Source: Hyphomicrobiales bacterium | GTDB lineage: Bacteria; Pseudomonadota; Alphaproteobacteria; Rhizobiales; Beijerinckiaceae | DNA: 64,000 bases | Assembly: GCA_003963405.1 (NCBI GenBank) | Contig: RXIY01000028.1 | Coordinates: 1 to 64,000 of the forward strand | Reading direction: 5' to 3' | In this document: positions 1 to 64,000 of the stretch, in pieces | How the letters are laid out: every line of letters begins with the position of its first letter | How positions within the stretch are numbered: position 1 is the stretch's first letter | Program-made: the position numbers and the translations under genes | The notes under the pieces: generated by a model | Database searches by the model: none | Told to the model about the DNA's origin: nothing | Seen by the model: only the letters and a program-made list of their open reading frames with translations

Positions 1-374
1 GCCTGTATCCGCTTGATTGGCCGTGCCATCTTAGCAAGACTTCCTGCAAATCACTCGCAGGGAAATAATAGTCGATATTTGAGAGACGGGACACTAGCGC
101 GCCTTACGGCGCCGGCCAGTTTTTGCCAGAAAAAGCGTATCGGCTCCGCGTGGTCGCCAATTCTCGATAGCGCGGGGCGCCGGCGCCCAAGCGGCCTCGC
201 GCTGACCGCTAACGGCGCTTTGGCAACCGATTTGCGCCGAACTCCGCCGGACTTGTCCGGCCTTCGGAATGTCCGATAATCTACGCCCACCATTCAGCGC
301 CAAATGCGCGCGTTCGGGCCGCGCGGGCAGCGCCGAGGCGTCGAATTTGGAAAGCGCGCAAACGAGGATCTGAG
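1..374. other. intergenic, no gene recognised
   Basis: No open frame here resembles a known protein; the readable frames are GC-driven shadows. The last 15 bases before position 375 carry a GAGG-type ribosome binding site for the recombinase gene. The segment before it may be the remainder of an older mobile element, since the next gene is an orphan recombinase, but nothing in it proves this. Confidence 0.4.
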
Positions 375-1424
375 ATGGCCAAAGGCGAAAAGGACGGGAT
401 GGGCGGCCTGTCGCGCGTCGAGGAACCGACCGCGCCCCAATTTTCGGCGCTCTCCCAAAAGGCGCGCGACTACGCCCGCGCCGCCCGATCGGAAAATACA
501 CAGCGGGCCTATGACGCCGACTGGCGGCACTTCGCCTCCTGGCTGCGCCGGGAGGGCCTCGACCCCCTGCCCCCGAATCCCGCAACCATCGGCCTCTATC
601 TCGCCGCCTGCATGACCCCCGCGCCCGGCCGGCCGGCGCTCTCCGTCTCCTCGCTGGAGCGCCGGCTGTCGGGAATTTGCTGGCGCTATCGCCAGCTCCA
701 GCGGCCTCTCGACACGACGGATCCGCATGTCGCCACGGTGCTGGCCGGCATCCGTCGCACTCACGCCCGCCCGCCCGTCCAGAAAGAGGCGATCTTCGCC
801 GACGAGCTTCTCGCCATGCTGGCGACCCTCGGCAACGACTTGCGGGACTTGCGTGACAGGGCCCTTCTCGCCGTCGGCTTCGCCGGCGGCCTGCGCCGCT
901 CCGAGATCGTGGGCCTCGACTGCGGGCCCGGTCAGACCGAAGACGGAGCCGGCTGGATCGAGATCGTCAGCCCCGACGAGAACGGCGGCGGCCTGCTCCT
1001 GACCATCAACGGCAAGACCGGCTGGCGCGAAGTGGAGATCGGCCGTGGCTCATCTCCCCTCACCTGCCCCGTCGCCATGCTCGAAACCTGGCTCAAACTC
1101 GGGCGGATCACGCGGGGTCCCGTGTTCCGACCCATCGCCCGCAAGAACGGCGGCGTCGGGTCGGAGCGCCTTTCAGACAAGCATGTCGCCCGCCTCGTCC
1201 AGAAAACGGCGCTGGCCGCCGGCCTGCGCGGCGATCTCCCCGAAGGCGAGCGCCGTCGCGCCTTCTCCGGCCACTCCCTGCGCGCCGGGCTCGCTTCTTC
1301 GGCGACGATCGAGGAGGCCCATGTGCAAAGGCACCTCGGCCACGCCAGCGCCGAGATGACTCGCCGCTATCAGCGCAAACGCGATCGCTTCAGCGTCAAT
1401 CTAACCAAGGCGGCGGGGCTATGA
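375..1424 (+). CDS. tyrosine-type site-specific recombinase (orphan)
   Basis: A 349-residue DNA-breaking and rejoining enzyme. The N-terminal SAM-like core-binding domain covers about residues 25-135 and the catalytic domain about 140-349. The expected catalytic residues are visible: R174 (in GGLRRSE), H300 and R303 (in GHSLRAG), H323 (in LGHAS) and the nucleophile Y332 (in RRYQ). The start has a GAGG site upstream. It ends 113 bp before the left attachment repeat of the satellite element, so it lies outside that element, and it is not closely similar to the element's own integrase at 10878-11909. It is probably the leftover of another integrative element or a stand-alone recombinase. The enzyme looks intact; its target site is unknown. 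Confidence 0.88.
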   Translation: MAKGEKDGMGGLSRVEEPTAPQFSALSQKARDYARAARSENTQRAYDADWRHFASWLRREGLDPLPPNPATIGLYLAACMTPAPGRPALSVSSLERRLSGICWRYRQLQRPLDTTDPHVATVLAGIRRTHARPPVQKEAIFADELLAMLATLGNDLRDLRDRALLAVGFAGGLRRSEIVGLDCGPGQTEDGAGWIEIVSPDENGGGLLLTINGKTGWREVEIGRGSSPLTCPVAMLETWLKLGRITRGPVFRPIARKNGGVGSERLSDKHVARLVQKTALAAGLRGDLPEGERRRAFSGHSLRAGLASSATIEEAHVQRHLGHASAEMTRRYQRKRDRFSVNLTKAAGL

Positions 1425-1537
1425 ACGTCGGCTTCCAATCAAGGAAGAGCGCAGGACCGCGAGAGCCGCCCTAAACATGGCTTGAGCGTGGGCCGAGGCG
1501 CGCGGCGCGGGAGGACATCGGGGATCATCGAGTGGCT

Positions 1538-1584
1538 TGGCTGGGGGACCTGGATTCGAACCAAGATTAACGGAGTCAGAGTCC
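1538..1584. repeat. attL: 47-bp direct repeat (displaced tRNA-Gln 3' part)
   Basis: Identical over 47 bp to 11967-12013. It contains the CCA end, acceptor 3' strand, T arm, variable region and anticodon arm up to the start of the anticodon stem of tRNA-Gln, on the minus strand. Outside the repeat the sequence no longer matches the tRNA, so this is a dead fragment displaced by integration at the tRNA 3' end. Confidence 0.93.
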
Positions 1585-1639
1585 CCACCGTCACATTGAT
1601 TTAATTGCGGATTTCTCCCGAAACAGGGGAAATTCTCTC

Positions 1640-2056
1640 TTGAAAAACCAATACGTTACAAACGGTTTTCCGAACGGAAACGAAGCAATTCAGGCGGCGC
1701 TTGGAGCATCGTCTGGTCGCGACGCACGGGGGCAAGGTTCTCCGCCCCAAAAAGAAAACGCCGCCCCGCTTGAGCAACGGGACGGCAAAGAGAAAGTCTT
1801 TCAGAGCACGCAAAACTACCAAGAAACACCACAATTCGCAAGCGCGCCGGATAACCTCGACGATATCCGCCGCGCCGCGATTGGCGAATGTGCCGAACTG
1901 GTCATCTCGCTCGGCCTCTCGATCAAAGAGGCGGTTTTCCGCCGCGACGATCGGTTCACGGAGGCGCATCTGGCGCAACTGATCGCTGTGACGCGCGCCG
2001 CTTGCGCCACGTTCCGGGAAATCTCCCCCGAGGGTTACACGGGGGAAGCGCGATGA
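1640..2056 (+). CDS. hypothetical protein, first gene of satellite replication operon
   Basis: A 138-residue protein of unknown function beginning at a TTG codon with GGGGA about 9 bases upstream. The first half is polar and probably disordered (rich in Q, N, G and K). The second half, from about residue 70, looks helical and is the more protein-like part. Its stop overlaps the ATG of the next gene (ATGA at 2053-2056), which in turn overlaps the helicase gene, so the three genes look translationally coupled. That position suggests an accessory replication or regulatory role, which is inference only. No family was recognised. Confidence 0.6.
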   Translation: MKNQYVTNGFPNGNEAIQAALGASSGRDARGQGSPPQKENAAPLEQRDGKEKVFQSTQNYQETPQFASAPDNLDDIRRAAIGECAELVISLGLSIKEAVFRRDDRFTEAHLAQLIAVTRAACATFREISPEGYTGEAR

Positions 2057-2253
2057 GTTGGGACATTTTTTTCGTGTCTATGTCCGCCCATCACGCCCCC
2101 ATCAATGCCGCCGCGAAGAAAGCCGGCATTGATCGTGGCGCGGCGGAGCGTGACCTGCGCACGGGGAAGACGGGCAAAAATCGCCGCCCCCTCGCCTCGA
2201 AAGCAGCCTCCGCCACGCCTCGGCGCGGTTCCATCCGGGGAGCGCGCCAATGA
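2053..2253 (+). CDS. small basic hypothetical protein
   Basis: A 66-residue, strongly basic protein (many R and K in the last 40 residues). It begins with the ATG that overlaps the stop of the upstream gene and ends with a stop overlapping the ATG of the helicase gene at 2250. A small basic protein between two coupled replication genes could bind DNA, but no motif proves it. The double ATGA overlap is the main evidence that it is real. Confidence 0.55.
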   Translation: MSWDIFFVSMSAHHAPINAAAKKAGIDRGAAERDLRTGKTGKNRRPLASKAASATPRRGSIRGARQ

Positions 2254-3869
2254 GCAAGGACGAAATCGTGCGCGCTGTCGAAAGCGCCGAGGTAGTGGTT
2301 TTTCCCGGCCGCAACCAGCGGGACGGGCAAAGGCCACCGGTCGAGCCACCAAGGGACGGCGACGATCTTAATCGCCGCCTCGCCGCCTTCGCCCTGACAG
2401 ACCTTGGCAACGCCGAGAGATTCGAAGAAAGATTTAAAGACCATCTCGTGCATTGTCGATCGTTGGGCTGGCTTGCCTGGGATGGCCGGCGCTGGTCGCG
2501 GTCGCGCGGCCCTGATCGCGTCGCGGAAGCCGAGCGCGAGACTGTGCGGGCCATACAGGACGAAGCCGACGCGATCGAAGGAACATCCGACGATTATGAA
2601 ATGGAGGACGCCAAAGGAAAGAAAATCAGGCGTTCGGAGGCGCTCCGAAAGCACGCGCGGGCCTCCGAGAGCAGGCCGCGAGTGCGGGCGATTTCTGACC
2701 TCGCGGCATGCAGGATGACTGCGCAGGTTTCCGATTTCGACCGCGATCCCATGCGCTTCAATGCCCAGAACGGGACGCTCGTTTTCAGGCGCAGCGGCGA
2801 ATCGGGTTGTGTGGTTGATCTATTACCGCACAATCCATCCGATATGATCACAAAGCTTGCGCCGGTTGACTATGATCCAGAGGCACGTTGCGACGTTTTC
2901 GACGGGTTCTTAGAAGAAGTTCAGCCCGAAGAGTCAACGCGGCGGTTCTTGGCTCAATGGTGTGGTTATTCTCTGACTGGTGACACCTCAGAGCAAAAGC
3001 TCTGTTTTTTCTATGGGCACGGCGGAAACGGAAAGTCCGTCTTTGTGGATACGCTCAGCTATATTGCCGGTGACTATGGCTCCTCCATCCAAATTGAAAG
3101 CTTTCTCGACGCTGGCCGGGCGCGGATCGGTGGCCAGGCGACGCCCGACTTGGCCGAGCTCCCGGGCGTGCGATGCTTGACGACGACGGAGCCGGAAAAA
3201 GGCGCGAAACTCGCGGAGGCGCTCGTCAAACAGATTACGGGCGGAGACCGCGTTAAGGCGCGGCACCTCAACCGTGACTATTTTTCCTTTACGCCACAGC
3301 TCAAATTGACTGCTATGGGCAATTATCGGCCCGAAGTCCGGGGGACTGACGAGGGAATCTGGCGTCGCATCATTCTCGTGCCCTGGGGCATCACAATCCC
3401 GAAGGAGCGGCGCGACCCTGGCCTCTCGGAAAAGCTCCACGCGGAGGCGTCTGGAATTCTAAACCGTTACCTTGCCGGGCTCACGGATTGGATCGAGAGG
3501 GGCCTCCTCGTGCCCCAGAGCGCTTTAGAGGCGACGGCGCAGTATAGAGAGGACAGCGACCCGCTCGGGCGCTTCCTGGCGGCCTGCACGGAGCAGGCGC
3601 TCGGCGAGCGGGTGGTCTCGACCGAAATGCATCGGCTCTACTGCGCCTGGGCCAAAGCGAACGGAGAGCGAGTCTGGACGCCCCAGGGCTTCGGTAAAGC
3701 GATGCGGGAACGCGGCGTGATGTCGCTTAAAAACTCGGTCGTCTATTGGCTCGACATCAGGCTGACAAAGAACGCCGCCGACTTCGACAATCAACAAACC
3801 GAGGCGGCTCAGCCGATCGACCAGGACCACTACGGTTCCGGCTATGCCACTGACTATGACGCAGACTGA
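2250..3869 (+). CDS. phage/plasmid P4-D5 type helicase (replication initiator)
   Basis: A 539-residue protein of the phage/plasmid primase P4-family C-terminal type (D5 N domain followed by a superfamily 3 helicase). The Walker A motif GHGGNGKS is at residues 256-263. A downstream block with TTTEPEKGAKL, TGGD and AMGNYRPEV fits the helicase core of this family, followed by an IWRR motif. The D5 N region is about residues 150-250. The N-terminal 150 residues show no TOPRIM or archaeo-eukaryotic primase motif, so primer synthesis may come from the host or a helper phage. Directly downstream lies an array of CGGGAGG iterons on both strands, the expected position for the origin this protein would open. 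It drives replication of the element after excision. Confidence 0.9.
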   Translation: MSKDEIVRAVESAEVVVFPGRNQRDGQRPPVEPPRDGDDLNRRLAAFALTDLGNAERFEERFKDHLVHCRSLGWLAWDGRRWSRSRGPDRVAEAERETVRAIQDEADAIEGTSDDYEMEDAKGKKIRRSEALRKHARASESRPRVRAISDLAACRMTAQVSDFDRDPMRFNAQNGTLVFRRSGESGCVVDLLPHNPSDMITKLAPVDYDPEARCDVFDGFLEEVQPEESTRRFLAQWCGYSLTGDTSEQKLCFFYGHGGNGKSVFVDTLSYIAGDYGSSIQIESFLDAGRARIGGQATPDLAELPGVRCLTTTEPEKGAKLAEALVKQITGGDRVKARHLNRDYFSFTPQLKLTAMGNYRPEVRGTDEGIWRRIILVPWGITIPKERRDPGLSEKLHAEASGILNRYLAGLTDWIERGLLVPQSALEATAQYREDSDPLGRFLAACTEQALGERVVSTEMHRLYCAWAKANGERVWTPQGFGKAMRERGVMSLKNSVVYWLDIRLTKNAADFDNQQTEAAQPIDQDHYGSGYATDYDAD

Positions 3870-3876
3870 CGAACCA

Positions 3877-4123
3877 CGGGAGGTCTACGGGAGGTCTACG
3901 GGAGGATAGCTCGATGACTAAGTTATTGATTTTAGGCCCAACGGGAGGAACGGGAGGAACGGGAGGTTTTTTGCAGCATCTCACATATGTGTGTGCGCGT
4001 GTGCGCGCGCATATGCGTAAATAGGCCAAAAAACCTCCCGTTCCTCCCGTTGGCTTTATTTTCAAACACTTAAACCTCCCGTGATCCTCCCGTAAACCTC
4101 CCGTGATCCTCCCGCACCTCCCG
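3877..4123. repeat. CGGGAGG iteron array around a Z-DNA-like core: candidate replication origin
   Basis: Thirteen exact copies of the heptamer CGGGAGG lie in 247 bp. Six are on the plus strand, starting at 3877, 3888, 3899, 3942, 3951 and 3960. Seven are inverted (CCTCCCG), starting at 4034, 4043, 4075, 4086, 4097, 4108 and 4117. Spacing is mostly 11 or 9 bp. The two halves point toward each other around 38 bases (3982-4019) of strictly alternating purine and pyrimidine. The inner copies plus adjoining T6/A6 tracts form a long inverted repeat able to fold into a cruciform. The position immediately after the helicase gene fits an origin recognised by that helicase, as in P4-type satellites. 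Function is inferred. Confidence 0.75.
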
Positions 4124-4355
4124 TTGGAGCCAAAATCAAAGACTTACGGTCGAGGAGCCGAGGACGCGGCCAGTGCAGTAGATCAGCCCGGTAGCAGTCT
4201 ATCAGGAATTCAGATGAACTGTCGCGGCAATTCATGGGATTTCTTTAGTGAACGTGGCCAAATCCTTCCGCTAAAAGCGGGTCCTTTCAGGCACTTAGGA
4301 ATACGGTAGAGGCGGGGGCCCGGGGGTGGAGGCGTAATAGAAATTTTCGATAGGG

Positions 4356-4384
4356 TTGTGAGTTGCTGGTTGTAGATATATAGA
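4356..4384 (+). promoter_or_regulatory. sigma70-type promoter for terminase-small-like gene
   Basis: TTGTGA at 4356-4361, a 17-bp spacer and TATAGA at 4379-4384. Transcription would start near 4391, leaving a short leader with GGAG at 4407-4410 before the ATG at 4417. The match to consensus hexamers and spacing is good; activity is inferred. Confidence 0.5.
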
Positions 4385-4416
4385 TATGTGAATATGAATG
4401 GGTTGTGGAGTTGTCC

Positions 4417-5061
4417 ATGACGCTGGCGGACCAAGATTGGATTTCGATGACGGACCTTGCACGCGAGCGCGGGGTTTCGCAGCAAAGCATCTCCAAAAGG
4501 ATGAAATCCCTAGCCCGCCATGGCGCGATACCGAAAAGGCGCGACGGCGTTCGAATTCTCATTCATCGGCCTAGCTTTGAGGCGCTTGTCGCGCAGACCC
4601 ATGATCCGGCCCAAGAGCTGCGCAACCGCAATGTGAAGCGCCACGCCACACCCACGGTCGTAGACGCGATCGATGGCGGCTTTGGCATCGCGCCACGGCC
4701 CGCCGCGCCATCATCGCCGAGCGCATTCCTCCCGCACCCCTCGCCGCCCGAGCCGTCAAAATTCAATGACGCGGCGGCCCGCGAGAAGGACGCGAAGGCG
4801 GCCCTCGCCGAAATGCAGCTGGCGCAAAGGCGCGGCGAGCTTGTCCCGGCTGCCGAGATCGGGCGGGCGGCGCTTGCAGTCGCGACTAAAATATTCCAGG
4901 CGGTCGAGTCCATCGTGGCGCGTAGCGGAAAGATTTACGCGGCCGGAAAGGGCGGCGAAGAGGCGCACCAAATCGAGTTGCGGGAGGCCGTCAATGAGAC
5001 GCTCGCGACGATCGCCGCCAGCATGACGGAACTCGAGGTTCTCGACGCATCTGAAGTCTAA
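4417..5061 (+). CDS. terminase small subunit-like DNA-packaging protein (Nu1-like)
   Basis: A 214-residue protein. Residues 1-50 form a winged helix-turn-helix (SMTDLARERGVSQQSISKR). After a proline-rich linker (about 80-115) comes a C-terminal helical region with the pattern AALAEMQLAQRRGELVPAAE, typical of Nu1/terminase small subunits that recognise the packaging site. An upstream GTG at 4405 is in frame, but the ATG at 4417 has a GGAG site and a promoter at the right distance. The last 4 bases overlap the convergent XRE gene. No large terminase gene follows, so this protein may steer a helper phage's motor to the element's DNA. The small-terminase call is by pattern, not by search. Confidence 0.65.
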   Translation: MTLADQDWISMTDLARERGVSQQSISKRMKSLARHGAIPKRRDGVRILIHRPSFEALVAQTHDPAQELRNRNVKRHATPTVVDAIDGGFGIAPRPAAPSSPSAFLPHPSPPEPSKFNDAAAREKDAKAALAEMQLAQRRGELVPAAEIGRAALAVATKIFQAVESIVARSGKIYAAGKGGEEAHQIELREAVNETLATIAASMTELEVLDASEV

Positions 5062-5291
5062 GGCTGCATTCCCTGCCTGAGCCTCACTCCCGGCCCTCCC
5101 CCATTTGCCTCGATGAATTCCGCCCCAGCCGCCTCTAGGGCGGCGCGGATCGCGGAGACTGTCCGGGGCTTCAGCTCTTCGCCGGCTTCAAATCGTGAAA
5201 TTGTGTTGGTTGAGACGTCGGCCAATTCAGCAAGCTCCTTTACGCCGAGGCTTAGGGCTGTCCTAGCCATCCGGCATTGGATAGGCAACAT
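5058..5291 (-). CDS. XRE-family transcriptional repressor
   Basis: A 77-residue, single-domain Cro/CI-type helix-turn-helix protein; the recognition region reads VKELAELADVSTNTISRFE. It begins MLPIQCRMAR, close to the usual MTPAQCRAAR start of this short rhizobial family, with AGGA upstream. It is transcribed opposite to the phage-type genes and away from the 5.3 kb intergenic region, where direct repeats look like operators. The arrangement resembles a lysogeny repressor facing the genes it controls. Repression of the right-hand structural genes, or self-regulation, is inference. Confidence 0.82.
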   Translation of the reverse strand: MLPIQCRMARTALSLGVKELAELADVSTNTISRFEAGEELKPRTVSAIRAALEAAGAEFIEANGGGPGVRLRQGMQP

Positions 5292-5371
5292 TTCGCAATC
5301 CTATTTCGATTTCGCTTGACGAACGCGCTTTGGCGCGCGATGTTTTCGCGTCAGTATAGCGATTTCGCAAT
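5290..5371. promoter_or_regulatory. candidate operator/promoter region between XRE gene and structural genes
   Basis: Two exact copies of ATTTCGCAAT lie at 5290-5299 (overlapping the XRE start codon) and 5362-5371, with related TTTCGATTTCG sequence between them. TTGACG at 5316-5321 is a possible -35 for rightward transcription, although the matching -10 (GATGTT at 5339) is weak. Repeats placed around divergent starts are typical repressor sites; binding by the XRE protein is inferred. Confidence 0.4.
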
Positions 5372-5421
5372 TTCGATCAACGCGGAAACCACCATTTCCG
5401 CGAACGGGAAATGCTTGCCTA

Positions 5422-5544
5422 ATGCCCTGGAAAACCACCGCAACCCTTATCGCGCTCTCTCCCTTTGCAACCCTCTGGCTCGCCTTCACGCTCATGGAAA
5501 CGTTCCGCGCGCTGGCCATTGCCCGCATCTGTCGCCGCCGCTGA
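5422..5544 (+). CDS. possible small membrane protein (40 aa)
   Basis: An ATG-started frame of 40 codons encoding a mostly hydrophobic stretch (residues 6-33) that could form one membrane helix, with a basic tail (RICRRR). It lies between the operator region and the acidic-protein gene and ends 33 bp before that gene. The ribosome binding site is poor. If real it could be a holin-like or membrane-acting satellite protein, but it may be chance. Confidence 0.25.
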   Translation: MPWKTTATLIALSPFATLWLAFTLMETFRALAIARICRRR

Positions 5545-5577
5545 GCGCTCGAAACCCAGAAAATTTGGAGAAACCCA

Positions 5578-6189
5578 ATGTCCCTAGCGAACGACAACGA
5601 CGTACCGCTCTTCGTCGAATTCAAACCTGGCTTCCGCCGGCGCGTTGAACGCGCCATCGACTCGCTGGTTGCTCTCCTAGACCAGATCGACGCCGATCCC
5701 GATTTCGAAGAAGAGCCGGATCTCGAAGACGGCTTCGATCAAGAGCAAGAGCTCGGCGCTACCGGCGTCATCAACCAGGAAAAGGCTTGGGGAGGGAGTC
5801 GTCGGGTGGAGTATGGCCTGACCAACAGCGACGGGGACCTGGAATTCGACGGCGAGACGGCCGAGAGCGCCGATGACGAGCCATCGCTCGGCAGTGTCGG
5901 GCAACTCAGCGAACGCCACGACCAGGGCCTATGGGCGCTCGGCGCTTCAGACGATCGCGAGGACGAGCACGACGGTCGCGAGCCCGACGTAGATGGAGAA
6001 CCATCGCTCGGCAGCATTGGCCAAGGCGACGCCCGATATAGCCAGTTTTGCTGGGCTCACGGTTCCAGCGATGACCTTGAAGAGAACATTGGCCCGGACG
6101 ATCGGGAAGGCGACGACGCCGAACATGGGATCGCGGATCGGGACGCGATAATGGAGGTGGGTTTCACCTTTCTCGGAGTTGCCGAGTAA
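5578..6189 (+). CDS. acidic repeat protein with EPSLGS motif, satellite-encoded
   Basis: A 203-residue, very acidic protein (dense in D and E). After a basic segment (KPGFRRRVER) and a helix rich in leucine, it carries two copies of a module of about 32 residues, each beginning EPSLGS and ending with tryptophan, glycine and an acidic run (about residues 100-133 and 140-173). Proteins with EPSLG repeats are common near phage genes in rhizobia, and as far as I know their function is undescribed. It precedes the portal/capsid genes. The composition would suit a DNA mimic or scaffold, but that is speculation. Confidence 0.65.
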   Translation: MSLANDNDVPLFVEFKPGFRRRVERAIDSLVALLDQIDADPDFEEEPDLEDGFDQEQELGATGVINQEKAWGGSRRVEYGLTNSDGDLEFDGETAESADDEPSLGSVGQLSERHDQGLWALGASDDREDEHDGREPDVDGEPSLGSIGQGDARYSQFCWAHGSSDDLEENIGPDDREGDDAEHGIADRDAIMEVGFTFLGVAE

Positions 6190-6249
6190 GCGGGATCGGC
6201 AAGGACGCGCGCGAAGTCCACGAACCGCTCGCCGAGCGCCCAGAATTTT

Positions 6250-6309
6250 AGTTCTGCAAATGACTCAGAACGTATTGCGCCCCACCCTTTTTTGAGTAAA
6301 ACTCAGAAC
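6250..6309. promoter_or_regulatory. inverted/direct repeat cluster upstream of 6326 gene
   Basis: ACTCAGAAC occurs at 6263-6271 and 6301-6309. The first copy pairs with GTTCTG at 6251-6256, and the second is preceded by TGAGT, giving two small dyads about 38 bp apart just before the ATG at 6326. This looks like a regulator-binding or RNA-structure region controlling the 6326-portal-capsid run. The binding protein is unknown. Confidence 0.4.
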
Positions 6310-6325
6310 AAAGAGGGGCATCATC

Positions 6326-7054
6326 ATGGCAAAGCTTCCAGCGTTGGTTACGGCTCTCAGCGAGTGTGACGGTCGCGAACGGAAAACGATCGACCACATA
6401 GCCCGCCTCATCCGGGAGGCCGGCCACATTTCTACCACGAAACGCGGGTCCGGCGCTTCTGAGATGACAGCCCGAGACGCGGCGAATTTGTTTATCGGCG
6501 CGAACGGCTGTGACAGCCCCAATGAGGCGCCGCTCGCGATTGATCGCTTTCGGTCGCTTATCCTGCATCGTTCTTACACGCGTCCAGGCTGTGACGTTGA
6601 GGCGTTTAACCGTGTCGCCGAAGCGAACAATTTCGGCGTCGCGCTTGAAGCGATGATTGACGGCATGGACGGCGTCATGAGCGCCGCAGACGGGTTCCTC
6701 GAGTCCGGCTATGCGCAGCTTCCTGAGACGATTTCTCGCGTCAAGAAGAGCCTGAGAACCGGTTCATGGGGTAGCGGCCTTATCCCCTTTCATTTCGATA
6801 TCGAACTGAAGCGATACCAGGCGAAAATCACCTGTTCTGTCAACGTCGCGTCCGAGACAGGCGCTCGGGACCAAAGCGGCGTCGCCGGCGTCTGGCGCAC
6901 CGATTTCTGCGCCCAATTTGAAATCGACGTTAACCGCCTGGAACAGGGTTTCTACGGTCTCAAGAGCGCCGACAGGAATGTTTCCGTCACTGCTACCGGC
7001 TTCACGCTATTCAAGCTCTGGTCAGCGATTCAGCAGCACGAAACCCAGGGCTGA
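6326..7054 (+). CDS. hypothetical protein preceding portal gene
   Basis: A 242-residue protein of unknown function with an AGAGGGG ribosome binding site. The first 60 residues look helical and charged; the rest is mixed, with no membrane segment. It occupies the place where a large terminase normally sits in front of a portal gene, but it has no Walker A motif and is far too short for one. The portal gene starts 2 bases after its stop, so it is probably co-expressed with the head genes and may act in packaging or head assembly. The function is not known. Confidence 0.65.
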   Translation: MAKLPALVTALSECDGRERKTIDHIARLIREAGHISTTKRGSGASEMTARDAANLFIGANGCDSPNEAPLAIDRFRSLILHRSYTRPGCDVEAFNRVAEANNFGVALEAMIDGMDGVMSAADGFLESGYAQLPETISRVKKSLRTGSWGSGLIPFHFDIELKRYQAKITCSVNVASETGARDQSGVAGVWRTDFCAQFEIDVNRLEQGFYGLKSADRNVSVTATGFTLFKLWSAIQQHETQG

Positions 7055-7056
7055 CT

Positions 7057-8565
7057 ATGTCGATCCAGCTTTCCCTCTTTGAGCGGGCCTTGCTCGCGAT
7101 ATCGCCGACGCTGGGGATGCAGCGGATTCAAGCGCGCGTGGCGGCGAATGAATTCGTCAGAAATTACGACGGCGCGTCGCGCGATCGCCGCCTGGGCAAC
7201 TGGGGGGCGTCGGCGACGGGCCCTAACGCCGAGATTGGTCGTGGCGGGGAGCTCATTCGCTTTCGCGCCCGCGATCTGGCGCAGAACAACAAAGCCGTCG
7301 CGGCGGCGAAACTTCAGTTTATGGGCAAGACGGTTGGCACCGGCATTGCCCCGCGCGCCGTCCATCCCGGCGAGACGACGCGGCAAGCGGCGGATGACGC
7401 CTGGGCGCGCTTCGCCGACACGTGCGACCCAGATGGGCAACAGGATTATTATGGTCTTCAGTCGCTCACAGCCGGATCGATGTTTATCGACGGTGAATGC
7501 TTGCAGATGTGGCTTCCGGCGAGCGATGGAAGCCCAAATGCGCAGATTAAAGTCCTGGAAGCCGACATGCTCGATGACCGGCAGGTCGGGAATCTCCCCG
7601 GCCAGGACCGGCGCGTCGTGGCTGGCATCGAATTCGACGGCTGGAACCGTCGCGTGGCTTATGTGTTCCACCAGGCGCACCCAGGCGAGGCAGATACGTT
7701 CGGGGTAGGGCTCAAAACGGAGCGCGTGCCGGCCGCGCTGGTCGACCATTATTTCCACGTGGCTCGGCCTGGCCAGCTTCGTGGCGTGTCCTGGCTCGCG
7801 CCGTCGGTCGTCGGCTTACGCGGCTGCGACGATGTCAAAGAAGCGATCATCTGGCGTAAGCGGTTGGAGGCGTGCCTTGGGCTAATTGTGCGCTCGCCCG
7901 AGAGCCAGGGCGCCACTCCAATAGTCGGCCGGCAAAGGACTGACAGTAAGGGGCGGATCGAAGAAGAATTAGCGCCCGGCAAGATCATTCGCCTTGCCCC
8001 CGGCGAGGATGTGACGACGCTCGATCCGGCTCCGAGCGGCGACGCCATGGAATTTCTGCGCTCGGAGCTTTACGCCTTCTGCGCGACCGTTGGCGTCTCC
8101 TATCACGAAATCACTGGCGACGCTTCGCAGGCGAATTACTCGTCCATGCGGGCGGCGAAGATCGCCGGGGACGTTCTCATTGACATGATTCAGTGGCTCG
8201 TGTTTGCGCCGCGCATCAAGGCGGCTTGGCGGCGCGTGATGCAACGCGAGTATGTGCTCACCGGCCGGCGAGAATTCCTCGCCGTGCGGTGTGAGCTCGC
8301 CATGCCGTTTCGACCTTGGGTCGATCCGTTGAAGGACATCACGTCGAAAATCCTGGAGCTGCGCGCCGGCTTGCAATCCATGCCCGACGCGCTCGCCGAG
8401 CGGGGGGTCAGTTGGCAAAAGCAAATCGCGGAGATTGAAAAATGGGCTTCCGCTACGGAAGCGGCCGGCCTCGTCTTCGATACTGATCCGCGTCAAGTCG
8501 ATCGCGCCGGCGCGTTGCAGGCGTTGCAAGCCGCCACGGCCGTCGCCAGCGATAAACAGGGATAG
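7057..8565 (+). CDS. phage portal protein, lambda family
   Basis: A 502-residue portal of the lambda gpB-like family. The N-terminal region contains RARDLAQNNKAVAAA, and the central region has the family's ADMLDD and GIEFDGWNRRVAYVF segments, followed by a hinge and clip region and a C-terminal helix. Twelve copies form the ring at one capsid vertex through which DNA enters. Length and overall pattern match full-length family members, with no frameshift. It sits directly before the protease/capsid gene, the usual order. A portal usually works with a large terminase, which this element does not encode. Confidence 0.92.
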   Translation: MSIQLSLFERALLAISPTLGMQRIQARVAANEFVRNYDGASRDRRLGNWGASATGPNAEIGRGGELIRFRARDLAQNNKAVAAAKLQFMGKTVGTGIAPRAVHPGETTRQAADDAWARFADTCDPDGQQDYYGLQSLTAGSMFIDGECLQMWLPASDGSPNAQIKVLEADMLDDRQVGNLPGQDRRVVAGIEFDGWNRRVAYVFHQAHPGEADTFGVGLKTERVPAALVDHYFHVARPGQLRGVSWLAPSVVGLRGCDDVKEAIIWRKRLEACLGLIVRSPESQGATPIVGRQRTDSKGRIEEELAPGKIIRLAPGEDVTTLDPAPSGDAMEFLRSELYAFCATVGVSYHEITGDASQANYSSMRAAKIAGDVLIDMIQWLVFAPRIKAAWRRVMQREYVLTGRREFLAVRCELAMPFRPWVDPLKDITSKILELRAGLQSMPDALAERGVSWQKQIAEIEKWASATEAAGLVFDTDPRQVDRAGALQALQAATAVASDKQG

Positions 8566-8570
8566 AGACG

Positions 8571-10406
8571 ATGGACCCTAACACCCGCCGGCAAACCTTT
8601 GCGGTTGCTTCCTACAATGCAGATGCGCGGACATTCGATGGGAAGGTGGCTTCCAACGACTTGATCGATCGCGGTTCGCACTTTGAGGAAATCGACTGGG
8701 CCGATGCTGATGTTTCGAGAGCGGCCCAAGGCGTCATGCCGTTGCTCGACAATCACAACGGCGCGACCCTAAAAGCCAAACTGGGAAACGTCCTCAGCCT
8801 CTCGAAAGTCCAGGGCGGATTGCTCGGTAAATTCGAGCTCGCCGAGACCGATGAGGCGCGCGCCGTCGCCCCAGAGATCGCCAGCGGTCGCGCCAGGGCG
8901 CTGTCGGTCGGATACACCGTCGCGAGCTGGGAGCATGTCGGAGACCGGGACGGCAAGCCGGTTTTGCGCGGCGTCAAGCCGGTAGTTTTTGAAGTGTCTG
9001 TGGTTAGCGTCCCCGCGGACAAAAGTTGCACAGTGCGCGGGATTTACCCGCGCGACCATCTCGAAGAGGAGACCATAAGAATGCCTGATCCCACCCCCAC
9101 CCCCACGAACGCGCCGCCTCCCGCGCCGCCGGCGAAGCCGATGGAAGCGACCCGCGCCTTCGAACTGCTCGAACGCGCCACCCTGCTCGGGCAACGTTCG
9201 ATTGCCGAGCGAGAGATTCGCGCCGGCAAGAGTGAGGACGAAGTGATGAATGCTATGTGGGCTGGAGCCCGCGTTCATGCGTCGGCCGAAGGCGAGCGTC
9301 TCCGCTCGATTGGCGCGCCGAGCTCCCACCTCCGCCAGCGCGGGGCCGCAGACACTTACGATAATCCTGAGTTTGCGAAGGGCGCGGCCGAGGATGCATT
9401 GGTCGCGCGCCTGACGAACACTAAGCCGGCGGAGCGCGCGCTTCGGTTTATGAACGTCAAGCTCACCGACTATGACGATGTGCTCGCGGACATGCGGGGG
9501 GAGCGGCGCGCATCGAGGGCGACGGCGAATGAGCAGCTTTCGATCCGCATGATGACAACGAGCGACCTGCCCATCCTGACGAAAAATGCCGGCGCGCGAA
9601 GCTTCCGATACTTCATGCAAGCCATGGAGGGCGGCAGTTCGGCGATCGTCGCGCCAATGACGGTTGCTAATTTTCGCGAGCACACCGAAGTGCAAGCGTC
9701 CACTTTTCCGGCGCTCAAAAATGTCGGTGAGGGCGGCGAGCTCGAATATGGCTACATCGATGAGTCTGGCGAGAAAATTGCGGTCGAGTCATTCGGTCGG
9801 ATGGTGATGGTGTCTTTCCAGGCGCTCGTGAATGACGATTTGGGCGGCTTGCAGGCGAGCATTCGCGCCACCGCCATCGCGGCCGCCAATCTCAAGGCTT
9901 CGACGATCATGAGCTCGCTCGGCGCAACGATGAGCGACGGTCAGGGGCTTTTTCACGCGACTCACGGAAATCTCGCCGGCGCGGGCGCCGCTCCGGGAGA
10001 AACGACGCTCTCGGCGGGTCGTGTCGCGCTTCGCACGCAAAAGGCGATCGGCGGCGAAGCCATCCTCGGCAACTCGCCGGCGCTCATTCTTTGCGGCCCG
10101 GCCTTGGAGACGACCGTTGAAAAACTCATCGCCACGATCAATCCCACGGCGACGAGCGACGTGAACGTCTTTGGCGGCCGGTTGCGCATGGCGATCGAAC
10201 CGCGGATCAGCGGCAACGAATGGTATTTGTTTGCTGACCCCGCGTTCTATCCGTGCGTGAAGTTTGCGACCCTGGCGGGCTTCGAAAGCCCGGTGTTCGA
10301 AGAGGATCGCGAATTCAATCGCCTCGGCATGTCCTGGCGCGTTCATTGGCACATCGGCGCGGCCCCGGTGGACTATCGCGGCTGCTGGAAGAACCCCGGG
10401 GCTTAG
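8571..10406 (+). CDS. prohead protease / major capsid protein fusion
   Basis: A single 611-residue polypeptide. Residues 1-160 are a head-maturation protease of the HK97/S78 type; H62 (in DNHNG) and S112 (in ALSVGY) are the likely catalytic residues. A proline-rich linker (about 172-190) is followed by a scaffold-like helical segment and, from about residue 260 to the end, a major capsid domain similar to the Mu gpT-type heads of rhizobial phages. Protease-capsid fusions are a known phage arrangement in which the protease cuts itself free during maturation. The gene starts 5 bases after the portal stop. The element can therefore build a shell, but no decoration, connector or tail protein follows. 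Confidence 0.9.
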   Translation: MDPNTRRQTFAVASYNADARTFDGKVASNDLIDRGSHFEEIDWADADVSRAAQGVMPLLDNHNGATLKAKLGNVLSLSKVQGGLLGKFELAETDEARAVAPEIASGRARALSVGYTVASWEHVGDRDGKPVLRGVKPVVFEVSVVSVPADKSCTVRGIYPRDHLEEETIRMPDPTPTPTNAPPPAPPAKPMEATRAFELLERATLLGQRSIAEREIRAGKSEDEVMNAMWAGARVHASAEGERLRSIGAPSSHLRQRGAADTYDNPEFAKGAAEDALVARLTNTKPAERALRFMNVKLTDYDDVLADMRGERRASRATANEQLSIRMMTTSDLPILTKNAGARSFRYFMQAMEGGSSAIVAPMTVANFREHTEVQASTFPALKNVGEGGELEYGYIDESGEKIAVESFGRMVMVSFQALVNDDLGGLQASIRATAIAAANLKASTIMSSLGATMSDGQGLFHATHGNLAGAGAAPGETTLSAGRVALRTQKAIGGEAILGNSPALILCGPALETTVEKLIATINPTATSDVNVFGGRLRMAIEPRISGNEWYLFADPAFYPCVKFATLAGFESPVFEEDREFNRLGMSWRVHWHIGAAPVDYRGCWKNPGA

Positions 10407-10533
10407 TTCTTGATTTTGGGGCATCTTCTGACGGCGAAACGGTGAGCCGAATAACGAAAAACGGAATCCGGGCCCCAAAAAGCCGCTTCCACAAGCGGTG
10501 GATCAAGTCATCCGGTCAATTCCGTGCAGCCGT

Positions 10534-10571
10534 CGCTCCCGCGCCTCGGTGCGCAACCAAGCGCGGGAGCG
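10534..10571. terminator. strong hairpin downstream of capsid gene
   Basis: CGCTCCCGCGC at 10534-10544 pairs perfectly (11 bp) with GCGCGGGAGCG at 10561-10571 across a 16-base loop, followed by a pyrimidine-rich stretch. It lies 128 bp after the capsid stop in a 269-bp gap. It may end the structural operon, though it lacks a clean T-run and could be another kind of structured site. Confidence 0.4.
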
Positions 10572-10675
10572 TCCTATTTCTCTGGCCGACGCAAAAGCTC
10601 GGGCGCGAGGCGACTGGATAGTCTAAGTCGCAAGTTTTCATTCCCTCAGTAACAACATCAATCATCGGTGCAGGA

Positions 10676-10894
10676 ATGGCGGCAAACAGAAAGCCATCGC
10701 AATTCAAGCAGTGCGATGTCGCGCGCGCGCTGCGGGCGACGAAAGCGGCTGGCCTCGATGTCGCTCGCGTGGACGTGCACGCGAGCGGCGATTTCAGCGT
10801 CATAATCAGGGGCGGTGAGGGACAGATTTCCGGCCCGCAAGCTCCGTCGCCATTCGATAAATGGAAGGCTGCGAAGGATGCGCGTAAAGCTTAA
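10676..10894 (+). CDS. small hypothetical protein upstream of integrase
   Basis: A 72-residue basic protein (MAANRKPSQF start), probably an alpha/beta mini-domain. Its last 17 bases overlap the integrase start, so the two are likely translated together. Small proteins in this position are often excisionases or recombination directionality factors, but no winged-helix motif is convincing here, so function stays open. Similar short frames next to integrases are common in rhizobial prophages. Confidence 0.6.
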   Translation: MAANRKPSQFKQCDVARALRATKAAGLDVARVDVHASGDFSVIIRGGEGQISGPQAPSPFDKWKAAKDARKA

Positions 10895-11909
10895 GGGGTT
10901 GAACCGAAAGAAAGTGAGGCTCGCGAACGGCGAGACCATAATCTATTATTACGCGTGGAAGGGCGGCCCTCGTGTTCATGGGAATCCCGGGACGCATGAA
11001 TTCTTTTCTTCCTACTCTGAAGCGATAAAGAACCGCGCGCCGCAGGGCGCGAAGATCCTCGCGAAAATTTTCAGGGACTATTCGGAGTCGCCCAAGTTCC
11101 TGTCAAAGGCTGACCGAACAAGGCGCGATTATCTAAGACACATTGAGAAGATCGAACATGCGTTCGGTGATTTTCCCGTTGAGGGCTTAATCGACCGCCG
11201 CGCCCGCGACGAATTCCTGACCTGGGGCGACAAGCTCGCCTTGGCCTCTAAGCGCCAGGGCGACTATACGATGACCGTGTTCGCGCTCATGCTGGCATGG
11301 GCGAAAAAGCGCGGGAAGATAGCCCACAACCCGCTAGAGAAGCTCGAACGTTATTACAGCGGGACCCGCGCCGAAATCATCTGGACCGATGATGACGAAG
11401 CCGCGCTCGCGCGCGTTGCGTCGCAACCTTTACGCCTCGCGCTGATGCTGGCGCTTTGGACCGGGCAGCGCCAAGGCGACATTCTGAAAATGGCTTGGTC
11501 TGCTTACGACGGCCGGCTGATAAAAGTGCGGGCGAACAAGACGAATTCTTATTTGCCTATTCCGGCCGGAAAGCCGCTACGCGAACTTCTCGACGCAACA
11601 CGCAGACAAAGCCCGTTGATCGTGACGAACACGCGCGGGCGCCCCTACTCCGAAAATGGCTTCCGGGCGTCATGGGCGAAAGCCTGCGACAAGGCCGGGC
11701 TTTCGGGAATTACCTTCCACGACCTTCGCGGAACCGCCGTCACGCGACTTGCGATTGCCGGGGCCAGCGAACCCGAGATCGCGGCCGTGACCGGTCACTC
11801 CATAGGCGACGTTCGGTCGATCCTCGAGAAGCATTACCTGAAGCGTGACCCTGCCCTAGCGGCGAACGCGATCGCGAAGCTCGAAAGGAGAACGGAAATT
11901 CCCGAATGA
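10878..11909 (+). CDS. tyrosine integrase of the satellite element
   Basis: A 343-residue integrase. Catalytic residues are visible: R198 (TGQRQGD), H281 and R284 (FHDLRGT), H307 (TGHS) and the nucleophile Y320 (KHYL). The N-terminal region, with charged residues and a YYYAW strand, is an arm-binding domain, followed by a core-binding domain at about 65-155. The start at 10878 has GGAAGG 9 bases upstream; an in-frame earlier ATG at 10815 lies inside the preceding gene. It ends 57 bp before the tRNA-Gln attachment site, the standard place for an integrase acting at that tRNA. It catalyses insertion and, with a helper factor, excision of the element. Confidence 0.92.
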   Translation: MRVKLKGLNRKKVRLANGETIIYYYAWKGGPRVHGNPGTHEFFSSYSEAIKNRAPQGAKILAKIFRDYSESPKFLSKADRTRRDYLRHIEKIEHAFGDFPVEGLIDRRARDEFLTWGDKLALASKRQGDYTMTVFALMLAWAKKRGKIAHNPLEKLERYYSGTRAEIIWTDDDEAALARVASQPLRLALMLALWTGQRQGDILKMAWSAYDGRLIKVRANKTNSYLPIPAGKPLRELLDATRRQSPLIVTNTRGRPYSENGFRASWAKACDKAGLSGITFHDLRGTAVTRLAIAGASEPEIAAVTGHSIGDVRSILEKHYLKRDPALAANAIAKLERRTEIPE

Positions 11910-11966
11910 ACACCCGAATGCGACATGGTGTTGAATAATCAAACGGAGAAACCGCTTTAAAATCAA

Positions 11967-12013
11967 TGGCTGGGGGACCTGGATTCGAACCAAGATTAAC
12001 GGAGTCAGAGTCC
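11967..12013. repeat. attR: 47-bp direct repeat inside tRNA-Gln
   Basis: Identical to 1538-1584. This copy restores the 3' portion of the functional tRNA-Gln gene. Recombination between the two copies would release a circle of 10,429 bp and leave an intact tRNA. Confidence 0.93.
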
Positions 12014-12040
12014 GCTGTTCTACCGTTGAACTATCCCCCA
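11967..12040 (-). tRNA. tRNA-Gln(CUG)
   Basis: A 74-base tRNA including an encoded CCA end. The 5' end TGGGGGA pairs with TCCCCCA at the 3' side. The anticodon stem GCGGA/TCCGT closes the loop CTCTGAC, giving anticodon CTG (reads CAG, glutamine). The T arm contains GGTTCGAATCC. It is the integration target of the satellite element, whose attachment copy replaces its 3' part. Confidence 0.95.
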
Positions 12041-12229
12041 ACGGCGGCTTTGCGCCGCAGCGGATCGTGATCTAGAGAGAGCCGCGGGCGCTGTCAACCG
12101 TTTCTGTGACGACGGCCGGGCGGCCAGACCGCCACTTGCGGCTGGGTCAGCAATCCTGCATTTAGGATAATTGACGCGAATGGGGTCGTGCGAGCGGCGA
12201 AGGCGCGAGAAACCGGTTATCGCGGGAGC

Positions 12230-13339
12230 ATGAATTTGGCAGGGACCCAGCGGCCCGCGGATGCGGAGCCAGGTCTGGAGGCGGCGGCGGCGCGGCAGGC
12301 CGGGGTTGTGGGCGCGAACACGGCCGTTCCGAGGACGTCCGCGCCTTGGACTGGCCATACCTACGCCGCCCTCGACCTTGGCACCAACAACTGCCGGCTG
12401 CTCATTGCGCGGCCGGAGCGCCGGCCGCGCCGCCGCAATTCGGATTTCTTGCGCGTCATCGACGCCTTCTCGCGGATTGTGCGGCTGGGCGAGGGTCTTG
12501 GCCGCGCCGGGCGAATCAGCGAGGCCGCGATCGAGCGCACCATCGCCGCGCTGGACGTTTGCCGCGCGAAAATGGAGACGCGCGGCGTCACCCGCGCCAG
12601 GCTCGTCGCCACCCAGGCGTGCCGAGGCGCGGCGAATGGCGACGAATTCGTGGCCCGCGTTCGCGAACGCACCGGCCTCGAGCTCGAGGTCATCGACCGC
12701 GAGACAGAGGCGCGTTTCGCGGCGCGCGGATGCGGGTCGCTCGCCGATCCACACGCCGCCAGCGTGCTGCTGTTCGACATCGGCGGCGGCTCCACCGAGC
12801 TCGTCTGGCTCACCCGCTCGTCCGAATCCGCCGACGCGCGCGAACTGCACAGCTGGACGTCGCTCGAGCTCGGCGTCGTCACCCTGGCCGAACATTTCGG
12901 CGGTCGCGTGGTCGACGCCCGCACCTTCGCCGCCATGAAGAATTACGCGCGGGAGGCGCTCCTCCACTTCGTCGACGAGACCGCGGAAATCGCCCGCTGC
13001 TCGCGCTTCCATCTCCTCGGGACATCGGGGACGGTCACGACGCTCGCCGGCGTGCATCTCGGCCTCGAACGCTACGATCGCTGGCGCGTGGACGGGCTGT
13101 GGATGAGCGACGCCGAGGCGACGCGCGCCATCGATCGACTGCGCGCCATGGATTTCGAGGAACGCGTGGCCAATGGCTGCATCGGCCCACAGCGCGCCGA
13201 TCTCGTGCTCGCCGGCTGCGCCATTTTCGAGGCTATTCGCGAGATGTTCCCGGCTGCGCGCACCCGCATCGCGGATCGCGGCCTGCGAGAGGGCATGCTG
13301 CTTGAGCTCATGGAGGCGGACGGGGTTCTCGTCGCCTGA
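12230..13339 (+). CDS. ppx: Ppx/GppA family exopolyphosphatase
   Basis: About 369 residues if started at the ATG at 12230; a GTG 42 bases upstream is also possible. It belongs to the actin-like Ppx/GppA phosphatases that remove phosphate from polyphosphate or convert pppGpp to ppGpp. Phosphate-binding loop 1 is in ALDLGTNNCRLL and loop 2 in FDIGGGSTELVW; RLGEGL and GTSGTVTTLAG are further family blocks. It is shorter than E. coli Ppx and has only the catalytic core, as usual in alphaproteobacteria. In this group it often precedes an rlmE rRNA methyltransferase gene, but that is not seen here. Whether polyphosphate or pppGpp is the substrate cannot be told. Confidence 0.88.
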   Translation: MNLAGTQRPADAEPGLEAAAARQAGVVGANTAVPRTSAPWTGHTYAALDLGTNNCRLLIARPERRPRRRNSDFLRVIDAFSRIVRLGEGLGRAGRISEAAIERTIAALDVCRAKMETRGVTRARLVATQACRGAANGDEFVARVRERTGLELEVIDRETEARFAARGCGSLADPHAASVLLFDIGGGSTELVWLTRSSESADARELHSWTSLELGVVTLAEHFGGRVVDARTFAAMKNYAREALLHFVDETAEIARCSRFHLLGTSGTVTTLAGVHLGLERYDRWRVDGLWMSDAEATRAIDRLRAMDFEERVANGCIGPQRADLVLAGCAIFEAIREMFPAARTRIADRGLREGMLLELMEADGVLVA

Positions 13340-13420
13340 AGGCTCGACGCGCGCGAGCGAAAGCTTCACAATAGCGTCGATTCGCTGAAGGCCGGCTCAA
13401 CCGAGAGCTTTTGCGTCCCG

Positions 13421-14620
13421 ATGATCGACGAACTCAACGCGCCCCTCCGCGGCGGGACGCACACGCCGCGCCGAAGCGCTCCGGGATTGCGCGGGGCGCC
13501 TATGGCCCTCGCAGCCGGCGCAGTCGTGGCGGCGGGCGTGGTCGCGCTTTCTTTCGCGCCACTCGATCCAAACGGGGGCGAACCCTACGCCAGGGCAAAA
13601 ATCGAGTCGGCGCCGATATCCGAGACGCCCCCCGCCCCGCCGCAGCGGCAAGCCGCTGCCGAGCCGGAGGCAGGCCGAGACGATGACGGCGGCGGGGTCG
13701 AGGTCGTGGCGGGCGTCAAGATCACGCGCCATGGCGAGGACGGATCGGCGCGAATCATCCGGATCGAGCCCTCTTCCGGCGTGCGACTCGCGCCCGCGCC
13801 CGACCGCCGGGTGACGGAAAAGGGCCGCTACGGCCTGCTGCCCCGCATTGGCGCGGAGGGCGCACGGCCGATGGACGTCTACGCCCGCCCCTTCGTCGCA
13901 AACCCCGCGCTGAAGCCTGGATCGCCGCGTCTTGCGATTGTCGTCGGCGGGCTCGGGCTCGACGCGCGCGCCTCACGCGACGCGATCGAGGAGCTTCCCC
14001 AGGACACGACGCTCGCCTTCGCGCCTTATGGCGCGGATCTGGAACGGCTCGTCGCGCAGGCGCGCGCGCGCGGCCACGAGGCGCTGCTTCAGGCGCCAAT
14101 GGAGCCTTTCGACTATCCGAGGAACAATCCCGGCCCTCATACGCTCCTCGTGGGCGCGGCGGATGGCGGAGGCGCGGATGATCTGCACTGGCTGATGAGC
14201 CGGTTCACAGGTTATGCTGGCGTCATGAATCATCTTGGCGCACGCTTCACGGCCGATGAGACGGCCATGTCTGGCGCATTGAGCGAATTCGCGCGGCGCG
14301 GCCTGTTCTATCTGGAGGATGGGCTTTCGCCGCAGTCGCAAGCCGCGAACGTCGCCAGGAAGCTTGCGGCTCCTTTCGCCAGGGTCGACGTCGTCATCGA
14401 CGCTTCGGGCGCGCCGCAGGCGATGGACGCTGCGCTGACGCGGCTCGAAGGTTTGGCGCGGGAGAAGGGCGTGGCGATAGGCTTCGCCAACGCCACGCCC
14501 GAAGCCATTTCGCGTATTGCGCGTTTCGCCCGCGATCTGGAGCGCCGGGGCGTTGCGCTGGCCCCTGTTTCCGCCGCTGTCACGCACGGCGCGACGCCAG
14601 CGGCGAGCCACGCCCCATGA
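13421..14620 (+). CDS. divergent polysaccharide deacetylase family protein
   Basis: 399 residues. One N-terminal membrane anchor (about residues 27-47, rich in A and V) is followed by a long proline/acid-rich linker and a C-terminal domain of about 230 residues that begins RLAIVVGGLGLD and contains TTLAFAPYG and LQAPMEPFDYPRNNPGPHTL, the hallmarks of the divergent polysaccharide deacetylase family. It likely acts in the periplasm on a cell-wall or surface glycan, next to or downstream of peptidase CtpA in many alphaproteobacteria. Its stop overlaps the start of the RppH gene (ATGA), so the two are co-translated. Confidence 0.85.
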   Translation: MIDELNAPLRGGTHTPRRSAPGLRGAPMALAAGAVVAAGVVALSFAPLDPNGGEPYARAKIESAPISETPPAPPQRQAAAEPEAGRDDDGGGVEVVAGVKITRHGEDGSARIIRIEPSSGVRLAPAPDRRVTEKGRYGLLPRIGAEGARPMDVYARPFVANPALKPGSPRLAIVVGGLGLDARASRDAIEELPQDTTLAFAPYGADLERLVAQARARGHEALLQAPMEPFDYPRNNPGPHTLLVGAADGGGADDLHWLMSRFTGYAGVMNHLGARFTADETAMSGALSEFARRGLFYLEDGLSPQSQAANVARKLAAPFARVDVVIDASGAPQAMDAALTRLEGLAREKGVAIGFANATPEAISRIARFARDLERRGVALAPVSAAVTHGATPAASHAP

Positions 14621-15123
14621 ACGCGCCCGACAGCCGCTACCGCCCCTGCGTCGGCGTGACCCTGTTCAATGCGCAAGGCCTGGTCTTCATCGGCCATCGC
14701 AAAGCGAAGGGCGCCTTTGATCAGGTGGCCGAACCTTTCATGTGGCAGATGCCGCAGGGCGGGATCGACGACGGGGAAACGCCCTTCCAGGCGGCGCTGC
14801 GCGAGCTCTACGAGGAAACGAACGTGTCCAGCGTCGAATTTCTCGCCGAGGCGCCAACCTGGCTCTCCTACGACCTGCCGCCCGACGCAAAGAAGCGCTG
14901 GAGCGGGAAATACATCGGCCAGACTCAGCGCTGGTTCGCCCTGCGCTTTCTCGGCTCGGACAGCGAAATCGACATTCACGCCCCCGGCGGCGGCCATCAC
15001 AAGCCGGAGTTCGACGACTGGCGGTGGGAGAGATTGGACATGCTTCCAGGCCTCATCGTGCCATTCAAGCGGCAGGTTTACCGCGACGTGGTCGAAGCCT
15101 TCGCGTCATTCGCGGCGGGCTGA
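14617..15123 (+). CDS. rppH: RNA pyrophosphohydrolase (Nudix)
   Basis: A 168-residue Nudix hydrolase that converts the 5'-triphosphate of mRNAs to monophosphate and so starts their decay, or cleaves dinucleoside polyphosphates. The Nudix box is intact: G-GIDDGE-TPFQAAL-RELYEE-T, at about residues 46-68. The N-terminal YRPCVGVTLFNAQG and the C-terminal RRQVYRDV-type motif (here KRQVYRDVVEAF) identify the RppH/IalA group. It overlaps the deacetylase gene by 4 bases, a pairing typical of Rhizobiales. Confidence 0.92.
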   Translation: MNAPDSRYRPCVGVTLFNAQGLVFIGHRKAKGAFDQVAEPFMWQMPQGGIDDGETPFQAALRELYEETNVSSVEFLAEAPTWLSYDLPPDAKKRWSGKYIGQTQRWFALRFLGSDSEIDIHAPGGGHHKPEFDDWRWERLDMLPGLIVPFKRQVYRDVVEAFASFAAG

Positions 15124-15242
15124 CGCGGTGGCCGCCTCAAAACGGCCGAGACACTGCCTTATCTGACTTTTTTTGGTAATGACTTTCACGCAAGGCCCCC
15201 TGCCCGGGGACCGCGCCCGACTTCGCGACTTGCGAGCCTGAT

Positions 15243-17168
15243 TTGAAGAACCTCTACGTCCAACGCGCGATCCGGATTGGCGCGCCGTACGCCGCCACGG
15301 CGCTGGCGGTCGTCGCCGCCACGACCGTCCTGGACGCCTCCGGCGGAATATTGGCCCAGCGCCCGTTCGTCCCGCTCTTTTTCGTGTCCATGCTGATCAC
15401 CGTTACGGCCGGCCCCGGACCGGGCGTTCTGGCCACGGTCCTCGGCGCGCTCATCGGCGACTTCCTGTTTCTGGAGCCACGGGGTTCTCTCGCGATCTAC
15501 GCAAAAACAGATGCGATCAGATTGGCGGTCTTTGTGGCGCCTGCCCTCCTGTTCTCTCTCGGCGTCAGCTTGTACGGCCGCAGACAGCGCAGGCTCGTGG
15601 CCACCGAAATCGGCCGCACCCGGAGCCTCCTGCGAGAAGAGGCCAACGAGACCCTGCGAGAAAGCGAGGAGCGCTACCGCCGCTTGTTCGAGACCAGCCG
15701 AGATGGGATCGCCACGATTGATTTCGACGGCAGGATAGCGGACGCCAATCCGGCGTTCCTGTCGATGCTTGGATACACGCTCACGGAACTGCGGGACCTG
15801 TGTTACCCAGACATAACGCCTGAACGCTGGCGCGAGACGGACGCTCGCATCCTTCGGGAGCTCATTCTGCCACTGGGAGATTCCGGCGAATTCGAAAAGG
15901 AATACATATGCAAGGATGGCTCCGTTTTGCCGGTGAGCGTCCGTGCATGGCCTATCCTCGACGCGCAGGGGAAAATCGTCGCCGTCAGGGCCTTCGTTCG
16001 CGACATAACGGAACGTAGGCGCGCGCAGGAGGCGCTGAAGATGGCCGACCAGCGCAAAGATGAATTCATCGCGACGCTCGCCCATGAACTGCGCAATCCA
16101 CTCTCGCCCATTCGCAACGTCATCTATGTGCTGCGGCGCGAGTCAGCTCTGACGCGCCAGCGCGACAAGCAGCTTCTCGACATGGCCGAACGCCAGGTCG
16201 ACCATCTCATCCGCCTCGTCAACGAGCTTCTGGATTTCTCCCGCATCTCCCGCGGCAAGATCGAATTGAAGAGAGAGAACGTCGACCTTCGGCTGGTGCT
16301 GCGGCACGCGATCGAAACGGCGCAGCCGGCCATTCGGTCGGGCGGCCACACGCTGCGCGCATCGTTCCCCGGCGTTCCCATGGTTGTCCATGGCGACTTC
16401 GTGCGGCTGGCGCAGATCTTCACCAATCTGCTGGACAACGCCGCGAAATATACGGAACACGGGGGAACGATCTCGCTCGTCGCCGACGCCAGCCGGACGG
16501 AAATCATCGTCACCGTCAGCGATACGGGCGTCGGTGTTCCGGCGGACATGCTCCCGTATATTTTCCATTATTTCACGCAGGTCGACCGCACGCTCGGGCG
16601 CGCGAAAGGCGGGCTCGGCATCGGCCTTGCGCTCGTCCGCACGCTACTGACCCTCCATGGTGGGACGGTCGAGGCGCACAGCGCCGGCGTCGGGGGCGGC
16701 AGCGCCTTTGTCGTCAAACTGCCCGCCGCCCCGGCTGAAGCCTCGGGCGCCGAGGAGCCTGCGCGAATAGCGGAGAAAAGCGCCCCGCGTCGAGTTCTCA
16801 TCATCGACGACGAGAAAGACGTCGCCGACAGTTTCGCCGCGCTCCTTCAGCAACTGGGAGCCGTCGCCGAGGCGGTCTATTGCGGCGAGAGCGGCGTGGC
16901 GCGCGTCGCCGCGCTGAGGCCGGAGATCGTGCTGCTCGACCTGGGAATGCCCGGTATCGATGGCTTCGAGACGGCCCGCCGCATCCGCGCCCTGCCGGAG
17001 GGACGCAAGCTTCTCCTGGTCGCGCTCAGCGGCTGGGGAGAAGAACAGGTTCAGGCGCGCATGGGTCCGGCAGGATTCGACCGACGCCTGACCAAGCCCG
17101 CCGAGGTCGAGGCTCTCGGCGCGCTGCTGAGCGCGCACCCTGCCGCGCAGGCGGCCCCGGACGGTTGA
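15243..17168 (+). CDS. membrane hybrid sensor histidine kinase (DUF4118-PAS-HK-REC)
   Basis: 641 residues from a TTG codon. Order: a hydrophobic N-terminal region with about four membrane helices (residues 10-115, DUF4118-like); a PAS domain (about 137-255, begins SEERYRRLFETSRDGI); a HisKA dimerisation domain with phospho-acceptor histidine in LAHELRNPLSP; a HATPase domain with the N box LLDNAAKYTEHGG, DTGVGVP and GGLGIGLALV; and a C-terminal receiver with DDE near its start and phospho-acceptor aspartate in LLDLGMPGIDGFE. It should autophosphorylate in response to an unknown signal, perhaps ligand or redox sensed by PAS. No DNA-binding partner lies adjacent. Confidence 0.9.
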   Translation: MKNLYVQRAIRIGAPYAATALAVVAATTVLDASGGILAQRPFVPLFFVSMLITVTAGPGPGVLATVLGALIGDFLFLEPRGSLAIYAKTDAIRLAVFVAPALLFSLGVSLYGRRQRRLVATEIGRTRSLLREEANETLRESEERYRRLFETSRDGIATIDFDGRIADANPAFLSMLGYTLTELRDLCYPDITPERWRETDARILRELILPLGDSGEFEKEYICKDGSVLPVSVRAWPILDAQGKIVAVRAFVRDITERRRAQEALKMADQRKDEFIATLAHELRNPLSPIRNVIYVLRRESALTRQRDKQLLDMAERQVDHLIRLVNELLDFSRISRGKIELKRENVDLRLVLRHAIETAQPAIRSGGHTLRASFPGVPMVVHGDFVRLAQIFTNLLDNAAKYTEHGGTISLVADASRTEIIVTVSDTGVGVPADMLPYIFHYFTQVDRTLGRAKGGLGIGLALVRTLLTLHGGTVEAHSAGVGGGSAFVVKLPAAPAEASGAEEPARIAEKSAPRRVLIIDDEKDVADSFAALLQQLGAVAEAVYCGESGVARVAALRPEIVLLDLGMPGIDGFETARRIRALPEGRKLLLVALSGWGEEQVQARMGPAGFDRRLTKPAEVEALGALLSAHPAAQAAPDG

Positions 17169-17226
17169 CGGCCAGTGTATTAGCTGATGCGATAGGTGAC
17201 TGCTCTGGCGGGGCGCTTCGTTCGGG

Positions 17227-18588
17227 ATGGTTTCATTGCTCAGACCCTGCCTTTCCCTGCTGCTGCTCCCGCTGATGTCCCTGCCGGCCCCCGCCAACGC
17301 CAAGTCTTCCGGCGGCATCCGTTTCATGGAGCCCTACGCGGTCGAAGGGCTCGCCGTCGGCGCCACCGTCGCGCCGGGTTCGTGGCAATACAAGAGATAC
17401 AAATGCCAGCCGAGCGAGCAATACGATCAAGCGGTCGCCTGCCGCTTCAGCGAGACCAAGGACGGCGTCAACAAGACGCTCACCATCCTTCATCTCTACA
17501 ACAATGTCGTCACCTACATTAACAAGTCCGTCGCGCCGGCTTTCTTCTCGCAAAAGGAAATCCAGAGCGAGCTCGAGCGGCTTTCCGCGCGCTTCGGCGG
17601 GCCGCCACGCGTGGTTTCTTCGAGCGCCGGCGTGATTGCGTCGTGGGGCGAAATTGAACTCGCGCCCCTGCGCGGCGACGCGCTCCGCGCGCTCGAGGCC
17701 GGAAAGAGCCCGCACCGTGGATTTCTCGTCGACTATCTGATGAATTTCCAGGAGTCTGCACGCCGCGGTCTGCCGGTGTATGAGCTGGCGGGCGGCAGGG
17801 GTTTCGTCTGGATCGCGCGCTTTGCCGGCCCGAAAGAAGGCGCGCTGCGCTTTCTTGCCGCGGACCCTTCACAGATGACGAGAACCGACGCCCCGCGTGA
17901 ACAGCCCCCGGCCCAGACGCGAGAAGCGCCGGCGCCCGCCCCGCGGGCGGAGGCGAGCCTCTCGACCGGGACCGGCTTTTTTGTCTCCGACAAGGGCTCG
18001 CTGGTCACCAATGCCCATGTGGTCCAGGATTGCGACCGCGTCATGGTCGCGCCAAGCCTGTCTTCGCCGACGCCCGCGCGGATTCTCGCGCGCGACGACG
18101 CCAACGATCTGGCCTTGCTCAAAATCGACGCCCCGTCTCCTGCACGGGCAAGGCTGCGGGCGGGCGTGAGGATCGGCGAACAGATTGCGGTTTTCGGCTA
18201 TCCGCTCGTCGGCCTGCTCTCCACCAACGGCAATTTCACCCTGGGCAATGTGTCGGCCACCGCGGGCGCCGGCGACGATACGCGCTTCATCCAGATTTCC
18301 GCGCCGGTGCAGAGAGGCAATAGCGGCGGACCCGTCATGGACCAGAACGGCAATGTCGTTGGGGTCGTCGTGAGCAAGCTGAACGCTCTCGCCATCGCGG
18401 GAAAGGCGGACGACCTCGCCCAGAACGTCAATTTCGCCATCAAGACGACGGTCCTGATGAATTTCCTCGACGCCAACGGGGTGGCTTACGACGCTTCGGC
18501 GGGCGGCTCCCCGCTCGCGACGGCCGACCTCGCCGAGCGCGCCAAATCCATTTCCGCGCTCGTCGCCTGCGAGAAAAACGCCGAGTAG
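17227..18588 (+). CDS. secreted trypsin-like serine protease
   Basis: 453 residues with a cleavable signal peptide (about residues 1-25, ending PANA). Residues 30-215 have no recognised fold. After a P/A-rich linker a trypsin-like domain of the DegP type begins (TGTGFFVSDKGSLVTNAHVV). The triad is complete: H in TNAHVV, D in DANDLALL and S in GNSGGPV. No PDZ domain follows, so it differs from DegP/HtrA. It is probably a periplasmic protease or protein-quality enzyme; the unknown N-terminal half may direct it to a partner. Confidence 0.86.
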   Translation: MVSLLRPCLSLLLLPLMSLPAPANAKSSGGIRFMEPYAVEGLAVGATVAPGSWQYKRYKCQPSEQYDQAVACRFSETKDGVNKTLTILHLYNNVVTYINKSVAPAFFSQKEIQSELERLSARFGGPPRVVSSSAGVIASWGEIELAPLRGDALRALEAGKSPHRGFLVDYLMNFQESARRGLPVYELAGGRGFVWIARFAGPKEGALRFLAADPSQMTRTDAPREQPPAQTREAPAPAPRAEASLSTGTGFFVSDKGSLVTNAHVVQDCDRVMVAPSLSSPTPARILARDDANDLALLKIDAPSPARARLRAGVRIGEQIAVFGYPLVGLLSTNGNFTLGNVSATAGAGDDTRFIQISAPVQRGNSGGPVMDQNGNVVGVVVSKLNALAIAGKADDLAQNVNFAIKTTVLMNFLDANGVAYDASAGGSPLATADLAERAKSISALVACEKNAE

Positions 18589-18590
18589 GC

Positions 18591-20003
18591 TCAGGCCTGC
18601 CGCACGAGCCGTGAGGCGAAAAACCCGTCTATTCCCGCGAGCCGCGGGTCTTCGTTGGGCCAGTAGCAGGGCAGCGTGCGCAGATCGCCGTCACGGTTGA
18701 TGAACTCGGACGGCACGCCATCCGCCGGCGTCACGGGGTCGCGCCGGAAATCCGGGTTGCGACGCAGGAAGCTCGCGATCTGCTGCTCGCCCTCCTCTGG
18801 CTCGAGCGAACAGGTGCAATAGACGATTCGTCCGCCAGCCTTTGTAAGCAAGGCCGCGCGAGCCAGCATTTTCGTCTGCAGGGCGGCGAGCGTTTCGATA
18901 TCGCCCGGCTTTTTGGTCCAGGGCACGTCCGGGTGGCGGCGCGCAGTGCCGGTGGCGGAACAGGGCGCGTCGATGAGAATGCCGTCGAAGGGCTGGGCCT
19001 GATAGCCGGTCGCGTCGGCGACGGCGACGTCGGCCCGGAGGCCGAGACGCGACAGATTGCCCGCGAGAACCTTCAGGCGTTCGGCCGAGCGGTCCAGCGC
19101 CACCACATGGGCGCGCGCCATGGCGAGCTGCGCCGTCTTGCCGCCAGGGGCGGCGCACATGTCGAGCAAGCGCTCGTCCGTCTTCGCGGAGAGGAGCCGG
19201 GCGGGCAGCGCCGCAGCAGCGTCCTGCACCCACCACTCCCCCTCTTCGTAGCCGGGGAGTTCAACGACCGGCGTGCGCGTGCGAAGGCGCACGGAGCCGG
19301 TCGGCAGCACGACGCCGTCGAGCCGCTCGGCCCATTCCTCAGGCCCGGACTTTACCGTCAGGTCGAGAGGCGGCTCGCGCATGTGCATCGCCGAAATGGC
19401 GCGGGCGGTCTCTTCGCCGTAATGTTTTCGCCAGCGCTGGAGGAGCCAGGCAGGCGTATCGTAATCCCCGCTCGCGGCCAGCTCCAGAAATTCGTCGCGC
19501 CGGCGCAGCAGATTGCGTAGCACCCCATTGACCAGTCCCGAATAGGGGGTGGTCTTGGGCTCGAGCTTCGTCGCGCGGACAGCGAGATCGATCGCCGCAT
19601 GGTCGGCGGCGTCGAGGAAGAGAAGCTGCGCGGCGGCCGCGATGAGCGTGAATTCCAGTCGACCGGCCTGACGCGGAAGGCCGGTTTCGAGAAGCGTGGC
19701 CAGCGCATGACGGATGAGGCCCAGGCGCCGCAGCGCGACAGTGGCGATCGAGCGCGCAAGCGACACGTCGCGCGAATCGAGGCCCGTAAGGCGGCTGGGC
19801 ACGGCCTGCGGCGAAAAACATTCATCGAGACGATGGCCGCCCTGCGCCACGTCTCCGATGATCGCGGCTGCGGCAAGGCGCGCGGGCAAGCCAGGTATCT
19901 TCGCAGCCTCCGCCTCGCGGGCGGCTTCCGCCGGAACAAATCCCTGCCTTGTCGATTGACGCCCTGTTTTCGGCCGCCCGCGGAATGGTTTACTATCGAT
20001 CAA
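18591..20003 (-). CDS. rsmB: 16S rRNA m5C methyltransferase RsmB/NOP2 family
   Basis: About 470 residues. The N-terminal NusB-like RNA-binding domain (about 30-170) is followed by a SAM-dependent methyltransferase domain. Seen: LDMCAAPGGKTAQLA (SAM site), DAPCSATGTARRHPDV (motif IV with the releasing cysteine) and VYCTCSLEPEEGE (catalytic cysteine). It methylates a cytosine of 16S rRNA (C967 in E. coli). The start is uncertain: the frame is open to an ATG at 20138, but that would overlap the divergent SDHAF4-like gene. The TTG at 20003, or a later start, is more sensible. Confidence 0.88.
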   Translation of the reverse strand: MIDSKPFRGRPKTGRQSTRQGFVPAEAAREAEAAKIPGLPARLAAAAIIGDVAQGGHRLDECFSPQAVPSRLTGLDSRDVSLARSIATVALRRLGLIRHALATLLETGLPRQAGRLEFTLIAAAAQLLFLDAADHAAIDLAVRATKLEPKTTPYSGLVNGVLRNLLRRRDEFLELAASGDYDTPAWLLQRWRKHYGEETARAISAMHMREPPLDLTVKSGPEEWAERLDGVVLPTGSVRLRTRTPVVELPGYEEGEWWVQDAAAALPARLLSAKTDERLLDMCAAPGGKTAQLAMARAHVVALDRSAERLKVLAGNLSRLGLRADVAVADATGYQAQPFDGILIDAPCSATGTARRHPDVPWTKKPGDIETLAALQTKMLARAALLTKAGGRIVYCTCSLEPEEGEQQIASFLRRNPDFRRDPVTPADGVPSEFINRDGDLRTLPCYWPNEDPRLAGIDGFFASRLVRQA

Positions 20004-20074
20004 GCGGCCGTCTCCGCTGCCCCGTCCGGCGGGACCATAGCACAAGGCGGCGTCCGCGTGCGAGAACCTCGGTG

Positions 20075-20293
20075 ATGGCCATGTCCGGGACGAAACAGAC
20101 AAAAGACGTTGGAAACGCGGCCGGCGCAAACAGCCCACTGCCGCCGGCCGCGCAGCGCGCGCTGGCCGAAGCGGAGGCGCGCCGAAAGGCCGCCGGCGCC
20201 GAGCGCCGGCCCGAAGAGCTCGGCGGCCGGGGCGGGCTCGATCCCGCCCGTTTCGGCGATTGGGAGGTCAAGGGAGTGGCGAGCGATTTCTAG
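20075..20293 (+). CDS. DUF1674 / SDHAF4-like succinate dehydrogenase assembly factor
   Basis: A 72-residue protein ending RFGDWEVKGVASDF, the diagnostic tail of the DUF1674 family, whose mitochondrial members (SDHAF4) help assemble the flavinated subunit of succinate dehydrogenase. The first 45 residues are charged and probably disordered. Two ATGs lie close together (20075 and 20081). It diverges from rsmB, as commonly seen in alphaproteobacteria. Confidence 0.8.
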   Translation: MAMSGTKQTKDVGNAAGANSPLPPAAQRALAEAEARRKAAGAERRPEELGGRGGLDPARFGDWEVKGVASDF

Positions 20294-20308
20294 CGCGATC
20301 GGCGCGGG

Positions 20309-21106
20309 CTAGCCGACGCCATTGGCGCGGAAAAAGGCCAGCATTCGCTCCCAGGCGTCCCGCGCCGCCTGCTCCCGATAGCTCGGCCGGTAATCTGAAA
20401 AGAAACCGTGCGGCGCGTCGTCATAGAGCATGATGTCCGCCGGCGCGTCCGCCTCGGCGAGGCGCTCCATCATGCGCGTCACGAGGTCGAGCGGAATGCT
20501 GGGATCGGCGCCACCATAAAGGCCAAGCGTCGGGACCTTTATTTCCGCCGCGACATCGATCGGCCAGCGCGGCTGCACGGCGGTATGGGAGCCGTCGAGC
20601 CGGCCATACCAGGGGACGCAGGCGGCAAGGTCCGGCCGATGCGCGGCGTAGAGCCAGGCGATGCGGCCGCCCCAGCAGAAGCCGGTCATGGCGGCCCGCT
20701 TCGGATCGGCGTCGCGGCTCACCGCGAAAGCGAGCGCCTCGTCGAAGATCGCCATTGTCTCCGCATCCGGAACCTTGGCCACGATCTCGCGAAGGATCGT
20801 GTCGATGTCTGGCGCCGCCATGGGATCGCCGTAACGGATCAGATAGTCCGGCGCCACGGCGAAATAGCCGAGCTTGGCCAGGCGGCGCACAATGTCGCGG
20901 ATGTGCTCGTGCAAGCCGAAGATTTCTTGCGCCACAAGAACAACCGGCAGATTCCGGCCGCCTTCCGGTAAGGCGTAATAGGCCGGGGCGCCGCCGGGCA
21001 GCGTCGCCATTCCCTGCTCCAGCCCCTCGGCGCCGGTGTGAACGACATGCGCCGAAACGGCGCTCGCCGCGGCGGCAAAGCCTTTCCCCTGAAACCCTTG
21101 CGTCAT
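20309..21106 (-). CDS. dienelactone hydrolase family protein
   Basis: 265 residues from the ATG at 21106, preceded by GGGAGGGA. An alpha/beta hydrolase with a cysteine nucleophile in GFCWGG, aspartate in GGADPSIP and histidine in DDAPHGFF. It carries an N-terminal leader of about 40 residues before the QGMATLPGG strand, as in the larger dienelactone hydrolase-like enzymes of proteobacteria. Classic members open 4-carboxymethylenebutenolide in chloroaromatic breakdown; with no catabolic genes nearby, the substrate here is unknown. It runs convergently with the SDHAF4-like gene, 15 bp apart. Confidence 0.87.
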   Translation of the reverse strand: MTQGFQGKGFAAAASAVSAHVVHTGAEGLEQGMATLPGGAPAYYALPEGGRNLPVVLVAQEIFGLHEHIRDIVRRLAKLGYFAVAPDYLIRYGDPMAAPDIDTILREIVAKVPDAETMAIFDEALAFAVSRDADPKRAAMTGFCWGGRIAWLYAAHRPDLAACVPWYGRLDGSHTAVQPRWPIDVAAEIKVPTLGLYGGADPSIPLDLVTRMMERLAEADAPADIMLYDDAPHGFFSDYRPSYREQAARDAWERMLAFFRANGVG

Positions 21107-21372
21107 GGTCGCTCCCTCCCCTGCTGCGCGCCATTCGAAAGATAGGTTGCGCCTTCTCGCGCGCGACGGCGAGCCTGGCCAATTTTGCGGCGCAAAACTC
21201 GGCCTTCTCATCTACCGGAAAAGAGCGTATATCGCCGCTCCGTTTGCGGAAGGACGCCCTTTCGCGCTGGAGAGGCTGTGTCCGTGTCTGCCCGGAAGCT
21301 TGTGTTCGAGCGGCCCCTCCCCCCTCGCGCGTCCGCTGGCGCGACCGACCCCATTTCCAAAAGGATTGCTTC

Positions 21373-23304
21373 ATGACCCAGCAAGCGGGCGCGGAGGCGC
21401 AGGCCGCCACGAAAGCGGCCAGCCCCGACGAACATGGGCATGAACACGGCAAGGGGGGACTGCTCGGGCTGATCGTCGGCTCCATCGGCGTCGTTTACGG
21501 CGACATCGGCACGAGCCCGCTCTACGCCTTGCGCGAATCGCTCGCCCATGAGGCTCGCGCTGACGCGCTGACGGAGGAAGGCGTCATCGGCTCGATCTCG
21601 CTTCTGATCTTCGCGCTGATTTTCACCGTCACGATCAAATACATCTTCTTCGTGATGCGCGCCGACAACCGCGGCGAAGGCGGCATTCTCTCGCTGATGG
21701 CGCTGGCGCAGACTGCGCTCGGACGCCAGACGCGCATCGCCTTTCTGCTCGGCGTCGGCGGCGCGGCGCTCTTTGCGGGCGAGGCGATGATCACCCCGGC
21801 CATTTCCGTGCTGTCCGCGGTCGAGGGCCTCGAACTCGTGACGCATCGCTTCAGCGAATATGTGGCGCCGATCACCATCTTCATCCTGGTGACGCTCTTT
21901 TGGGTGCAAAGCAGCGGCACGGCCCGCGTCGCCGCCCTGTTCAGCCCGATCATGCTGGTCTTTTTCCTCACGCTCGGCGTGCTCGGCGGCGCGCATATCG
22001 CCGACGCCCCGCAAGTGCTCGGGGCCTTCGACCCGCGCCACGGCCTCGTTTTTCTGCTCAACAATGGCTGGCTCGGCTTCGCCGTGCTGGGCTCGGTCTT
22101 CCTGTCGGTCACCGGCGTCGAGGCGCTCTATGCCGATATGGGCCATTTCGGCCGACGCCCCATCCAGATCGCCTGGCTGACCTTCGTGCTGCCGGCGCTT
22201 CTGCTGAACTATCTCGGCCAGGGGGCGCTCGTCCTCTCGCAGCCCGAGGCGGTCGGCAATCCCTTCTTCCTGATGGCCCCGGACTGGCTGCTTCTGCCGC
22301 TCGTCATCCTTTCGACGCTCGCCACGACCATCGCCGCGCAGGCCGTCATCACCGGCGCCTTCTCTCTTTCCCGGCAGGCGATCCAGCTCGGCCTACTGCC
22401 GCGCCTCGAAATCACCCATACCTCGGCCATGCTGGAGGGGCAGATCTACATCGGCCGCATCAACCGCCTGCTGCTGATCGGCGTCCTGCTGCTGGTCGTC
22501 GCCTTCAAGAGCTCCTCGGCGCTGGCCTCGGCCTATGGCATCGCCGTCACCGGCACGATGGTGCTCTCGACCTCGCTTCTGTTCATCGTCGCCTGGCGCA
22601 AATGGGGCTGGCCGCTGTGGCTCGCGATCCTGTTCGCCGCCTCCTTCCTCGTCGTCGAATTCACCTTCCTCGCGGCGAACCTCTTGAAAATCAAGGAAGG
22701 CGGCTGGGTGCCGCTGGCGCTCGGGGGCTGCGTGATGATCGTCATGTGGACATGGGTGCGGGGCACGCGGCTCCTGGCCGAGAAGACGCACCGGGACTCG
22801 ATCCCGATCATGGACTTGATCGGGATGCTCCAGAAATCGAAACCGACCCGCGTGCCGGGAACGGCCATCTTTCTGACGAGCGACCCGAAAGTCGCGCCGG
22901 CGGCGCTCATGCACAACATCAAGCACAACAAGGTGCTGCACGAGCGCGTGCTGATCATCTGCGTGCGCACCGAGAACCGCCCGCGCGTCGCGCCCGAAAA
23001 GCGTTTCGAGCTGCAAAAGCTCTCCGACGATTTCGCCAGCGCCATCCTGCATTTTGGCTTCATGGAGAGCCCGCGCGTGCCGGCCGCCCTCGCGCTCATG
23101 CGGAAGTCGGGGTTCAAATATGACATCATGACCACGAGCTTCTTCCTTGGCCGGCGGACGATCAAGGAGAGCGCGGCGTCCGAGATGCCGGCCTGGCAAG
23201 ACAAGCTTTTCGTGGCGCTGACCAAGCAGGCCGCCAACGCCACGGACTTCTTCTCGATACCTTCCGACCGGGTGGTCGAACTCGGGGCGCAGGTGACGAT
23301 CTAG
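21373..23304 (+). CDS. kup: KUP-family potassium uptake transporter (copy 1)
   Basis: 643 residues from the ATG at 21373, with AAGGA upstream. A polar N-terminal tail of about 28 residues (with several histidines) precedes the KUP signature [18 protein letters not shown] and about 12 membrane helices, followed by a cytoplasmic C-terminal domain of about 170 residues. Family members are H+-coupled K+ symporters (E. coli Kup is 622 residues). The length is full. A paralogue begins 31 bp downstream, giving a tandem pair. No regulatory RNA was recognised upstream. Confidence 0.93.
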   Translation: MTQQAGAEAQAATKAASPDEHGHEHGKGGLLGLIVGSIGVVYGDIGTSPLYALRESLAHEARADALTEEGVIGSISLLIFALIFTVTIKYIFFVMRADNRGEGGILSLMALAQTALGRQTRIAFLLGVGGAALFAGEAMITPAISVLSAVEGLELVTHRFSEYVAPITIFILVTLFWVQSSGTARVAALFSPIMLVFFLTLGVLGGAHIADAPQVLGAFDPRHGLVFLLNNGWLGFAVLGSVFLSVTGVEALYADMGHFGRRPIQIAWLTFVLPALLLNYLGQGALVLSQPEAVGNPFFLMAPDWLLLPLVILSTLATTIAAQAVITGAFSLSRQAIQLGLLPRLEITHTSAMLEGQIYIGRINRLLLIGVLLLVVAFKSSSALASAYGIAVTGTMVLSTSLLFIVAWRKWGWPLWLAILFAASFLVVEFTFLAANLLKIKEGGWVPLALGGCVMIVMWTWVRGTRLLAEKTHRDSIPIMDLIGMLQKSKPTRVPGTAIFLTSDPKVAPAALMHNIKHNKVLHERVLIICVRTENRPRVAPEKRFELQKLSDDFASAILHFGFMESPRVPAALALMRKSGFKYDIMTTSFFLGRRTIKESAASEMPAWQDKLFVALTKQAANATDFFSIPSDRVVELGAQVTI

Positions 23305-23334
23305 AGCTTTCGCCATTTCAAAAAGGGGATCGTC

Positions 23335-25251
23335 ATGACGAAGCATGAGCAAATCGGCGTTCAGACGGCAAACCCCGAAACCAGGCCAGAGCACGCAGGC
23401 CAATCGACCGCCGCCTTGATTCTCGGGTCGATCGGCGTGGTCTATGGCGACATCGGCACGAGCCCGCTCTATGCGTTCCGCGAGTCGCTCGCCCACAGCG
23501 TGAAAGCCGACTTCCTGACCGAACAGGCGGTCGTCGGCGCCATCTCGCTCCTGATCTATGCGCTGCTCTTCACCGTCACCCTGAAGTATGTCCTCTTCCT
23601 GATGCGCGCCGACAACCGCGGCGAGGGCGGCACGCTCTCGCTGATGGCGCTCGCGGAGTCCTCGGTGGGCGGGCGGTCCGCCGTAATCTTCCTCCTCGGC
23701 GTCGCGGGCGCCGCGCTTTTTTCAGGCGACGCGATCATCACGCCGGCGATCTCCGTCCTCTCGGCGGTCGAGGGCCTCGAACTCGTGACCCATCATCTCA
23801 GCGGCTACGTCATGCCGCTGACGCTCTTCATCCTGATCAGCCTGTTCTGGGTGCAAAGCCGCGGCACGGCGCGCGTCGCGAGCTTCTTCGGCCCGATCAT
23901 GGTGATCTTCTTCGCCGTGATCGGCGGGCTCGGGGCCATGCACATCTCAGACGCGCCGCAGATCCTCTGGGCCTTCGATCCGCGTTCGGGCGTCGCCTTT
24001 CTCCTCGAGAACGGCTGGCTCGGATTCGCCGTCCTCGGCTCGGTCTTTCTCGGCGTCACGGGCGCCGAGGCGCTTTACGCCGACATGGGGCATTTCGGGC
24101 GCTTCCCGATCCAGGCGGCCTGGCTCTGCTTCGTGCTTCCCGCGCTGCTTCTCAATTATCTCGGTCAGGGCGCGCTGATCCTGTCGCGGCCCGAGGCGGT
24201 CGACAATCCCTTCTTTCTGCTTGCCCCGGACTGGGCCATGCTGCCGCTCGTCCTGCTCGCGACCGTCGCCACGGTCATCGCCAGCCAGGCCGTGATTACC
24301 GGCGCCTTCTCGATCGTTCGCCAGGCGATCCAGCTCGGGCTTCTGCCGCGACTGGAGATCACCCATACCTCGGCGATGCAGGAGGGGCAGATATACATTT
24401 CCCGCGTCAATCGGCTGCTGCTTCTCGGCGTCCTGCTGCTTGTCATCGCCTTCAGGAGCTCCTCGGCGCTCGCTTCGGCCTATGGCATCGCCGTGACCGG
24501 CACCATGGTGGTGACGACCGCGCTCGCTTTCATCGTGGTGCGCTACGACTGGAAGTGGCCGCTCTGGCTGAGCCTGATCGTCATCGCCTCGTTTCTGTCG
24601 GTCGATATCGCCTTCCTTGCCGCCAATCTTCTCAAGATCGTCGACGGGGGATGGGTCCCGGTGGCGCTCGGCGGCTGCTCCATGATCGTCATGTGGACCT
24701 GGGTGCGCGGAACGCGGCTCCTCAACGAGAAGACGCGCCGCGATTCGATCCCGATCCGCGAGCTCATCCCCATTCTGGAGAAATCGCGGCCGATGCGGGC
24801 GCCCGGCACGGCGGTTTTTCTGACGAACGACCCCAATGTCGCGCCGGCCTCGCTCATGCACAACATCAAGCACAACAAGGTGCTGCACGAGCATGTGCTG
24901 CTGCTTTGCGTGCGCGCCGAAAACCAGCCGCGGGTACCGGTCGATAAAAGATACGAGATCGAGAAGCTGTCGGCTGATTTCGCGGTCGCCGTTCTGCATT
25001 TCGGCTACATGGAAAGCCCCCGCGTGCCGGCCGCCCTTGCGCTCATGCGCAAGGCCGGCTTCCCCTGCGACGTCATGACCACGAGCTTCTTCGTCGGGCG
25101 GCGCGTGGTGAAGGAGAGCCCGTCCTCCGAGATGCCGGGGTGGCAGGACGCTCTCTATGTCGCCATGACCCGGCAGGCGTCGAGCGCGCCGGACTTCTTC
25201 GCCATCCCGCCGGATCGCGTCGTGGAGCTCGGCGCGCAGGTGACGATCTAG
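23335..25251 (+). CDS. kup: KUP-family potassium uptake transporter (copy 2)
   Basis: 638 residues, a close paralogue of the preceding gene. The signature [18 protein letters not shown] is present, the membrane region aligns throughout, and both proteins end in the identical [17 protein letters not shown]-containing site precedes the ATG at 23335. Tandem kup copies are frequent in rhizobia and may differ in pH optimum, affinity or regulation. The shared ends and high similarity indicate local duplication, possibly with gene conversion. Confidence 0.93.
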
Positions 25252-25385
25252 AGCGAGTTCACCCCCGCGCGCCCGCCGGCCGGCCCGACGCTCGCGAAGG
25301 GGGTGGACGAGAGGCGGGTCGAGGGACTAAGCCATCCACGACAAGAGGCGGGCGAACCGCCGAACCGGAAAGACTGCAACTTCTT

Positions 25386-26270
25386 ATGGCCACCCGCATC
25401 GACGACCGATTTGCCGCCCTCGCCGCCGAGGGGCGCGCCGCCCTCGTGACCTTCGTGATGGCCGGCGACCCGGACCCCGAGACCTCGCTCGATATCGTGA
25501 AGGCGCTGCCCGCCGCCGGCGCCGACGTGATCGAGGTCGGCATGCCCTTCACCGATCCGATGGCCGACGGCCCTGCGATCCAGGCCGCCGGCCTGCGCGC
25601 GCTCAAGGCGGGCATGACGCTGAAGAAAACCCTGAAGCTCGTGACCGATTTCCGCGCTGGGGACAATGAAACGCCCATCGTTCTGATGGGCTATTACAAT
25701 CCGATTTACGTCTATGGCGTGGACCGTTTCCTCGCCGACGCCACGGCCGCCGGCGTCGACGGGCTGATCGTCGTCGATCTGCCGCCGGAGGAGGATCAGG
25801 AGCTCTGCATTCCGGCGCGTGACGCAGGGCTGAATTTCATCCGCCTCGCCACCCCGACGACCAACGACAGGCGTCTGCCCAAGGTGCTCGAAAACACCTC
25901 CGGTTTCGTCTATTATGTCTCGCTGACGGGCATCACCGGCGCGGCGCTCGCCGATTACGCGGGCGTGAGCGAGGCCGTCCGGCGCATCAAGGGCCACACC
26001 GGCCTGCCGATCGCCGTCGGCTTCGGCGTGAAGAACGCGGAAAACGCCGCCGAGATCGCACGGAACGCGGATGGCGTCGTGGTCGGCTCGGCGCTGGTGG
26101 ACGCGTTGAAAGCGTCGCTCGGCCCCGCCAATGAGGCGACCGACAGGAGCGTCGAGGCGGTGGCCTCGCTCGTGTCGAGCATTGCGGCGGGCGTGCGCGG
26201 GGCGCGAAAGGCGGCCGCGTCCGCCAGAAGCGGCGGCGCATTTTCCTGGCTCACGAGGCTTTGGGCATGA
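25386..26270 (+). CDS. trpA: tryptophan synthase alpha subunit
   Basis: 294 residues. It cleaves indole-3-glycerol phosphate to indole and glyceraldehyde-3-phosphate, passing indole to TrpB. Seen: catalytic glutamate in [19 protein letters not shown], catalytic aspartate in [10 protein letters not shown], and the phosphate site GFGVKN plus VVGSALV. The C-terminus carries about 25 extra residues. Its stop overlaps the accD start (ATGA). trpB and trpF, which normally precede it in this group, are absent; kup copy 2 is upstream. Confidence 0.96.
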
Positions 26271-27130
26271 ACTGGTATTCCAACGTCGTCCCGCCGAAGA
26301 TCAAGGCTCTCATCAAGCGCGAGGCCCCGGAAAACCTCTGGGTGAAATGCCCGGAGAGCGGCCAGCTCGTCTTCCACAAGGACATTGAGGCCAATCTCTA
26401 TGTCGTGCCGGGCTCGGGCTATCACATGCGCTGCCCGGTCGAGGTGCGGCTCGCGACGCTCTTCGACGACGCCGAGATGGAGCTTCTGCCGACGCCCGAG
26501 ACGCCGCTCGATCCGCTGAAATTCCGCGACATCAAGCGCTATGTCGACAAGCTGAAAGAATATCGCCTCAAAACCGGCGCCCAGGACGCCGTGACGCTCG
26601 CCACCGGCAAGCTTGACGGTTCGCAAGTCACGGCGGCCGTGCAGGATTTTGACTTTCTCGGCGGTTCGCTCGGCATGGCCGCGGGCGAGGCGATCGTCGC
26701 CGGGGCGGAACATGCGCTCTCGCGCCGCACGCCCTTCATCATCTTCACGGCTTCGGGCGGCGCGCGCATGCAGGAAGGCATGTTCTCGCTGATGCAGATG
26801 CCGCGCACGACCATCGCCGTGCAGCGCCTGCGCGACGCGCGCCTGCCCTATATCGTCGTGCTCACCAATCCGACGACAGGCGGCGTGACCGCCTCCTACG
26901 CCATGCTGGGCGACGTGCAGATCGCCGAGCCCGGCGCCATCATCGGCTTCGCCGGCGCCCGCGTCATCGAGCAGACCATTCGCGAGAAGCTGCCCGAAGG
27001 ATTTCAGCGCGCCGAATATCTGCGCGATCACGGCATGGTCGACATGGTGGTGCCGCGTCAGGAGATGCGCGAGACGCTCGCGCGCCTGTGCGGCCTGCTC
27101 ACCAAGGCGCCGCCGCGCCGCGCCGCCTGA
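26267..27130 (+). CDS. accD: acetyl-CoA carboxylase carboxyltransferase beta subunit
   Basis: 287 residues from the ATG at 26267, overlapping the trpA stop. With AccA it transfers the carboxyl group from biotin to acetyl-CoA, giving malonyl-CoA for fatty acid synthesis. The core carboxyltransferase blocks are present ([49 protein letters not shown]). The N-terminal zinc ribbon is degenerate: of the usual four cysteines only the one in VKCPESGQ remains, and the second pair is replaced by VVPGSG. Related rhizobial AccD proteins show the same loss. It is located between trpA and folC, a conserved order. Confidence 0.95.
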
Positions 27131-27150
27131 CGCAGGAAGGCGCGGCCGCC

Positions 27151-28470
27151 ATGGATCAGCATGACGCGATCCTGTCGCGACTGCTCACGCTCCATCCCAA
27201 GAAGATCGACCTGTCGCTCGGGCGCACCGAGCGACTGCTGGAGGCGCTCGGCCGTCCCGATCTGCGCCTGCCGCCGACGATTCACGTCGCCGGCACCAAT
27301 GGCAAGGGCTCGACCATCGCCTTTCTGCGCGCCATGCTGGAGGCCGCCGGCCAGCGCGTGCATGTCTACACGTCGCCGCATCTCATACGTTTCAACGAGC
27401 GCATCCGCCTCGGCGCGGAAGGCGGAGGCAGGCTCGTCGACGACGCCCGCCTCAACGCCGTTCTCGAGCGTTGCGAGGAGGCCAATGGCGGCCAGCCCAT
27501 CACCTTCTTCGAGGTGACGACGGCCGCCGCCTTCGCCCTCTTCGCCGAGACGCCCGCCGACTGGCTGCTGCTCGAGACGGGTCTGGGCGGCCGCTATGAC
27601 GCGACGAACGTCATCCGTGAGCCGAAAGCGACGATCGTCACCTCGGTCTCGCTCGATCACATGGAGTTCCTCGGCGATACGGTCGAAAAGATCGCCTATG
27701 AGAAGGCGGGCATCTTCAAGCGCGGCGTACCGGCGATCATCGGCTTTCAGCACATGGGCGCCGAGAACGTGCTGGCGCGCGAAGCCCGCCGGGCCGGCGC
27801 CCCGCTTTTCGTTGCGGGCCAGGATTTCCATGTCCGCGAGGAGAACGGGCGCCTCGTCTTCGAGGATGAGCGCGGCCTTCTCGACTTGCCGCTGCCGCGC
27901 CTTGCGGGGCGACACCAGCATTTCAACGCCGCCGGCGCCATCGCCGCGCTTCGGGCGGTTGCGCCGGATTTCCCCGCAAAGGCCATGGAGCAGGGGCTTG
28001 CGCGGGCGGAATGGCCCGCCCGCCTGCAAAGGTTGCTGCGCGGGCGCATCGTCGATCTCGCGCCCGCGGGCGCGGAGGTCTGGCTCGATGGCGGCCACAA
28101 TGAGGACGGCGGCCGCGTGCTGGCCGAGGCCATGGCCGAATTCCACGACCGCGCGCCGCGCCCGCTGGCGCTGATCTGCGGCGCCCAGACGACGAAGGAC
28201 GTGCGCGCCCTGCTGCGCCATTTCGCCGGGCTGGCGCGCGACGTCGTGGCCGTGCCGGTCGAAGGCGAACACAAGAGCTGGCCGCCGGAGGAAGTCGCGG
28301 CGCTGGCGAGAGCCGAGGGCATACCCTCGGCCGCGGCGGCAAACAATGTCGAGGAGGCGCTGCGGATTCTGGCGTCGCGCCCCTTCGAGCAGCCGCCGCG
28401 CGTGCTGATTGCCGGCTCGCTCTATCTCGCGGCGGCGGTGCTCGCGGCCAATGGCTCGCAGATCGAATAG
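27151..28470 (+). CDS. folC: folylpolyglutamate/dihydrofolate synthase
   Basis: 439 residues from the ATG at 27151, 20 bp after accD. A Mur-ligase fold enzyme that adds glutamate to dihydropteroate and to folates. Seen: P-loop HVAGTNGKGST, the following YTSPHLIRFNERI, and DGGHNEDGGRVLAEAM in the C-terminal domain. Pairing with accD is standard in alphaproteobacteria. The frame is open upstream to 27088, but that part lies inside accD. Confidence 0.95.
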   Translation: MDQHDAILSRLLTLHPKKIDLSLGRTERLLEALGRPDLRLPPTIHVAGTNGKGSTIAFLRAMLEAAGQRVHVYTSPHLIRFNERIRLGAEGGGRLVDDARLNAVLERCEEANGGQPITFFEVTTAAAFALFAETPADWLLLETGLGGRYDATNVIREPKATIVTSVSLDHMEFLGDTVEKIAYEKAGIFKRGVPAIIGFQHMGAENVLAREARRAGAPLFVAGQDFHVREENGRLVFEDERGLLDLPLPRLAGRHQHFNAAGAIAALRAVAPDFPAKAMEQGLARAEWPARLQRLLRGRIVDLAPAGAEVWLDGGHNEDGGRVLAEAMAEFHDRAPRPLALICGAQTTKDVRALLRHFAGLARDVVAVPVEGEHKSWPPEEVAALARAEGIPSAAAANNVEEALRILASRPFEQPPRVLIAGSLYLAAAVLAANGSQIE

Positions 28471-28581
28471 CGCGCCCTCAGAATTCACAGAAGCGGCGAG
28501 ACGGTATAAGTGGGGAGCGCGTCCCGCGGGGCGCGCTCCCTTCCTCCCGCAGGCGAAGCCTTGTTCCCGGAGCCCGGATAG

Positions 28582-29700
28582 ATGACCCTGATGTTGGCCA
28601 GCGTTCTGTCGCGCGAGGAAGCGGAGGTCGCCCTCGCCCATGGCGCCGACATCATCGACTGCAAGGACCCCGCGCGCGGCGCGTTGGGCGCGCTGCCGCT
28701 GGCGCAGGTCGCCGACATCGTCGCCGCCGTCGGCGGCCGCCGACCGGTGAGCGCGGTGGTCGATCTGCCGCATGACGTAGCTCACGCCCGCCGCGCCTTC
28801 GAGGAGGCGGCCGCAACCGGCGTCGAATTCGTGAAATTCGCCCTGCCGCTCACGCCCGACGCCGGCGAGATCGTCGCCGCCCTCGCGCCGCTCGCGCAGC
28901 GGCTTCGGATCGTCGCGGTCCTCTTTGCCGATCTCGGGCCGGATTTCGAGGTTCTGCCCGCGCTGGCGGCGGCCGGCTTCCACGGCGCCATGCTCGACAC
29001 GGCGCACAAGGGCAAGGGGCGGCTCATCGACATGATGCCGGTCGGCGCGCTCTCGGACTTCACGGCGCGCTGCCGCGAACTCGGCCTCGCCGCCGGCCTC
29101 GCCGGCGCGCTGGAGCCGCCGGACGTGCCGCGCCTTCTCGTCACTGGCCCCGAAGTGCTGGGCTTTCGCGGCGCGCTCTGCGCCCATGGCGACCGCCGCG
29201 CCGGGATCGACGCCGACGCCACGGCGCTCATTCGCGACCTCATTCCCACGCGCCGCGAGCAGATCGACACGCTCGCCGCCGAATGGGCGCTGATCGCGCG
29301 CGGCTATATCGAGCCGCCGGGCCTCAATGAAACGGACTGCGTCTTTCTCCACGATTACGTCGTGCCGGTGGAGGTCGGCGCCTATGCGCATGAATATGGC
29401 CACACCCAGCGCGTCCGCTTCAACGTCGACGCCGAGGTGGCGCGCGCCGACGTAACCGACGACATGCGCTCGGTCTTTTCCTACGACGTCATCATGGACG
29501 CGATCAAAGTGATCCTCTCGGGCGGGCATATCGCCATGGTCGAGACGATCGCCGAGCGGTTGGCGGAAAGCGTGCTGCTGCACGAGCGGGTGCGCTGCGT
29601 CACGGTGCAGGTCGAGAAGCTCGACGTGGCGCCGGGCGCGGTCGGCGTCAAAATCCGCCGCGAGCGCCACCCCGACGCGCTTCGCATAAAGGGGAATTGA
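28582..29700 (+). CDS. fusion of (5-formylfuran-3-yl)methyl phosphate synthase-like (MfnB/DUF556) and dihydroneopterin aldolase-like domains
   Basis: 372 residues. Residues 1-235 form a TIM-barrel of the MfnB type, which makes the furan precursor of methanofuran from glyceraldehyde-3-phosphate. The conserved IIDCKDPARGALGA holds K28, equivalent to an active-site lysine of MfnB, and DTAHKGKG holds further lysines (K143, K145). Residues 240-372 match the dihydroneopterin aldolase/FolB fold (FLHDYVVPVEVGAYAHE, SYDVIMDAI, ETIAERLAESVL, VQVEKLDV), fitting the pterin branch of tetrahydromethanopterin synthesis. It is the first gene of the plus-strand C1-cofactor run. Joint action on two cofactors is an inference from domain content. 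Confidence 0.85.
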   Translation: MTLMLASVLSREEAEVALAHGADIIDCKDPARGALGALPLAQVADIVAAVGGRRPVSAVVDLPHDVAHARRAFEEAAATGVEFVKFALPLTPDAGEIVAALAPLAQRLRIVAVLFADLGPDFEVLPALAAAGFHGAMLDTAHKGKGRLIDMMPVGALSDFTARCRELGLAAGLAGALEPPDVPRLLVTGPEVLGFRGALCAHGDRRAGIDADATALIRDLIPTRREQIDTLAAEWALIARGYIEPPGLNETDCVFLHDYVVPVEVGAYAHEYGHTQRVRFNVDAEVARADVTDDMRSVFSYDVIMDAIKVILSGGHIAMVETIAERLAESVLLHERVRCVTVQVEKLDVAPGAVGVKIRRERHPDALRIKGN

Positions 29701-29702
29701 GG

Positions 29703-30332
29703 ATGACGCGGGAGGCGCCCGCCGGGGCGCGCCCCCTGCTCGTCGCCAAGATCGGCGGCAGTCTCCACGCTTCGCCCGATCTCGCACGCTGGATCGCGGC
29801 GCTGCGCCGATGGCCGCATCGCCTCACTCTCGTCGCGGGCGGCGGCCCCTTCGCCGACGCCGTGCGCGCCGCGCAGCCCCGGCTCGGCTTCGACGATGAA
29901 GCGGCGCACGCCATGGCCGTGCTCGCCATGGAGCAATATGCGCTGGCGCTGGCGCAGCTCCACGACCTCGATCTCGCCGCGCGCCCCGACGAGATCGACG
30001 CCCTTCACGCGCGGGGCCGGCCGGCGCTGTGGCGCGCTTCGGCCATGGTTTCGGCGGCGGCGGAAATCGCGCCGGGCTGGGACGTGACCTCCGACAGCCT
30101 CGCGGCCTGGCTCGCGCGCCGCTGCGGCGCGCAATCGCTGCTGATGGTCAAGAGCGTCGATGTTCTCCCGGATTCCGCCATGGCGAGCCTCGTCTCGGCC
30201 GGCGTTGTCGATCCTGCCTTTCCAGCCTATGTCGACGGAACGCCCGTCGTCGTCGCCGGTCCCGGCGCGCTCGCCTCTGCGGGCGAGCTCCTGGCCGGCG
30301 GCGCTCTGCCCGGCGCGCACGTCTCAACATAA
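29703..30332 (+). CDS. amino acid kinase family protein, H4MPT/methanofuran biosynthesis (MfnE-like)
   Basis: 209 residues from an ATG 2 bases after the previous stop, with GAGG directly upstream. The amino-acid-kinase fold is shown by LVAKIGGSLHASPDL (phosphate-binding), LVAGGGPFADAVR and DVTSDSLAAWLARR. In methanogens the related MfnE phosphorylates aminomethylfuran phosphate to the diphosphate used for coupling; methylotroph homologues, often labelled P5C-synthetase-like, sit with H4MPT genes as here. The substrate in this organism is inferred from context. Confidence 0.78.
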   Translation: MTREAPAGARPLLVAKIGGSLHASPDLARWIAALRRWPHRLTLVAGGGPFADAVRAAQPRLGFDDEAAHAMAVLAMEQYALALAQLHDLDLAARPDEIDALHARGRPALWRASAMVSAAAEIAPGWDVTSDSLAAWLARRCGAQSLLMVKSVDVLPDSAMASLVSAGVVDPAFPAYVDGTPVVVAGPGALASAGELLAGGALPGAHVST

Positions 30333-30344
30333 GAAGATCGTTTC

Positions 30345-30902
30345 ATGAGCAAGAAGAACGTCGTCACGCCGCGCTGGGGATGGGCGCTCACGGGCTCCGG
30401 GCATTTCTTTACCGAATGTCTGGAGATGATCCGCTCGCTCGACCATTGCGACCTCTTCGTCAGCAAGGCGGCGGCCGAAGTCGTGCGGATGTACAAGCAC
30501 GACCTCGATCTCCCCGACACGATCCGCATCTTCAAGGACACGACCGCGAGCGCGGCGCCGGTCGGCGGCTTCTACTACAACGTCTATCACACGCTGGTGG
30601 TGGCGCCGGCGACCTCGAATACGGTCGCCAAGGCCGTCGTCGGCATTTCCGACAATCTGGCGACCAATGTCTTCGCCCAGGCCGGCAAATGCCGCGTGCC
30701 GACCATCGTTTTCGCCTGCGACACCGCCCCCGAACTCGAAACGCGCGCGCCAAAAGGCATGGTGATGGTCTATCCCCGTCGGATCGACCTCGAAAACACC
30801 GACAAGCTCAAATCCTTCGAGGCCACGCAGGTGGTCGAGAGCCTCGCGGCCCTTCAGGAGGCCGTGGAGCGGCGCAAGCGCGAACTGGCGGAGCACGTCT
30901 GA
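30345..30902 (+). CDS. flavoprotein, dihydromethanopterin reductase-like
   Basis: 185 residues of the flavoprotein (HFCD/AfpA/DmrB) superfamily. FMN-binding segments: WALTGSGHFFTECLEMI near the N-terminus, VAPATSNTVAKAVVGISDNLATN in the middle, and the following VPTIVFACD. DmrB-type members reduce dihydromethanopterin to tetrahydromethanopterin, the active C1 carrier. It begins 12 bp after the kinase gene. The archaeoflavoprotein AfpA is the alternative label; either fits the locus. Confidence 0.8.
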   Translation: MSKKNVVTPRWGWALTGSGHFFTECLEMIRSLDHCDLFVSKAAAEVVRMYKHDLDLPDTIRIFKDTTASAAPVGGFYYNVYHTLVVAPATSNTVAKAVVGISDNLATNVFAQAGKCRVPTIVFACDTAPELETRAPKGMVMVYPRRIDLENTDKLKSFEATQVVESLAALQEAVERRKRELAEHV

Positions 30903-31022
30903 GCCGGGCGCCCGATGCGCCTGTCGCATTTGACTAAGCTTTCCGCCGTCCCCTAGAGGGGTGGGCCGGCCACGGGCCGACACTTAAGTCACGTCATCCG
31001 GCCCTTTCACGAAAGCCCGAGC

Positions 31023-32441
31023 ATGAGCGAGCGCCTTCTATTCCTCACCGGACATCTCGCCTATCCGCGGCTGGAGCGGATGGTGGCGAGCTTCGGCGAG
31101 GCGGCGCGCGACTGGCGCATCTTCGACATTGGCGTGAAGGTCGCGGCGCTGATGACGCAGGACATCATCCTGCGCCGCCTGCCCCGCCCGGTTGAAGCCG
31201 ACCGCGTCATTCTGCCGGGCCGCTGCCGCGCCGATCTCGAAACGCTCAGCGACGAATTCGGCGTGCGCTTCGAGCGCGGACCGGAGGAGATCGCCGACCT
31301 TCCGGCCTATCTCGGACGCGGCGGCGTCGCGCCCGATCTCTCCCGCTACGACATGCGCATTTTCGCCGAGATCGTCGACGCCTCGAAGATGAGCGTGGCG
31401 GCGGTTCTGGACAAGGCGCGCGAACTGACCCGCGCCGGCGCCGATGTGATCGATTTGGGCTGCCTGCCCGACACGCCCTTCGAGCACATGGAAGAAACGA
31501 TCGCCGCGTTGAAGGCGGAGGGGCTGAAGGTTTCGGTCGATTCGGCCAATGTCGAGGAATTGAAACGCGCGGTCACGGCCGGCGCCGATCATCTCCTGAG
31601 CCTCGACGAAGAGACGCTTGCGATATTGCCCGACAATTCGGCCCTCGTTCCGGTGCTGGTGCCCCGCCCGCATGGCGATCTCGACTCCCTCCAGCGCGCC
31701 GCCAGTATCGCCCGCGCGCGGGGAATCGACTTCATTCTCGATCCCATTCTCGACCCCATCCACTTTGGATTCGCGGCCTCCGTTGCGCGTTACGTGGAGC
31801 TGCGCGCGCGGGAGCCCGAGGCCGAGATCATGATGGGCACGGGCAATCTCACCGAACTCACGGACGCGGACACAGCCGGCATAACGGCGGCGATGCTCGG
31901 GATATGTTCGGAGCTTCATATCCGCCATCTGCTCACCGTGCAGGTCAGCCCGCACACCCGGCGCACGCTTCAGGAGCACGACGCCGCGCGACGTCTGATG
32001 TACGCCGCGCGCGCCGACCGCGCGCTGCCGAAGGGCTACAGCGACGCGCTGTTGCAGGTGCACGACAAGCGGCCCTATGCCGCGACCCCGGCGGAAATCG
32101 CCGAGCTCGCCCGCGAATTGCGCGACGCCAATTTCCGCATCGAGACGACGCAGGACGGCGTGCACATTTTCGCCAAGCACTTCCACGCGGTGGAAAAGGA
32201 CGCGATGGCTCTCTTTCCGCATCTCAATGTCGAGCAGGACGGCGCGCACGCCTTCTATCTCGGCGCGGAGCTGATGAAGGCCGAGCTCGCCTTCAAGCTC
32301 GGCAAGCGTTACCGCCAGGACGAACCGCTCGACTTTGGCGTCGCCATGGACATCGACGAGGAAGAAGCGACCCGCTTCAAGGAAGCGGGGCACACCATGC
32401 GCAAGGCGGGCGAGGGAAAAGGAAATGCCTCTGATTCATGA
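31023..32441 (+). CDS. dihydropteroate synthase-like pterin-binding protein (DUF6513), H4MPT biosynthesis
   Basis: 472 residues. An N-terminal domain (1-120, begins RLLFLTGHLAYPRLERM) is followed by a TIM-barrel pterin-binding domain (about 125-345) with VIDLGCLPDTPFEHM and VSVDSANVEELK, and a C-terminal domain (about 350-472). It is the methylotroph counterpart of the archaeal DHPS-like protein encoded with methanopterin genes; the exact reaction, possibly coupling of the pterin to the arylamine side chain, is not settled as far as I know. It is preceded by a 120-bp gap, so it may have its own promoter, and overlaps the DUF447 gene by 17 bases. Confidence 0.82.
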   Translation: MSERLLFLTGHLAYPRLERMVASFGEAARDWRIFDIGVKVAALMTQDIILRRLPRPVEADRVILPGRCRADLETLSDEFGVRFERGPEEIADLPAYLGRGGVAPDLSRYDMRIFAEIVDASKMSVAAVLDKARELTRAGADVIDLGCLPDTPFEHMEETIAALKAEGLKVSVDSANVEELKRAVTAGADHLLSLDEETLAILPDNSALVPVLVPRPHGDLDSLQRAASIARARGIDFILDPILDPIHFGFAASVARYVELRAREPEAEIMMGTGNLTELTDADTAGITAAMLGICSELHIRHLLTVQVSPHTRRTLQEHDAARRLMYAARADRALPKGYSDALLQVHDKRPYAATPAEIAELARELRDANFRIETTQDGVHIFAKHFHAVEKDAMALFPHLNVEQDGAHAFYLGAELMKAELAFKLGKRYRQDEPLDFGVAMDIDEEEATRFKEAGHTMRKAGEGKGNASDS

Positions 32442-32994
32442 GTGCGTCGTCACGACGCTGTCCCCGGACGGGCGCCCGCATGTGGCGCCGCTCGGCCTCA
32501 TCGAGGAGGGCGCGCATTGGATCGCCGCCCCCTTCCGGCCCTCGACCACCCTGTTCAATCTCGAACATGGCAAGAAATTCACGGCGAGCTTTACGGATGA
32601 TGCGCGCGTCTTCGCGGGCCTGGTGACGGGCGTGCGCAGCTTCCCGCTCACCGACATCGATGGCTGGCCTGCGCCCCGCCTCTCCGGCGCCCTCGCCCAT
32701 GCGGAGCTGGAAATCATCCGCGTCGAGGAGGACGAGACTCGCCCGCGCTTCTTCTGCCGCGTGAGACACACGGAATCGCACCGGCCGTTTCTCGGCATGA
32801 ACCGCGCCCGCGCCGCCGTGCTGGAGGCGGCCATTCTGGCGACGCGGCTCGGGCGCCTGTCCCGCGAGAAGATCGAGAGCGAGATCGCCTATCTCCAGAT
32901 CGCAATCGAGAAGACCGCCGGCGACGCAGAGCGCGAAGCATGGGACATGGTGATGAAGAAGATCGAATCTCATCTCGATAAAGAGGCGGGCTGA
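32425..32994 (+). CDS. DUF447 family protein of the C1-cofactor cluster
   Basis: 189 residues. It begins MPLIHECVVTTLSPDGRPHVAPLGL, a split-barrel flavin-reductase-like fold typical of DUF447, a family found in methanogens and H4MPT-using methylotrophs. It starts within the end of the preceding gene and has a GGAAA site. Family association with methanopterin/methanofuran genes is established; its biochemical role is unknown to me. It may bind a flavin or assist a reductase step. It is the last gene of the plus-strand run and faces the membrane protein gene 9 bp away. Confidence 0.8.
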   Translation: MPLIHECVVTTLSPDGRPHVAPLGLIEEGAHWIAAPFRPSTTLFNLEHGKKFTASFTDDARVFAGLVTGVRSFPLTDIDGWPAPRLSGALAHAELEIIRVEEDETRPRFFCRVRHTESHRPFLGMNRARAAVLEAAILATRLGRLSREKIESEIAYLQIAIEKTAGDAEREAWDMVMKKIESHLDKEAG

Positions 32995-33003
32995 CGTTTC
33001 ACA

Positions 33004-34554
33004 CTACGGCTCCGCCAGCTCCTGTGGAGAGGGGGCGCGAAGCCAGATGCGATTCTCGGGTTTGAGCCAGTTGAAAAGCTTCTCCCCATATATCCGATCG
33101 GGCCAGCACAGACGCGTTTCGACTTCGAGAGCCGCTTTTTGTGGACCGGCAGGGAAAAGCCAGGACGGGAAGGACTCCACGGGGGCGATATATGTCGGCA
33201 AATAGCGATCGTGGTTATGCTTGCGGTAAACGGTCAGCAAGTTGCAGTCGCTGATGGAGAATCGAGGCGTCGTCAACGTGTCGTAGAGTTCGAGCGCGGG
33301 CGATATGGCGCCGATCAGGAAAACCAGCGCGCCCGAGGCCAACGCCAGCCAAGCCCGCGACACGAAACATTCAATCAGCAGCGCATTGTAGCCGAAGGCC
33401 AGGAGCGCCCGCGGCGCGATCGAAACCCGCTGCGTGACGTCATTCATATAGCCCATGTTGAAGAGCGGAATCAGCAACAGGAGAATGACCGAGATCGCAA
33501 GGACCGGCCGAAACCAGGCTTCGATCCTTTTCCAGAACAAGAAGACGACCGCGATCTGCGTCAGGCCGAAAATCACGAGCAGAAGATATTGATCCAGAAA
33601 TCCTTCGTCGAAGACCTGGAGGCGATGCGGCACATCCTCTGCGCCGGCCCGCAGGTAGGCGAGGACCGGTAGAAACCCGGCCGCGCACATACAGGCGAGC
33701 GCGACTCGCGGCCGCGCGATCTCGCGAGGCGAGAGCAGCGCAAGGGGGATAAAGATCAGGACGCCGCCCATAAGGGCGAGCGGCGACCACAACAAAAGCG
33801 GCAAGCTCGCCGCCGCGAGAGCGGCGAGGTCGATCTCCCGGCGGACATAGAGTCCGGCGAGCGCCGCAAACCACCAGCCTGGCAACGCATGGGGCGGCGC
33901 CCAAAAAAACTGCGCGAGATTGGGCGGAAAATAGCCGATGTCGACCCAGAAGGCGGGGACACGCAAGAGCGACGCAGCCCCGGTTTTCAAGAGAACGGGA
34001 ATGGTGTCGAGCCCGCTGAAACAGACAAACAAAAAGATGAAGGCCAGCCGGCCGCGCGGCCAGACGAGCGTGACGGCGTAAAAGAAAGTCGAGAGCAGGC
34101 CCGTGGTCTGCGCCGCCATCGCGAGATGCGCGGCCGGAAGGCCCGCGATCCTGCCGATTGCGGCTGGAAAGAGATACATGCCGAGCGGCGCGCGGAGTAT
34201 GAAATCGCCGCCTTCGTGATGATAGAGGACAGGCATGGAACGGCCGACGAGGTCGGCGAGCACGGCGTCGCGCCCGAGCCAATCATCTTTCGAGAAGAAC
34301 AGATGCCCCTCGCCGCCCAGCAGCGTCAGCAAGAGCGCGACGGCCGCGCAGGTCGCCAGCCAACGCCACTCCACCGGCCGTTGCAGCGCGGCCCCGAAAT
34401 TGCCGCCGGCGAAGAGAATATTTACGGCGGCGACGCCTCCGAGAACGAGAAGCGCTGGCAAAAGCGAGAAGCTCGATGCGAGCAGCACAGAACTTGCCGA
34501 GGTGAAACAGACGGCGCTCGCGACGACATGCCAATTTTTCAACCGTTCCTCCAC
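33004..34554 (-). CDS. polytopic membrane protein, GT-C glycosyltransferase-like, function unknown
   Basis: 516 residues with about 11-13 predicted membrane helices. Early loops contain acidic pairs (SKDDWLGRDAVLADL) reminiscent of the first periplasmic loop of lipid-linked-sugar GT-C transferases, and the soluble tail of about 90 residues is rich in aromatic and basic residues. No specific family was recognised. It is the most distal gene of the minus-strand mtdB-fae-mfnF-like side, starting 23 bp downstream of the mfnF-like stop, so it is probably co-transcribed although it has no known place in C1 metabolism. Confidence 0.6.
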   Translation of the reverse strand: MEERLKNWHVVASAVCFTSASSVLLASSFSLLPALLVLGGVAAVNILFAGGNFGAALQRPVEWRWLATCAAVALLLTLLGGEGHLFFSKDDWLGRDAVLADLVGRSMPVLYHHEGGDFILRAPLGMYLFPAAIGRIAGLPAAHLAMAAQTTGLLSTFFYAVTLVWPRGRLAFIFLFVCFSGLDTIPVLLKTGAASLLRVPAFWVDIGYFPPNLAQFFWAPPHALPGWWFAALAGLYVRREIDLAALAAASLPLLLWSPLALMGGVLIFIPLALLSPREIARPRVALACMCAAGFLPVLAYLRAGAEDVPHRLQVFDEGFLDQYLLLVIFGLTQIAVVFLFWKRIEAWFRPVLAISVILLLLIPLFNMGYMNDVTQRVSIAPRALLAFGYNALLIECFVSRAWLALASGALVFLIGAISPALELYDTLTTPRFSISDCNLLTVYRKHNHDRYLPTYIAPVESFPSWLFPAGPQKAALEVETRLCWPDRIYGEKLFNWLKPENRIWLRAPSPQELAEP

Positions 34555-34577
34555 GAATCCGCGGAGAAACCTATGGC

Positions 34578-35624
34578 TTAGCCTTTAATGATCCGTTCAG
34601 GCGGCAAGAGAGCGAGCGACGCAGCCGCGGCGCAATTGCCGCTCGCCGCCGCCAAGGCGTTCGGCGCCTCGAGGAAGTCAGCGAAATCGAGATATGCGCG
34701 ATTTTGCAGATTTGCGAGCCGCGCAACGAGGGCGCGGCCAATCCCCGCGCCGACAAAGGGCGCTCCCGCAAAAACGGCGCCCTGCGACGCCTGTAGGGCG
34801 ATCTGATCTTCGATCGCGCGTAATTGCGCTCGCGCGAAATAGTCGGCCAGGGCCTCGATCTGCGCCGCCGACAGATCGAGCCCATCGCGGCCGACGAGAC
34901 GGGCGAGTCGCGCGCGCGAGGCGGCGATGGTCTTCGGCCGCCCGTCGGCGGTCGGCGACATGTCCGCGTCGCTCTCCCCTTCGGGCAGATCGCCGAGAGC
35001 CCGCCGCACGTCCGCCATGGAGGCGAAGGCCTCGTTCACGAGCGGCGTCCAACGCCCCTCGACGGGAGCGTGCTTCACATAGGCTTGCGGCGCGCCTCGC
35101 GAAAAGCCCGCATAGGCCAATTCGCCATGACAAAGCCGCTCGGCGTCGGAGTCGCCCAACGCGCTGACACGGCCGTTGTGAATCGGAACGAGGTCCGTGG
35201 TCGTCGAGCCGATGTCGATGAACAGCGCCTCGCCGCACTGCCGCGCGACGAGTTCGGCGCTTGCCCGCCAATTGGCGGAAGCGATGGATCTGGCCGCGTC
35301 CGCGACGCGGGCTCGCGGCACCAATCCAAGGGCGCCAGCGTAGAAGAGTATATCGCCGCCTATTTCATGTGCGGCGATGGCGGCGACCGAGACGACCCCA
35401 TGCGTTCGATCTTCGAAGGCGTCGGAAAGCTCCGCCGTCATGGTGATACGGTGCTGCGCCGCCGGGCCCAGGCTCGCGAGCGTCTCACGTATCGGCGCTT
35501 CCAGATGCGCAAGGCCGAGATGCGGCGCGCAGGCGCGCTGCGTGATGGCGACCAGCCGCCCGTTTTCCGCCCGCGCCGCTTTTACATGGGCGCCGCCAAT
35601 GTCCCATCCGATGATCGCAGTCAT
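34578..35624 (-). CDS. hydantoinase/oxoprolinase-family protein, MfnF-like, methanofuran/H4MPT biosynthesis
   Basis: 348 residues with an actin-like ATPase fold: TAIIGWDIGGAHVKAA (phosphate 1 region) and GEALFIDIGSTTTDLVPI (phosphate 2 region), with GAGIGRALVARL near the end. In methanogens MfnF joins aminomethylfuran diphosphate to glutamyl-tyramine; methylotroph homologues cluster with fae and H4MPT genes. It lies downstream of fae on the same strand but after a terminator hairpin, so fae may be expressed at much higher level. Confidence 0.82.
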   Translation of the reverse strand: MTAIIGWDIGGAHVKAARAENGRLVAITQRACAPHLGLAHLEAPIRETLASLGPAAQHRITMTAELSDAFEDRTHGVVSVAAIAAHEIGGDILFYAGALGLVPRARVADAARSIASANWRASAELVARQCGEALFIDIGSTTTDLVPIHNGRVSALGDSDAERLCHGELAYAGFSRGAPQAYVKHAPVEGRWTPLVNEAFASMADVRRALGDLPEGESDADMSPTADGRPKTIAASRARLARLVGRDGLDLSAAQIEALADYFARAQLRAIEDQIALQASQGAVFAGAPFVGAGIGRALVARLANLQNRAYLDFADFLEAPNALAAASGNCAAAASLALLPPERIIKG

Positions 35625-35649
35625 GCGTCGATCTATGCCATTGAGCGCG

Positions 35650-35684
35650 ACAAAACAAAAAGGGGAGCCGCAAGGGCTCCCCTT
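35650..35684 (-). terminator. Rho-independent terminator of fae
   Basis: On the minus strand, a 10-bp stem AAGGGGAGCC/GGCTCCCCTT (35675-35684 with 35660-35669) around a 5-base loop, followed by a T-rich run TTTTTGTTTTG. It lies 34 bp after the fae stop and before the MfnF-like gene. Confidence 0.85.
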
Positions 35685-35717
35685 CGAATCGAGGCCTGCT
35701 CGACCCTTGGCCCGAAA

Positions 35718-36227
35718 TCAGTTCGGAGCGAAGGGGTGCTTGGCTTCGTTGCGCTTGGCGACGACTTCGGAGGCCTTCGGCTCGCCGCGAACGGCGCGGG
35801 CGATGGCTTCCTTCGTGGCCTGATAGTTGTAGTCCTGGATCTTCTTGTCGTCGCTGGCGTCCCAGTGGATGAACACGCCGACCGAGATGAACAGGTCGTC
35901 GGCTTCCGAAACCGGGATCACGCCCTCGGCGACCGAATCCGCAACGGCCTTGGCGACGCCGTGCTGGGCCGGGCCGAACATCTGGACGGCCTGCTTGGCG
36001 CCCTTGATGGTGACCTTGTTGAAGAGGATCGTGTTCGGCTTGCAGAGCAGGTTCGGCGCAACGACCGCGAGCAGCGTCGTGAAGCCGTCCTTGTTGTTGA
36101 CGAGCGCATTGGCGAAAGCCAGCTCGGCGGCCGAGCCGCGCGGACCCATGATGAGGTCGATGTGAGCGACTTCGTTGCCCTCGCCGACGAGCGACTCGCC
36201 GACCAGCATCTTGTTGATCAAAGCCAT
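35718..36227 (-). CDS. fae: formaldehyde-activating enzyme
   Basis: 169 residues, full length for the family. It condenses toxic formaldehyde with tetrahydromethanopterin to methylene-H4MPT, the entry point of formaldehyde oxidation in methylotrophs, in the cytoplasm. Seen: [18 protein letters not shown] (with the conserved active-site histidine), [31 protein letters not shown] and [13 protein letters not shown] strong AAAGGA site precedes the ATG, and a textbook terminator follows, both fitting a highly expressed protein. mtdB, the next enzyme of the pathway, is directly upstream. Confidence 0.97.
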
Positions 36228-36257
36228 GTGCGTTTCCTTTCAGAGAAACCTGACAAC

Positions 36258-36280
36258 CCCGCCGCAGGGCGGGCGTTTTT
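36258..36280. promoter_or_regulatory. hairpin in fae leader region
   Basis: CCCGCC (36258-36263) pairs with GGCGGG (36268-36273) across a GCAG loop, then CGTTTTT on the plus strand. Read on the plus strand it looks like an intrinsic terminator, yet no plus-strand gene ends here. On the minus strand it falls about 30-50 bases upstream of the fae start, where it could stabilise the messenger or stop antisense transcription. Confidence 0.35.
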
Positions 36281-36395
36281 GGAAGAAACCGTGCGCGTGA
36301 GGCGCCGGCCTTGAGAAGCGCCGCAGTCTCTCCCGCGGCGCGCACTCAACCAGTTTCGTGCGCCGGCGCCAAGCTTGGCCGACGGCGCGCGAGAA

Positions 36396-37286
36396 TCAGA
36401 CGAGCTGACGCGCCAACGCGAAGGCGTGGCGGAAATCGAGGCAGAGCGGCTTGTCCGAAGTGACCATCTGCTTGAAGAGGCCGGACTCCGTGCCGTATTT
36501 CACATTGCCGATCGCGAGCGCGCCAATGCCCAGCGCGCCATGCGCGGAGACGACGACGCCATTGTCGTGCAGGCCACAGCCCTCGACGCCGAGCGGCGGC
36601 ACGGCGTTCACGTCGGCGGCGATCAGCAGGTCCTTGGCCGCCGAGAGGTCATCCTTCGAAAGCACCTGCACGCCCGCGCGGGCGGCGCAGAGCGCGATCT
36701 CGTGCTTCATCAGCAACTCGCGCACCATTTCGTGGCTGCTGCCGTCCGCCGGCGTCACCTTGATGTTGAAACGCTTGTTCATTTCGTCGGCCTGCTTGGC
36801 GACGCGGTCGAGGCCGCTGTAGCCGACGATCGTCACCTCGGCGCCTTCCAGCGCCGCGATGACCGCAGAGGAATAGCCCACGACGCCGGTCGCGCCGTAA
36901 ATGACGATCCGGGCTCCCTTCAGCTCGCGGTTCTTCTTCTCGCGCAGCACCTTCTCGGTGCAGGCGACCATCGCGCCGGCGGTGGTGAAGGAGCCATAGG
37001 GGTCGGCGAAGAGCGACACTTCGAAGGGCTTCAGCAGCGCCTTCTTGGCCGCCTCGAGCATGTCGAGGGCGAGCACCGCGTCGCGGCCCGCAAAGAAGAT
37101 GCCGGTCTTGAGGGCGGCAGAGGGCGCGCGGGAGAACATGGCGTCCTGCACCAGCGCGGTGACCTCGTCGAGCGTCACATTTGTGTAGGGAATCGCGGCG
37201 TCGTAGCCGGCGTCCAGGGCCATGTTCACGTCGAAGGGGCTCATATGCTTCAACGTGCTCAGCATATGGAGAATTGCTTTGGCCAT
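36396..37286 (-). CDS. mtdB: NAD(P)-dependent methylene-tetrahydromethanopterin dehydrogenase
   Basis: 296 residues from the ATG at 37286, preceded by GGGGA; an in-frame ATG 24 bases upstream is less likely because family members begin MA-x-x-ILHML. It oxidises methylene-H4MPT, the product of Fae, to methenyl-H4MPT. Seen: LKHMSPFDVNMALDAGYD (family N-terminus) and the nucleotide-binding VIYGATGVVGYSSAVIAA. The gene lies 168 bp upstream of fae on the same strand. Rossmann spacing and context favour MtdB over MtdA. Confidence 0.94.
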   Translation of the reverse strand: MAKAILHMLSTLKHMSPFDVNMALDAGYDAAIPYTNVTLDEVTALVQDAMFSRAPSAALKTGIFFAGRDAVLALDMLEAAKKALLKPFEVSLFADPYGSFTTAGAMVACTEKVLREKKNRELKGARIVIYGATGVVGYSSAVIAALEGAEVTIVGYSGLDRVAKQADEMNKRFNIKVTPADGSSHEMVRELLMKHEIALCAARAGVQVLSKDDLSAAKDLLIAADVNAVPPLGVEGCGLHDNGVVVSAHGALGIGALAIGNVKYGTESGLFKQMVTSDKPLCLDFRHAFALARQLV

Positions 37287-37688
37287 AGGAATTTCCCCAA
37301 CCTTTGTCATTTCGGCGCAGCGCCCCGGGCAATGTGGGAGCGTGGCGGGAGGACAGGCTTCGGCTCTGTCGATTTTCGATGATTCCGGGCGACTGAACGA
37401 CGCGGGCGCGCCTGGACCCGCCCGGAGCGACGATGAGGCTTAGAGCCCAGAACGCCGCCAATGTCCAGAGGCCATCGCGCCGCAGCCCCGCTTTACCCCC
37501 GGCTCGCGTCAGTTCGGCCTTTCCGCCCGGTTGACGCTCGCGGCGCTTTGCTCTTATAAGGCTCGCGAACAGGGCTCGGCGCAGGACGGCGGGCCTTTTC
37601 TTGTCGTTTCCACCCATCCGCCGGCGACGTGCGGGCATTATGCTCTCCCGGCGTTTGGAAGCGCTACACTGGTTTGAAAGGAAGTTCC
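37287..37688. other. divergent intergenic region between mtdB and rpmB
   Basis: 402 bp without a convincing gene. It must hold the mtdB(-fae) promoter on the minus strand, which I could not locate, and the rpmB promoter on the plus strand at 37531-37559. A GAAAGGAAG ribosome binding site precedes rpmB at about 37676-37684. Confidence 0.5.
37531..37559 (+). promoter_or_regulatory. sigma70-type promoter for rpmB
   Basis: TTGACG at 37531-37536, exactly 17 bp, then TTATAA at 37554-37559. This is close to the housekeeping consensus and fits a ribosomal protein gene. The leader would be about 120 bases. Confidence 0.65.
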
Positions 37689-37982
37689 ATGTCCCGGCGT
37701 TGCGAGCTGACTGGCAAGGGCGTGCAGACGGGCAATCTCGTCAGCCACTCCAATCGCAAGACGCGCACGCGTTTCCTGCCCAACCTCGTCAATGTGACGC
37801 TGGCCTCCGAGGCTCTGGCCCGCTCGGTGCGTCTGCGCATCTCGGCCGCCGCGCTGCGGTCGGTCGAGCATCGCGGCGGCCTCGACGCCTTCCTGGCCAA
37901 GGCCCGCGTCGATGAGCTGTCGCAGGGCGCTCGCGCGCTCAAGCGCGAGATCGAGAAGAAGCAGGCCGGCGCGACCGCTTGA
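37689..37982 (+). CDS. rpmB: 50S ribosomal protein L28
   Basis: 97 residues from the ATG at 37689 (GAAAGGAAG upstream). It begins [20 protein letters not shown], the L28 signature with the N-terminal cysteine and the basic SNRKTRTRF segment. Length is typical for alphaproteobacteria. It is monocistronic: a strong promoter upstream and a terminator hairpin just after the stop. Confidence 0.97.
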
Positions 37983-38015
37983 GTCTCGTCTTCCGCACAT
38001 AACGGTTGCAGCTTC

Positions 38016-38047
38016 GCCCCGTCGCCAGTCTGGCGGCGGGGCTTTCT
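38016..38047 (+). terminator. Rho-independent terminator of rpmB
   Basis: GCCCCGTCGCCA (38016-38027) pairs with TGGCGGCGGGGC (38031-38042) with one G-T pair and a 3-base loop, followed by TTTCT. It lies 33 bp after the rpmB stop. Confidence 0.75.
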
Positions 38048-38135
38048 ACATTCACCCCCTGCGCCGCGACGCCGCCTGTTCATGTGCGCGCAGCCCCTTA
38101 GCTATCCGCTTGAGCGGCGGAGCGAGGAGCCTGCG

Positions 38136-39407
38136 ATGGCCCATTTCATGTTCAGCACGGGGATAGAGAACAGCTGTCCGACGATCCAGCACGGCCGAAA
38201 GCGAATCGACGAGATGGAGCTTTGCGGGCATTACCGGCGCTGGCGCGAGGACTTCGAGCTGGTGCAGGACCTCGGCGTCAGAACGCTGCGCTACGGCCTG
38301 CCGCTTTGCCTCACCTGGCTCGGTCCCGACCGTTATGACTGGGAATTCGCCGATCTGACCTTCGGCGATCTCGAGCGGCGGGGAATCATTCCGATCGCGG
38401 ACCTTTGCCATTTCGGCGTCCCGGACTTCATCGGCAATTTCCAGAACCCCGACTTCCCGCGTCTCTTCGCGCGCTACGCGCACGCCTTCGCCAAACGCTT
38501 TCCCGCGGTGCAGCTCTATACGCCGATCAACGAGATGTTCGTTTGCGCGACCTTCTCCGCCGCCTATGGCTGGTGGAACGAGCAGATGACGACCGACCGG
38601 GGCTTCGTCACGGCGCTCAAACACATCGTGAAGGCCAATGTACAGGCGATGCACACGATCCTCGCCGCGCGGCCCGACGCCATCTTCGTTCAAAGCGAAT
38701 CGACGGAATATTTCCACGCCGAAAACCCCGCTGCGATCGGTCCGTCGGAGACGCTCAACGAGCGGCGATTCCTCTCGCTCGATCTCAACTATGGCCGTCC
38801 GGTCAATTCCGAGATGTTCCGGTTCCTGATGGACAACGGCATGAAGCTCGAGGAATACAAGTTCTTCATGCAGCGGCATCTCAAGAGCCATTGCATCATG
38901 GGCAATGATTACTACGGCGCCAATGAGCACAATGTCTCGGCGGATGGAAAGACGACGTCGTCCGGCGAGATTTTCGGCTACAACGAAATCACCCGCCAAT
39001 ATTACGAACGCTACCGCCTGCCGGTGATGCATACGGAGACGAATACGGCCGAGGGTCCGCGCGGCGACGAGGCGGTGCGCTGGCTACGCAAGGAATGGGC
39101 GAATGTGCTGCGCGTCAGAAACAGCGGCATGCCCATCGTCGGCTTCACCTGGTATTCGCTCACGGATCAGATCGACTGGGACGTTGCGCTTCGGGAGGCG
39201 CGCGGCAAGGTGTGCCCGCTCGGCCTTTACGATCTCGACCGCAAACCGCGCGCCGTCGGCCTCGCCTACAAGCAGCTCATCAAGGACTGGCGCGAGGTGC
39301 TGCCCGCGCAAAGCGTCTGTCTCACCGTGCCGCTCGCGCCCTATGGCCGCAGGCAAGCGCCCTGCCCCGCACCCGCGCAGGCAACGGAACAGGCCCAGCC
39401 CCATTAA
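38136..39407 (+). CDS. glycoside hydrolase family 1-like protein (copy 1)
   Basis: 423 residues from the ATG at 38136 with GAGGAG upstream. A TIM-barrel resembling GH1 beta-glycosidases. The acid/base position is E133 in YTPINEMF (classic NEP changed to NEM) and the nucleophile position is E301 in MHTETN (classic TENG changed to TETN). The remaining landmarks FTWYSLTDQIDWD and GLYDLDRKPR match GH1-like proteins of methylotrophs and rhizobia. No signal peptide, so it acts in the cytoplasm. The substrate is unknown. A close paralogue is at 52194-53456. Confidence 0.8.
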   Translation: MAHFMFSTGIENSCPTIQHGRKRIDEMELCGHYRRWREDFELVQDLGVRTLRYGLPLCLTWLGPDRYDWEFADLTFGDLERRGIIPIADLCHFGVPDFIGNFQNPDFPRLFARYAHAFAKRFPAVQLYTPINEMFVCATFSAAYGWWNEQMTTDRGFVTALKHIVKANVQAMHTILAARPDAIFVQSESTEYFHAENPAAIGPSETLNERRFLSLDLNYGRPVNSEMFRFLMDNGMKLEEYKFFMQRHLKSHCIMGNDYYGANEHNVSADGKTTSSGEIFGYNEITRQYYERYRLPVMHTETNTAEGPRGDEAVRWLRKEWANVLRVRNSGMPIVGFTWYSLTDQIDWDVALREARGKVCPLGLYDLDRKPRAVGLAYKQLIKDWREVLPAQSVCLTVPLAPYGRRQAPCPAPAQATEQAQPH

Positions 39408-39495
39408 AATCGACCGGCTCCGGTTGCCCGCCGCCTGCCGCTTCTCGAATTAAAAGGCGGGCTGACTCTGTCTCCCGCAAACGAAGAGGGCGCGG

Positions 39496-40590
39496 ATGCC
39501 GGCTTCCCTCGCACAAAATGACGAACCAGTCGTCGTCGTCACCGGCGCCTCCGCCGGCGTCGGACGCGCCGTCGCCGTCGCTTTCGCCCGGCGCGGCTGT
39601 CGCGTCGCCTTGCTCGCGCGGAGTCCCGAGGGCCTCGACGGAGCGGCGAAGGACGTCGCGGCGGCAGGCGGCGAAGCCTTCGAGCTTGTCGCCGACGTCT
39701 CCAATCCCAACGACGTTTTCGCGGCTGCCGACGACGTCGTCGCCCGCTGGGGACGCATTCATGTGTGGGTGAACGACGCCATGGAGACGGTCGTCGGACC
39801 TGTGGACACGATCACGCCGCAGGAATTCCGACGGGTGACCGAAGTGACCTATCTCGGCGCGGTGCATGGCGCGCTCGCGGCTCTGCGCCACATGCGCGGG
39901 CGCGGCGAGGGCCATATCATCCAGATCGGTTCGGCGCTTTCCTATCGCGCGATTCCGCTGCAATCGGCCTATTGCGCGGCGAAGTTCGCCATCCGGGGCT
40001 TTACGGATTCGCTGCGCGCCGAACTCCTGCACGACAGGAGCGGCATTCGCCTCACCATGGTTCAGCTGCCGGGCGTCAACACGCCGCAATTCGACTGGTC
40101 GCACATGCATTTCTCGCATCGTCACCAGCCGATCGGCTCAGTTTATGAGCCTGAGGCGGTGGCCGAGGCGGTCGTCGGCGCCGTCGAGGCGCGGCGCGCG
40201 CCGCGCGAACTCTGGCTCGGGGCGCCGACGGTCCAATCCATCATCGGACAAATGATCGCGCCCGGCTTTCTCGATCGCTATCTCGCGCGCAACGCCTATG
40301 AAAAGCAGATTTCCAGCGACCCGGTGCGTCCCGGCGATCCCGACGAGCTCGTCGCGCCCGACGACAGGGACCATGGCGCGCGCGGTCGCTTCACATGGCG
40401 GGCGAAAGATAGCCTGATCGCCGTCGACCCGGCTTATCTGCGTGGTGGCGGATTGCTTGCGGCGCTCGGCCTGCTGGCTGGCGCCTTTTTCTGGGGGAGG
40501 AAGACGGGCGGCTCAGCGAGAACGCGCCCCGCCCTCTCCCCATCCCTCCCCCGCATGGCGGGAGAGGGCTCGCGGTCGCGGGGGTTTTGA
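39496..40590 (+). CDS. short-chain dehydrogenase/reductase with C-terminal membrane anchor
   Basis: 364 residues. Rossmann NAD(P) site TGASAGVGRAVAVAFARRG at about residue 15; catalytic serine, tyrosine and lysine in IGSALSYRAIPLQSAYCAAKF. The usual NNAG is replaced by VNDAM. After the SDR domain (to about 250) there is a linker and a hydrophobic stretch (GLLAALGLLAGAFFWG, about 315-335) that could anchor it to the membrane. Long SDRs of this form are common in Rhizobiales; the substrate is unknown. It follows the GH1-like gene on the same strand and converges with thrS 2 bp away. Confidence 0.85.
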   Translation: MPASLAQNDEPVVVVTGASAGVGRAVAVAFARRGCRVALLARSPEGLDGAAKDVAAAGGEAFELVADVSNPNDVFAAADDVVARWGRIHVWVNDAMETVVGPVDTITPQEFRRVTEVTYLGAVHGALAALRHMRGRGEGHIIQIGSALSYRAIPLQSAYCAAKFAIRGFTDSLRAELLHDRSGIRLTMVQLPGVNTPQFDWSHMHFSHRHQPIGSVYEPEAVAEAVVGAVEARRAPRELWLGAPTVQSIIGQMIAPGFLDRYLARNAYEKQISSDPVRPGDPDELVAPDDRDHGARGRFTWRAKDSLIAVDPAYLRGGGLLAALGLLAGAFFWGRKTGGSARTRPALSPSLPRMAGEGSRSRGF

Positions 40591-40592
40591 AC

Positions 40593-42524
40593 TCACCACC
40601 TGACGTCGGGCGGCGTGGCCTCTTGCGCGAGAAGTGTCAGCGCCTCGTCGATGCCGAGTTGGGTCTGCTGCTGCGAGCCGAGGCGGCGCATGGAGATCGT
40701 GCGCTCGGCCGCCTCCTTCTTGCCCGCGACGAGAAGCACCGGGACCTTGGCGTGCGAGTGTTCGCGCACCTTGTAGGTGATCTTCTCGTTGCGCGCGTCC
40801 ACGTCGACATTCATCCCGAGCTTGCGCGCGGCGGCCGCCACCTCATAGGCGTAGTCGTCGGCCTCCTGCGTGATCGTGCAGACGACGATCTGGAGGGGCG
40901 ACAGCCACAGCGGCAGATGGCCGGCGAAATGCTCGATCAATATGCCCGTGAACCGTTCCAGCGAGCCGAACATGGCGCGGTGGATCATCACCGGCGTCTT
41001 CTTCTCGCTGTCCGCGCCGATGTAGAACGCGCCGAAACGGACCGGCAGGTTGAAGTCGACCTGGGTCGTGCCGCACTGCCACTCGCGGCCGATGGCGTCG
41101 CGCAATGTGTATTCGAGCTTCGGCCCGTAGAAGGCGCCCTCGCCTTCCTGCACGCTGGTCTTGAGCCCGCGCCGCGCGAGTTCCTCCAGAACGCGCCCCA
41201 GGGCGGCTTCCGCCTTGTCCCAGGCTTCGTCCGAGCCGACGCGCTTCTCGGGGCGCGTCGAGAGCTTCACGACGACATCCTCGAATCCGAAGTCCCTGTA
41301 GATCGTCAGGATGAGGTCGTTGATCTTCAGCGCCTCGTCCATGATCTGGTCTTCCGAACAGAAGATGTGCGCGTCGTCCTGGGTGAAGGCGCGCACGCGC
41401 ATCATGCCGTGCAACGCACCCGAAGGCTCGTAGCGATGCACGGCGCCGAACTCGGCGATCTTAACGGGCAGGTCGCGATAGGACTTCAGCCCGTTCTTGA
41501 AGATCTGCACATGTCCGGGGCAGTTCATCGGCTTGATCGCGAAGACGCGCTCGTCCTCCGTCTTGGTGACGAACATGTTCTCGCGATAGGTCTGCCAATG
41601 GCCCGAGGTTTCCCACAGGGCGCGGTCCAGCACCTGCGGCGTGTTCACCTCCGTATAGCCCGCGGCCTTCTGCTTGCGCCGCATGTAGGAGACGAGCGTC
41701 TGGAACAGCGTCCAGCCTTTCGGGTGCCAGAAGATCGCGCCCGGCCCTTCTTCCTGGAAATGGAAGAGATCCATCTCACGCCCAAGGCGCCGATGGTCGC
41801 GGCGCTCGGCTTCCTCCAGACGATGGAGATAGGCGTCGAGCTCTTCCTGTGTCGTCCAGGCCGTGCCGTAGATGCGGGAGAGCATGGGCTTGGTCGAGTC
41901 GCCGCGCCAATAGGCGCCCGCGACCTTCATCAGCTTGAAGGCGTTGCCGATCTTGCCGACCGACGGCAGATGCGGTCCGCGACAGAGATCGAGCCAGTGG
42001 CCCTGCTTGTAGACGCTCAGCGGCTCGTCCGACTTGATGCTGTCGATCAGTTCGCCCTTGAAGGTCTCGCCCTTGGCGACGAACCATGTCTTGGCGTGAT
42101 CGCGGTCCCATTCCTCGCGGACGATCGGCGCATCGCGCGCGATGATCTCGCGCATCTTCTTCTCGATCGCCGGGAGGTCCTCCGGCGTGAAGGGCTCGGC
42201 GCGATGGAAATCATAATAGAAGCCGTTCTCGATCACTGGGCCGATCGTCACCTGCGTGCCGGGATAAAGCTCCTGCACGGCCTCGGCCAGCACATGCGCG
42301 GCGTCGTGGCGGATGAGCTCCAGCGCGCGCGGATCGTCGCGCGAGACGAATTCGATTCGCGCGTCCGTGCGGACGGGCTTCATCAGATCGACGAGTTCGC
42401 CGTCGAGCGTCATGGCGACGCTGCGCTTGGCGAGCGAGGAGGAAATGCTTTTGGCGATGTCGAAACCCGTGACGCCGGGATCGAACTGACGGGACGCCCC
42501 GTCGGGGAATGTAACCGCAACCAT
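40593..42524 (-). CDS. thrS: threonyl-tRNA synthetase
   Basis: 643 residues, full length. N-terminal TGS domain (about 1-62), an editing domain with the HDAAH zinc-type motif (HxxxH), the class II catalytic core ([44 protein letters not shown]) and the C-terminal anticodon-binding domain. It charges tRNA-Thr and edits mischarged Ser-tRNA-Thr. Monocistronic in appearance. No T-box is expected in this group and none was seen. Confidence 0.97.
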
Positions 42525-42666
42525 GTATCGCTCCTGTCGCGCTCAATCGCCGACACGGATCGGCGTAAGTCGCTTGGCGGTGGGAAGGAGCGAGTTTTAA
42601 CGCTTCGTCGGCGCCGACGCAATCAGCCGGGGACGCGGCGGAAGCGGCGTCCCCCGCGTCGTTGGA

Positions 42667-42879
42667 TCAGTGGCTGCCCTCGAGATGGATGCCGTGATGG
42701 TGATGCGCGCCCCAATGGGCGCATCCCTTCTTCTCCTCAAGGCGGCCGTTCTTGTGCTTGGCGCGATCGTCCTTCGTCCGGCAATGCGTGTGTGCGCCGG
42801 CCCCGATGTGACGGGCCTTGGCGGGACCCGCCCAGGCGAAGGCGCCAAGAGTCGCAAAAGCGATGAGAGCGTTGCGCAT
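42667..42879 (-). CDS. small exported histidine-rich protein
   Basis: 70 residues with a signal peptide (about 1-22, ALIAFATLGAFAWAGPAKA). The mature part of about 48 residues holds roughly ten histidines and two cysteines (THCRTKDD and CAHWGAHHHHGIH). Small secreted His/Cys-rich proteins of rhizobia are of unknown function. Metal binding in the periplasm is plausible from composition, perhaps copper or zinc, but unproven. Confidence 0.7.
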   Translation of the reverse strand: MRNALIAFATLGAFAWAGPAKARHIGAGAHTHCRTKDDRAKHKNGRLEEKKGCAHWGAHHHHGIHLEGSH

Positions 42880-43008
42880 GTTTTGTCCTCAAAAGACTTC
42901 CGCCAGGCCGCTCAAAAGCCAAGCTTCATGAATTTTCGTATCGCTCTCGTGTGACAAATCTGCAAAACGCGCCGGCCCCCCTCTGGCCGACGTTGCGCGG
43001 ACGGGGAT

Positions 43009-43308
43009 TTATTCTTCCTCGTCCTCGCCTTCCCTGTGCGATTCGGAGACGGCCGAAGCGACGTCGGCGACGGACAGGAACTCATCCTTGTCGACATCCC
43101 TCAAAATGTCGCCCAGACGCTCGGAGCTTTCCTTCGTCCAGTGGACCTCCTCCTTGCCGTGCTGGCGGATCAGATCCTCCTTGGAGATCGGGAAGCTCGT
43201 CCCGTGCAGCGCCTGTGTCACCGACGCCACGCCGAAAGCGAAGCCCTTGGCGGGACCCTTGTGGCCGCTGCCGCGACCTTCGCCCGTGTTTTCGGTCGTT
43301 CGTGGCAT
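43009..43308 (-). CDS. DUF2795-like small stress-type protein
   Basis: 99 residues. A basic glycine-rich start (about 1-25) is followed by a DUF2795-like helical domain (LIRQHGKEEVHWTKESSERL) and a very acidic tail. It is the last of five tightly spaced minus-strand genes for small hydrophilic proteins. Similar proteins accompany KGG-repeat stress proteins in rhizobia. The function is unknown. Confidence 0.65.
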   Translation of the reverse strand: MPRTTENTGEGRGSGHKGPAKGFAFGVASVTQALHGTSFPISKEDLIRQHGKEEVHWTKESSERLGDILRDVDKDEFLSVADVASAVSESHREGEDEEE

Positions 43309-43322
43309 GAGCCTTCTCCGCT

Positions 43323-43541
43323 TTAGTGCTTCTTGCCCTTGCCGGATGAGCCTTCGGCCTTCTTGCCTTCCTCAATGAGCTCCTTCACGCGCTGGCCGCC
43401 CTTGTGGCCGAGCTCGGAATAGCCCTCGGGCCCGAGTTCTTCCTTTCGGATCTCGCCACCCATCTTGCCGGCTTCCTTGACGGTCATCGGTCCCTTCGGC
43501 GCCGATTTTCCGCCCTGCGACCCTGTCTGTTTCTGCGGCAT
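43323..43541 (-). CDS. KGG-repeat stress-type protein
   Basis: 72 residues, hydrophilic, rich in G, K and E. It has the pattern MTVKEAGKMGGEIRKEELG...GYSELGHKGGQRVKELIEEGK, the KGG/stress-induced repeat (as in YciG and GsiB-type proteins). It shares nearly the same repeat module with the three neighbouring genes. Probably a disordered desiccation or general-stress protein. Confidence 0.75.
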   Translation of the reverse strand: MPQKQTGSQGGKSAPKGPMTVKEAGKMGGEIRKEELGPEGYSELGHKGGQRVKELIEEGKKAEGSSGKGKKH

Positions 43542-43578
43542 GACTTTTCCTTTCGCCGTTACGGCGAAACCATCTTGT

Positions 43579-43782
43579 TCAGGCTTCGCCGTCCTCCTCT
43601 TCTTCGTCCTGCGTGTTCTCGATGTCTTCGCCGGCGTCCTCGCGCTCGGCCTCCTTGCCCTCCCTGATCAACTCCTTCACGCGCTGCCCGCCCTTGTGGC
43701 CGCCGAGCCGTCCCGCCTCTTCGACGGTCATCTGACCGCGCCGTGTCGGGGGCTTTTCGGGTTCAGTGTGCTTTTGCGGCAT
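43579..43782 (-). CDS. KGG-motif small acidic-tailed stress-type protein
   Basis: 67 residues. It has MTVEEAGRLGGHKGGQRVKELIREGKEAE, followed by a tail of about 25 residues that is almost all D, E, A and G. It is a shortened member of the neighbouring family: the GPEGYSE module is missing, so only the GGHKGGQRVKELI part remains. Confidence 0.7.
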   Translation of the reverse strand: MPQKHTEPEKPPTRRGQMTVEEAGRLGGHKGGQRVKELIREGKEAEREDAGEDIENTQDEEEEDGEA

Positions 43783-43809
43783 GTTCGCCTCCTTGGGTGA
43801 GCGGGCGGC

Positions 43810-44007
43810 TCAGTGGCGCGACCTCGACTTGCCGCCCTTCCCGGCGCCGCCCGCGCCTTCCGTGCGCTTGCCTTCCTCGATGAGCTCCTTGACGCGCTCG
43901 CCGCCCTTCTTGCCGCCTCTTTCGCCGCCCAGATGGCCGGCCTGCTCGACAGTCATCTGTCCCTTGCCGGATTTTCCCGGCCTCTGCTCAGTCTGCCGCT
44001 GCGCCAT
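43810..44007 (-). CDS. KGG-motif small stress-type protein
   Basis: 65 residues with MTVEQAGHLGGERGGKKGGERVKELIEEGK and a basic glycine-rich tail ending SRSRH. The ribosome binding site is GGAACGGAG. It is the second gene of the run, 56 bp after the repeat-rich 44064 gene. Confidence 0.7.
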   Translation of the reverse strand: MAQRQTEQRPGKSGKGQMTVEQAGHLGGERGGKKGGERVKELIEEGKRTEGAGGAGKGGKSRSRH

Positions 44008-44063
44008 GTCGCTCTCCGTTCCGCCAAGCATGTGGCCAAGTGCGCTTCGCCGAACGCCCGCTG

Positions 44064-44498
44064 TCAGTGGCGCGGTTTGCCGCGGGGCCTCTCCTCTTCG
44101 GATTCCTCCATCCCTTCGCCTTCGGCTTCGGCGCGCTTGCCCTCTTCGATGAGCTGCTTCACGCGCTGGCCGCCCTTGTGGCCGAGTTCCGAATAACCTT
44201 CCGGGCCAAGCTGCTCCTTGCGCGCCTCGCCGCCCATCTTGCCGAGTTCCGAATAGCCTTCGGGACCGAGTTGCTCCTTGCGCGCCTCGCCGCCCTTCTT
44301 GCCCATCTCGGAATAGCCTTCGTGCCCGAGCTGCTCCTTGCGCACCTCGCCGCCCATCTTGCCGATTTCCGAGTAGCCTTCGGGGCCGAGCTCTTCCTTG
44401 CGGACTTCGCCGCCCATGCGGCCGGCTTCCTGAACCGTCATCGTGCCCTTGGGCTTGTGCGCGCCCTTCTCGCCTTCCGTTCCATGTGTGCGGGCCAT
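44064..44498 (-). CDS. KGG stress protein with four tandem 20-residue repeats
   Basis: 144 residues starting at the ATG at 44498 with a strong GGGAGG site. After MTVQEAGRMGG come four near-identical 20-residue units (residues 29-108), each of the form GGE-[VA]-RKE-[EQ]-LG-[PH]-EGYSE-x-GKM, then GGQRVKQLIEEGKRAE and a charged tail. It resembles GsiB/YciG-type hydrophilins induced by general stress. It is the first gene of the five-gene run and has a candidate EcfG promoter about 60 bp upstream. Confidence 0.8.
   Translation of the reverse strand: MARTHGTEGEKGAHKPKGTMTVQEAGRMGGEVRKEELGPEGYSEIGKMGGEVRKEQLGHEGYSEMGKKGGEARKEQLGPEGYSELGKMGGEARKEQLGPEGYSELGHKGGQRVKQLIEEGKRAEAEGEGMEESEEERPRGKPRH
44175..44414. 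repeat. four tandem 60-bp coding repeats
   Basis: Four consecutive 60-bp units inside the 44064-44498 gene encode the 20-residue KGG modules. The DNA copies are similar but not identical. They are coding repeats, and copy number may vary between strains by slippage. Confidence 0.85.
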
Positions 44499-44986
44499 AG
44501 TAACCTCCCATTCGACATCGCGCTGGAGTTCTCGGGAACCTTGCGGGCCCCTGCCGAAACGAACGCCCGAGCGCATGTTCCGGGCCCCGAGGGCCGCCTG
44601 CCGGCCAGCGCCATTGTCCGTGCCGAGCGGCCTTTCGCCTGGGTGCTCGGACGCCGGCGTTCCAGCCTCTGAAACGCCGGTCATCCGTCGCCAGACCATC
44701 GAGGCGATCAGCCCTAGATCGTTTGCGCGCAGAGCATGGGAAGTACGTACGAACACCTAGAGGCACCCAAATCTACACTTTCAAGAAAAACATAGGCTTG
44801 GAGAAAAAGCAGACCCTCGCGCCGGCGTCGGAAAGCGACGGAAGCGCAGGCGCGTGAGCGACGATTTGCCGCTTGGGCCGGGCGCTATGTCCTACCTTCA
44901 TCATTTCCTGTCGGGCGGACAGGGAAAACGGCCACCGCGGACGGCGCGGCCCGCGACCTTTTGCCGATGTCGCGCGTTAAGGCGCC
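44499..44986. other. intergenic region between stress run and ABC exporter
   Basis: 488 bp. It contains the EcfG-like promoter for the minus-strand run. Nothing gene-like was recognised in the rest. The promoter of the plus-strand ABC transporter should lie in the last 200 bp but has no clear consensus. Confidence 0.4.
44558..44581 (-). promoter_or_regulatory. candidate EcfG (general stress sigma factor) promoter
   Basis: On the minus strand GGAAC (44581-44577), 16 bases, then GTT (44560-44558), embedded in TTCGTTTCG. This matches the alphaproteobacterial EcfG-type pattern GGAAC-N16/17-GTT. Transcription would start near 44550, about 50 bases before the KGG gene start. Such genes are typical EcfG targets, which supports the reading. 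Confidence 0.5.
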
Positions 44987-46894
44987 ATGAGCCCCACCGA
45001 CGCGCCGCGGCAGACGACCAAGCTCGGGGCGTACAGAAGAGCTTTCGCCTATTTCGCTCCTGATTGGCCCTGGATCGCGACGCTCGTGGCGCTCATCGGC
45101 GTCTCGGTTGGCGTCGGCCTGCTGGAAGCCTGGCCGCTCGCGATCCTCGTCGACACGGTGCTCGCCGAAGACCCGAAACGCGGCTGGCTGCACGGCTACT
45201 TTCTGGCCGTTCTGCCGAAGGACAGGATCGGCCAGCTCTTCGGCCTCGTCGTCATCGGCCTGGCGCTACAGGTCGTCGGCTATTCGGCCTGGATGGGCCG
45301 AATGATGATCAATTATTATCTCAACTACTGGGGAACGACGCGGGTTCGCGCCGATCTTTTCGGCAAGCTGCAACGGCTCGATCTCGGCTACCATCAGACG
45401 CGCCCGCAGGGCGACTCCATCTACCGGCTCACGACCGACGCCTTTGGCCCCTGGGGCATCGTCGACATCATCATCGGCACCTCGGTCGCCGCCGTCACGC
45501 TGACCGTGATGACGACGATACTTCTCTCGCGCAGCCCGCCGCTCACTTTCGCGGCCTACTCGGTCGCGCCGCTCATCCTGTGGAGCAACTGGCGCTTCGG
45601 CATGAAAATTCACAAGCGTGCGCTCGAGTCGAAGCAGGTGGACGCGGACCTCACCGCGCACATCCAGCAAGCGATCATGCGCGTGCCGCTGGCGCAGGCT
45701 TTCCGGCGCGAGCCATCCGAATTCGAACGCTTCGAGCAGGCCGTCGCGCGCAGCGTGAAGGCGCTGCTGCGGCTCAATTGGCAGGAACAGCTTTATCCGC
45801 TGGCGCGCGACCTCATCCTGTCGCTCGGCAGCGCCATCATCCTCGGCTATGGCGGCTGGCTCGTCTACCGCGACCAGTTTCTTGCGCCCGTCGCCGGCGG
45901 CATGACCGTCGGCGCGCTGATGATCTTCATGGATTACCTGCGCAAGCTGTGGGACCCGCTGAAATGGCTCGCCGAGTTCTTCTCCAAGGTGCGCACGTTC
46001 GAAGCGGCCGCGCGTCGCGTCTTCTTCGTGCTGGACACGCCGGAGGCGATCCGGGACAGGCCGGACGCGGCGCCGCTGCCGCCCAAGCCGCGGCTTCTCA
46101 CGCTCGACCACGTCACCTTCGGCTATCTGCCGGGCCGCGTCGTCCTCGACGACGTCACCGCGACCATCGCGCCGGGCGAGATGGCCGCCTTCGTCGGACC
46201 GAGCGGCACGGGCAAGAGTTCGCTCCTGAAGCTGATGCTGCGTTTCCACGATCCGTTGGGAGGCGCGCTACGCCTCGACGGGCAAGACATCCGCGACGTG
46301 AAGCTTGCCGACCTGCGCGCGCATTTCGCTTTCGTGACGCAGGAAAATCTCATGCTGCCGGCAAGCGTCGCCGAAAACATCGCCTATGGCCGGCCCGCAG
46401 CCAGCCGCGGCGACATCGAACGCGCCGCGGCGCTCGCGGGCGCGGCGGCGTTCATCGACGCCATACCCCAGGGCTATGACGCCATCCTCAGCGAAGGCGG
46501 CGCCAATCTTTCCGGCGGCCAGCGTCAGAGGCTCGCCATCGCCAGAGCCCTGTTGAGCGAAGCCCCGTTCCTCGCGCTCGACGAGCCGACGAGCGCACTC
46601 GACCCGCAAAATGAAATGATGCTCGTGGGCACGCTGCACCGGCTGAAACGGCGTCGCACCATCCTTCTCGTCACGCACCGGCTGAACTCCGTGGTGGATT
46701 GCGACCGCGTTTTCGTGATGGACGCCGGCCGCATCGTCGAACGGGGAACGCATGCCGAGCTACTGGCGCGAAACGGCGTCTATGCGCGCCTCTGGCGACA
46801 GGAATCGAGCGAGACGGCGCCCGAACCCCAACGGCCGTTCGCCGTCGCCGCCGCGCCCGGCCGCAAGGCAAAAAAGCGCGTTATCGAGCAATAA
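44987..46894 (+). CDS. ABC exporter, fused membrane and ATPase domains
   Basis: 635 residues. A six-helix membrane domain (about 20-320) is followed by an ATP-binding domain: Walker A GPSGTGKSS, Q-loop FVTQENL, signature LSGGQRQRLAIARALL, Walker B FLALDEPTSALD and H-loop VTHRL. It is a half-transporter of the ABCB/MsbA type and should work as a homodimer. The substrate, such as lipid, peptide or drug, is not evident. The alanine/proline-rich basic tail is unremarkable. Confidence 0.9.
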   Translation: MSPTDAPRQTTKLGAYRRAFAYFAPDWPWIATLVALIGVSVGVGLLEAWPLAILVDTVLAEDPKRGWLHGYFLAVLPKDRIGQLFGLVVIGLALQVVGYSAWMGRMMINYYLNYWGTTRVRADLFGKLQRLDLGYHQTRPQGDSIYRLTTDAFGPWGIVDIIIGTSVAAVTLTVMTTILLSRSPPLTFAAYSVAPLILWSNWRFGMKIHKRALESKQVDADLTAHIQQAIMRVPLAQAFRREPSEFERFEQAVARSVKALLRLNWQEQLYPLARDLILSLGSAIILGYGGWLVYRDQFLAPVAGGMTVGALMIFMDYLRKLWDPLKWLAEFFSKVRTFEAAARRVFFVLDTPEAIRDRPDAAPLPPKPRLLTLDHVTFGYLPGRVVLDDVTATIAPGEMAAFVGPSGTGKSSLLKLMLRFHDPLGGALRLDGQDIRDVKLADLRAHFAFVTQENLMLPASVAENIAYGRPAASRGDIERAAALAGAAAFIDAIPQGYDAILSEGGANLSGGQRQRLAIARALLSEAPFLALDEPTSALDPQNEMMLVGTLHRLKRRRTILLVTHRLNSVVDCDRVFVMDAGRIVERGTHAELLARNGVYARLWRQESSETAPEPQRPFAVAAAPGRKAKKRVIEQ

Positions 46895-47145
46895 ACGGGC
46901 TTTTTGCAGGGCGTTAACTTTCTTCACCCGCCACTTCTCGCATGGGTTGTATCTATACCTTGGCCATTTCTCGATGCCCGAGCGCGCCCTAGGGCGCATT
47001 GCCGACAATTTTACTTGTCCGGCTAAAGGTCTGGTGAGAGCTGCCGCGCTAACAATTCGGGCCAGGGGGTAAGTCCTCGATAACCACGCCGCAGCTTCAT
47101 CCGCAGGATGGGAAAAGCGGCGAATTGCTCGGGCAGGAGCAGGAT

Positions 47146-47718
47146 ATGAAGCAGCAGGTTTCGAAAGAACTCCACGATTATTGGCGTAGCCTGAAAGGCG
47201 CCCGTCTCGCGCCGGAGCGCAATGACATAGAATTCGGCGCGATCCGTCGTCTGCTCGCCAATGTGTTCATTCTTCAGATCGACTGCTCAGGCCGGTTTCC
47301 ATTGAAAATGTGCGGCACGCGCATCAACGCATTGTGGCTCGACGAGCAGAAGGAACGGTCCTTTCAGGAACTCTGGGATGAGCGCAACCGCGCGGCCATT
47401 GCCTCGACGCTCTCCGCCGTGACGGATGAAGCGCGCCCTGTCGTCATCGGCGCCCGCAACGGCGCCGGCGACAGGCCGCGGCTCGATCTGGAGATTTTGC
47501 TTCTGCCGCTGCGCCACTTCGGCAGAACGCATTCCCTTGTGCTGGGCTCGTTCGCCCTGGCCAATGAGCCGGACTGGCTCGGACGCATGCCGGTTGGCCC
47601 CTTGCAGATTCAGTCCTTGCGCGTCCTGGGGTCGGGGGAAACGTCGTTGAAGCTCCCTGCCCGCCGTCCCCGGCTCGTGCTGCATGAAGGCGGCAAGGCC
47701 GGAGATCTCTTCGCCTGA
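47146..47718 (+). CDS. PAS domain protein (PAS_5 type)
   Basis: 190 residues from the ATG at 47146. It begins SKELHDYWRSLKGARLAPERNDIEFGAIRRLL, the start of the alphaproteobacterial PAS_5 family, with one PAS-like fold (about 10-150) and no effector domain. Such stand-alone proteins may sense a ligand or bind a partner; the role is unknown. It is convergent with the ABC-F gene. Confidence 0.78.
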   Translation: MKQQVSKELHDYWRSLKGARLAPERNDIEFGAIRRLLANVFILQIDCSGRFPLKMCGTRINALWLDEQKERSFQELWDERNRAAIASTLSAVTDEARPVVIGARNGAGDRPRLDLEILLLPLRHFGRTHSLVLGSFALANEPDWLGRMPVGPLQIQSLRVLGSGETSLKLPARRPRLVLHEGGKAGDLFA

Positions 47719-47761
47719 CGCCAGCCGGGCGACGCGCGCAGCGAAAGGAGGCCCGAGGACG

Positions 47762-49381
47762 TCAATGCAGTCCGGGCGCCTCCTGTCCGGTGCGGGCCAC
47801 ATATTCGGTGTAGCCGCCTTCATATTTATGCAGCCCCTCGGGCGTCAGCTCGAGAACGCGGTTGGAGAGCGCCGCGAGAAAGCGCCGGTCGTGCGAGACG
47901 AAGAGCATGGCCCCTTCGTAGCCCGCGAGCGCGGTGATCAGCATCTCCTTCGTCGCAAGATCGAGATGGTTCGTCGGTTCGTCGAGGACAAGGAAATTCG
48001 GCGGGTCGTAGAGCATCTTCGCCATGACGAGCCGCGCCTTCTCGCCGCCCGAGAGCACGCGGCACTTCTTCTCCGAATCGTCGCCGGAGAAGCCGAAGCA
48101 GCCCGCGAGCGTGCGCAGCGACCCCTGCCCGGCTTGCGGAAACGCGTCCTCGAGCGTCTCGAAGACAGTGCGCTCGCCATCGAGCAACTCCATGGCGTGC
48201 TGCGCGAAATAGCCCATCTTCACGCTGGCGCCGATGGTCACGTCGCCAGCATCCGGCCGCGCGGCGCCCGCAATAAGTCTCAGCAGCGTCGATTTGCCAG
48301 CGCCATTGACGCCCATGACGCACCAGCGCTCGCGGCGCCGCACGGCGAAGTCGAGGCCCTCGTAGATGCGGCGCGCGCCATAGCCCTTGTGGACGTTCTT
48401 GAGAGTGGCCACGTCCTCCCCCGAGCGCGGCGCTGGCGGGAAATCGAAGAGGATCGTCTGCCGGCGCCGGGGCGGCTCCACCTTCTCGATCTTCTCGAGT
48501 TTCTTCACGCGGCTCTGAACCTGCGCCGCATGAGACGCGCGGGCCTTGAAGCGCTCGATGAATTTGATCTCCTTGGCCAGCATCGCCTGCTGGCGCTCGA
48601 ACTGCGCCTGCTGCTGCTTGTTGGCAAGGGCGCGTTGCTGCTCGTAGAACTCGTAGTCTCCCGAATAGGTCGTGAGCGCGCCGCCGTCGATCTCCACGAT
48701 CTTGTTGACGATGCGGTTCATGAATTCGCGATCGTGCGACGTCATGAGCAGCGCGCCCTCGTATCCTTTCAGAAATTCCTCGAGCCAGATGAGGCTTTCA
48801 ATGTCGAGATGGTTGCTCGGCTCGTCGAGCAGCATGGCGTCCGGGCGCATCAGCAGGATTCGGGCGAGCGCCACGCGCATCTTCCAGCCCCCGGAGAGCG
48901 CGCCGACGTCGCCGTCCATCATCTCCTGCGTGAAGTTCAGGCCGGCGAGCACCTCCCGCGCGCGGCCCTCCAACGCATAGCCGTCGAGCTCCTCGAAGCG
49001 CGCCTGGACTTCGCCATAGCGCGCGATGATCTCGTCCATGTCGTCGGCCTGGTCGGGATCGGCCATCGCCGCCTCGAGCGCCTTCAGCTCGGCCGCGACC
49101 TCGCTTACGGGTCCGGCGCCGTCCATGGCCTCGGTCACGACGCTGCGGCCCGCCATTTCGCCGACATCCTGGCTGAAATAGCCGATCGTGAAGCCCCGCT
49201 CGGCCGAGACCTGCCCCTCGTCGGGAAGCTCCTGCCCCGTCATCATGCGGAAGAGAGTGGTTTTGCCAGCTCCGTTGGGACCGACGAGTCCGGCTTTTTC
49301 GCCTTTCAGAAGCGTCGCCGAGGCCTCGATGAAGAGAATTTGGGAGCCATTCTGTTTGCTGATGTTTTCGATACGGATCAT
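47762..49381 (-). CDS. ABC-F family ATPase (translation factor type)
   Basis: 539 residues from the ATG at 49381. Two ATPase domains in one chain without membrane segments: Walker A GPNGAGKTT with LSGGWKMRVALARIL and LLDEPSNHLD, and a second set GVNGAGKST with LSGGEKARLVMAK and VLDEPTNHLD. A charged linker (about 240-310) joins them. ABC-F proteins act on the ribosome (EttA, Uup, YbiT) or give antibiotic resistance. Here the YbiT/Uup-like type is likely, and no resistance context is seen. Confidence 0.93.
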   Translation of the reverse strand: MIRIENISKQNGSQILFIEASATLLKGEKAGLVGPNGAGKTTLFRMMTGQELPDEGQVSAERGFTIGYFSQDVGEMAGRSVVTEAMDGAGPVSEVAAELKALEAAMADPDQADDMDEIIARYGEVQARFEELDGYALEGRAREVLAGLNFTQEMMDGDVGALSGGWKMRVALARILLMRPDAMLLDEPSNHLDIESLIWLEEFLKGYEGALLMTSHDREFMNRIVNKIVEIDGGALTTYSGDYEFYEQQRALANKQQQAQFERQQAMLAKEIKFIERFKARASHAAQVQSRVKKLEKIEKVEPPRRRQTILFDFPPAPRSGEDVATLKNVHKGYGARRIYEGLDFAVRRRERWCVMGVNGAGKSTLLRLIAGAARPDAGDVTIGASVKMGYFAQHAMELLDGERTVFETLEDAFPQAGQGSLRTLAGCFGFSGDDSEKKCRVLSGGEKARLVMAKMLYDPPNFLVLDEPTNHLDLATKEMLITALAGYEGAMLFVSHDRRFLAALSNRVLELTPEGLHKYEGGYTEYVARTGQEAPGLH

Positions 49382-49490
49382 CGGCCCTTCGCAGGACGGA
49401 GAAAAAGACTGACGGAGAGGCCGCCCTGCGCTGGGCATGCGGCGGCCGACAGGGACGAGGGCGCCCTGCCTCGCGCCCCCCAGGCGCGGC

Positions 49491-49856
49491 TCAGGCGGTA
49501 AATTCGTCGGAGCCCTTGAAGTCCTCGATGGTCCAGCCGCGCTCGATCAGGACCGACTTCACCCATTGCGGCGGATGCGCGCCGCGGCCCGACCAGGTCT
49601 CGCCGCTGACGGCGTTCCTGTATTTGGCGGCGACAGCCTTTCCCGACCGCTCGGCGGGCTTCTTCTCCTTCACCGGCTTGCCGTCGATTTCAGGGAAGAG
49701 GTCGACAAGGTCGAGACCCGCGTTCTTCAGTTTCTGCTCGATGTCCGCCCGCAGATTTTCCCTGTGCGCCTCCCTGCGCCGCTCGAGCTCCTCATTGGCG
49801 CGATGGATCAGGGACAGAATCTCAAGGTCGGACAGGCTCGCGAACTCATCACTCAT
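49491..49856 (-). CDS. H-NS family nucleoid protein
   Basis: 121 residues. An N-terminal coiled-coil oligomerisation helix (about 8-45, LEILSLIHRANEELERRREA) and a C-terminal DNA-binding domain with AAKYRNAVSGETWSGRGAHPPQWV, the H-NS/HvrA core that inserts into the minor groove of AT-rich DNA. It likely silences foreign or AT-rich genes. Such genes occur in the accessory blocks of this window, but a direct link is not shown. Confidence 0.88.
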   Translation of the reverse strand: MSDEFASLSDLEILSLIHRANEELERRREAHRENLRADIEQKLKNAGLDLVDLFPEIDGKPVKEKKPAERSGKAVAAKYRNAVSGETWSGRGAHPPQWVKSVLIERGWTIEDFKGSDEFTA

Positions 49857-50180
49857 CTTCACAACTTTTCTATCGGTGGCTATTGAACCCTTCCTATTCG
49901 AGGCCGCCGGGAAATCAAGTTTTTCCGCCGGTCGAGACGCATATCCCGGTGGTTTTCGGCTTGCGGCGCCGCCCGCGCAACGCCGCGGCAGCCATGAAGT
50001 TCGCCGGTGCGCCCTGAGCCCAAGGCCCGCGGCCCGAAATGGGCGGCCGCCCGTCTTGCCCCCTTGCAGCGCTTGCCCCCTTGCAGCCCTCGGTCCGGTC
50101 TCGCGGGCGGCGCTTGCCGACGCCTCTGCGCGAGACCATCTCCTGATCAACCAGGCAATCTGAAAAAAAGGGGCGCGGCC
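49857..50180. other. intergenic, nothing recognised
   Basis: 324 bp upstream of the H-NS-like gene and of a possible small plus-strand gene. A TTTCTATCGG-type sequence near 49865 may belong to the H-NS leader. No clear promoter or RNA structure was found. Confidence 0.3.
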
Positions 50181-50303
50181 ATGGCCGTTCTTCGCCGCAT
50201 TCGCATCATCCTGATTGTTTTGACTGGCCTCGCCGCCGGCGTCTCGTGGGGCGCTCTCGAGCAAAGCCCGCAAACCCGCGAATGGCTCTCCGACCCTGGC
50301 TGA
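50181..50303 (+). CDS. possible small single-pass membrane protein
   Basis: 40 residues from an ATG with an AAAAGGGG site about 9 bases upstream: a basic start (AVLRRIR), one hydrophobic helix (IILIVLTGLAAGVSWGAL) and a polar tail. Composition and ribosome site make a real small protein plausible. No family was recognised. Confidence 0.4.
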   Translation: MAVLRRIRIILIVLTGLAAGVSWGALEQSPQTREWLSDPG

Positions 50304-50429
50304 TTCTGCGCCCCCGGGCGCCGAGAAAGGCCGCGCCGCACAGCTCGCAAAACCACCATGGCCCCTATTTGGTCCAAGACGCAGTTCCGCGCGGCGGGAC
50401 TGGCCTTAATCAGCTAGGGAGGAGCCTCG

Positions 50430-50744
50430 ATGCTTCGTAAACTTTCCCTTTGCGCGGCGCTGCTCGGCGGCGTCTTCATGCTTCCGAGCGCAGCGCCGGC
50501 GCATGAACACGGCGGCTGGCGGGACCGAGATCGCGATTACAGCATGCGCGATATGGACCGGGATCGGGATTGGAGTCGAGACAGGGACTGGAGTTACCGC
50601 CATGACCGCGGGCGGCATTATGGATGGGAGCGCGGCAACCACTATGGGTGGGGACGCGGCGAACGATCGTGGGATCGGGACCGGGATCTTGATCGCGACC
50701 GCGACCGTAACTCCGGCCGAGAAGACAGAGACTACAGGGATTAA
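50430..50744 (+). CDS. exported low-complexity RD-rich protein
   Basis: 104 residues with a signal peptide (about 1-24, AALLGGVFMLPSAAPA). The mature part is almost entirely R, D, W, Y, H and G, in repeated DRDRDW- and HYGW-type units, alternating strong positive and negative charge. The site GGGAGG precedes the ATG. Similar RD-rich small secreted proteins occur in methylotrophs and rhizobia without known function; a periplasmic condensate-like or surface role is speculation. Confidence 0.65.
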   Translation: MLRKLSLCAALLGGVFMLPSAAPAHEHGGWRDRDRDYSMRDMDRDRDWSRDRDWSYRHDRGRHYGWERGNHYGWGRGERSWDRDRDLDRDRDRNSGREDRDYRD

Positions 50745-50862
50745 CCGCCGCCGACCGGCGCCCTGGCTCGTCGCCTGAAACCGAGCAATCCGGAAAATCG
50801 CCAGGGGCCGGCCTCGGTCGGCGTCACTTTCTGCCGCAGCCGCCGGCTCCCTGGCGATAATC

Positions 50863-51474
50863 TCAGGCGGCGTCCTGCGACCGCGTCTTCAATTTTGCGC
50901 CCGCCGAGCGAAGCTGGGCGCTCGCCCAATGGGCCGAAGACACAGCGCGACCCTTGGCCGCCTCGAGATATTCTTCGAGATCTTTACGGACCCGGTCAAG
51001 CTCGATCTGCGCAAGCCGCGAGCGGGCCTTGCCCTCCAAAACGCGGAAGCCCATCCCGGCTTGCGCGAAAGCCGCCTCGCCCAGTTCGCCCAAATGGCGC
51101 CGGAGTTCGGGGTCGCTAAACTTTTTCGCCAGCAGGGCGAGAAGTTCAGCGGCCTTGCTCACGCCAGCTTGGCCATATGCCTTCGCCTCGGACGCCAATG
51201 CCCTTGCCTGGCTGCATGTCGCCTCCGACAACACATTGGCCCTGATCAGCGCATAGACGCGGGCGTTCGATCTCGTCAGCTCAGATTCGAGCCGCCAGAC
51301 CGCGTATTCCTGCCGTTTGAGCTCACGAATGGCGTCGCCATGCAGCTCCTGAACGACCGCCAGTTCGCGCTCCATTTTCTCGATGTGACTTTTGATGGCG
51401 TCAACAGTGCGGAAAGAGAAACGACCGGCTTCGAGATTGGCCAAGGCGGCCTCAACTTGCATTTCATTGGACAT
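50863..51474 (-). CDS. coiled-coil protein of unknown function
   Basis: About 203 residues from the ATG at 51474. Residues 20-95 are strongly helical with coiled-coil pattern (IEKMERELAVVQELHGDAI), followed by an alanine-rich helical segment and a basic tail. No catalytic motif. The amphipathic, alanine-rich build resembles phasin-like or chromosome-associated proteins, but no family was recognised. Confidence 0.6.
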   Translation of the reverse strand: MSNEMQVEAALANLEAGRFSFRTVDAIKSHIEKMERELAVVQELHGDAIRELKRQEYAVWRLESELTRSNARVYALIRANVLSEATCSQARALASEAKAYGQAGVSKAAELLALLAKKFSDPELRRHLGELGEAAFAQAGMGFRVLEGKARSRLAQIELDRVRKDLEEYLEAAKGRAVSSAHWASAQLRSAGAKLKTRSQDAA

Positions 51475-51534
51475 GGGCACGCTCCACCGCTGGGAAAGAA
51501 CATATTGCAGTGCACGCGGTTAAATTTTTGCTTA

Positions 51535-51975
51535 CTACGAACGGGAGGACGGTTGAGGTTGCGGCTCCGCTGAAGCCTCTCCGACCTCGAACGCCTCGTC
51601 GATCGGCACGCCAAGCGCCGTCACAAGTCGATTTGTCTCGGAAGCCATGCCGATAACGGCGAGCAACTCGTGGTATTCCGCGGCCGACATGCCCTTCGCT
51701 CGGGCGCCCGCTGTGTGGGAATGCACACAATATGGGCACCCATGAGCGACTGACACGGCGATATAGATCATCTCCTTTACTTTGGGATCGAGCGCGCCAG
51801 GCGCCATAATCGACTTCAGGCTTTCCCACGTCCGAGCGAGCGTCTGCGGATCGTGGGCCAGCGCACGCCAGAAATTGTTGACGAATTCGCTCTTTCGTGT
51901 TGCGCGAATGTCATCGAAAACCGCTTTCGCCTCCGGGGAGAGCTCTGAATCGGCGAGTAACTGTACTGTAGCCAT
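51535..51975 (-). CDS. carboxymuconolactone decarboxylase/AhpD-family protein
   Basis: 146 residues from the ATG at 51975. It contains the AhpD-type motif HGCPYCVHSHTAGARAKGMSAAEYHE, with two redox-active cysteines and the nearby histidine. The family includes peroxidase-reducing AhpD and true carboxymuconolactone decarboxylases; the CxxC pair favours a thiol-redox role. It is transcribed away from the second GH1-like gene. Its C-terminus is extended by about 15 polar residues. Confidence 0.85.
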   Translation of the reverse strand: MATVQLLADSELSPEAKAVFDDIRATRKSEFVNNFWRALAHDPQTLARTWESLKSIMAPGALDPKVKEMIYIAVSVAHGCPYCVHSHTAGARAKGMSAAEYHELLAVIGMASETNRLVTALGVPIDEAFEVGEASAEPQPQPSSRS

Positions 51976-52193
51976 GGTCGTCCTGATCGGATTGTTGGTC
52001 GGGCCCCCGATCATCGCCGCTTCGCCGCTGATCGCAAAGGCCCAAGGGGCTCACCTCAAGTGTCGCCCACCGGGCAGCAGCTCAACCGGCAAGGCGGAGC
52101 CTGTGACAGAAAGTCCCGCGATCACCAACTTTTGCGCCCCCGAAGCGTTTCATACCCGGCCCTTTGAGCTACTTCAGCAGCGGAGTTCGGCGA

Positions 52194-53456
52194 ATGGCGC
52201 GCTTCATGTTCAGCACAGGCATAGAAAACAGCAGCCCGACCATAGAAAACGGCCGAAAACGTATCGATGAGATGGCGGCTAGCAGGCACTATGAGTGCTG
52301 GCGGGAGGATTTCGCACTGGTTCAGGAGGACCTCGCGGTGCGAACCCTTCGATACGGACTCCCCCTCTATAAAGTATTCCTGGGTCCAGGCCGTTTCGAC
52401 TGGGAGTTTTCCGACCTCACATTCGGCGACCTCAAAGCCAGGAAAATCATTCCAATTGCCGATCTGTGCCATTTCGGCGTTCCCGACTGGATCGGCAACT
52501 TCCAGAATCCTGATTTCCCGCATCTCTTCGCATCATATGCGAGAGCATTCGCGGAACGGTTCCCCTGGGTGCAGCTTTATACGCCCGTAAACGAGATGTA
52601 CGTTTGCGCGACCTACTCAGCCGCCTATGGCTGGTGGAACGAGCAACTCCGCAGCGACCAAGGCTTCGTTACGTCCCTGAAAAACATCGTCAAGGCGAAC
52701 ATCCTTGCAATGCACTCGATTCTCGCCGTGAGACCCGACGCCATTTTCGTCCAGAGCGAGTCTTCGGAATATAATCACGCGGACAATCCGAAAGCCATTC
52801 CACCCGCGGAATATCTGAACGAACGCCGCTTTCTCTCACTGGACTTGAATTACGGAAACCACGTCAATTCCGAGATGTATCGTTTTCTGCGCGACAACGG
52901 GATGACCGACGAAGAATACAAATTCTTTATGAGCGAGCACCTGAAGAGCCACTGCATCATGGGGAACGATTATTATGAAAGGAACGAACACAGCGTCGAC
53001 GAGCATGGCGTCACCGCCGCCGCCGGCGAAATTTTTGGGTACAACGAGATCACGCGCCAATATTACGAGCGCTACCGTTTGCCTGTCATCCATACAGAGA
53101 CGAACACCTGCCAAGGCCCGCGGGGCGATGAAGCGGTTCGGTGGCTACGGAAAGAGTGGTCCAATGTTTTGAGAGTCCGCAACAGCGGCATGCCCATCGT
53201 TGGATTTACATGGTACTCCCTGACGGACCAGGTTGACTGGGACATCGCCTTGCGGGAAGACAGGGGGCGGGTCAATCCGCTTGGCCTCTATGATCTCGAC
53301 CGGAAACCGCGACCGGTCGGACTGGCCTATAAGCAATTGATCAAGGACTGGCGAGAAGTCCTTCCTGCCCAAAGCGTTTGTCTGACAGTTCCGCTAGCGG
53401 ATTATCCGCCTCCCACCAGGGTGAGCGAACAGCAGGAGCAGGCGGAGAGCCCATGA
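52194..53456 (+). CDS. glycoside hydrolase family 1-like protein (copy 2)
   Basis: 420 residues from the ATG at 52194. A close paralogue of 38136-39407, by eye well over two-thirds identical and almost identical over the last third. The same unusual catalytic-site forms occur: YTPVNEMY for the acid/base and IHTETN for the nucleophile. It lies in a less GC-rich block with different neighbours, so it is a dispersed duplicate or was acquired separately. Substrate unknown, cytoplasmic. Confidence 0.8.
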   Translation: MARFMFSTGIENSSPTIENGRKRIDEMAASRHYECWREDFALVQEDLAVRTLRYGLPLYKVFLGPGRFDWEFSDLTFGDLKARKIIPIADLCHFGVPDWIGNFQNPDFPHLFASYARAFAERFPWVQLYTPVNEMYVCATYSAAYGWWNEQLRSDQGFVTSLKNIVKANILAMHSILAVRPDAIFVQSESSEYNHADNPKAIPPAEYLNERRFLSLDLNYGNHVNSEMYRFLRDNGMTDEEYKFFMSEHLKSHCIMGNDYYERNEHSVDEHGVTAAAGEIFGYNEITRQYYERYRLPVIHTETNTCQGPRGDEAVRWLRKEWSNVLRVRNSGMPIVGFTWYSLTDQVDWDIALREDRGRVNPLGLYDLDRKPRPVGLAYKQLIKDWREVLPAQSVCLTVPLADYPPPTRVSEQQEQAESP

Positions 53457-53496
53457 CTCAACCAGAAATCCAGGCACGAAGAGTGCGGGGTCTTGC

Positions 53497-53736
53497 CTAC
53501 TCTGCCGGAACCGCCGCGCCCGACCAATCTTGCGCCTGCACGCATCCGAGAAGAAGTTGCGTGAGATAAATTTTCTGCTCCCAACCACCCTCCTCCCTGA
53601 TGACAATATATCGCGACTCGTTTCTGGCTATCTCCACGAGCTGGCTTCGGAGAAAGGCTACGGCGACCTCCTCTGTGGCGAACCCAGCGTAGAGCTGTCG
53701 GACGCCGAGTTTGTTGTAGGAAGAGACGAGGTACAC
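53497..53736 (-). CDS. small hypothetical protein
   Basis: 79 residues with no recognised family and no signal peptide or membrane segment. Composition is normal for a folded protein (VSSYNKLGVRQLYAGFATEE start, WEQKIYLTQLLLG near the end). It lies convergent to the second GH1-like gene, 40 bp away. Real but modest support. Confidence 0.5.
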   Translation of the reverse strand: MYLVSSYNKLGVRQLYAGFATEEVAVAFLRSQLVEIARNESRYIVIREEGGWEQKIYLTQLLLGCVQAQDWSGAAVPAE

Positions 53737-53790
53737 TGCCGACCGTCCTTATTGCCAAAGGCTGCACCCGCAGGCCAAACCCGCTGACAC

Positions 53791-54969
53791 TCAAAAGCAA
53801 CCCCTATCCAGGTCTTCCTTCTTGCCTTTCTGACGCGCCACCGGCTTCAGTTCGCCCTCGGCGGTAACTTTGAACGCGATCCCACGCCAGTGTATCCGAG
53901 TCGCGCCGAAGCTTGCCCAATAAGCAATGCAAGAGAAGACCTCGCTAAAGGGGAGCAGACCGTAACGCTGACGGGGCAACGAGAAAGATCGTTGAATTGC
54001 TATACAGAGAAGCGCCCGCAAACCGAGGGCGCACGCTGCCAACGCCAGAGCGTTCGGGCCATATGCGATCATCCCGACCAAGGCGAGAGGGAACGGATGC
54101 GTAATAAAGGCTCCAGCATATCCGACAGGGTCAATGCATCTCACCGTCCTCGCCGCTCGCAGCTCTTTTGAGAGAACCGATCTGAAACTATTAGCGAAAC
54201 AGTGATGTTTCACTGTGAATCCAGGTATGACGACCTCATACCCTGCCAGACGAATTGACCTCCCAACTTCGTAATCGTCGGCCAAATGCTTTCCGTAACG
54301 CTCAAATCCCCCGATCGTCTGTAATGTGCCCCTTCGAATGGCGATTGTTGATCCGCAACAGGGCTTCGCAAGGTCAAAGGTGACAGCAAAAATCATGTCG
54401 GGAAGAAAGTGACTATTTATAGCAAGAGCCTCGAAATCAGACCAGACGCCTCCTGAAGCCACGCCGTGATAAAGGCAGCTGACGCACCCAATCTTACTTT
54501 CATGCAGATGAGACGTTACTCTCGACAGATAATCGATATCGACCTCTATATCGCTGTCCGAAACGATCAGAATCTCATGCCGGGCCTGATCGACGATGTT
54601 CACGAGATTTGAAATCTTGCGGTTGGGTCCATGCTCCATGGCGTTCACGACCGTTTCGACTGACGCCCCTTTTGCTTTCCTGAGATAGCGTACGTGGTCC
54701 AGGGCTGCATCTGTGTCTTCTCTGACACCGCAAATCATTTGCACAGCGCCGTGATAGTTTTGCTCGAAATAGCTGAGGAGCCTTTCCGCCAGGCCCGGCT
54801 CATCACCATGCAGAGGCTTGAGAATGCTGACAGGCTCCCCGAGCGCTGGGTACGGGCTCGGCTTAGTGGGAAACGTAATTACCGCAAGGAGCGAAATGAC
54901 GAGGTACACGCAGCCAATGCATGCCCCAGATGCGCACACCATGGATAGAAGGCTGATCCACTCCCACAT
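53791..54969 (-). CDS. GT21-type (ceramide glucosyltransferase/HpnI-like) glycosyltransferase
   Basis: 392 residues. One N-terminal membrane helix (about 8-32), a GT2/GT21 catalytic domain with PVSILKPLHGDEPGLAERL, ILIVSDSDIEVDIDYL (D-x-D type metal site), GVASGGVWSDF and the QxxRW-like region GKHLADDYEVGRSIRLAGY, then C-terminal membrane helices (about 285-360). GT21 enzymes glycosylate ceramide; the HpnI relatives transfer N-acetylglucosamine to bacteriohopanetetrol. It is the last gene of a four-gene minus-strand operon, so it probably glycosylates a membrane lipid. No squalene-hopene cyclase is in the window. Confidence 0.82.
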   Translation of the reverse strand: MWEWISLLSMVCASGACIGCVYLVISLLAVITFPTKPSPYPALGEPVSILKPLHGDEPGLAERLLSYFEQNYHGAVQMICGVREDTDAALDHVRYLRKAKGASVETVVNAMEHGPNRKISNLVNIVDQARHEILIVSDSDIEVDIDYLSRVTSHLHESKIGCVSCLYHGVASGGVWSDFEALAINSHFLPDMIFAVTFDLAKPCCGSTIAIRRGTLQTIGGFERYGKHLADDYEVGRSIRLAGYEVVIPGFTVKHHCFANSFRSVLSKELRAARTVRCIDPVGYAGAFITHPFPLALVGMIAYGPNALALAACALGLRALLCIAIQRSFSLPRQRYGLLPFSEVFSCIAYWASFGATRIHWRGIAFKVTAEGELKPVARQKGKKEDLDRGCF

Positions 54970-55039
54970 TCATGTTACCTGCGTATGAATCTGCTCCTGC
55001 AGTCCAGCAGCCCACCAAGCGCCGCAACCGGATTTGCAC

Positions 55040-55711
55040 CTACGCGCCGAATTTACGTTCCAGTGTTTGTCTCGATAGATATACGAGCGTGCGATCGCGC
55101 CATAATGTATCTGCTCTAATCGCACTTGGATTCCGTCTCATTACCAAGAACGTAACCAGGATGTTTTCCCCAAACCTGTGTAGCGTCTCCCCTGCGGACA
55201 GCGGCTTCTTTTGCGCCAGCGTTTCAAACCCGTATTTCGCAGCCATTCGAGCAAGCTGCTCTGAACGACGACTGGCTCCGAGACTCATGTTGCCGCGGAT
55301 TGCTTTAACGTCAGAAAGATCATCATGCGATGCCAGATGGTGAGCCAGTTCGGACAAGGAAACATCGAGGCAGCGCTCGATTCGTCTGGCATAAGCGAGA
55401 GTGGGTCGGCCATCGGGAATCAATGGAACGTGTTCATTCCAAAAATGGAGATCAACGAGGCGCTCGCCGGCGCGCACCAGAGTTCCGTCCTCCAGCAGAA
55501 ACTCCTCATCGTTCACAATGAGTTGCAATCGGAACAAACAATCCGGTGAACTGGAGTATTCAGTGACCTGCAATCGACGGCGCAAATGACGGTCCAGCGC
55601 ATCAATCAGAGGGGCCAGAACGGCAAACCACCGATGTGCATCCCGCTTGGCCCTGATATCAGTCCTCAACGGCATGTCAGTCAGGATATATGCCCGACAT
55701 ATGTTCGCCAT
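55040..55711 (-). CDS. YkoP-like domain protein
   Basis: 223 residues. The central part (about 45-125: LQVTEYSSSPDCLFRLQLIV, ERLVDLHFWNEHVPLIP) matches the YkoP-like domain seen alone or fused to polysaccharide deacetylases and often encoded beside glycosyltransferases. No catalytic residues are obvious. It is the third gene of the GT2-CFA-YkoP-GT21 operon. The start could be the ATG at 55675 instead. Confidence 0.65.
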   Translation of the reverse strand: MANICRAYILTDMPLRTDIRAKRDAHRWFAVLAPLIDALDRHLRRRLQVTEYSSSPDCLFRLQLIVNDEEFLLEDGTLVRAGERLVDLHFWNEHVPLIPDGRPTLAYARRIERCLDVSLSELAHHLASHDDLSDVKAIRGNMSLGASRRSEQLARMAAKYGFETLAQKKPLSAGETLHRFGENILVTFLVMRRNPSAIRADTLWRDRTLVYLSRQTLERKFGA

Positions 55712-55753
55712 CCGTAATTACCGCAGGATGCGATTGCCCTGCGCTAAATCCAA

Positions 55754-56962
55754 CTAGTAAAGATACTGATATGCGCGCGTCCACGGCCGAGGCGCTGGCC
55801 TGCCATCTTTTGGCTTCAAAGCCAGAATCTGCGCGACCGACAGCCAGCCACGTTCGAACGCATAAGCCATCCCGGGGAGATAAACCCGCCAGATCCGATA
55901 GACTTCCGGCCCCGCGGCCGCGATCGCGCTTTCCTTGTGCTGTTCGAGCCTTTCTGACCAATCGAGAAGCGTCCGAACATAATGGGGACGCAGGTCTTCA
56001 ATATCCAGAATTTCGAGTCCCGCGCTTGAAATCTCTCTTGCGAGAGTTGAAAGCGTCGACACCGAACCGCCCGGGAAAACATATCGCTCGATGAATTCCC
56101 CACCACTTGGCCCAGGCTGCCCACCCGTGCTGACTATGCCATGATTCAGGAAAACTCCACCCGGCTTGAGCAGCATCGCCATTTTGCTGAAATATGTAGG
56201 AAGCGCAGCTGCGCCGACGTGCTCGTACATCCCAACAGAAACCACTTTATCGAACAGGCTACATTCCTCCAATTCCTTGAAATTTTTGATCGCCAGGTCG
56301 ACCTTCCCATCGAGATGGGCGAGTCTTATTTTGGCTTCCTCGAACTGGCGTTCGCTCAACGTGATTCCTGTTCCGATCGTTCCATGCCGCTCAGTCGCCC
56401 ATTGCAAAAGCGCGCCCCACCCGCACCCTACATCTAACAGCTTTTCGCCAGGCTTGAGCATCAGCTTCCGACAAAGATGCGAGAGTTTCTGCTCTTGCGC
56501 CAAGTCGATGTCATCGTCGTCGTTCTGATAATAGGCGCACGAATAGACGAGCCGCTTATCCAGCCAGAGTTTGTAAAACTCATTCGAAACGTCATAATGA
56601 CGCCTGACATTGGCCGCTTCCTGCGCCATGGACATGCGGCGGGATGCAAATCTCGTCATGAATTTCATGAGTCCCGCCGCGCGAGATTTTTCCAGTTTTT
56701 CACAGAGACAGACGCCGACATTTATAATGTCACGGGGACGTCCCTCCACTGCAAGCGATCCATTTACATAAGCATCTCCGAGTTTTTCAAAGTCTCCCTG
56801 CATGAGCGCTCCCAAAACTCGCGGCGAAGTAATTCGGATAACAACTTCCGGCTGGCTCGAAAAATCAAAGAGATCCCCATCCCAAAATGCCAAACGCAGT
56901 GACGGCTGCGGGTCCGCAACCATTGTTCTGAGATAGGATAACGCTTGAACCTTTATAGACAC
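55754..56962 (-). CDS. cyclopropane-fatty-acyl-phospholipid synthase family methyltransferase
   Basis: 402 residues from a GTG at 56962 with GGGAGG upstream. The SAM site is LLDVGCGWGALLQW; RHYDVSNEFYKLWLD, YSCAYY and YEHVGAAALPTYF are the family blocks; the C-terminal GFISPGW-type segment is not clear, but DLRPHYVRTLLDW is present. The family adds a methylene bridge to unsaturated acyl chains of membrane lipids; some members methylate other lipid double bonds. Spaced 19 bp from the GT2 gene and 42 bp from the YkoP-like gene, so co-transcribed. Confidence 0.9.
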   Translation of the reverse strand: MSIKVQALSYLRTMVADPQPSLRLAFWDGDLFDFSSQPEVVIRITSPRVLGALMQGDFEKLGDAYVNGSLAVEGRPRDIINVGVCLCEKLEKSRAAGLMKFMTRFASRRMSMAQEAANVRRHYDVSNEFYKLWLDKRLVYSCAYYQNDDDDIDLAQEQKLSHLCRKLMLKPGEKLLDVGCGWGALLQWATERHGTIGTGITLSERQFEEAKIRLAHLDGKVDLAIKNFKELEECSLFDKVVSVGMYEHVGAAALPTYFSKMAMLLKPGGVFLNHGIVSTGGQPGPSGGEFIERYVFPGGSVSTLSTLAREISSAGLEILDIEDLRPHYVRTLLDWSERLEQHKESAIAAAGPEVYRIWRVYLPGMAYAFERGWLSVAQILALKPKDGRPAPRPWTRAYQYLY

Positions 56963-56981
56963 AGATTGCACCTCCCGCCTG

Positions 56982-58139
56982 TTAGGGATAGACGCGACCT
57001 TTCCATTCAAACCGACGCCTGAAATGACGGAACAGACTATCGACCGCAATCAGAGCGCCGAGTGAATATCCAAGTGGAAACAGGAGTCCGTACCAAAGCG
57101 GAATAGCGAAAAAGCGCGCGCCCGCGAAATGAAGTCCGAAGGCGGCTCCCGAACTGGCAAGCGCAAGACCGAGTGCGCCACAGGCAAGTGGCGCCCCTCG
57201 AGCACATCCCCATGCGTCCAGGAGCGGTATGGCGATAGCGGCCCAGGCAAGGACGACAGCGCCAAATGCAATCCAGGTCGTGCGCAGCTTCCCCCCGAAT
57301 GTTTCGACTAAGTTTTTCGCCAGGCCGATCTTCATAGAAGACCAATCGCGGTACATCCGACTCGAGAGAAGTTCGCGCCCGCCGAAAAGCGCAATGCGCC
57401 TCCCATGCTGCTTGAACTGTCGCGCCAACGCCAGGTCTTCGCAAATCGCGTCGGAAACAGCCCTGTGACCGCCAACTGCATAGTATGCTTCCGCGCGAAC
57501 AAGTAAGAATTGCCCCATGACGCTCGTGTCTCTGCATTCGTCTGTTCGTAACCTCTCAAAATCTTGGCAGAAGGAGAGGCAATAGAGTCCGCAGGGCAGG
57601 ACAAGACGCTCCGTCCATGTTCCCAATATCTGCTTTGGGGCGAGCGAGAGCAGGTCGAGCGACTGGGCCTCGGCGTGCCGCAAGGCGGCGGCAAGAAGCT
57701 CGGGCTCCGCCACAACATCTGCATCGATAAAGCATAACCACTCGGGCGGATCGTCAATATCTCGCGTCGCACCAACCCAGCAGGCATGGCATTTTCCTAC
57801 CCAACGTGGGGGGAGCGGTGGACTGGCGACAACGCTGAAACCCGCGTGTGGCGAAGCTGCGGCGCGCGCAATCTGGGCAGTATCATCGTTTGAATGATCA
57901 TCAACAATCCGAACAACATGTTTCCCGCTCGGATAAGTCTGACGAGTAAGCCCTTCGATGCACCCGGAAATGTTAAGTGATTCATTGCGTGCCGGCACTA
58001 TTACGAGGATTCGCGCGGTTGGCGGGTCTGAATCCGAATCCACCGGCTGCACCTCTTCGAAAAGGTTGCGCTGGGCTATCGCTCGATGAATCAAAACAGC
58101 GACAGCCGCGGACCATAGGCAGGTGACGACAAGCTCCAT
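56982..58139 (-). CDS. GT2 glycosyltransferase, HpnB-like
   Basis: 385 residues from the ATG at 58139 with GGGGGAA upstream. One N-terminal membrane helix, a GT2 domain with ILVIVPARNESLNISGCIEGL, VRIVDDHSNDDTAQ, PPRWVGKCHACWVG, FIDADVV and DAICEDLALARQFK, then about three C-terminal helices. The LPPRWVGK motif and arrangement match the hopene-associated HpnB type. It is the first gene of the operon, with a GGAAC box upstream that may give stress control. Substrate unknown; a membrane lipid acceptor is likely given the neighbours. Confidence 0.82.
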   Translation of the reverse strand: MELVVTCLWSAAVAVLIHRAIAQRNLFEEVQPVDSDSDPPTARILVIVPARNESLNISGCIEGLTRQTYPSGKHVVRIVDDHSNDDTAQIARAAASPHAGFSVVASPPLPPRWVGKCHACWVGATRDIDDPPEWLCFIDADVVAEPELLAAALRHAEAQSLDLLSLAPKQILGTWTERLVLPCGLYCLSFCQDFERLRTDECRDTSVMGQFLLVRAEAYYAVGGHRAVSDAICEDLALARQFKQHGRRIALFGGRELLSSRMYRDWSSMKIGLAKNLVETFGGKLRTTWIAFGAVVLAWAAIAIPLLDAWGCARGAPLACGALGLALASSGAAFGLHFAGARFFAIPLWYGLLFPLGYSLGALIAVDSLFRHFRRRFEWKGRVYP

Positions 58140-58164
58140 CCGTTCCCCCGTCCTGCGAGGGAAA

Positions 58165-58191
58165 GGAACGATCTCCCCGTCAAATAGTTCC
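58165..58191. promoter_or_regulatory. inverted GGAAC-N17-GTTCC: possible bidirectional EcfG promoter
   Basis: GGAAC at 58165-58169 and GTTCC at 58187-58191 form a perfect inverted pair 17 bp apart. Read either way this gives GGAAC-N17-GTT, close to the alphaproteobacterial general-stress pattern. To the left it would start transcription about 20 bases before the GT2 gene; to the right, about 105 bases before the AI-2E family gene. Confidence 0.45.
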
Positions 58192-58303
58192 AGTCTCCAA
58201 CACTCGTGAACACATCCCGCGCCGGACCCATTCTCGGCGTCAGCTACAGGGAAAATCGCTTCCTGGCCGATGCCCAATAGAACATAAAGAGGGGGCGAGA
58301 AGC

Positions 58304-59353
58304 ATGACGAACGCGGATTTCGCGAAGAGATCTGCGATCTTTATTGCATTAGCTCTGACGCCGATACTCATCTGGTATCTTTTCGACGTCATTCTCATCA
58401 TCATTGGCGCTCTGTTGATCGCGACTTTGCTCGACATCGGAACCTATCCGTTTCGACGCATCCATGTGCCGCGACCACTGGCTCTGCTTGCGTCTGGCCT
58501 TCTTATCCTCGGCATATTGGGCGGCGCCGGATATCTGTTTGGCGCGAGCGTCTCCTCCGAGATGCAAGATATTTTGCAACGTATCGAGCAAGCAAGACAA
58601 AGCATCGAGAAGGAGGTGCATGCGTCGCCTATCGGAGAATTTCTGATCTCGCACATCAAGAGCTCTAATGTTCCAGTTGCCGAGCTTGTAGGCGGCCTTT
58701 TTCGAATAAGCGCAACCTTCGTTCTAGCAATCCTGGTCACAATTTTCGCCGGGATATACCTCGCAGCCCAACCCGCACTCTACCGTGACGGCGTGAGCAT
58801 GCTTTTTCCCCTCAAGTCTCGGGAAGAAGTCAATGAGACTATCGATCATCTTGCCGACGGCTTGAGACTGTGGCTTCTAGGCCAGCTTTTTCAAATGGCG
58901 ATTATTGGCGTGCTCTCTGGATTCGCTGTTTGGCTCATTGGCCTTCCCTCCCCCCTGGCGCTCGGCGTCATCGCGGGGGTAACTGAATTCGTTCCGTATC
59001 TGGGTCCTATCGTCGCCGCAATCCCGGCTGTCCTGGTCGCTGTGACTTTAAGCCCAACCGCCATTGCCTGGACGATCGCGGCTTATGTGTTGATTCACCA
59101 GACAGAGGGCCACCTCGTTACTCCTCTGATCCAAAGGCAGATGGTTTATATTCCGCCTGCCGTCATACTCTTCGGCATCGCTGCAATAAGTTCCCTCTTC
59201 GGCCTCGCGGGGACGATTTTTGCAGCGCCATTGACTGTCTCTCTGTTCGTATTGATCAAAAAGCTTTACGTACGGGATTCGCTGGGAGAGGCGACGGCGC
59301 TTCCTGGCGAGGAAGAAATTGGATCGTCCGATGGGAGCAGTCCTCTGCGCTGA
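58304..59353 (+). CDS. AI-2E family transporter (PerM-like)
   Basis: 349 residues with about eight membrane helices in the AI-2E/PerM layout: two at the start, a soluble stretch around residues 80-125, then helices with TEFVPYLGPIVAAIPA and HQTEGHLVTPLIQRQMVYIPP, the diagnostic blocks. Members include the Na+/H+ antiporter-type and autoinducer exporters; the substrate here is unknown. It diverges from the GT2 operon. Confidence 0.88.
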   Translation: MTNADFAKRSAIFIALALTPILIWYLFDVILIIIGALLIATLLDIGTYPFRRIHVPRPLALLASGLLILGILGGAGYLFGASVSSEMQDILQRIEQARQSIEKEVHASPIGEFLISHIKSSNVPVAELVGGLFRISATFVLAILVTIFAGIYLAAQPALYRDGVSMLFPLKSREEVNETIDHLADGLRLWLLGQLFQMAIIGVLSGFAVWLIGLPSPLALGVIAGVTEFVPYLGPIVAAIPAVLVAVTLSPTAIAWTIAAYVLIHQTEGHLVTPLIQRQMVYIPPAVILFGIAAISSLFGLAGTIFAAPLTVSLFVLIKKLYVRDSLGEATALPGEEEIGSSDGSSPLR

Positions 59354-59479
59354 CCGAAGAAATTGCGGCATATTTTGACAGGCGCAAGAAGGATCCAGCC
59401 GTCATCGCCCTCATCGCCCTCATCTCGAGCCCAATGGGCGACGTCACACAAAGTCAGACATCGGGAAAATTGCGCGTGA

Positions 59480-60991
59480 ATGGGGGCTGCGGCAATGCCC
59501 GTGCGCCGATTGCTGCGATATGTCGCGAGAAAAATGGGAACAGAGAAGATGGACATTGGCGTCGATGGGCGGGGGACCGGCGCTCCGGCTGGATATGAAG
59601 GGCGCGGGCTCGGCGGCATGGAGCCGGAGCGCCCACACGGCGCCTTCATGGCGGCTCTTCTGGCGATTGCGCTGACGACTTTCTTCGCGATACTGTCCGC
59701 TGCGGCGCTCTTCCTCGTCGGGGAGGCCGCCCTGGCCCTGATCAGGGGTATGGATGGCCTGCGCCTGGACTGGCGTAACGGCGACACGATTGTGGCCGTG
59801 CTGGCATTCACTGCAACCTATTTCGTCGTGGCGATCGGCAAGCTGCCTGGCTTCCAGCTCGACCGCGCCGGCGCGGCGCTCCTTGGCGCGAGCGTGATGG
59901 TGGGGGCCGGCGTGCTCTCGCTGGACGAAGCCTATCGAGCCATCGATCTCGATACGATCACGCTGCTTCTCGGTATGATGATCGTGGTCGCCAACCTCCG
60001 CCTTTCCGGCTTCTTCCGGCTGACGAGCGATTTTGTGGTGGCGCGCGCCAGGCATCCGCTGCTGCTTCTCGCGGCGATCGTGATGGTCTCCGGGGCGTTC
60101 TCGGCCTTCCTGGTCAATGACACGATCTGCCTCGTCATGGCGCCGGTCGTCCTCGACCTCGTCAGGCGGCTCGAACGCAATCCCGTTCCCTATGTGCTGG
60201 CCATCCCGATGGCCTCCAACGTCGGGAGCACGGCGACGATCACGGGCAACCCGCAGAACATGATGATTGGCTCCTTCTCGGGCGTCTCTTATGGCGCCTT
60301 CGCCGGCGCCCTCTGGCCAGTGGCTCTCGTCGGAATGCTTTCGACGATCCTCCTAATCGCCCTCGCCTACCACCGCGAATTTCTGACGCGAGACGCGCTG
60401 CCGGAAATCAGGCCGCCGCAGACCCGCTACCATGGACCCTTGATTTTGAAAGCCGTCGCCGTGACTGCGGCGATGATGGCTCTCTTTTTCGCCGGTCAGC
60501 CCGTGGCCAAGGTCGCCATCGTCGGCGGCGCGTTTCTGCTGCTCACGCGCAAGGTCAAATCCGACAAGGTCTACCGGGAGATAGACTGGCCCCTGCTGCT
60601 CATGTTCGTAGGTCTCTTCGTGGTCGTCGCAGGCCTGGAGAGAGTTGTCATCACTCCCGATCTCGTCGCCGCTGTCGGGCGGCTCGACCTCGGCGCGCCG
60701 GCGACCCTCGCGACGATCGCGGCGGTCCTGTCCAATGTCGTCAGCAATGTTCCCGCCGTCCTCGTCCTGAAGCCCTTCGTTGCAAGTTTGAGCGACCCCA
60801 AAAAAGCCTGGCTCGTGGTCGCCATGGCCTCTACGCTTGCCGGCAATTTCACGCTCGTCGGCTCCATCGCCAATCTGATCGTCGCACAGAAAGCCAAGGC
60901 GCAGGGGGTCGACCTTGGCTTCTGGGCCTATTTCAAAATTGGAGCGCCGTTGACGATTGCAACGCTCGGCTTCGGAGTGTGGTGGCTTTAG
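59480..60991 (+). CDS. SLC13/ArsB-type anion or Na+/H+ permease
   Basis: Up to 503 residues with about 11-12 membrane helices. The CitMHS/ArsB fold is shown by SAFLVNDTICLVMAPVVLDL and PMASNVGSTATITGNPQNM in the first half and LSNVVSNVPAVLVLKP and LAGNFTLVGSIANLIVAQKA in the second half, the paired hairpin motifs of this superfamily. The first 55 residues are hydrophilic and not conserved in type, so translation may start later (for example at MEPERPHG). Arsenite, citrate-like or Na+ substrates are all possible. Confidence 0.85.
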   Translation: MGAAAMPVRRLLRYVARKMGTEKMDIGVDGRGTGAPAGYEGRGLGGMEPERPHGAFMAALLAIALTTFFAILSAAALFLVGEAALALIRGMDGLRLDWRNGDTIVAVLAFTATYFVVAIGKLPGFQLDRAGAALLGASVMVGAGVLSLDEAYRAIDLDTITLLLGMMIVVANLRLSGFFRLTSDFVVARARHPLLLLAAIVMVSGAFSAFLVNDTICLVMAPVVLDLVRRLERNPVPYVLAIPMASNVGSTATITGNPQNMMIGSFSGVSYGAFAGALWPVALVGMLSTILLIALAYHREFLTRDALPEIRPPQTRYHGPLILKAVAVTAAMMALFFAGQPVAKVAIVGGAFLLLTRKVKSDKVYREIDWPLLLMFVGLFVVVAGLERVVITPDLVAAVGRLDLGAPATLATIAAVLSNVVSNVPAVLVLKPFVASLSDPKKAWLVVAMASTLAGNFTLVGSIANLIVAQKAKAQGVDLGFWAYFKIGAPLTIATLGFGVWWL

Positions 60992-61120
60992 GCGCGGCCA
61001 AAGGCGTCCATGAATCCTCTCTGGTGGACGCCCCTTCATTTCGCAGAATTCATGGCCCTGACCGGAAAAATGCGCTAGAGCTTGCCTGGATCGCGGTGCG
61101 CTAAGGGAAAGGCGTCCTAA

Positions 61121-62338
61121 TTGCAAAAGATTAAAGACGAGCTGCTACCTCTCACCAGCATACGTTTCGTGGCGGCTTTGTATGTCTTCGTATTTCACAT
61201 ACATATGAACTGGCCATTGACTGGCCCAGGCCATCTGAGCTCCGTTTTATTGCAAGGCGCTGTGGGAATGTCGATTTTCTTCATTCTCTCGGGCTTTATC
61301 TTGGCGCACCGATACAGCCAATCAGATTTTGGCCTGAGAGGCTACGCCCTGAGCCGCTTTGCCCGGATTTACCCAGTGTATATTGCAGCTGCGGTTATAA
61401 CGACGCCATGGCTGATCATATCATTGGCGCGCACCTCTCAGGACGCCGCACATTTTGGCTTGAAAAGCTTCTGCCTGTTGATCTCGAATGTCTTTCTGGT
61501 CCAGGCCTGGTTCCCGCAGATGTTTACCTATTGGAATGATGGAGGCAGCTGGTCAATTGCAACGGAAGCGTTTTTTTACACATTATTTCCCGCTGTTCTC
61601 TACGCGGTCAGGAGACTTGGAAAGAGAGAGATCACTTTTGTCGCCTTGGCCGCATATGTATTTTCCTCTTCGATAGCCCTCGTCTTTTTCTCTTTTGAAG
61701 AAAAGCCCGTTCCAGCGGTGCAGATTTTTTACGCCATGCCCATTTTCAGGTTTCCAGAGTTTCTAATTGGCGTTTGCGCGTATTTTTTGAGCAAGGATCT
61801 GGAATTGATCAAGAAAAGCGATGCTTATATTGTTGCATTGATAGCAGTAACAATTGCGTATCTGTCCTTTTTCCAGAACGCGACGCCTTTCTACATCACT
61901 CACAACTGGCTAGTTGTTCCGGTTATTGCCTGCCTCCTGGTTTTACTTGCCAAAGGACAAGGCGTTATCCCCAGGCTGATGAGCGCGAGGGCGTTCGTTT
62001 TCGGGGGGAGAGTCAGCTACTGCTTTTACTCCTTCCAGACGTTCATGATCCTGTTCTTGCTGAGTTGTCACGATTTTCTCGTTGCCAGGATCGGCGTGCT
62101 CGCGGACAATCGTATCCTGCTCTGCGTTGCCTTTATACTCCTGATGACGATCTCCATCCTCGGTTATTTCTACATTGAGGAGCCCGCGAGGATCGGCATT
62201 ATCGCCGGATGGAAGGGAAGGTCTGCTTCTGTCATTTTCCGTGCGCTGAAATCTGTCCTGACTCGATTTATCCGCAGGACGCTAAAATCATGGGCGGCAA
62301 TGCCCGGCGACGCCTCACGAAAAGGCGCGCGTTTATAA
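61121..62338 (+). CDS. acyltransferase family 3 (OafA/YrhL-like) membrane protein
   Basis: 405 residues from a TTG, with about 10 membrane helices. The N-terminal LTSIRFVAALYVFVFHIHM holds the conserved arginine and the active-site histidine; GAVGMSIFFILSGFILAHRY and WSIATEAFFYTLFPA are family blocks. These enzymes acetylate sugars of O-antigen, exopolysaccharide or peptidoglycan. The DNA is less GC-rich than the surroundings, suggesting transfer. Next to an FdtA-like gene, so probably part of a surface-sugar modification set. Confidence 0.85.
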   Translation: MQKIKDELLPLTSIRFVAALYVFVFHIHMNWPLTGPGHLSSVLLQGAVGMSIFFILSGFILAHRYSQSDFGLRGYALSRFARIYPVYIAAAVITTPWLIISLARTSQDAAHFGLKSFCLLISNVFLVQAWFPQMFTYWNDGGSWSIATEAFFYTLFPAVLYAVRRLGKREITFVALAAYVFSSSIALVFFSFEEKPVPAVQIFYAMPIFRFPEFLIGVCAYFLSKDLELIKKSDAYIVALIAVTIAYLSFFQNATPFYITHNWLVVPVIACLLVLLAKGQGVIPRLMSARAFVFGGRVSYCFYSFQTFMILFLLSCHDFLVARIGVLADNRILLCVAFILLMTISILGYFYIEEPARIGIIAGWKGRSASVIFRALKSVLTRFIRRTLKSWAAMPGDASRKGARL

Positions 62339-62505
62339 TCGAGGCAGATAATGCCCGCTGATCTCAACATCTTGCGACGCGCTTGAAAAGCGCCAGCGAG
62401 CTCAGGCGCTTGGCGTGGCCCTGCCCGCTTCGCACGGATAAGGTTGTTGCGAAAACAAAAACAACATGCGAAAGTGTCGCGGACAAATAACGCGGAATGA
62501 ACTAA

Positions 62506-62922
62506 GTGATCGACAAGTGCCAGATCATCAACTTCCCCATTATTACTGATGCGCGAGGCAATCTCACATTTATCGAGGGAGGAAAGAATCTTCCTTTCGA
62601 GATAAAGAGGGTTTATTATTTATATGATGTGCCGGGCGGAGCGGAAAGAGGAGGGCACGCTCACAAGGAGCTCCAGCAATTGATCATCTCGATGGCGGGA
62701 AGCTTCGATGTCCTGCTGGATGATGGCAAGGAAAGAAAAATGGTTTCCCTTAACCGGTCTTATCAAGGGCTTTATGTATGCCCCATGATTTGGCGAGAGT
62801 TGAGCAATTTTTCATCCGGATCCGTTTGCGTGGTCTTAGCGTCACAATATTATTCCGAAGCCGATTATTTCAGAGATTACGATGCTTTTCTGGCGGCTGT
62901 TTCCAGTGGAATAAGCGTTTAA
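62506..62922 (+). CDS. dTDP-hexulose 3,4-ketoisomerase-like protein (FdtA/WxcM C-domain)
   Basis: 138 residues from a GTG codon. A cupin fold: DARGNLTFIEGGKNLPFEIKR, the active-site AERGGHAHKELQQ with its histidines, and VCPMIWRELSNFS. Members isomerise dTDP-4-keto-6-deoxyglucose to the 3-keto form for Fuc3N/Qui3N sugars. No aminotransferase or rml genes are adjacent, so the pathway is incomplete here. Relatively AT-rich and following the acyltransferase gene by 168 bp. Confidence 0.85.
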   Translation: MIDKCQIINFPIITDARGNLTFIEGGKNLPFEIKRVYYLYDVPGGAERGGHAHKELQQLIISMAGSFDVLLDDGKERKMVSLNRSYQGLYVCPMIWRELSNFSSGSVCVVLASQYYSEADYFRDYDAFLAAVSSGISV

Positions 62923-63065
62923 GCGCCGAATGCCGGCAGCGAATTGCGCGGTGGCGGCAAAACCCGCTCACGATATCCGTGTCCGCCTATTCTTCGGGCG
63001 CAAGCGCGCCGGGCCGGCTCTTTTGGACCGGCCCAAACGACGGGCTGATCGACGCCCACGCGACG

Positions 63066-63734
63066 TCAATGCCGGGCGCGCCCGTAATGATGGCGACCTG
63101 TCGCGCTGAGCTCACGATCGACCAGCGGGGCCATTCGCGCCGCGATATAGTCAGATCCCGCCTCATTGGGATGCTCCCCATCGCTCTCCATCAGGCGGGG
63201 ATTGCCAAAGGCCCCTTCGAGGAAGAACGGATAGAGCGCCACTTTCTCTTGCGCAGCAAGCGTCGGATAGATGGCGTCGAAACGGGGCTTGTAGGTGGGG
63301 TCGCGCTTGGGCAGTGAAACCATCCCGGCGAGGATCACCCGCGCACCGACGCCCTTACTGTAACGTACGATGGTGCGAAGGTTTCTGTAGACGACGCCCG
63401 GATCGACGTTGGACAGCATATCGTTGCCGCCGAGCTCGACGATCACGACGTCGGCGCCGCGGCTGAAGGCCAGGGGGATGCGATCCAGAGCGACAGAAGT
63501 CTCGTCGCCCGCCCGCGAAGTTTTCAGGATCTGAAAGTCGTTGCGACCGCGCAAGTAGAGATGCCTGCGGAGGGCTGAGGCGTATCCTGTTCCCGGTTCC
63601 AGGTCGAATCCCGAAGTAAGACTATCCCCGAAGATCAGAACGCGCTTCGGCTGGGCCGACGCCATTTTGGGCGTGAGGCAAAAGAAGACGAAGAGAGACA
63701 GAAAGGCTGCAAGGAGACGCGCGGCGCCGCTCAT
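63066..63734 (-). CDS. SGNH/GDSL arylesterase (TesA-like)
   Basis: 222 residues from the ATG at 63734, preceded by GAGG. Signal peptide about 1-27 (FLSLFVFFCLTPKMASA). Catalytic blocks: block I FGDSLTSGFDL (serine), the glycine and GGND block (VELGGNDML) and block V DGEHPNEAG (aspartate and histidine). Periplasmic esterase/lysophospholipase-type enzyme. In alphaproteobacteria it usually diverges from an ABC transporter operon; the plus-strand neighbour lies beyond the window. Confidence 0.92.
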   Translation of the reverse strand: MSGAARLLAAFLSLFVFFCLTPKMASAQPKRVLIFGDSLTSGFDLEPGTGYASALRRHLYLRGRNDFQILKTSRAGDETSVALDRIPLAFSRGADVVIVELGGNDMLSNVDPGVVYRNLRTIVRYSKGVGARVILAGMVSLPKRDPTYKPRFDAIYPTLAAQEKVALYPFFLEGAFGNPRLMESDGEHPNEAGSDYIAARMAPLVDRELSATGRHHYGRARH

Positions 63735-64000
63735 CGAGTCATCCTCCATGGTGACAGGCGATTGCCCTGCAACGGAGGCTAGGGTCGCCTGCCTAGCCGG
63801 CAAGCTGGGCGGCGGGCCTGATTGCTCCAGCGCGCTGCAAAACCGCCCCCTCAACGGCATCGGCCATTGGGCGACGCATTTGCTTGCGCGGGGTCGAGAG
63901 TTGCGGGATTTCCATGGCGTCGCTCTGGCGCACAGCCCAGGCGACCTTGCTTTTATCGAATCAGACGTTTAAGGCCCTTCATGGCGGCCGCTGTCAGGCC
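63735..64000. other. intergenic end of window
   Basis: 266 bp upstream of the arylesterase gene with no recognised feature. A plus-strand gene probably begins after the window edge. Confidence 0.3.

Follow-up and report, generated by a model that had tools for sequence, protein, structure and literature searches.

The 64,000-nucleotide stretch of DNA analysed here (the window) contains a 10.4 kb element flanked by exact 47-bp repeats (1538-1584 and 11967-12013) that is likely an integrated mobile satellite, one that would build its own head and have it filled by the large terminase (TerL) of a helper phage at a shared cos site. Its gene order is p1, p2, D5 helicase, opposed iterons, cos-like block, small terminase (TerS), XRE repressor on the opposite strand, p6, p7, portal, protease-capsid fusion, p10 and integrase (Table 1). 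A sequence-only reading had already named the helicase with iterons, the repressor, a TerS-like protein, the portal and the protease-capsid fusion, and Pfam and PHROG matches confirmed these assignments. The iteron array is the probable replication origin. PADLOC recognised nothing in p1, p6, p7 or p10, and a low-confidence structure model of p7 (pLDDT 54.7) shows an N-terminal helical part that might, at a guess, bind DNA. The integrase start in Table 1 was chosen within a frame that is open from 10815.

Table 1. Features of the element, numbered from the first nucleotide of the window
Feature	Positions	Strand	Evidence
attL	1538-1584	.	47 bp, exact repeat of the 3' part of tRNA-Gln; single copy at the G587 empty site
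p1	1640-2056	+	Conserved in sister element L219, 71 % identity over residues 34-138
p2, small ORF	2072-2254	+	No Pfam or PHROG match
D5-type replication helicase (D5_N, Pox_D5)	2250-3869	+	Pfam and PHROGs; 77-78 % identical in L219, dN/dS 0.118
Iteron array	3877-4123	.	Six CGGGAGG and seven CCTCCCG in two opposed clusters
Candidate cos site	4278-4357	+	80-bp block common to TerL-bearing phages of the genus
TerS (small terminase)	4405-5061	+	phrog_57, E 1e-16; 49 % identical to G495 prophage TerS
XRE repressor	5058-5291	-	Pfam; 75 % identical in L219
p6, acidic, EPSLGS repeats (by eye)	5578-6189	+	Between XRE and portal; eight profile matches among mapped loci; recurs in compact elements
p7	6326-7054	+	Relatives in HK97-headed elements L077 and L078; unrelated ORF at its place in L219
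Lambda-family portal	7057-8565	+	PF05136, E 8e-83; 92 % identical in L219, dN/dS 0.066
S78 protease-major capsid fusion	8571-10406	+	PF04586 and PF25209; 78 % identical in L219
p10, small protein beside integrase	10676-10894	+	Recurs in relatives; five profile matches
Tyrosine integrase	10878-11909	+	PF00589; about 40 % identical in L051 and L078
attR	11967-12013	.	Inside tRNA-Gln(CTG), tRNA gene 11967-12040, minus strand

The boundaries of the element were compared with other genomes of the species and genus. The two repeats lie 10,429 bp apart from start to start and, as the sequence-only reading had it, are exact att copies at a tRNA-Gln gene. In the conspecific genome G587 (locus L116) the target site is unoccupied and holds a single 47-bp copy: it aligns to window positions 94-1584 (98.9 %) and 11967-13203 (99.9 %), and because these adjoining pieces overlap in the one copy, the insertion was precise and the element is absent from that strain. 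Presence in one conspecific genome and absence from the other shows that the element is mobile. Four other members of the genus (L117, L118, L121 and L123) each gave a single match to the 47-bp sequence in the 13 kb fetched, in their own tRNA-Gln, but as the left flank of the window had no match there, these sites are less informative than G587; no tRNA was found in the stretches examined in L119, L120 and L122. A gene transfer agent or a domesticated head was set aside on account of the exact att repeats, the integrase and the empty site. A further integrase-like gene lies just outside attL (window 375-1424); it also adjoins the unoccupied site of G587, and L039 596-1102 holds a closely similar fragment on the minus strand, noted by eye.

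No packaging motor was detected in the element. Among window ORFs of at least 30 aa, the first TerL profile gave no match up to E 10, a full-sensitivity search with profiles for two TerL types yielded nothing better than E 0.6, and the best gpW match (E 0.24) lay outside the element; within the element, profiles for both TerL types, gpW and tape measure at full sensitivity gave nothing better than E 1.7. The ten element proteins compared with PHROGs (the set without the integrase) included no tail family. The claim of an element with neither large terminase nor tails held in these searches. No HNH endonuclease was found among the ten proteins scanned with Pfam, and no head-tail connector had a Pfam or PHROG match among the element proteins scanned. 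The genome-wide search, which covers GpA-type TerL, found none of this type in the whole source genome. GpA TerL is present in 12 of 39 genomes of the genus and in neither of the two genomes of this species examined, where no resident helper of this type was found; infection by an incoming phage is therefore the likely trigger for the element. The source genome has a fae gene 84 % identical to Methylocystis iwaonis plasmids, a weak sign from one gene that the host is probably close to Methylocystis; other short matches fell mostly in Alphaproteobacteria.

Relatives of the portal and the capsid fusion occur in 10 and 14 of the 39 genus genomes, respectively, with the source genome counted in both. 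The closest relative is a sister element in the same species, L219, located at a tRNA-Gly and sharing p1, the D5 helicase, XRE, portal and capsid with the window element (identities in Table 1). Its portal match has one flagged TAG, giving a frame of 500 aa versus 502 that ends two codons early. Neither TerL nor TerS was found in L219, indicating that not every such element needs TerS. Nei-Gojobori dN/dS between the two elements was 0.118 for D5, 0.08 for XRE, 0.066 for portal and 0.146 for capsid, with dS ranging from 0.7 to 2.2 and the XRE value near saturation. The shared genes are under purifying selection, and since TerL was detected in neither element, the simplest reading is that their common ancestor lacked it and that selection kept the rest.

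These data bear on the possibility that the element is the decaying remnant of a prophage, still in place, from which TerL, gpW, tail and lysis genes have gone. Such an origin would fit a portal and TerS of the type seen in tail-bearing prophages, as well as a genome with no GpA-type motor. However, all reading frames of the element are open, unlike the broken genes expected of a decayed prophage, and the initial impression that its genes look intact was strengthened by the low dN/dS of those shared with L219 (0.07-0.15). Decay in place also sits poorly with the precise empty site in G587, with the diverged sister L219, which occupies a different tRNA and likewise shows no TerL, with a gene order unlike that of phages, and with the relatives of XRE, p6, p10 and integrase, which sit in compact elements. 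We rejected it on the empty site and the dN/dS values and consider it very improbable. Sister elements carrying TerL and tail genes at the same site, which would have marked a deleted prophage, were looked for and none was seen: the conspecific site is empty and L219 shows no TerL either. A capsid-encoding satellite without its own motor, as originally proposed, is the best reading.

The DNA of the element carries a candidate packaging signal that is common to phages of the same genus, a feature that the sequence-only reading does not mention. Upstream of TerS, the block at 4278-4357 is identical to a block of the G495 prophage at 64 of 80 positions (80 %) in an ungapped alignment, whereas the TerS genes share 58 % identity across their aligned codons, and the sequence on either side of the 80-bp block does not align. 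The G495 prophage encodes TerS, GpA TerL, gpW, portal (57 % identical to that of the window), capsid and head decoration, followed by tape measure, distal tail and tail fibre proteins, and G580 matches it in its set of packaging and head genes; here, for G495 as for L155 below, 'tail-bearing' means that tail genes were seen and makes no claim of a complete prophage. A proposal that D5, with its similar N-terminus, was also common to the G495 prophage was dropped, as only 18 residues align well. A matrix built from the window, G495 and C90 copies of the block scored 61 in L226, 60 in L228 and 36 in L227, all outside its building set, against at most 3.9 in five shuffles of each. It scored 75 on an inverted copy in L219, though no TerS was found there. 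No such block was found with this matrix in L222, L223 or L229, in the truncated L220, L221 and L224, or in L213, a 3.4-kb contig cut by its end that contains the nearest capsid relative from outside the species.

A core pattern, GGGTCCTYN{22,28}GCGGGGKYCCGGGGG, gave 11 sites in 9 of the 39 genus genomes and none with the reversed control. These sites include two TerL-bearing prophages (G495 and G580), four capsid-gene elements (the window, L227, L228 and the contig-end-cut L225), and a remnant on contig C90 of the source genome with the identical site in G587; these eight are the sites that were read. The C90 remnant (L038 19234-19953) combines this second cos-like block with a TerS and a replication-initiator-like gene, and shows no TerL in the stretches read. 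In IMG/VR the core pattern occurred in four contigs, with TerS directly downstream in all four, followed in L234 and L236 by a TerL-gpW-portal-capsid series. The four matches are not all independent, as the block of L234 recurs in L235 and the L236 block is the one seen in G580. The position of the block next to TerS and its distribution fit a cos site, which is most likely what it is, and a G495-type phage is the predicted helper. Since the DNA carries the apparent loading signal of viruses of the same genus, the element probably borrows their motor and tails.

A shorter motif extended this pattern beyond the genus. Of 78 TerL loci, counting only those with a TerL domain above 1.2 kb and at least 900 bp upstream, 32 had the motif in the 1.2 kb preceding TerL, where about 0.4 would be expected; as it was not found in the other 46, it marks some packaging lineages only. 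Among loci outside the genus with no TerL detected, L043 and L134 found their best match in the L155 site; L155 is a prophage resident in the L043 genome itself, and tail sheath and tape measure are among its genes. The site of L053 matched L177, a TerL locus of the same family (94), and the satellite L151 (92) almost equally, while L041 and L160, also with no TerL detected, carry the motif with no close phage match. Within the genus, L227 (tRNA-Glu, 15-bp repeat) and L228 (tRNA-Arg, 46-bp repeat) contain TerS, capsid and integrase together with the same block as the window, and profiles detected no portal, TerL or gpW in either.

Elements of this last kind raise the question of what the head genes do. 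The capsid and portal might mainly poison or remodel helper heads, with satellite DNA carried in helper-built or mixed heads, and it is in keeping with such a role that L043, L134, L227 and L228 keep the capsid fusion while profiles show no portal, TerL or gpW. The three of these that were scanned (L043, L227 and L228) also carry whole defence systems: a CBASS-type pair of phospholipase and cyclase, a retron II-A (RT and NDT) and IetAS were observed at L227 13468-15860, L228 12810-14886 and L043 12187-15526. Of the four genes measured between the window element and L219, however, the portal, kept by both, is the most constrained (dN/dS 0.066), in line with a procapsid that works, and we judge interference unlikely as the main function of these genes.

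Relatives of the capsid fusion were present in at least 75 of 397 genomes of the order, the source genome included, a lower bound as at most three candidates were scored per genome. At least one place in each of the 75 was mapped with iterated profiles, leaving out at least two short fragments (G157:C53 and G279:C75), L193 (which duplicates the L148 region) and L197 (a region of 10-base filler). Many of these relatives are compact elements adjoining tRNA genes, 9.9 to 12.5 kb in the twelve measured. Typically, a replication gene is followed by TerL, XRE, portal, capsid, integrase and tRNA, and the order of phage-like loci is TerS, TerL, gpW, portal and capsid. Requiring both a tRNA and an integrase, 26 of 91 capsid loci passed, a strict rule that misses likely elements such as L042, L142, L143, L145 and L160; L056, L124, L138, L213, L220, L221, L224 and L225 are cut by contig ends. 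TerL was present in 20 of the 26, and compact capsid elements of this kind, sited at tRNA genes and equipped with TerL, are common in the order, a point absent from the sequence-only reading. The remaining six are the window, L041, L043, L053, L134 and L139, where absence in the latter five refers to two TerL profiles, with part of the ORFs scanned with Pfam or PHROGs. Capsid loci with no TerL detected recur at tRNA genes, in these six as well as in L219, L227 and L228, and the lack of a motor, which the sequence-only reading had expected to be unusual in an alphaproteobacterial methylotroph, is not unique to this element. Other searches returned little: TerS matched in 5 of 199 order genomes (own included), a single-protein scan of IMG/VR with the capsid fusion gave no relative, and a contig profile search with a two-row portal alignment gave only Candidatus Phycosocius at 36 %.

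The abundance of TerL-bearing compact elements (20 of 26) leaves room for an arrangement in which the element is a full capsid-forming satellite that obtains TerL from a second satellite rather than from a phage. Against this, TerL-bearing phages of the genus carry blocks that match the cos-like one and the source genome contains no GpA TerL, and we regard it as extremely unlikely. The preferred source of the motor, a helper phage of the G495 type, was in keeping with the portal tree. In this tree, one of two quick trees, the gene orders were well separated, with 46 phage-order rows requiring four changes and 32 satellite-order rows five, although these classes lean on a gpW label that is weak in satellites because it comes from an iterated profile only and Pfam did not recognise the one tested (L053). 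The window groups with the phage side of this tree (support 96), its neighbour being the G495 prophage (support 100). The fork on which the satellite side depends is weak (support 23). The capsid tree instead placed the window with L040 and L139 (support 100), apart from the G495 prophage, within a section (support 97) where all 32 TerL-bearing satellite-order rows are found together with seven phage-order rows; L040 is not in a recognised compact element. By sequence, then, portal and TerS are of G495-phage type and the capsid is nearer to satellites, and the two have different ancestries.

Several related elements displayed variant head and tail modules. L041 (10813-12720) and L160 (7096-8784) are tRNA-bounded with no TerL detected and carry the capsid fusion together with a tape measure, L160 also with TerS, a combination that might let them determine the length of the tail in addition to the head. 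L077 (5199-15433) and L078 (3841-14896) contain relatives of the window p7 and integrase but an HK97-type portal and capsid and another TerL (head type from a family search in L078 and from profiles in L077); from this the head module seems to have been swapped as a block. In the tRNA-bounded L139 (7983-9923) and L143 (8269-10416), the capsid is fused to a ClpP-type protease instead of S78.

Taken together, we propose the following cycle for the window element. The XRE repressor would hold the element down until a helper phage relieves repression, after which its own integrase would excise it and the D5 helicase would replicate it from the iteron origin. The portal and protease-capsid fusion, open and constrained as they are, would build the element's own procapsid. 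The shared block and the ancestry of TerS suggest that TerS, the cos site or both would recruit helper TerL to the DNA of the element, and the portal, which shares its lineage with that of the predicted helper, could dock the helper motor. The helper would supply the head-tail adaptor, tail and lysis functions, and the virions produced on such induction and packaging by helper TerL would be chimeric. More broadly, we lean towards the view that TerL-less capsid satellites with helper-type cos sites represent a distinct and recurring lifestyle in this alphaproteobacterial genus and order, in which the satellite would own the head and tune cos, TerS and portal to rent a motor; the window element would then be a chimera of a satellite shell and helper-derived docking parts. 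The DNA signal, TerS and portal all point to the same partner lineage, allowing a predicted helper to be named from sequence alone and making head-motor compatibility testable. The order also holds a large set of capsid-encoding elements, and it is absent from the hosts of capsid-forming PICIs (cf-PICIs) as listed in the part of PMC10803314 cited here.

Comparison with known satellites places the element between established types. We found no description in the open-access literature of an own head combined with a helper motor. SaPIs with their own TerS use the TerL of their helper, and P4 has a D5-type replication domain. The window element resembles SaPIs in encoding TerS itself, and P4 in its D5-type domain and, if the candidate block is indeed cos, in a packaging site on the satellite. 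It differs from both in its head, as SaPIs resize helper capsids and P4 takes the helper capsid, whereas the window element has its own capsid fusion and portal; no redirection gene was recognised in it. In the sections of PMC10690885 drawn on here, satellite-encoded TerS redirects packaging in SaPI/PICI, and the P2 terminase packages P4 at cos sites that the P4 DNA carries. The same sections describe cf-PICIs as widely distributed across Bacteria, encoding large and small terminases, HNH and connectors between head and tail, and requiring nothing but tails (PMC10690885), while the main hosts named in the corresponding part of the PICMI paper do not include Alphaproteobacteria (PMC10803314). 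The resemblance to cf-PICIs that the sequence-only reading had drawn holds for a small integrated element with its own integrase, replication gene, repressor, capsid, protease, portal and TerS and no tail gene found, but does not extend to membership: the element shows no TerL, HNH or connector and, lacking TerL and connectors, is not a cf-PICI by definition. The closest concept is a set of putative E. coli satellites that are mostly tRNA-integrated and carry capsid genes and no terminase genes, for which the available sections of the source report no matching cos site (PMC10448857). As described in those sections, they lack a prohead protease and carry tape-measure genes and a baseplate gene (PMC10448857), and the window element differs from them by its protease, portal and TerS. 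Well-described satellites thus either take the helper head or build a head together with its motor; if our reading is correct, head and motor are here split between satellite and helper.
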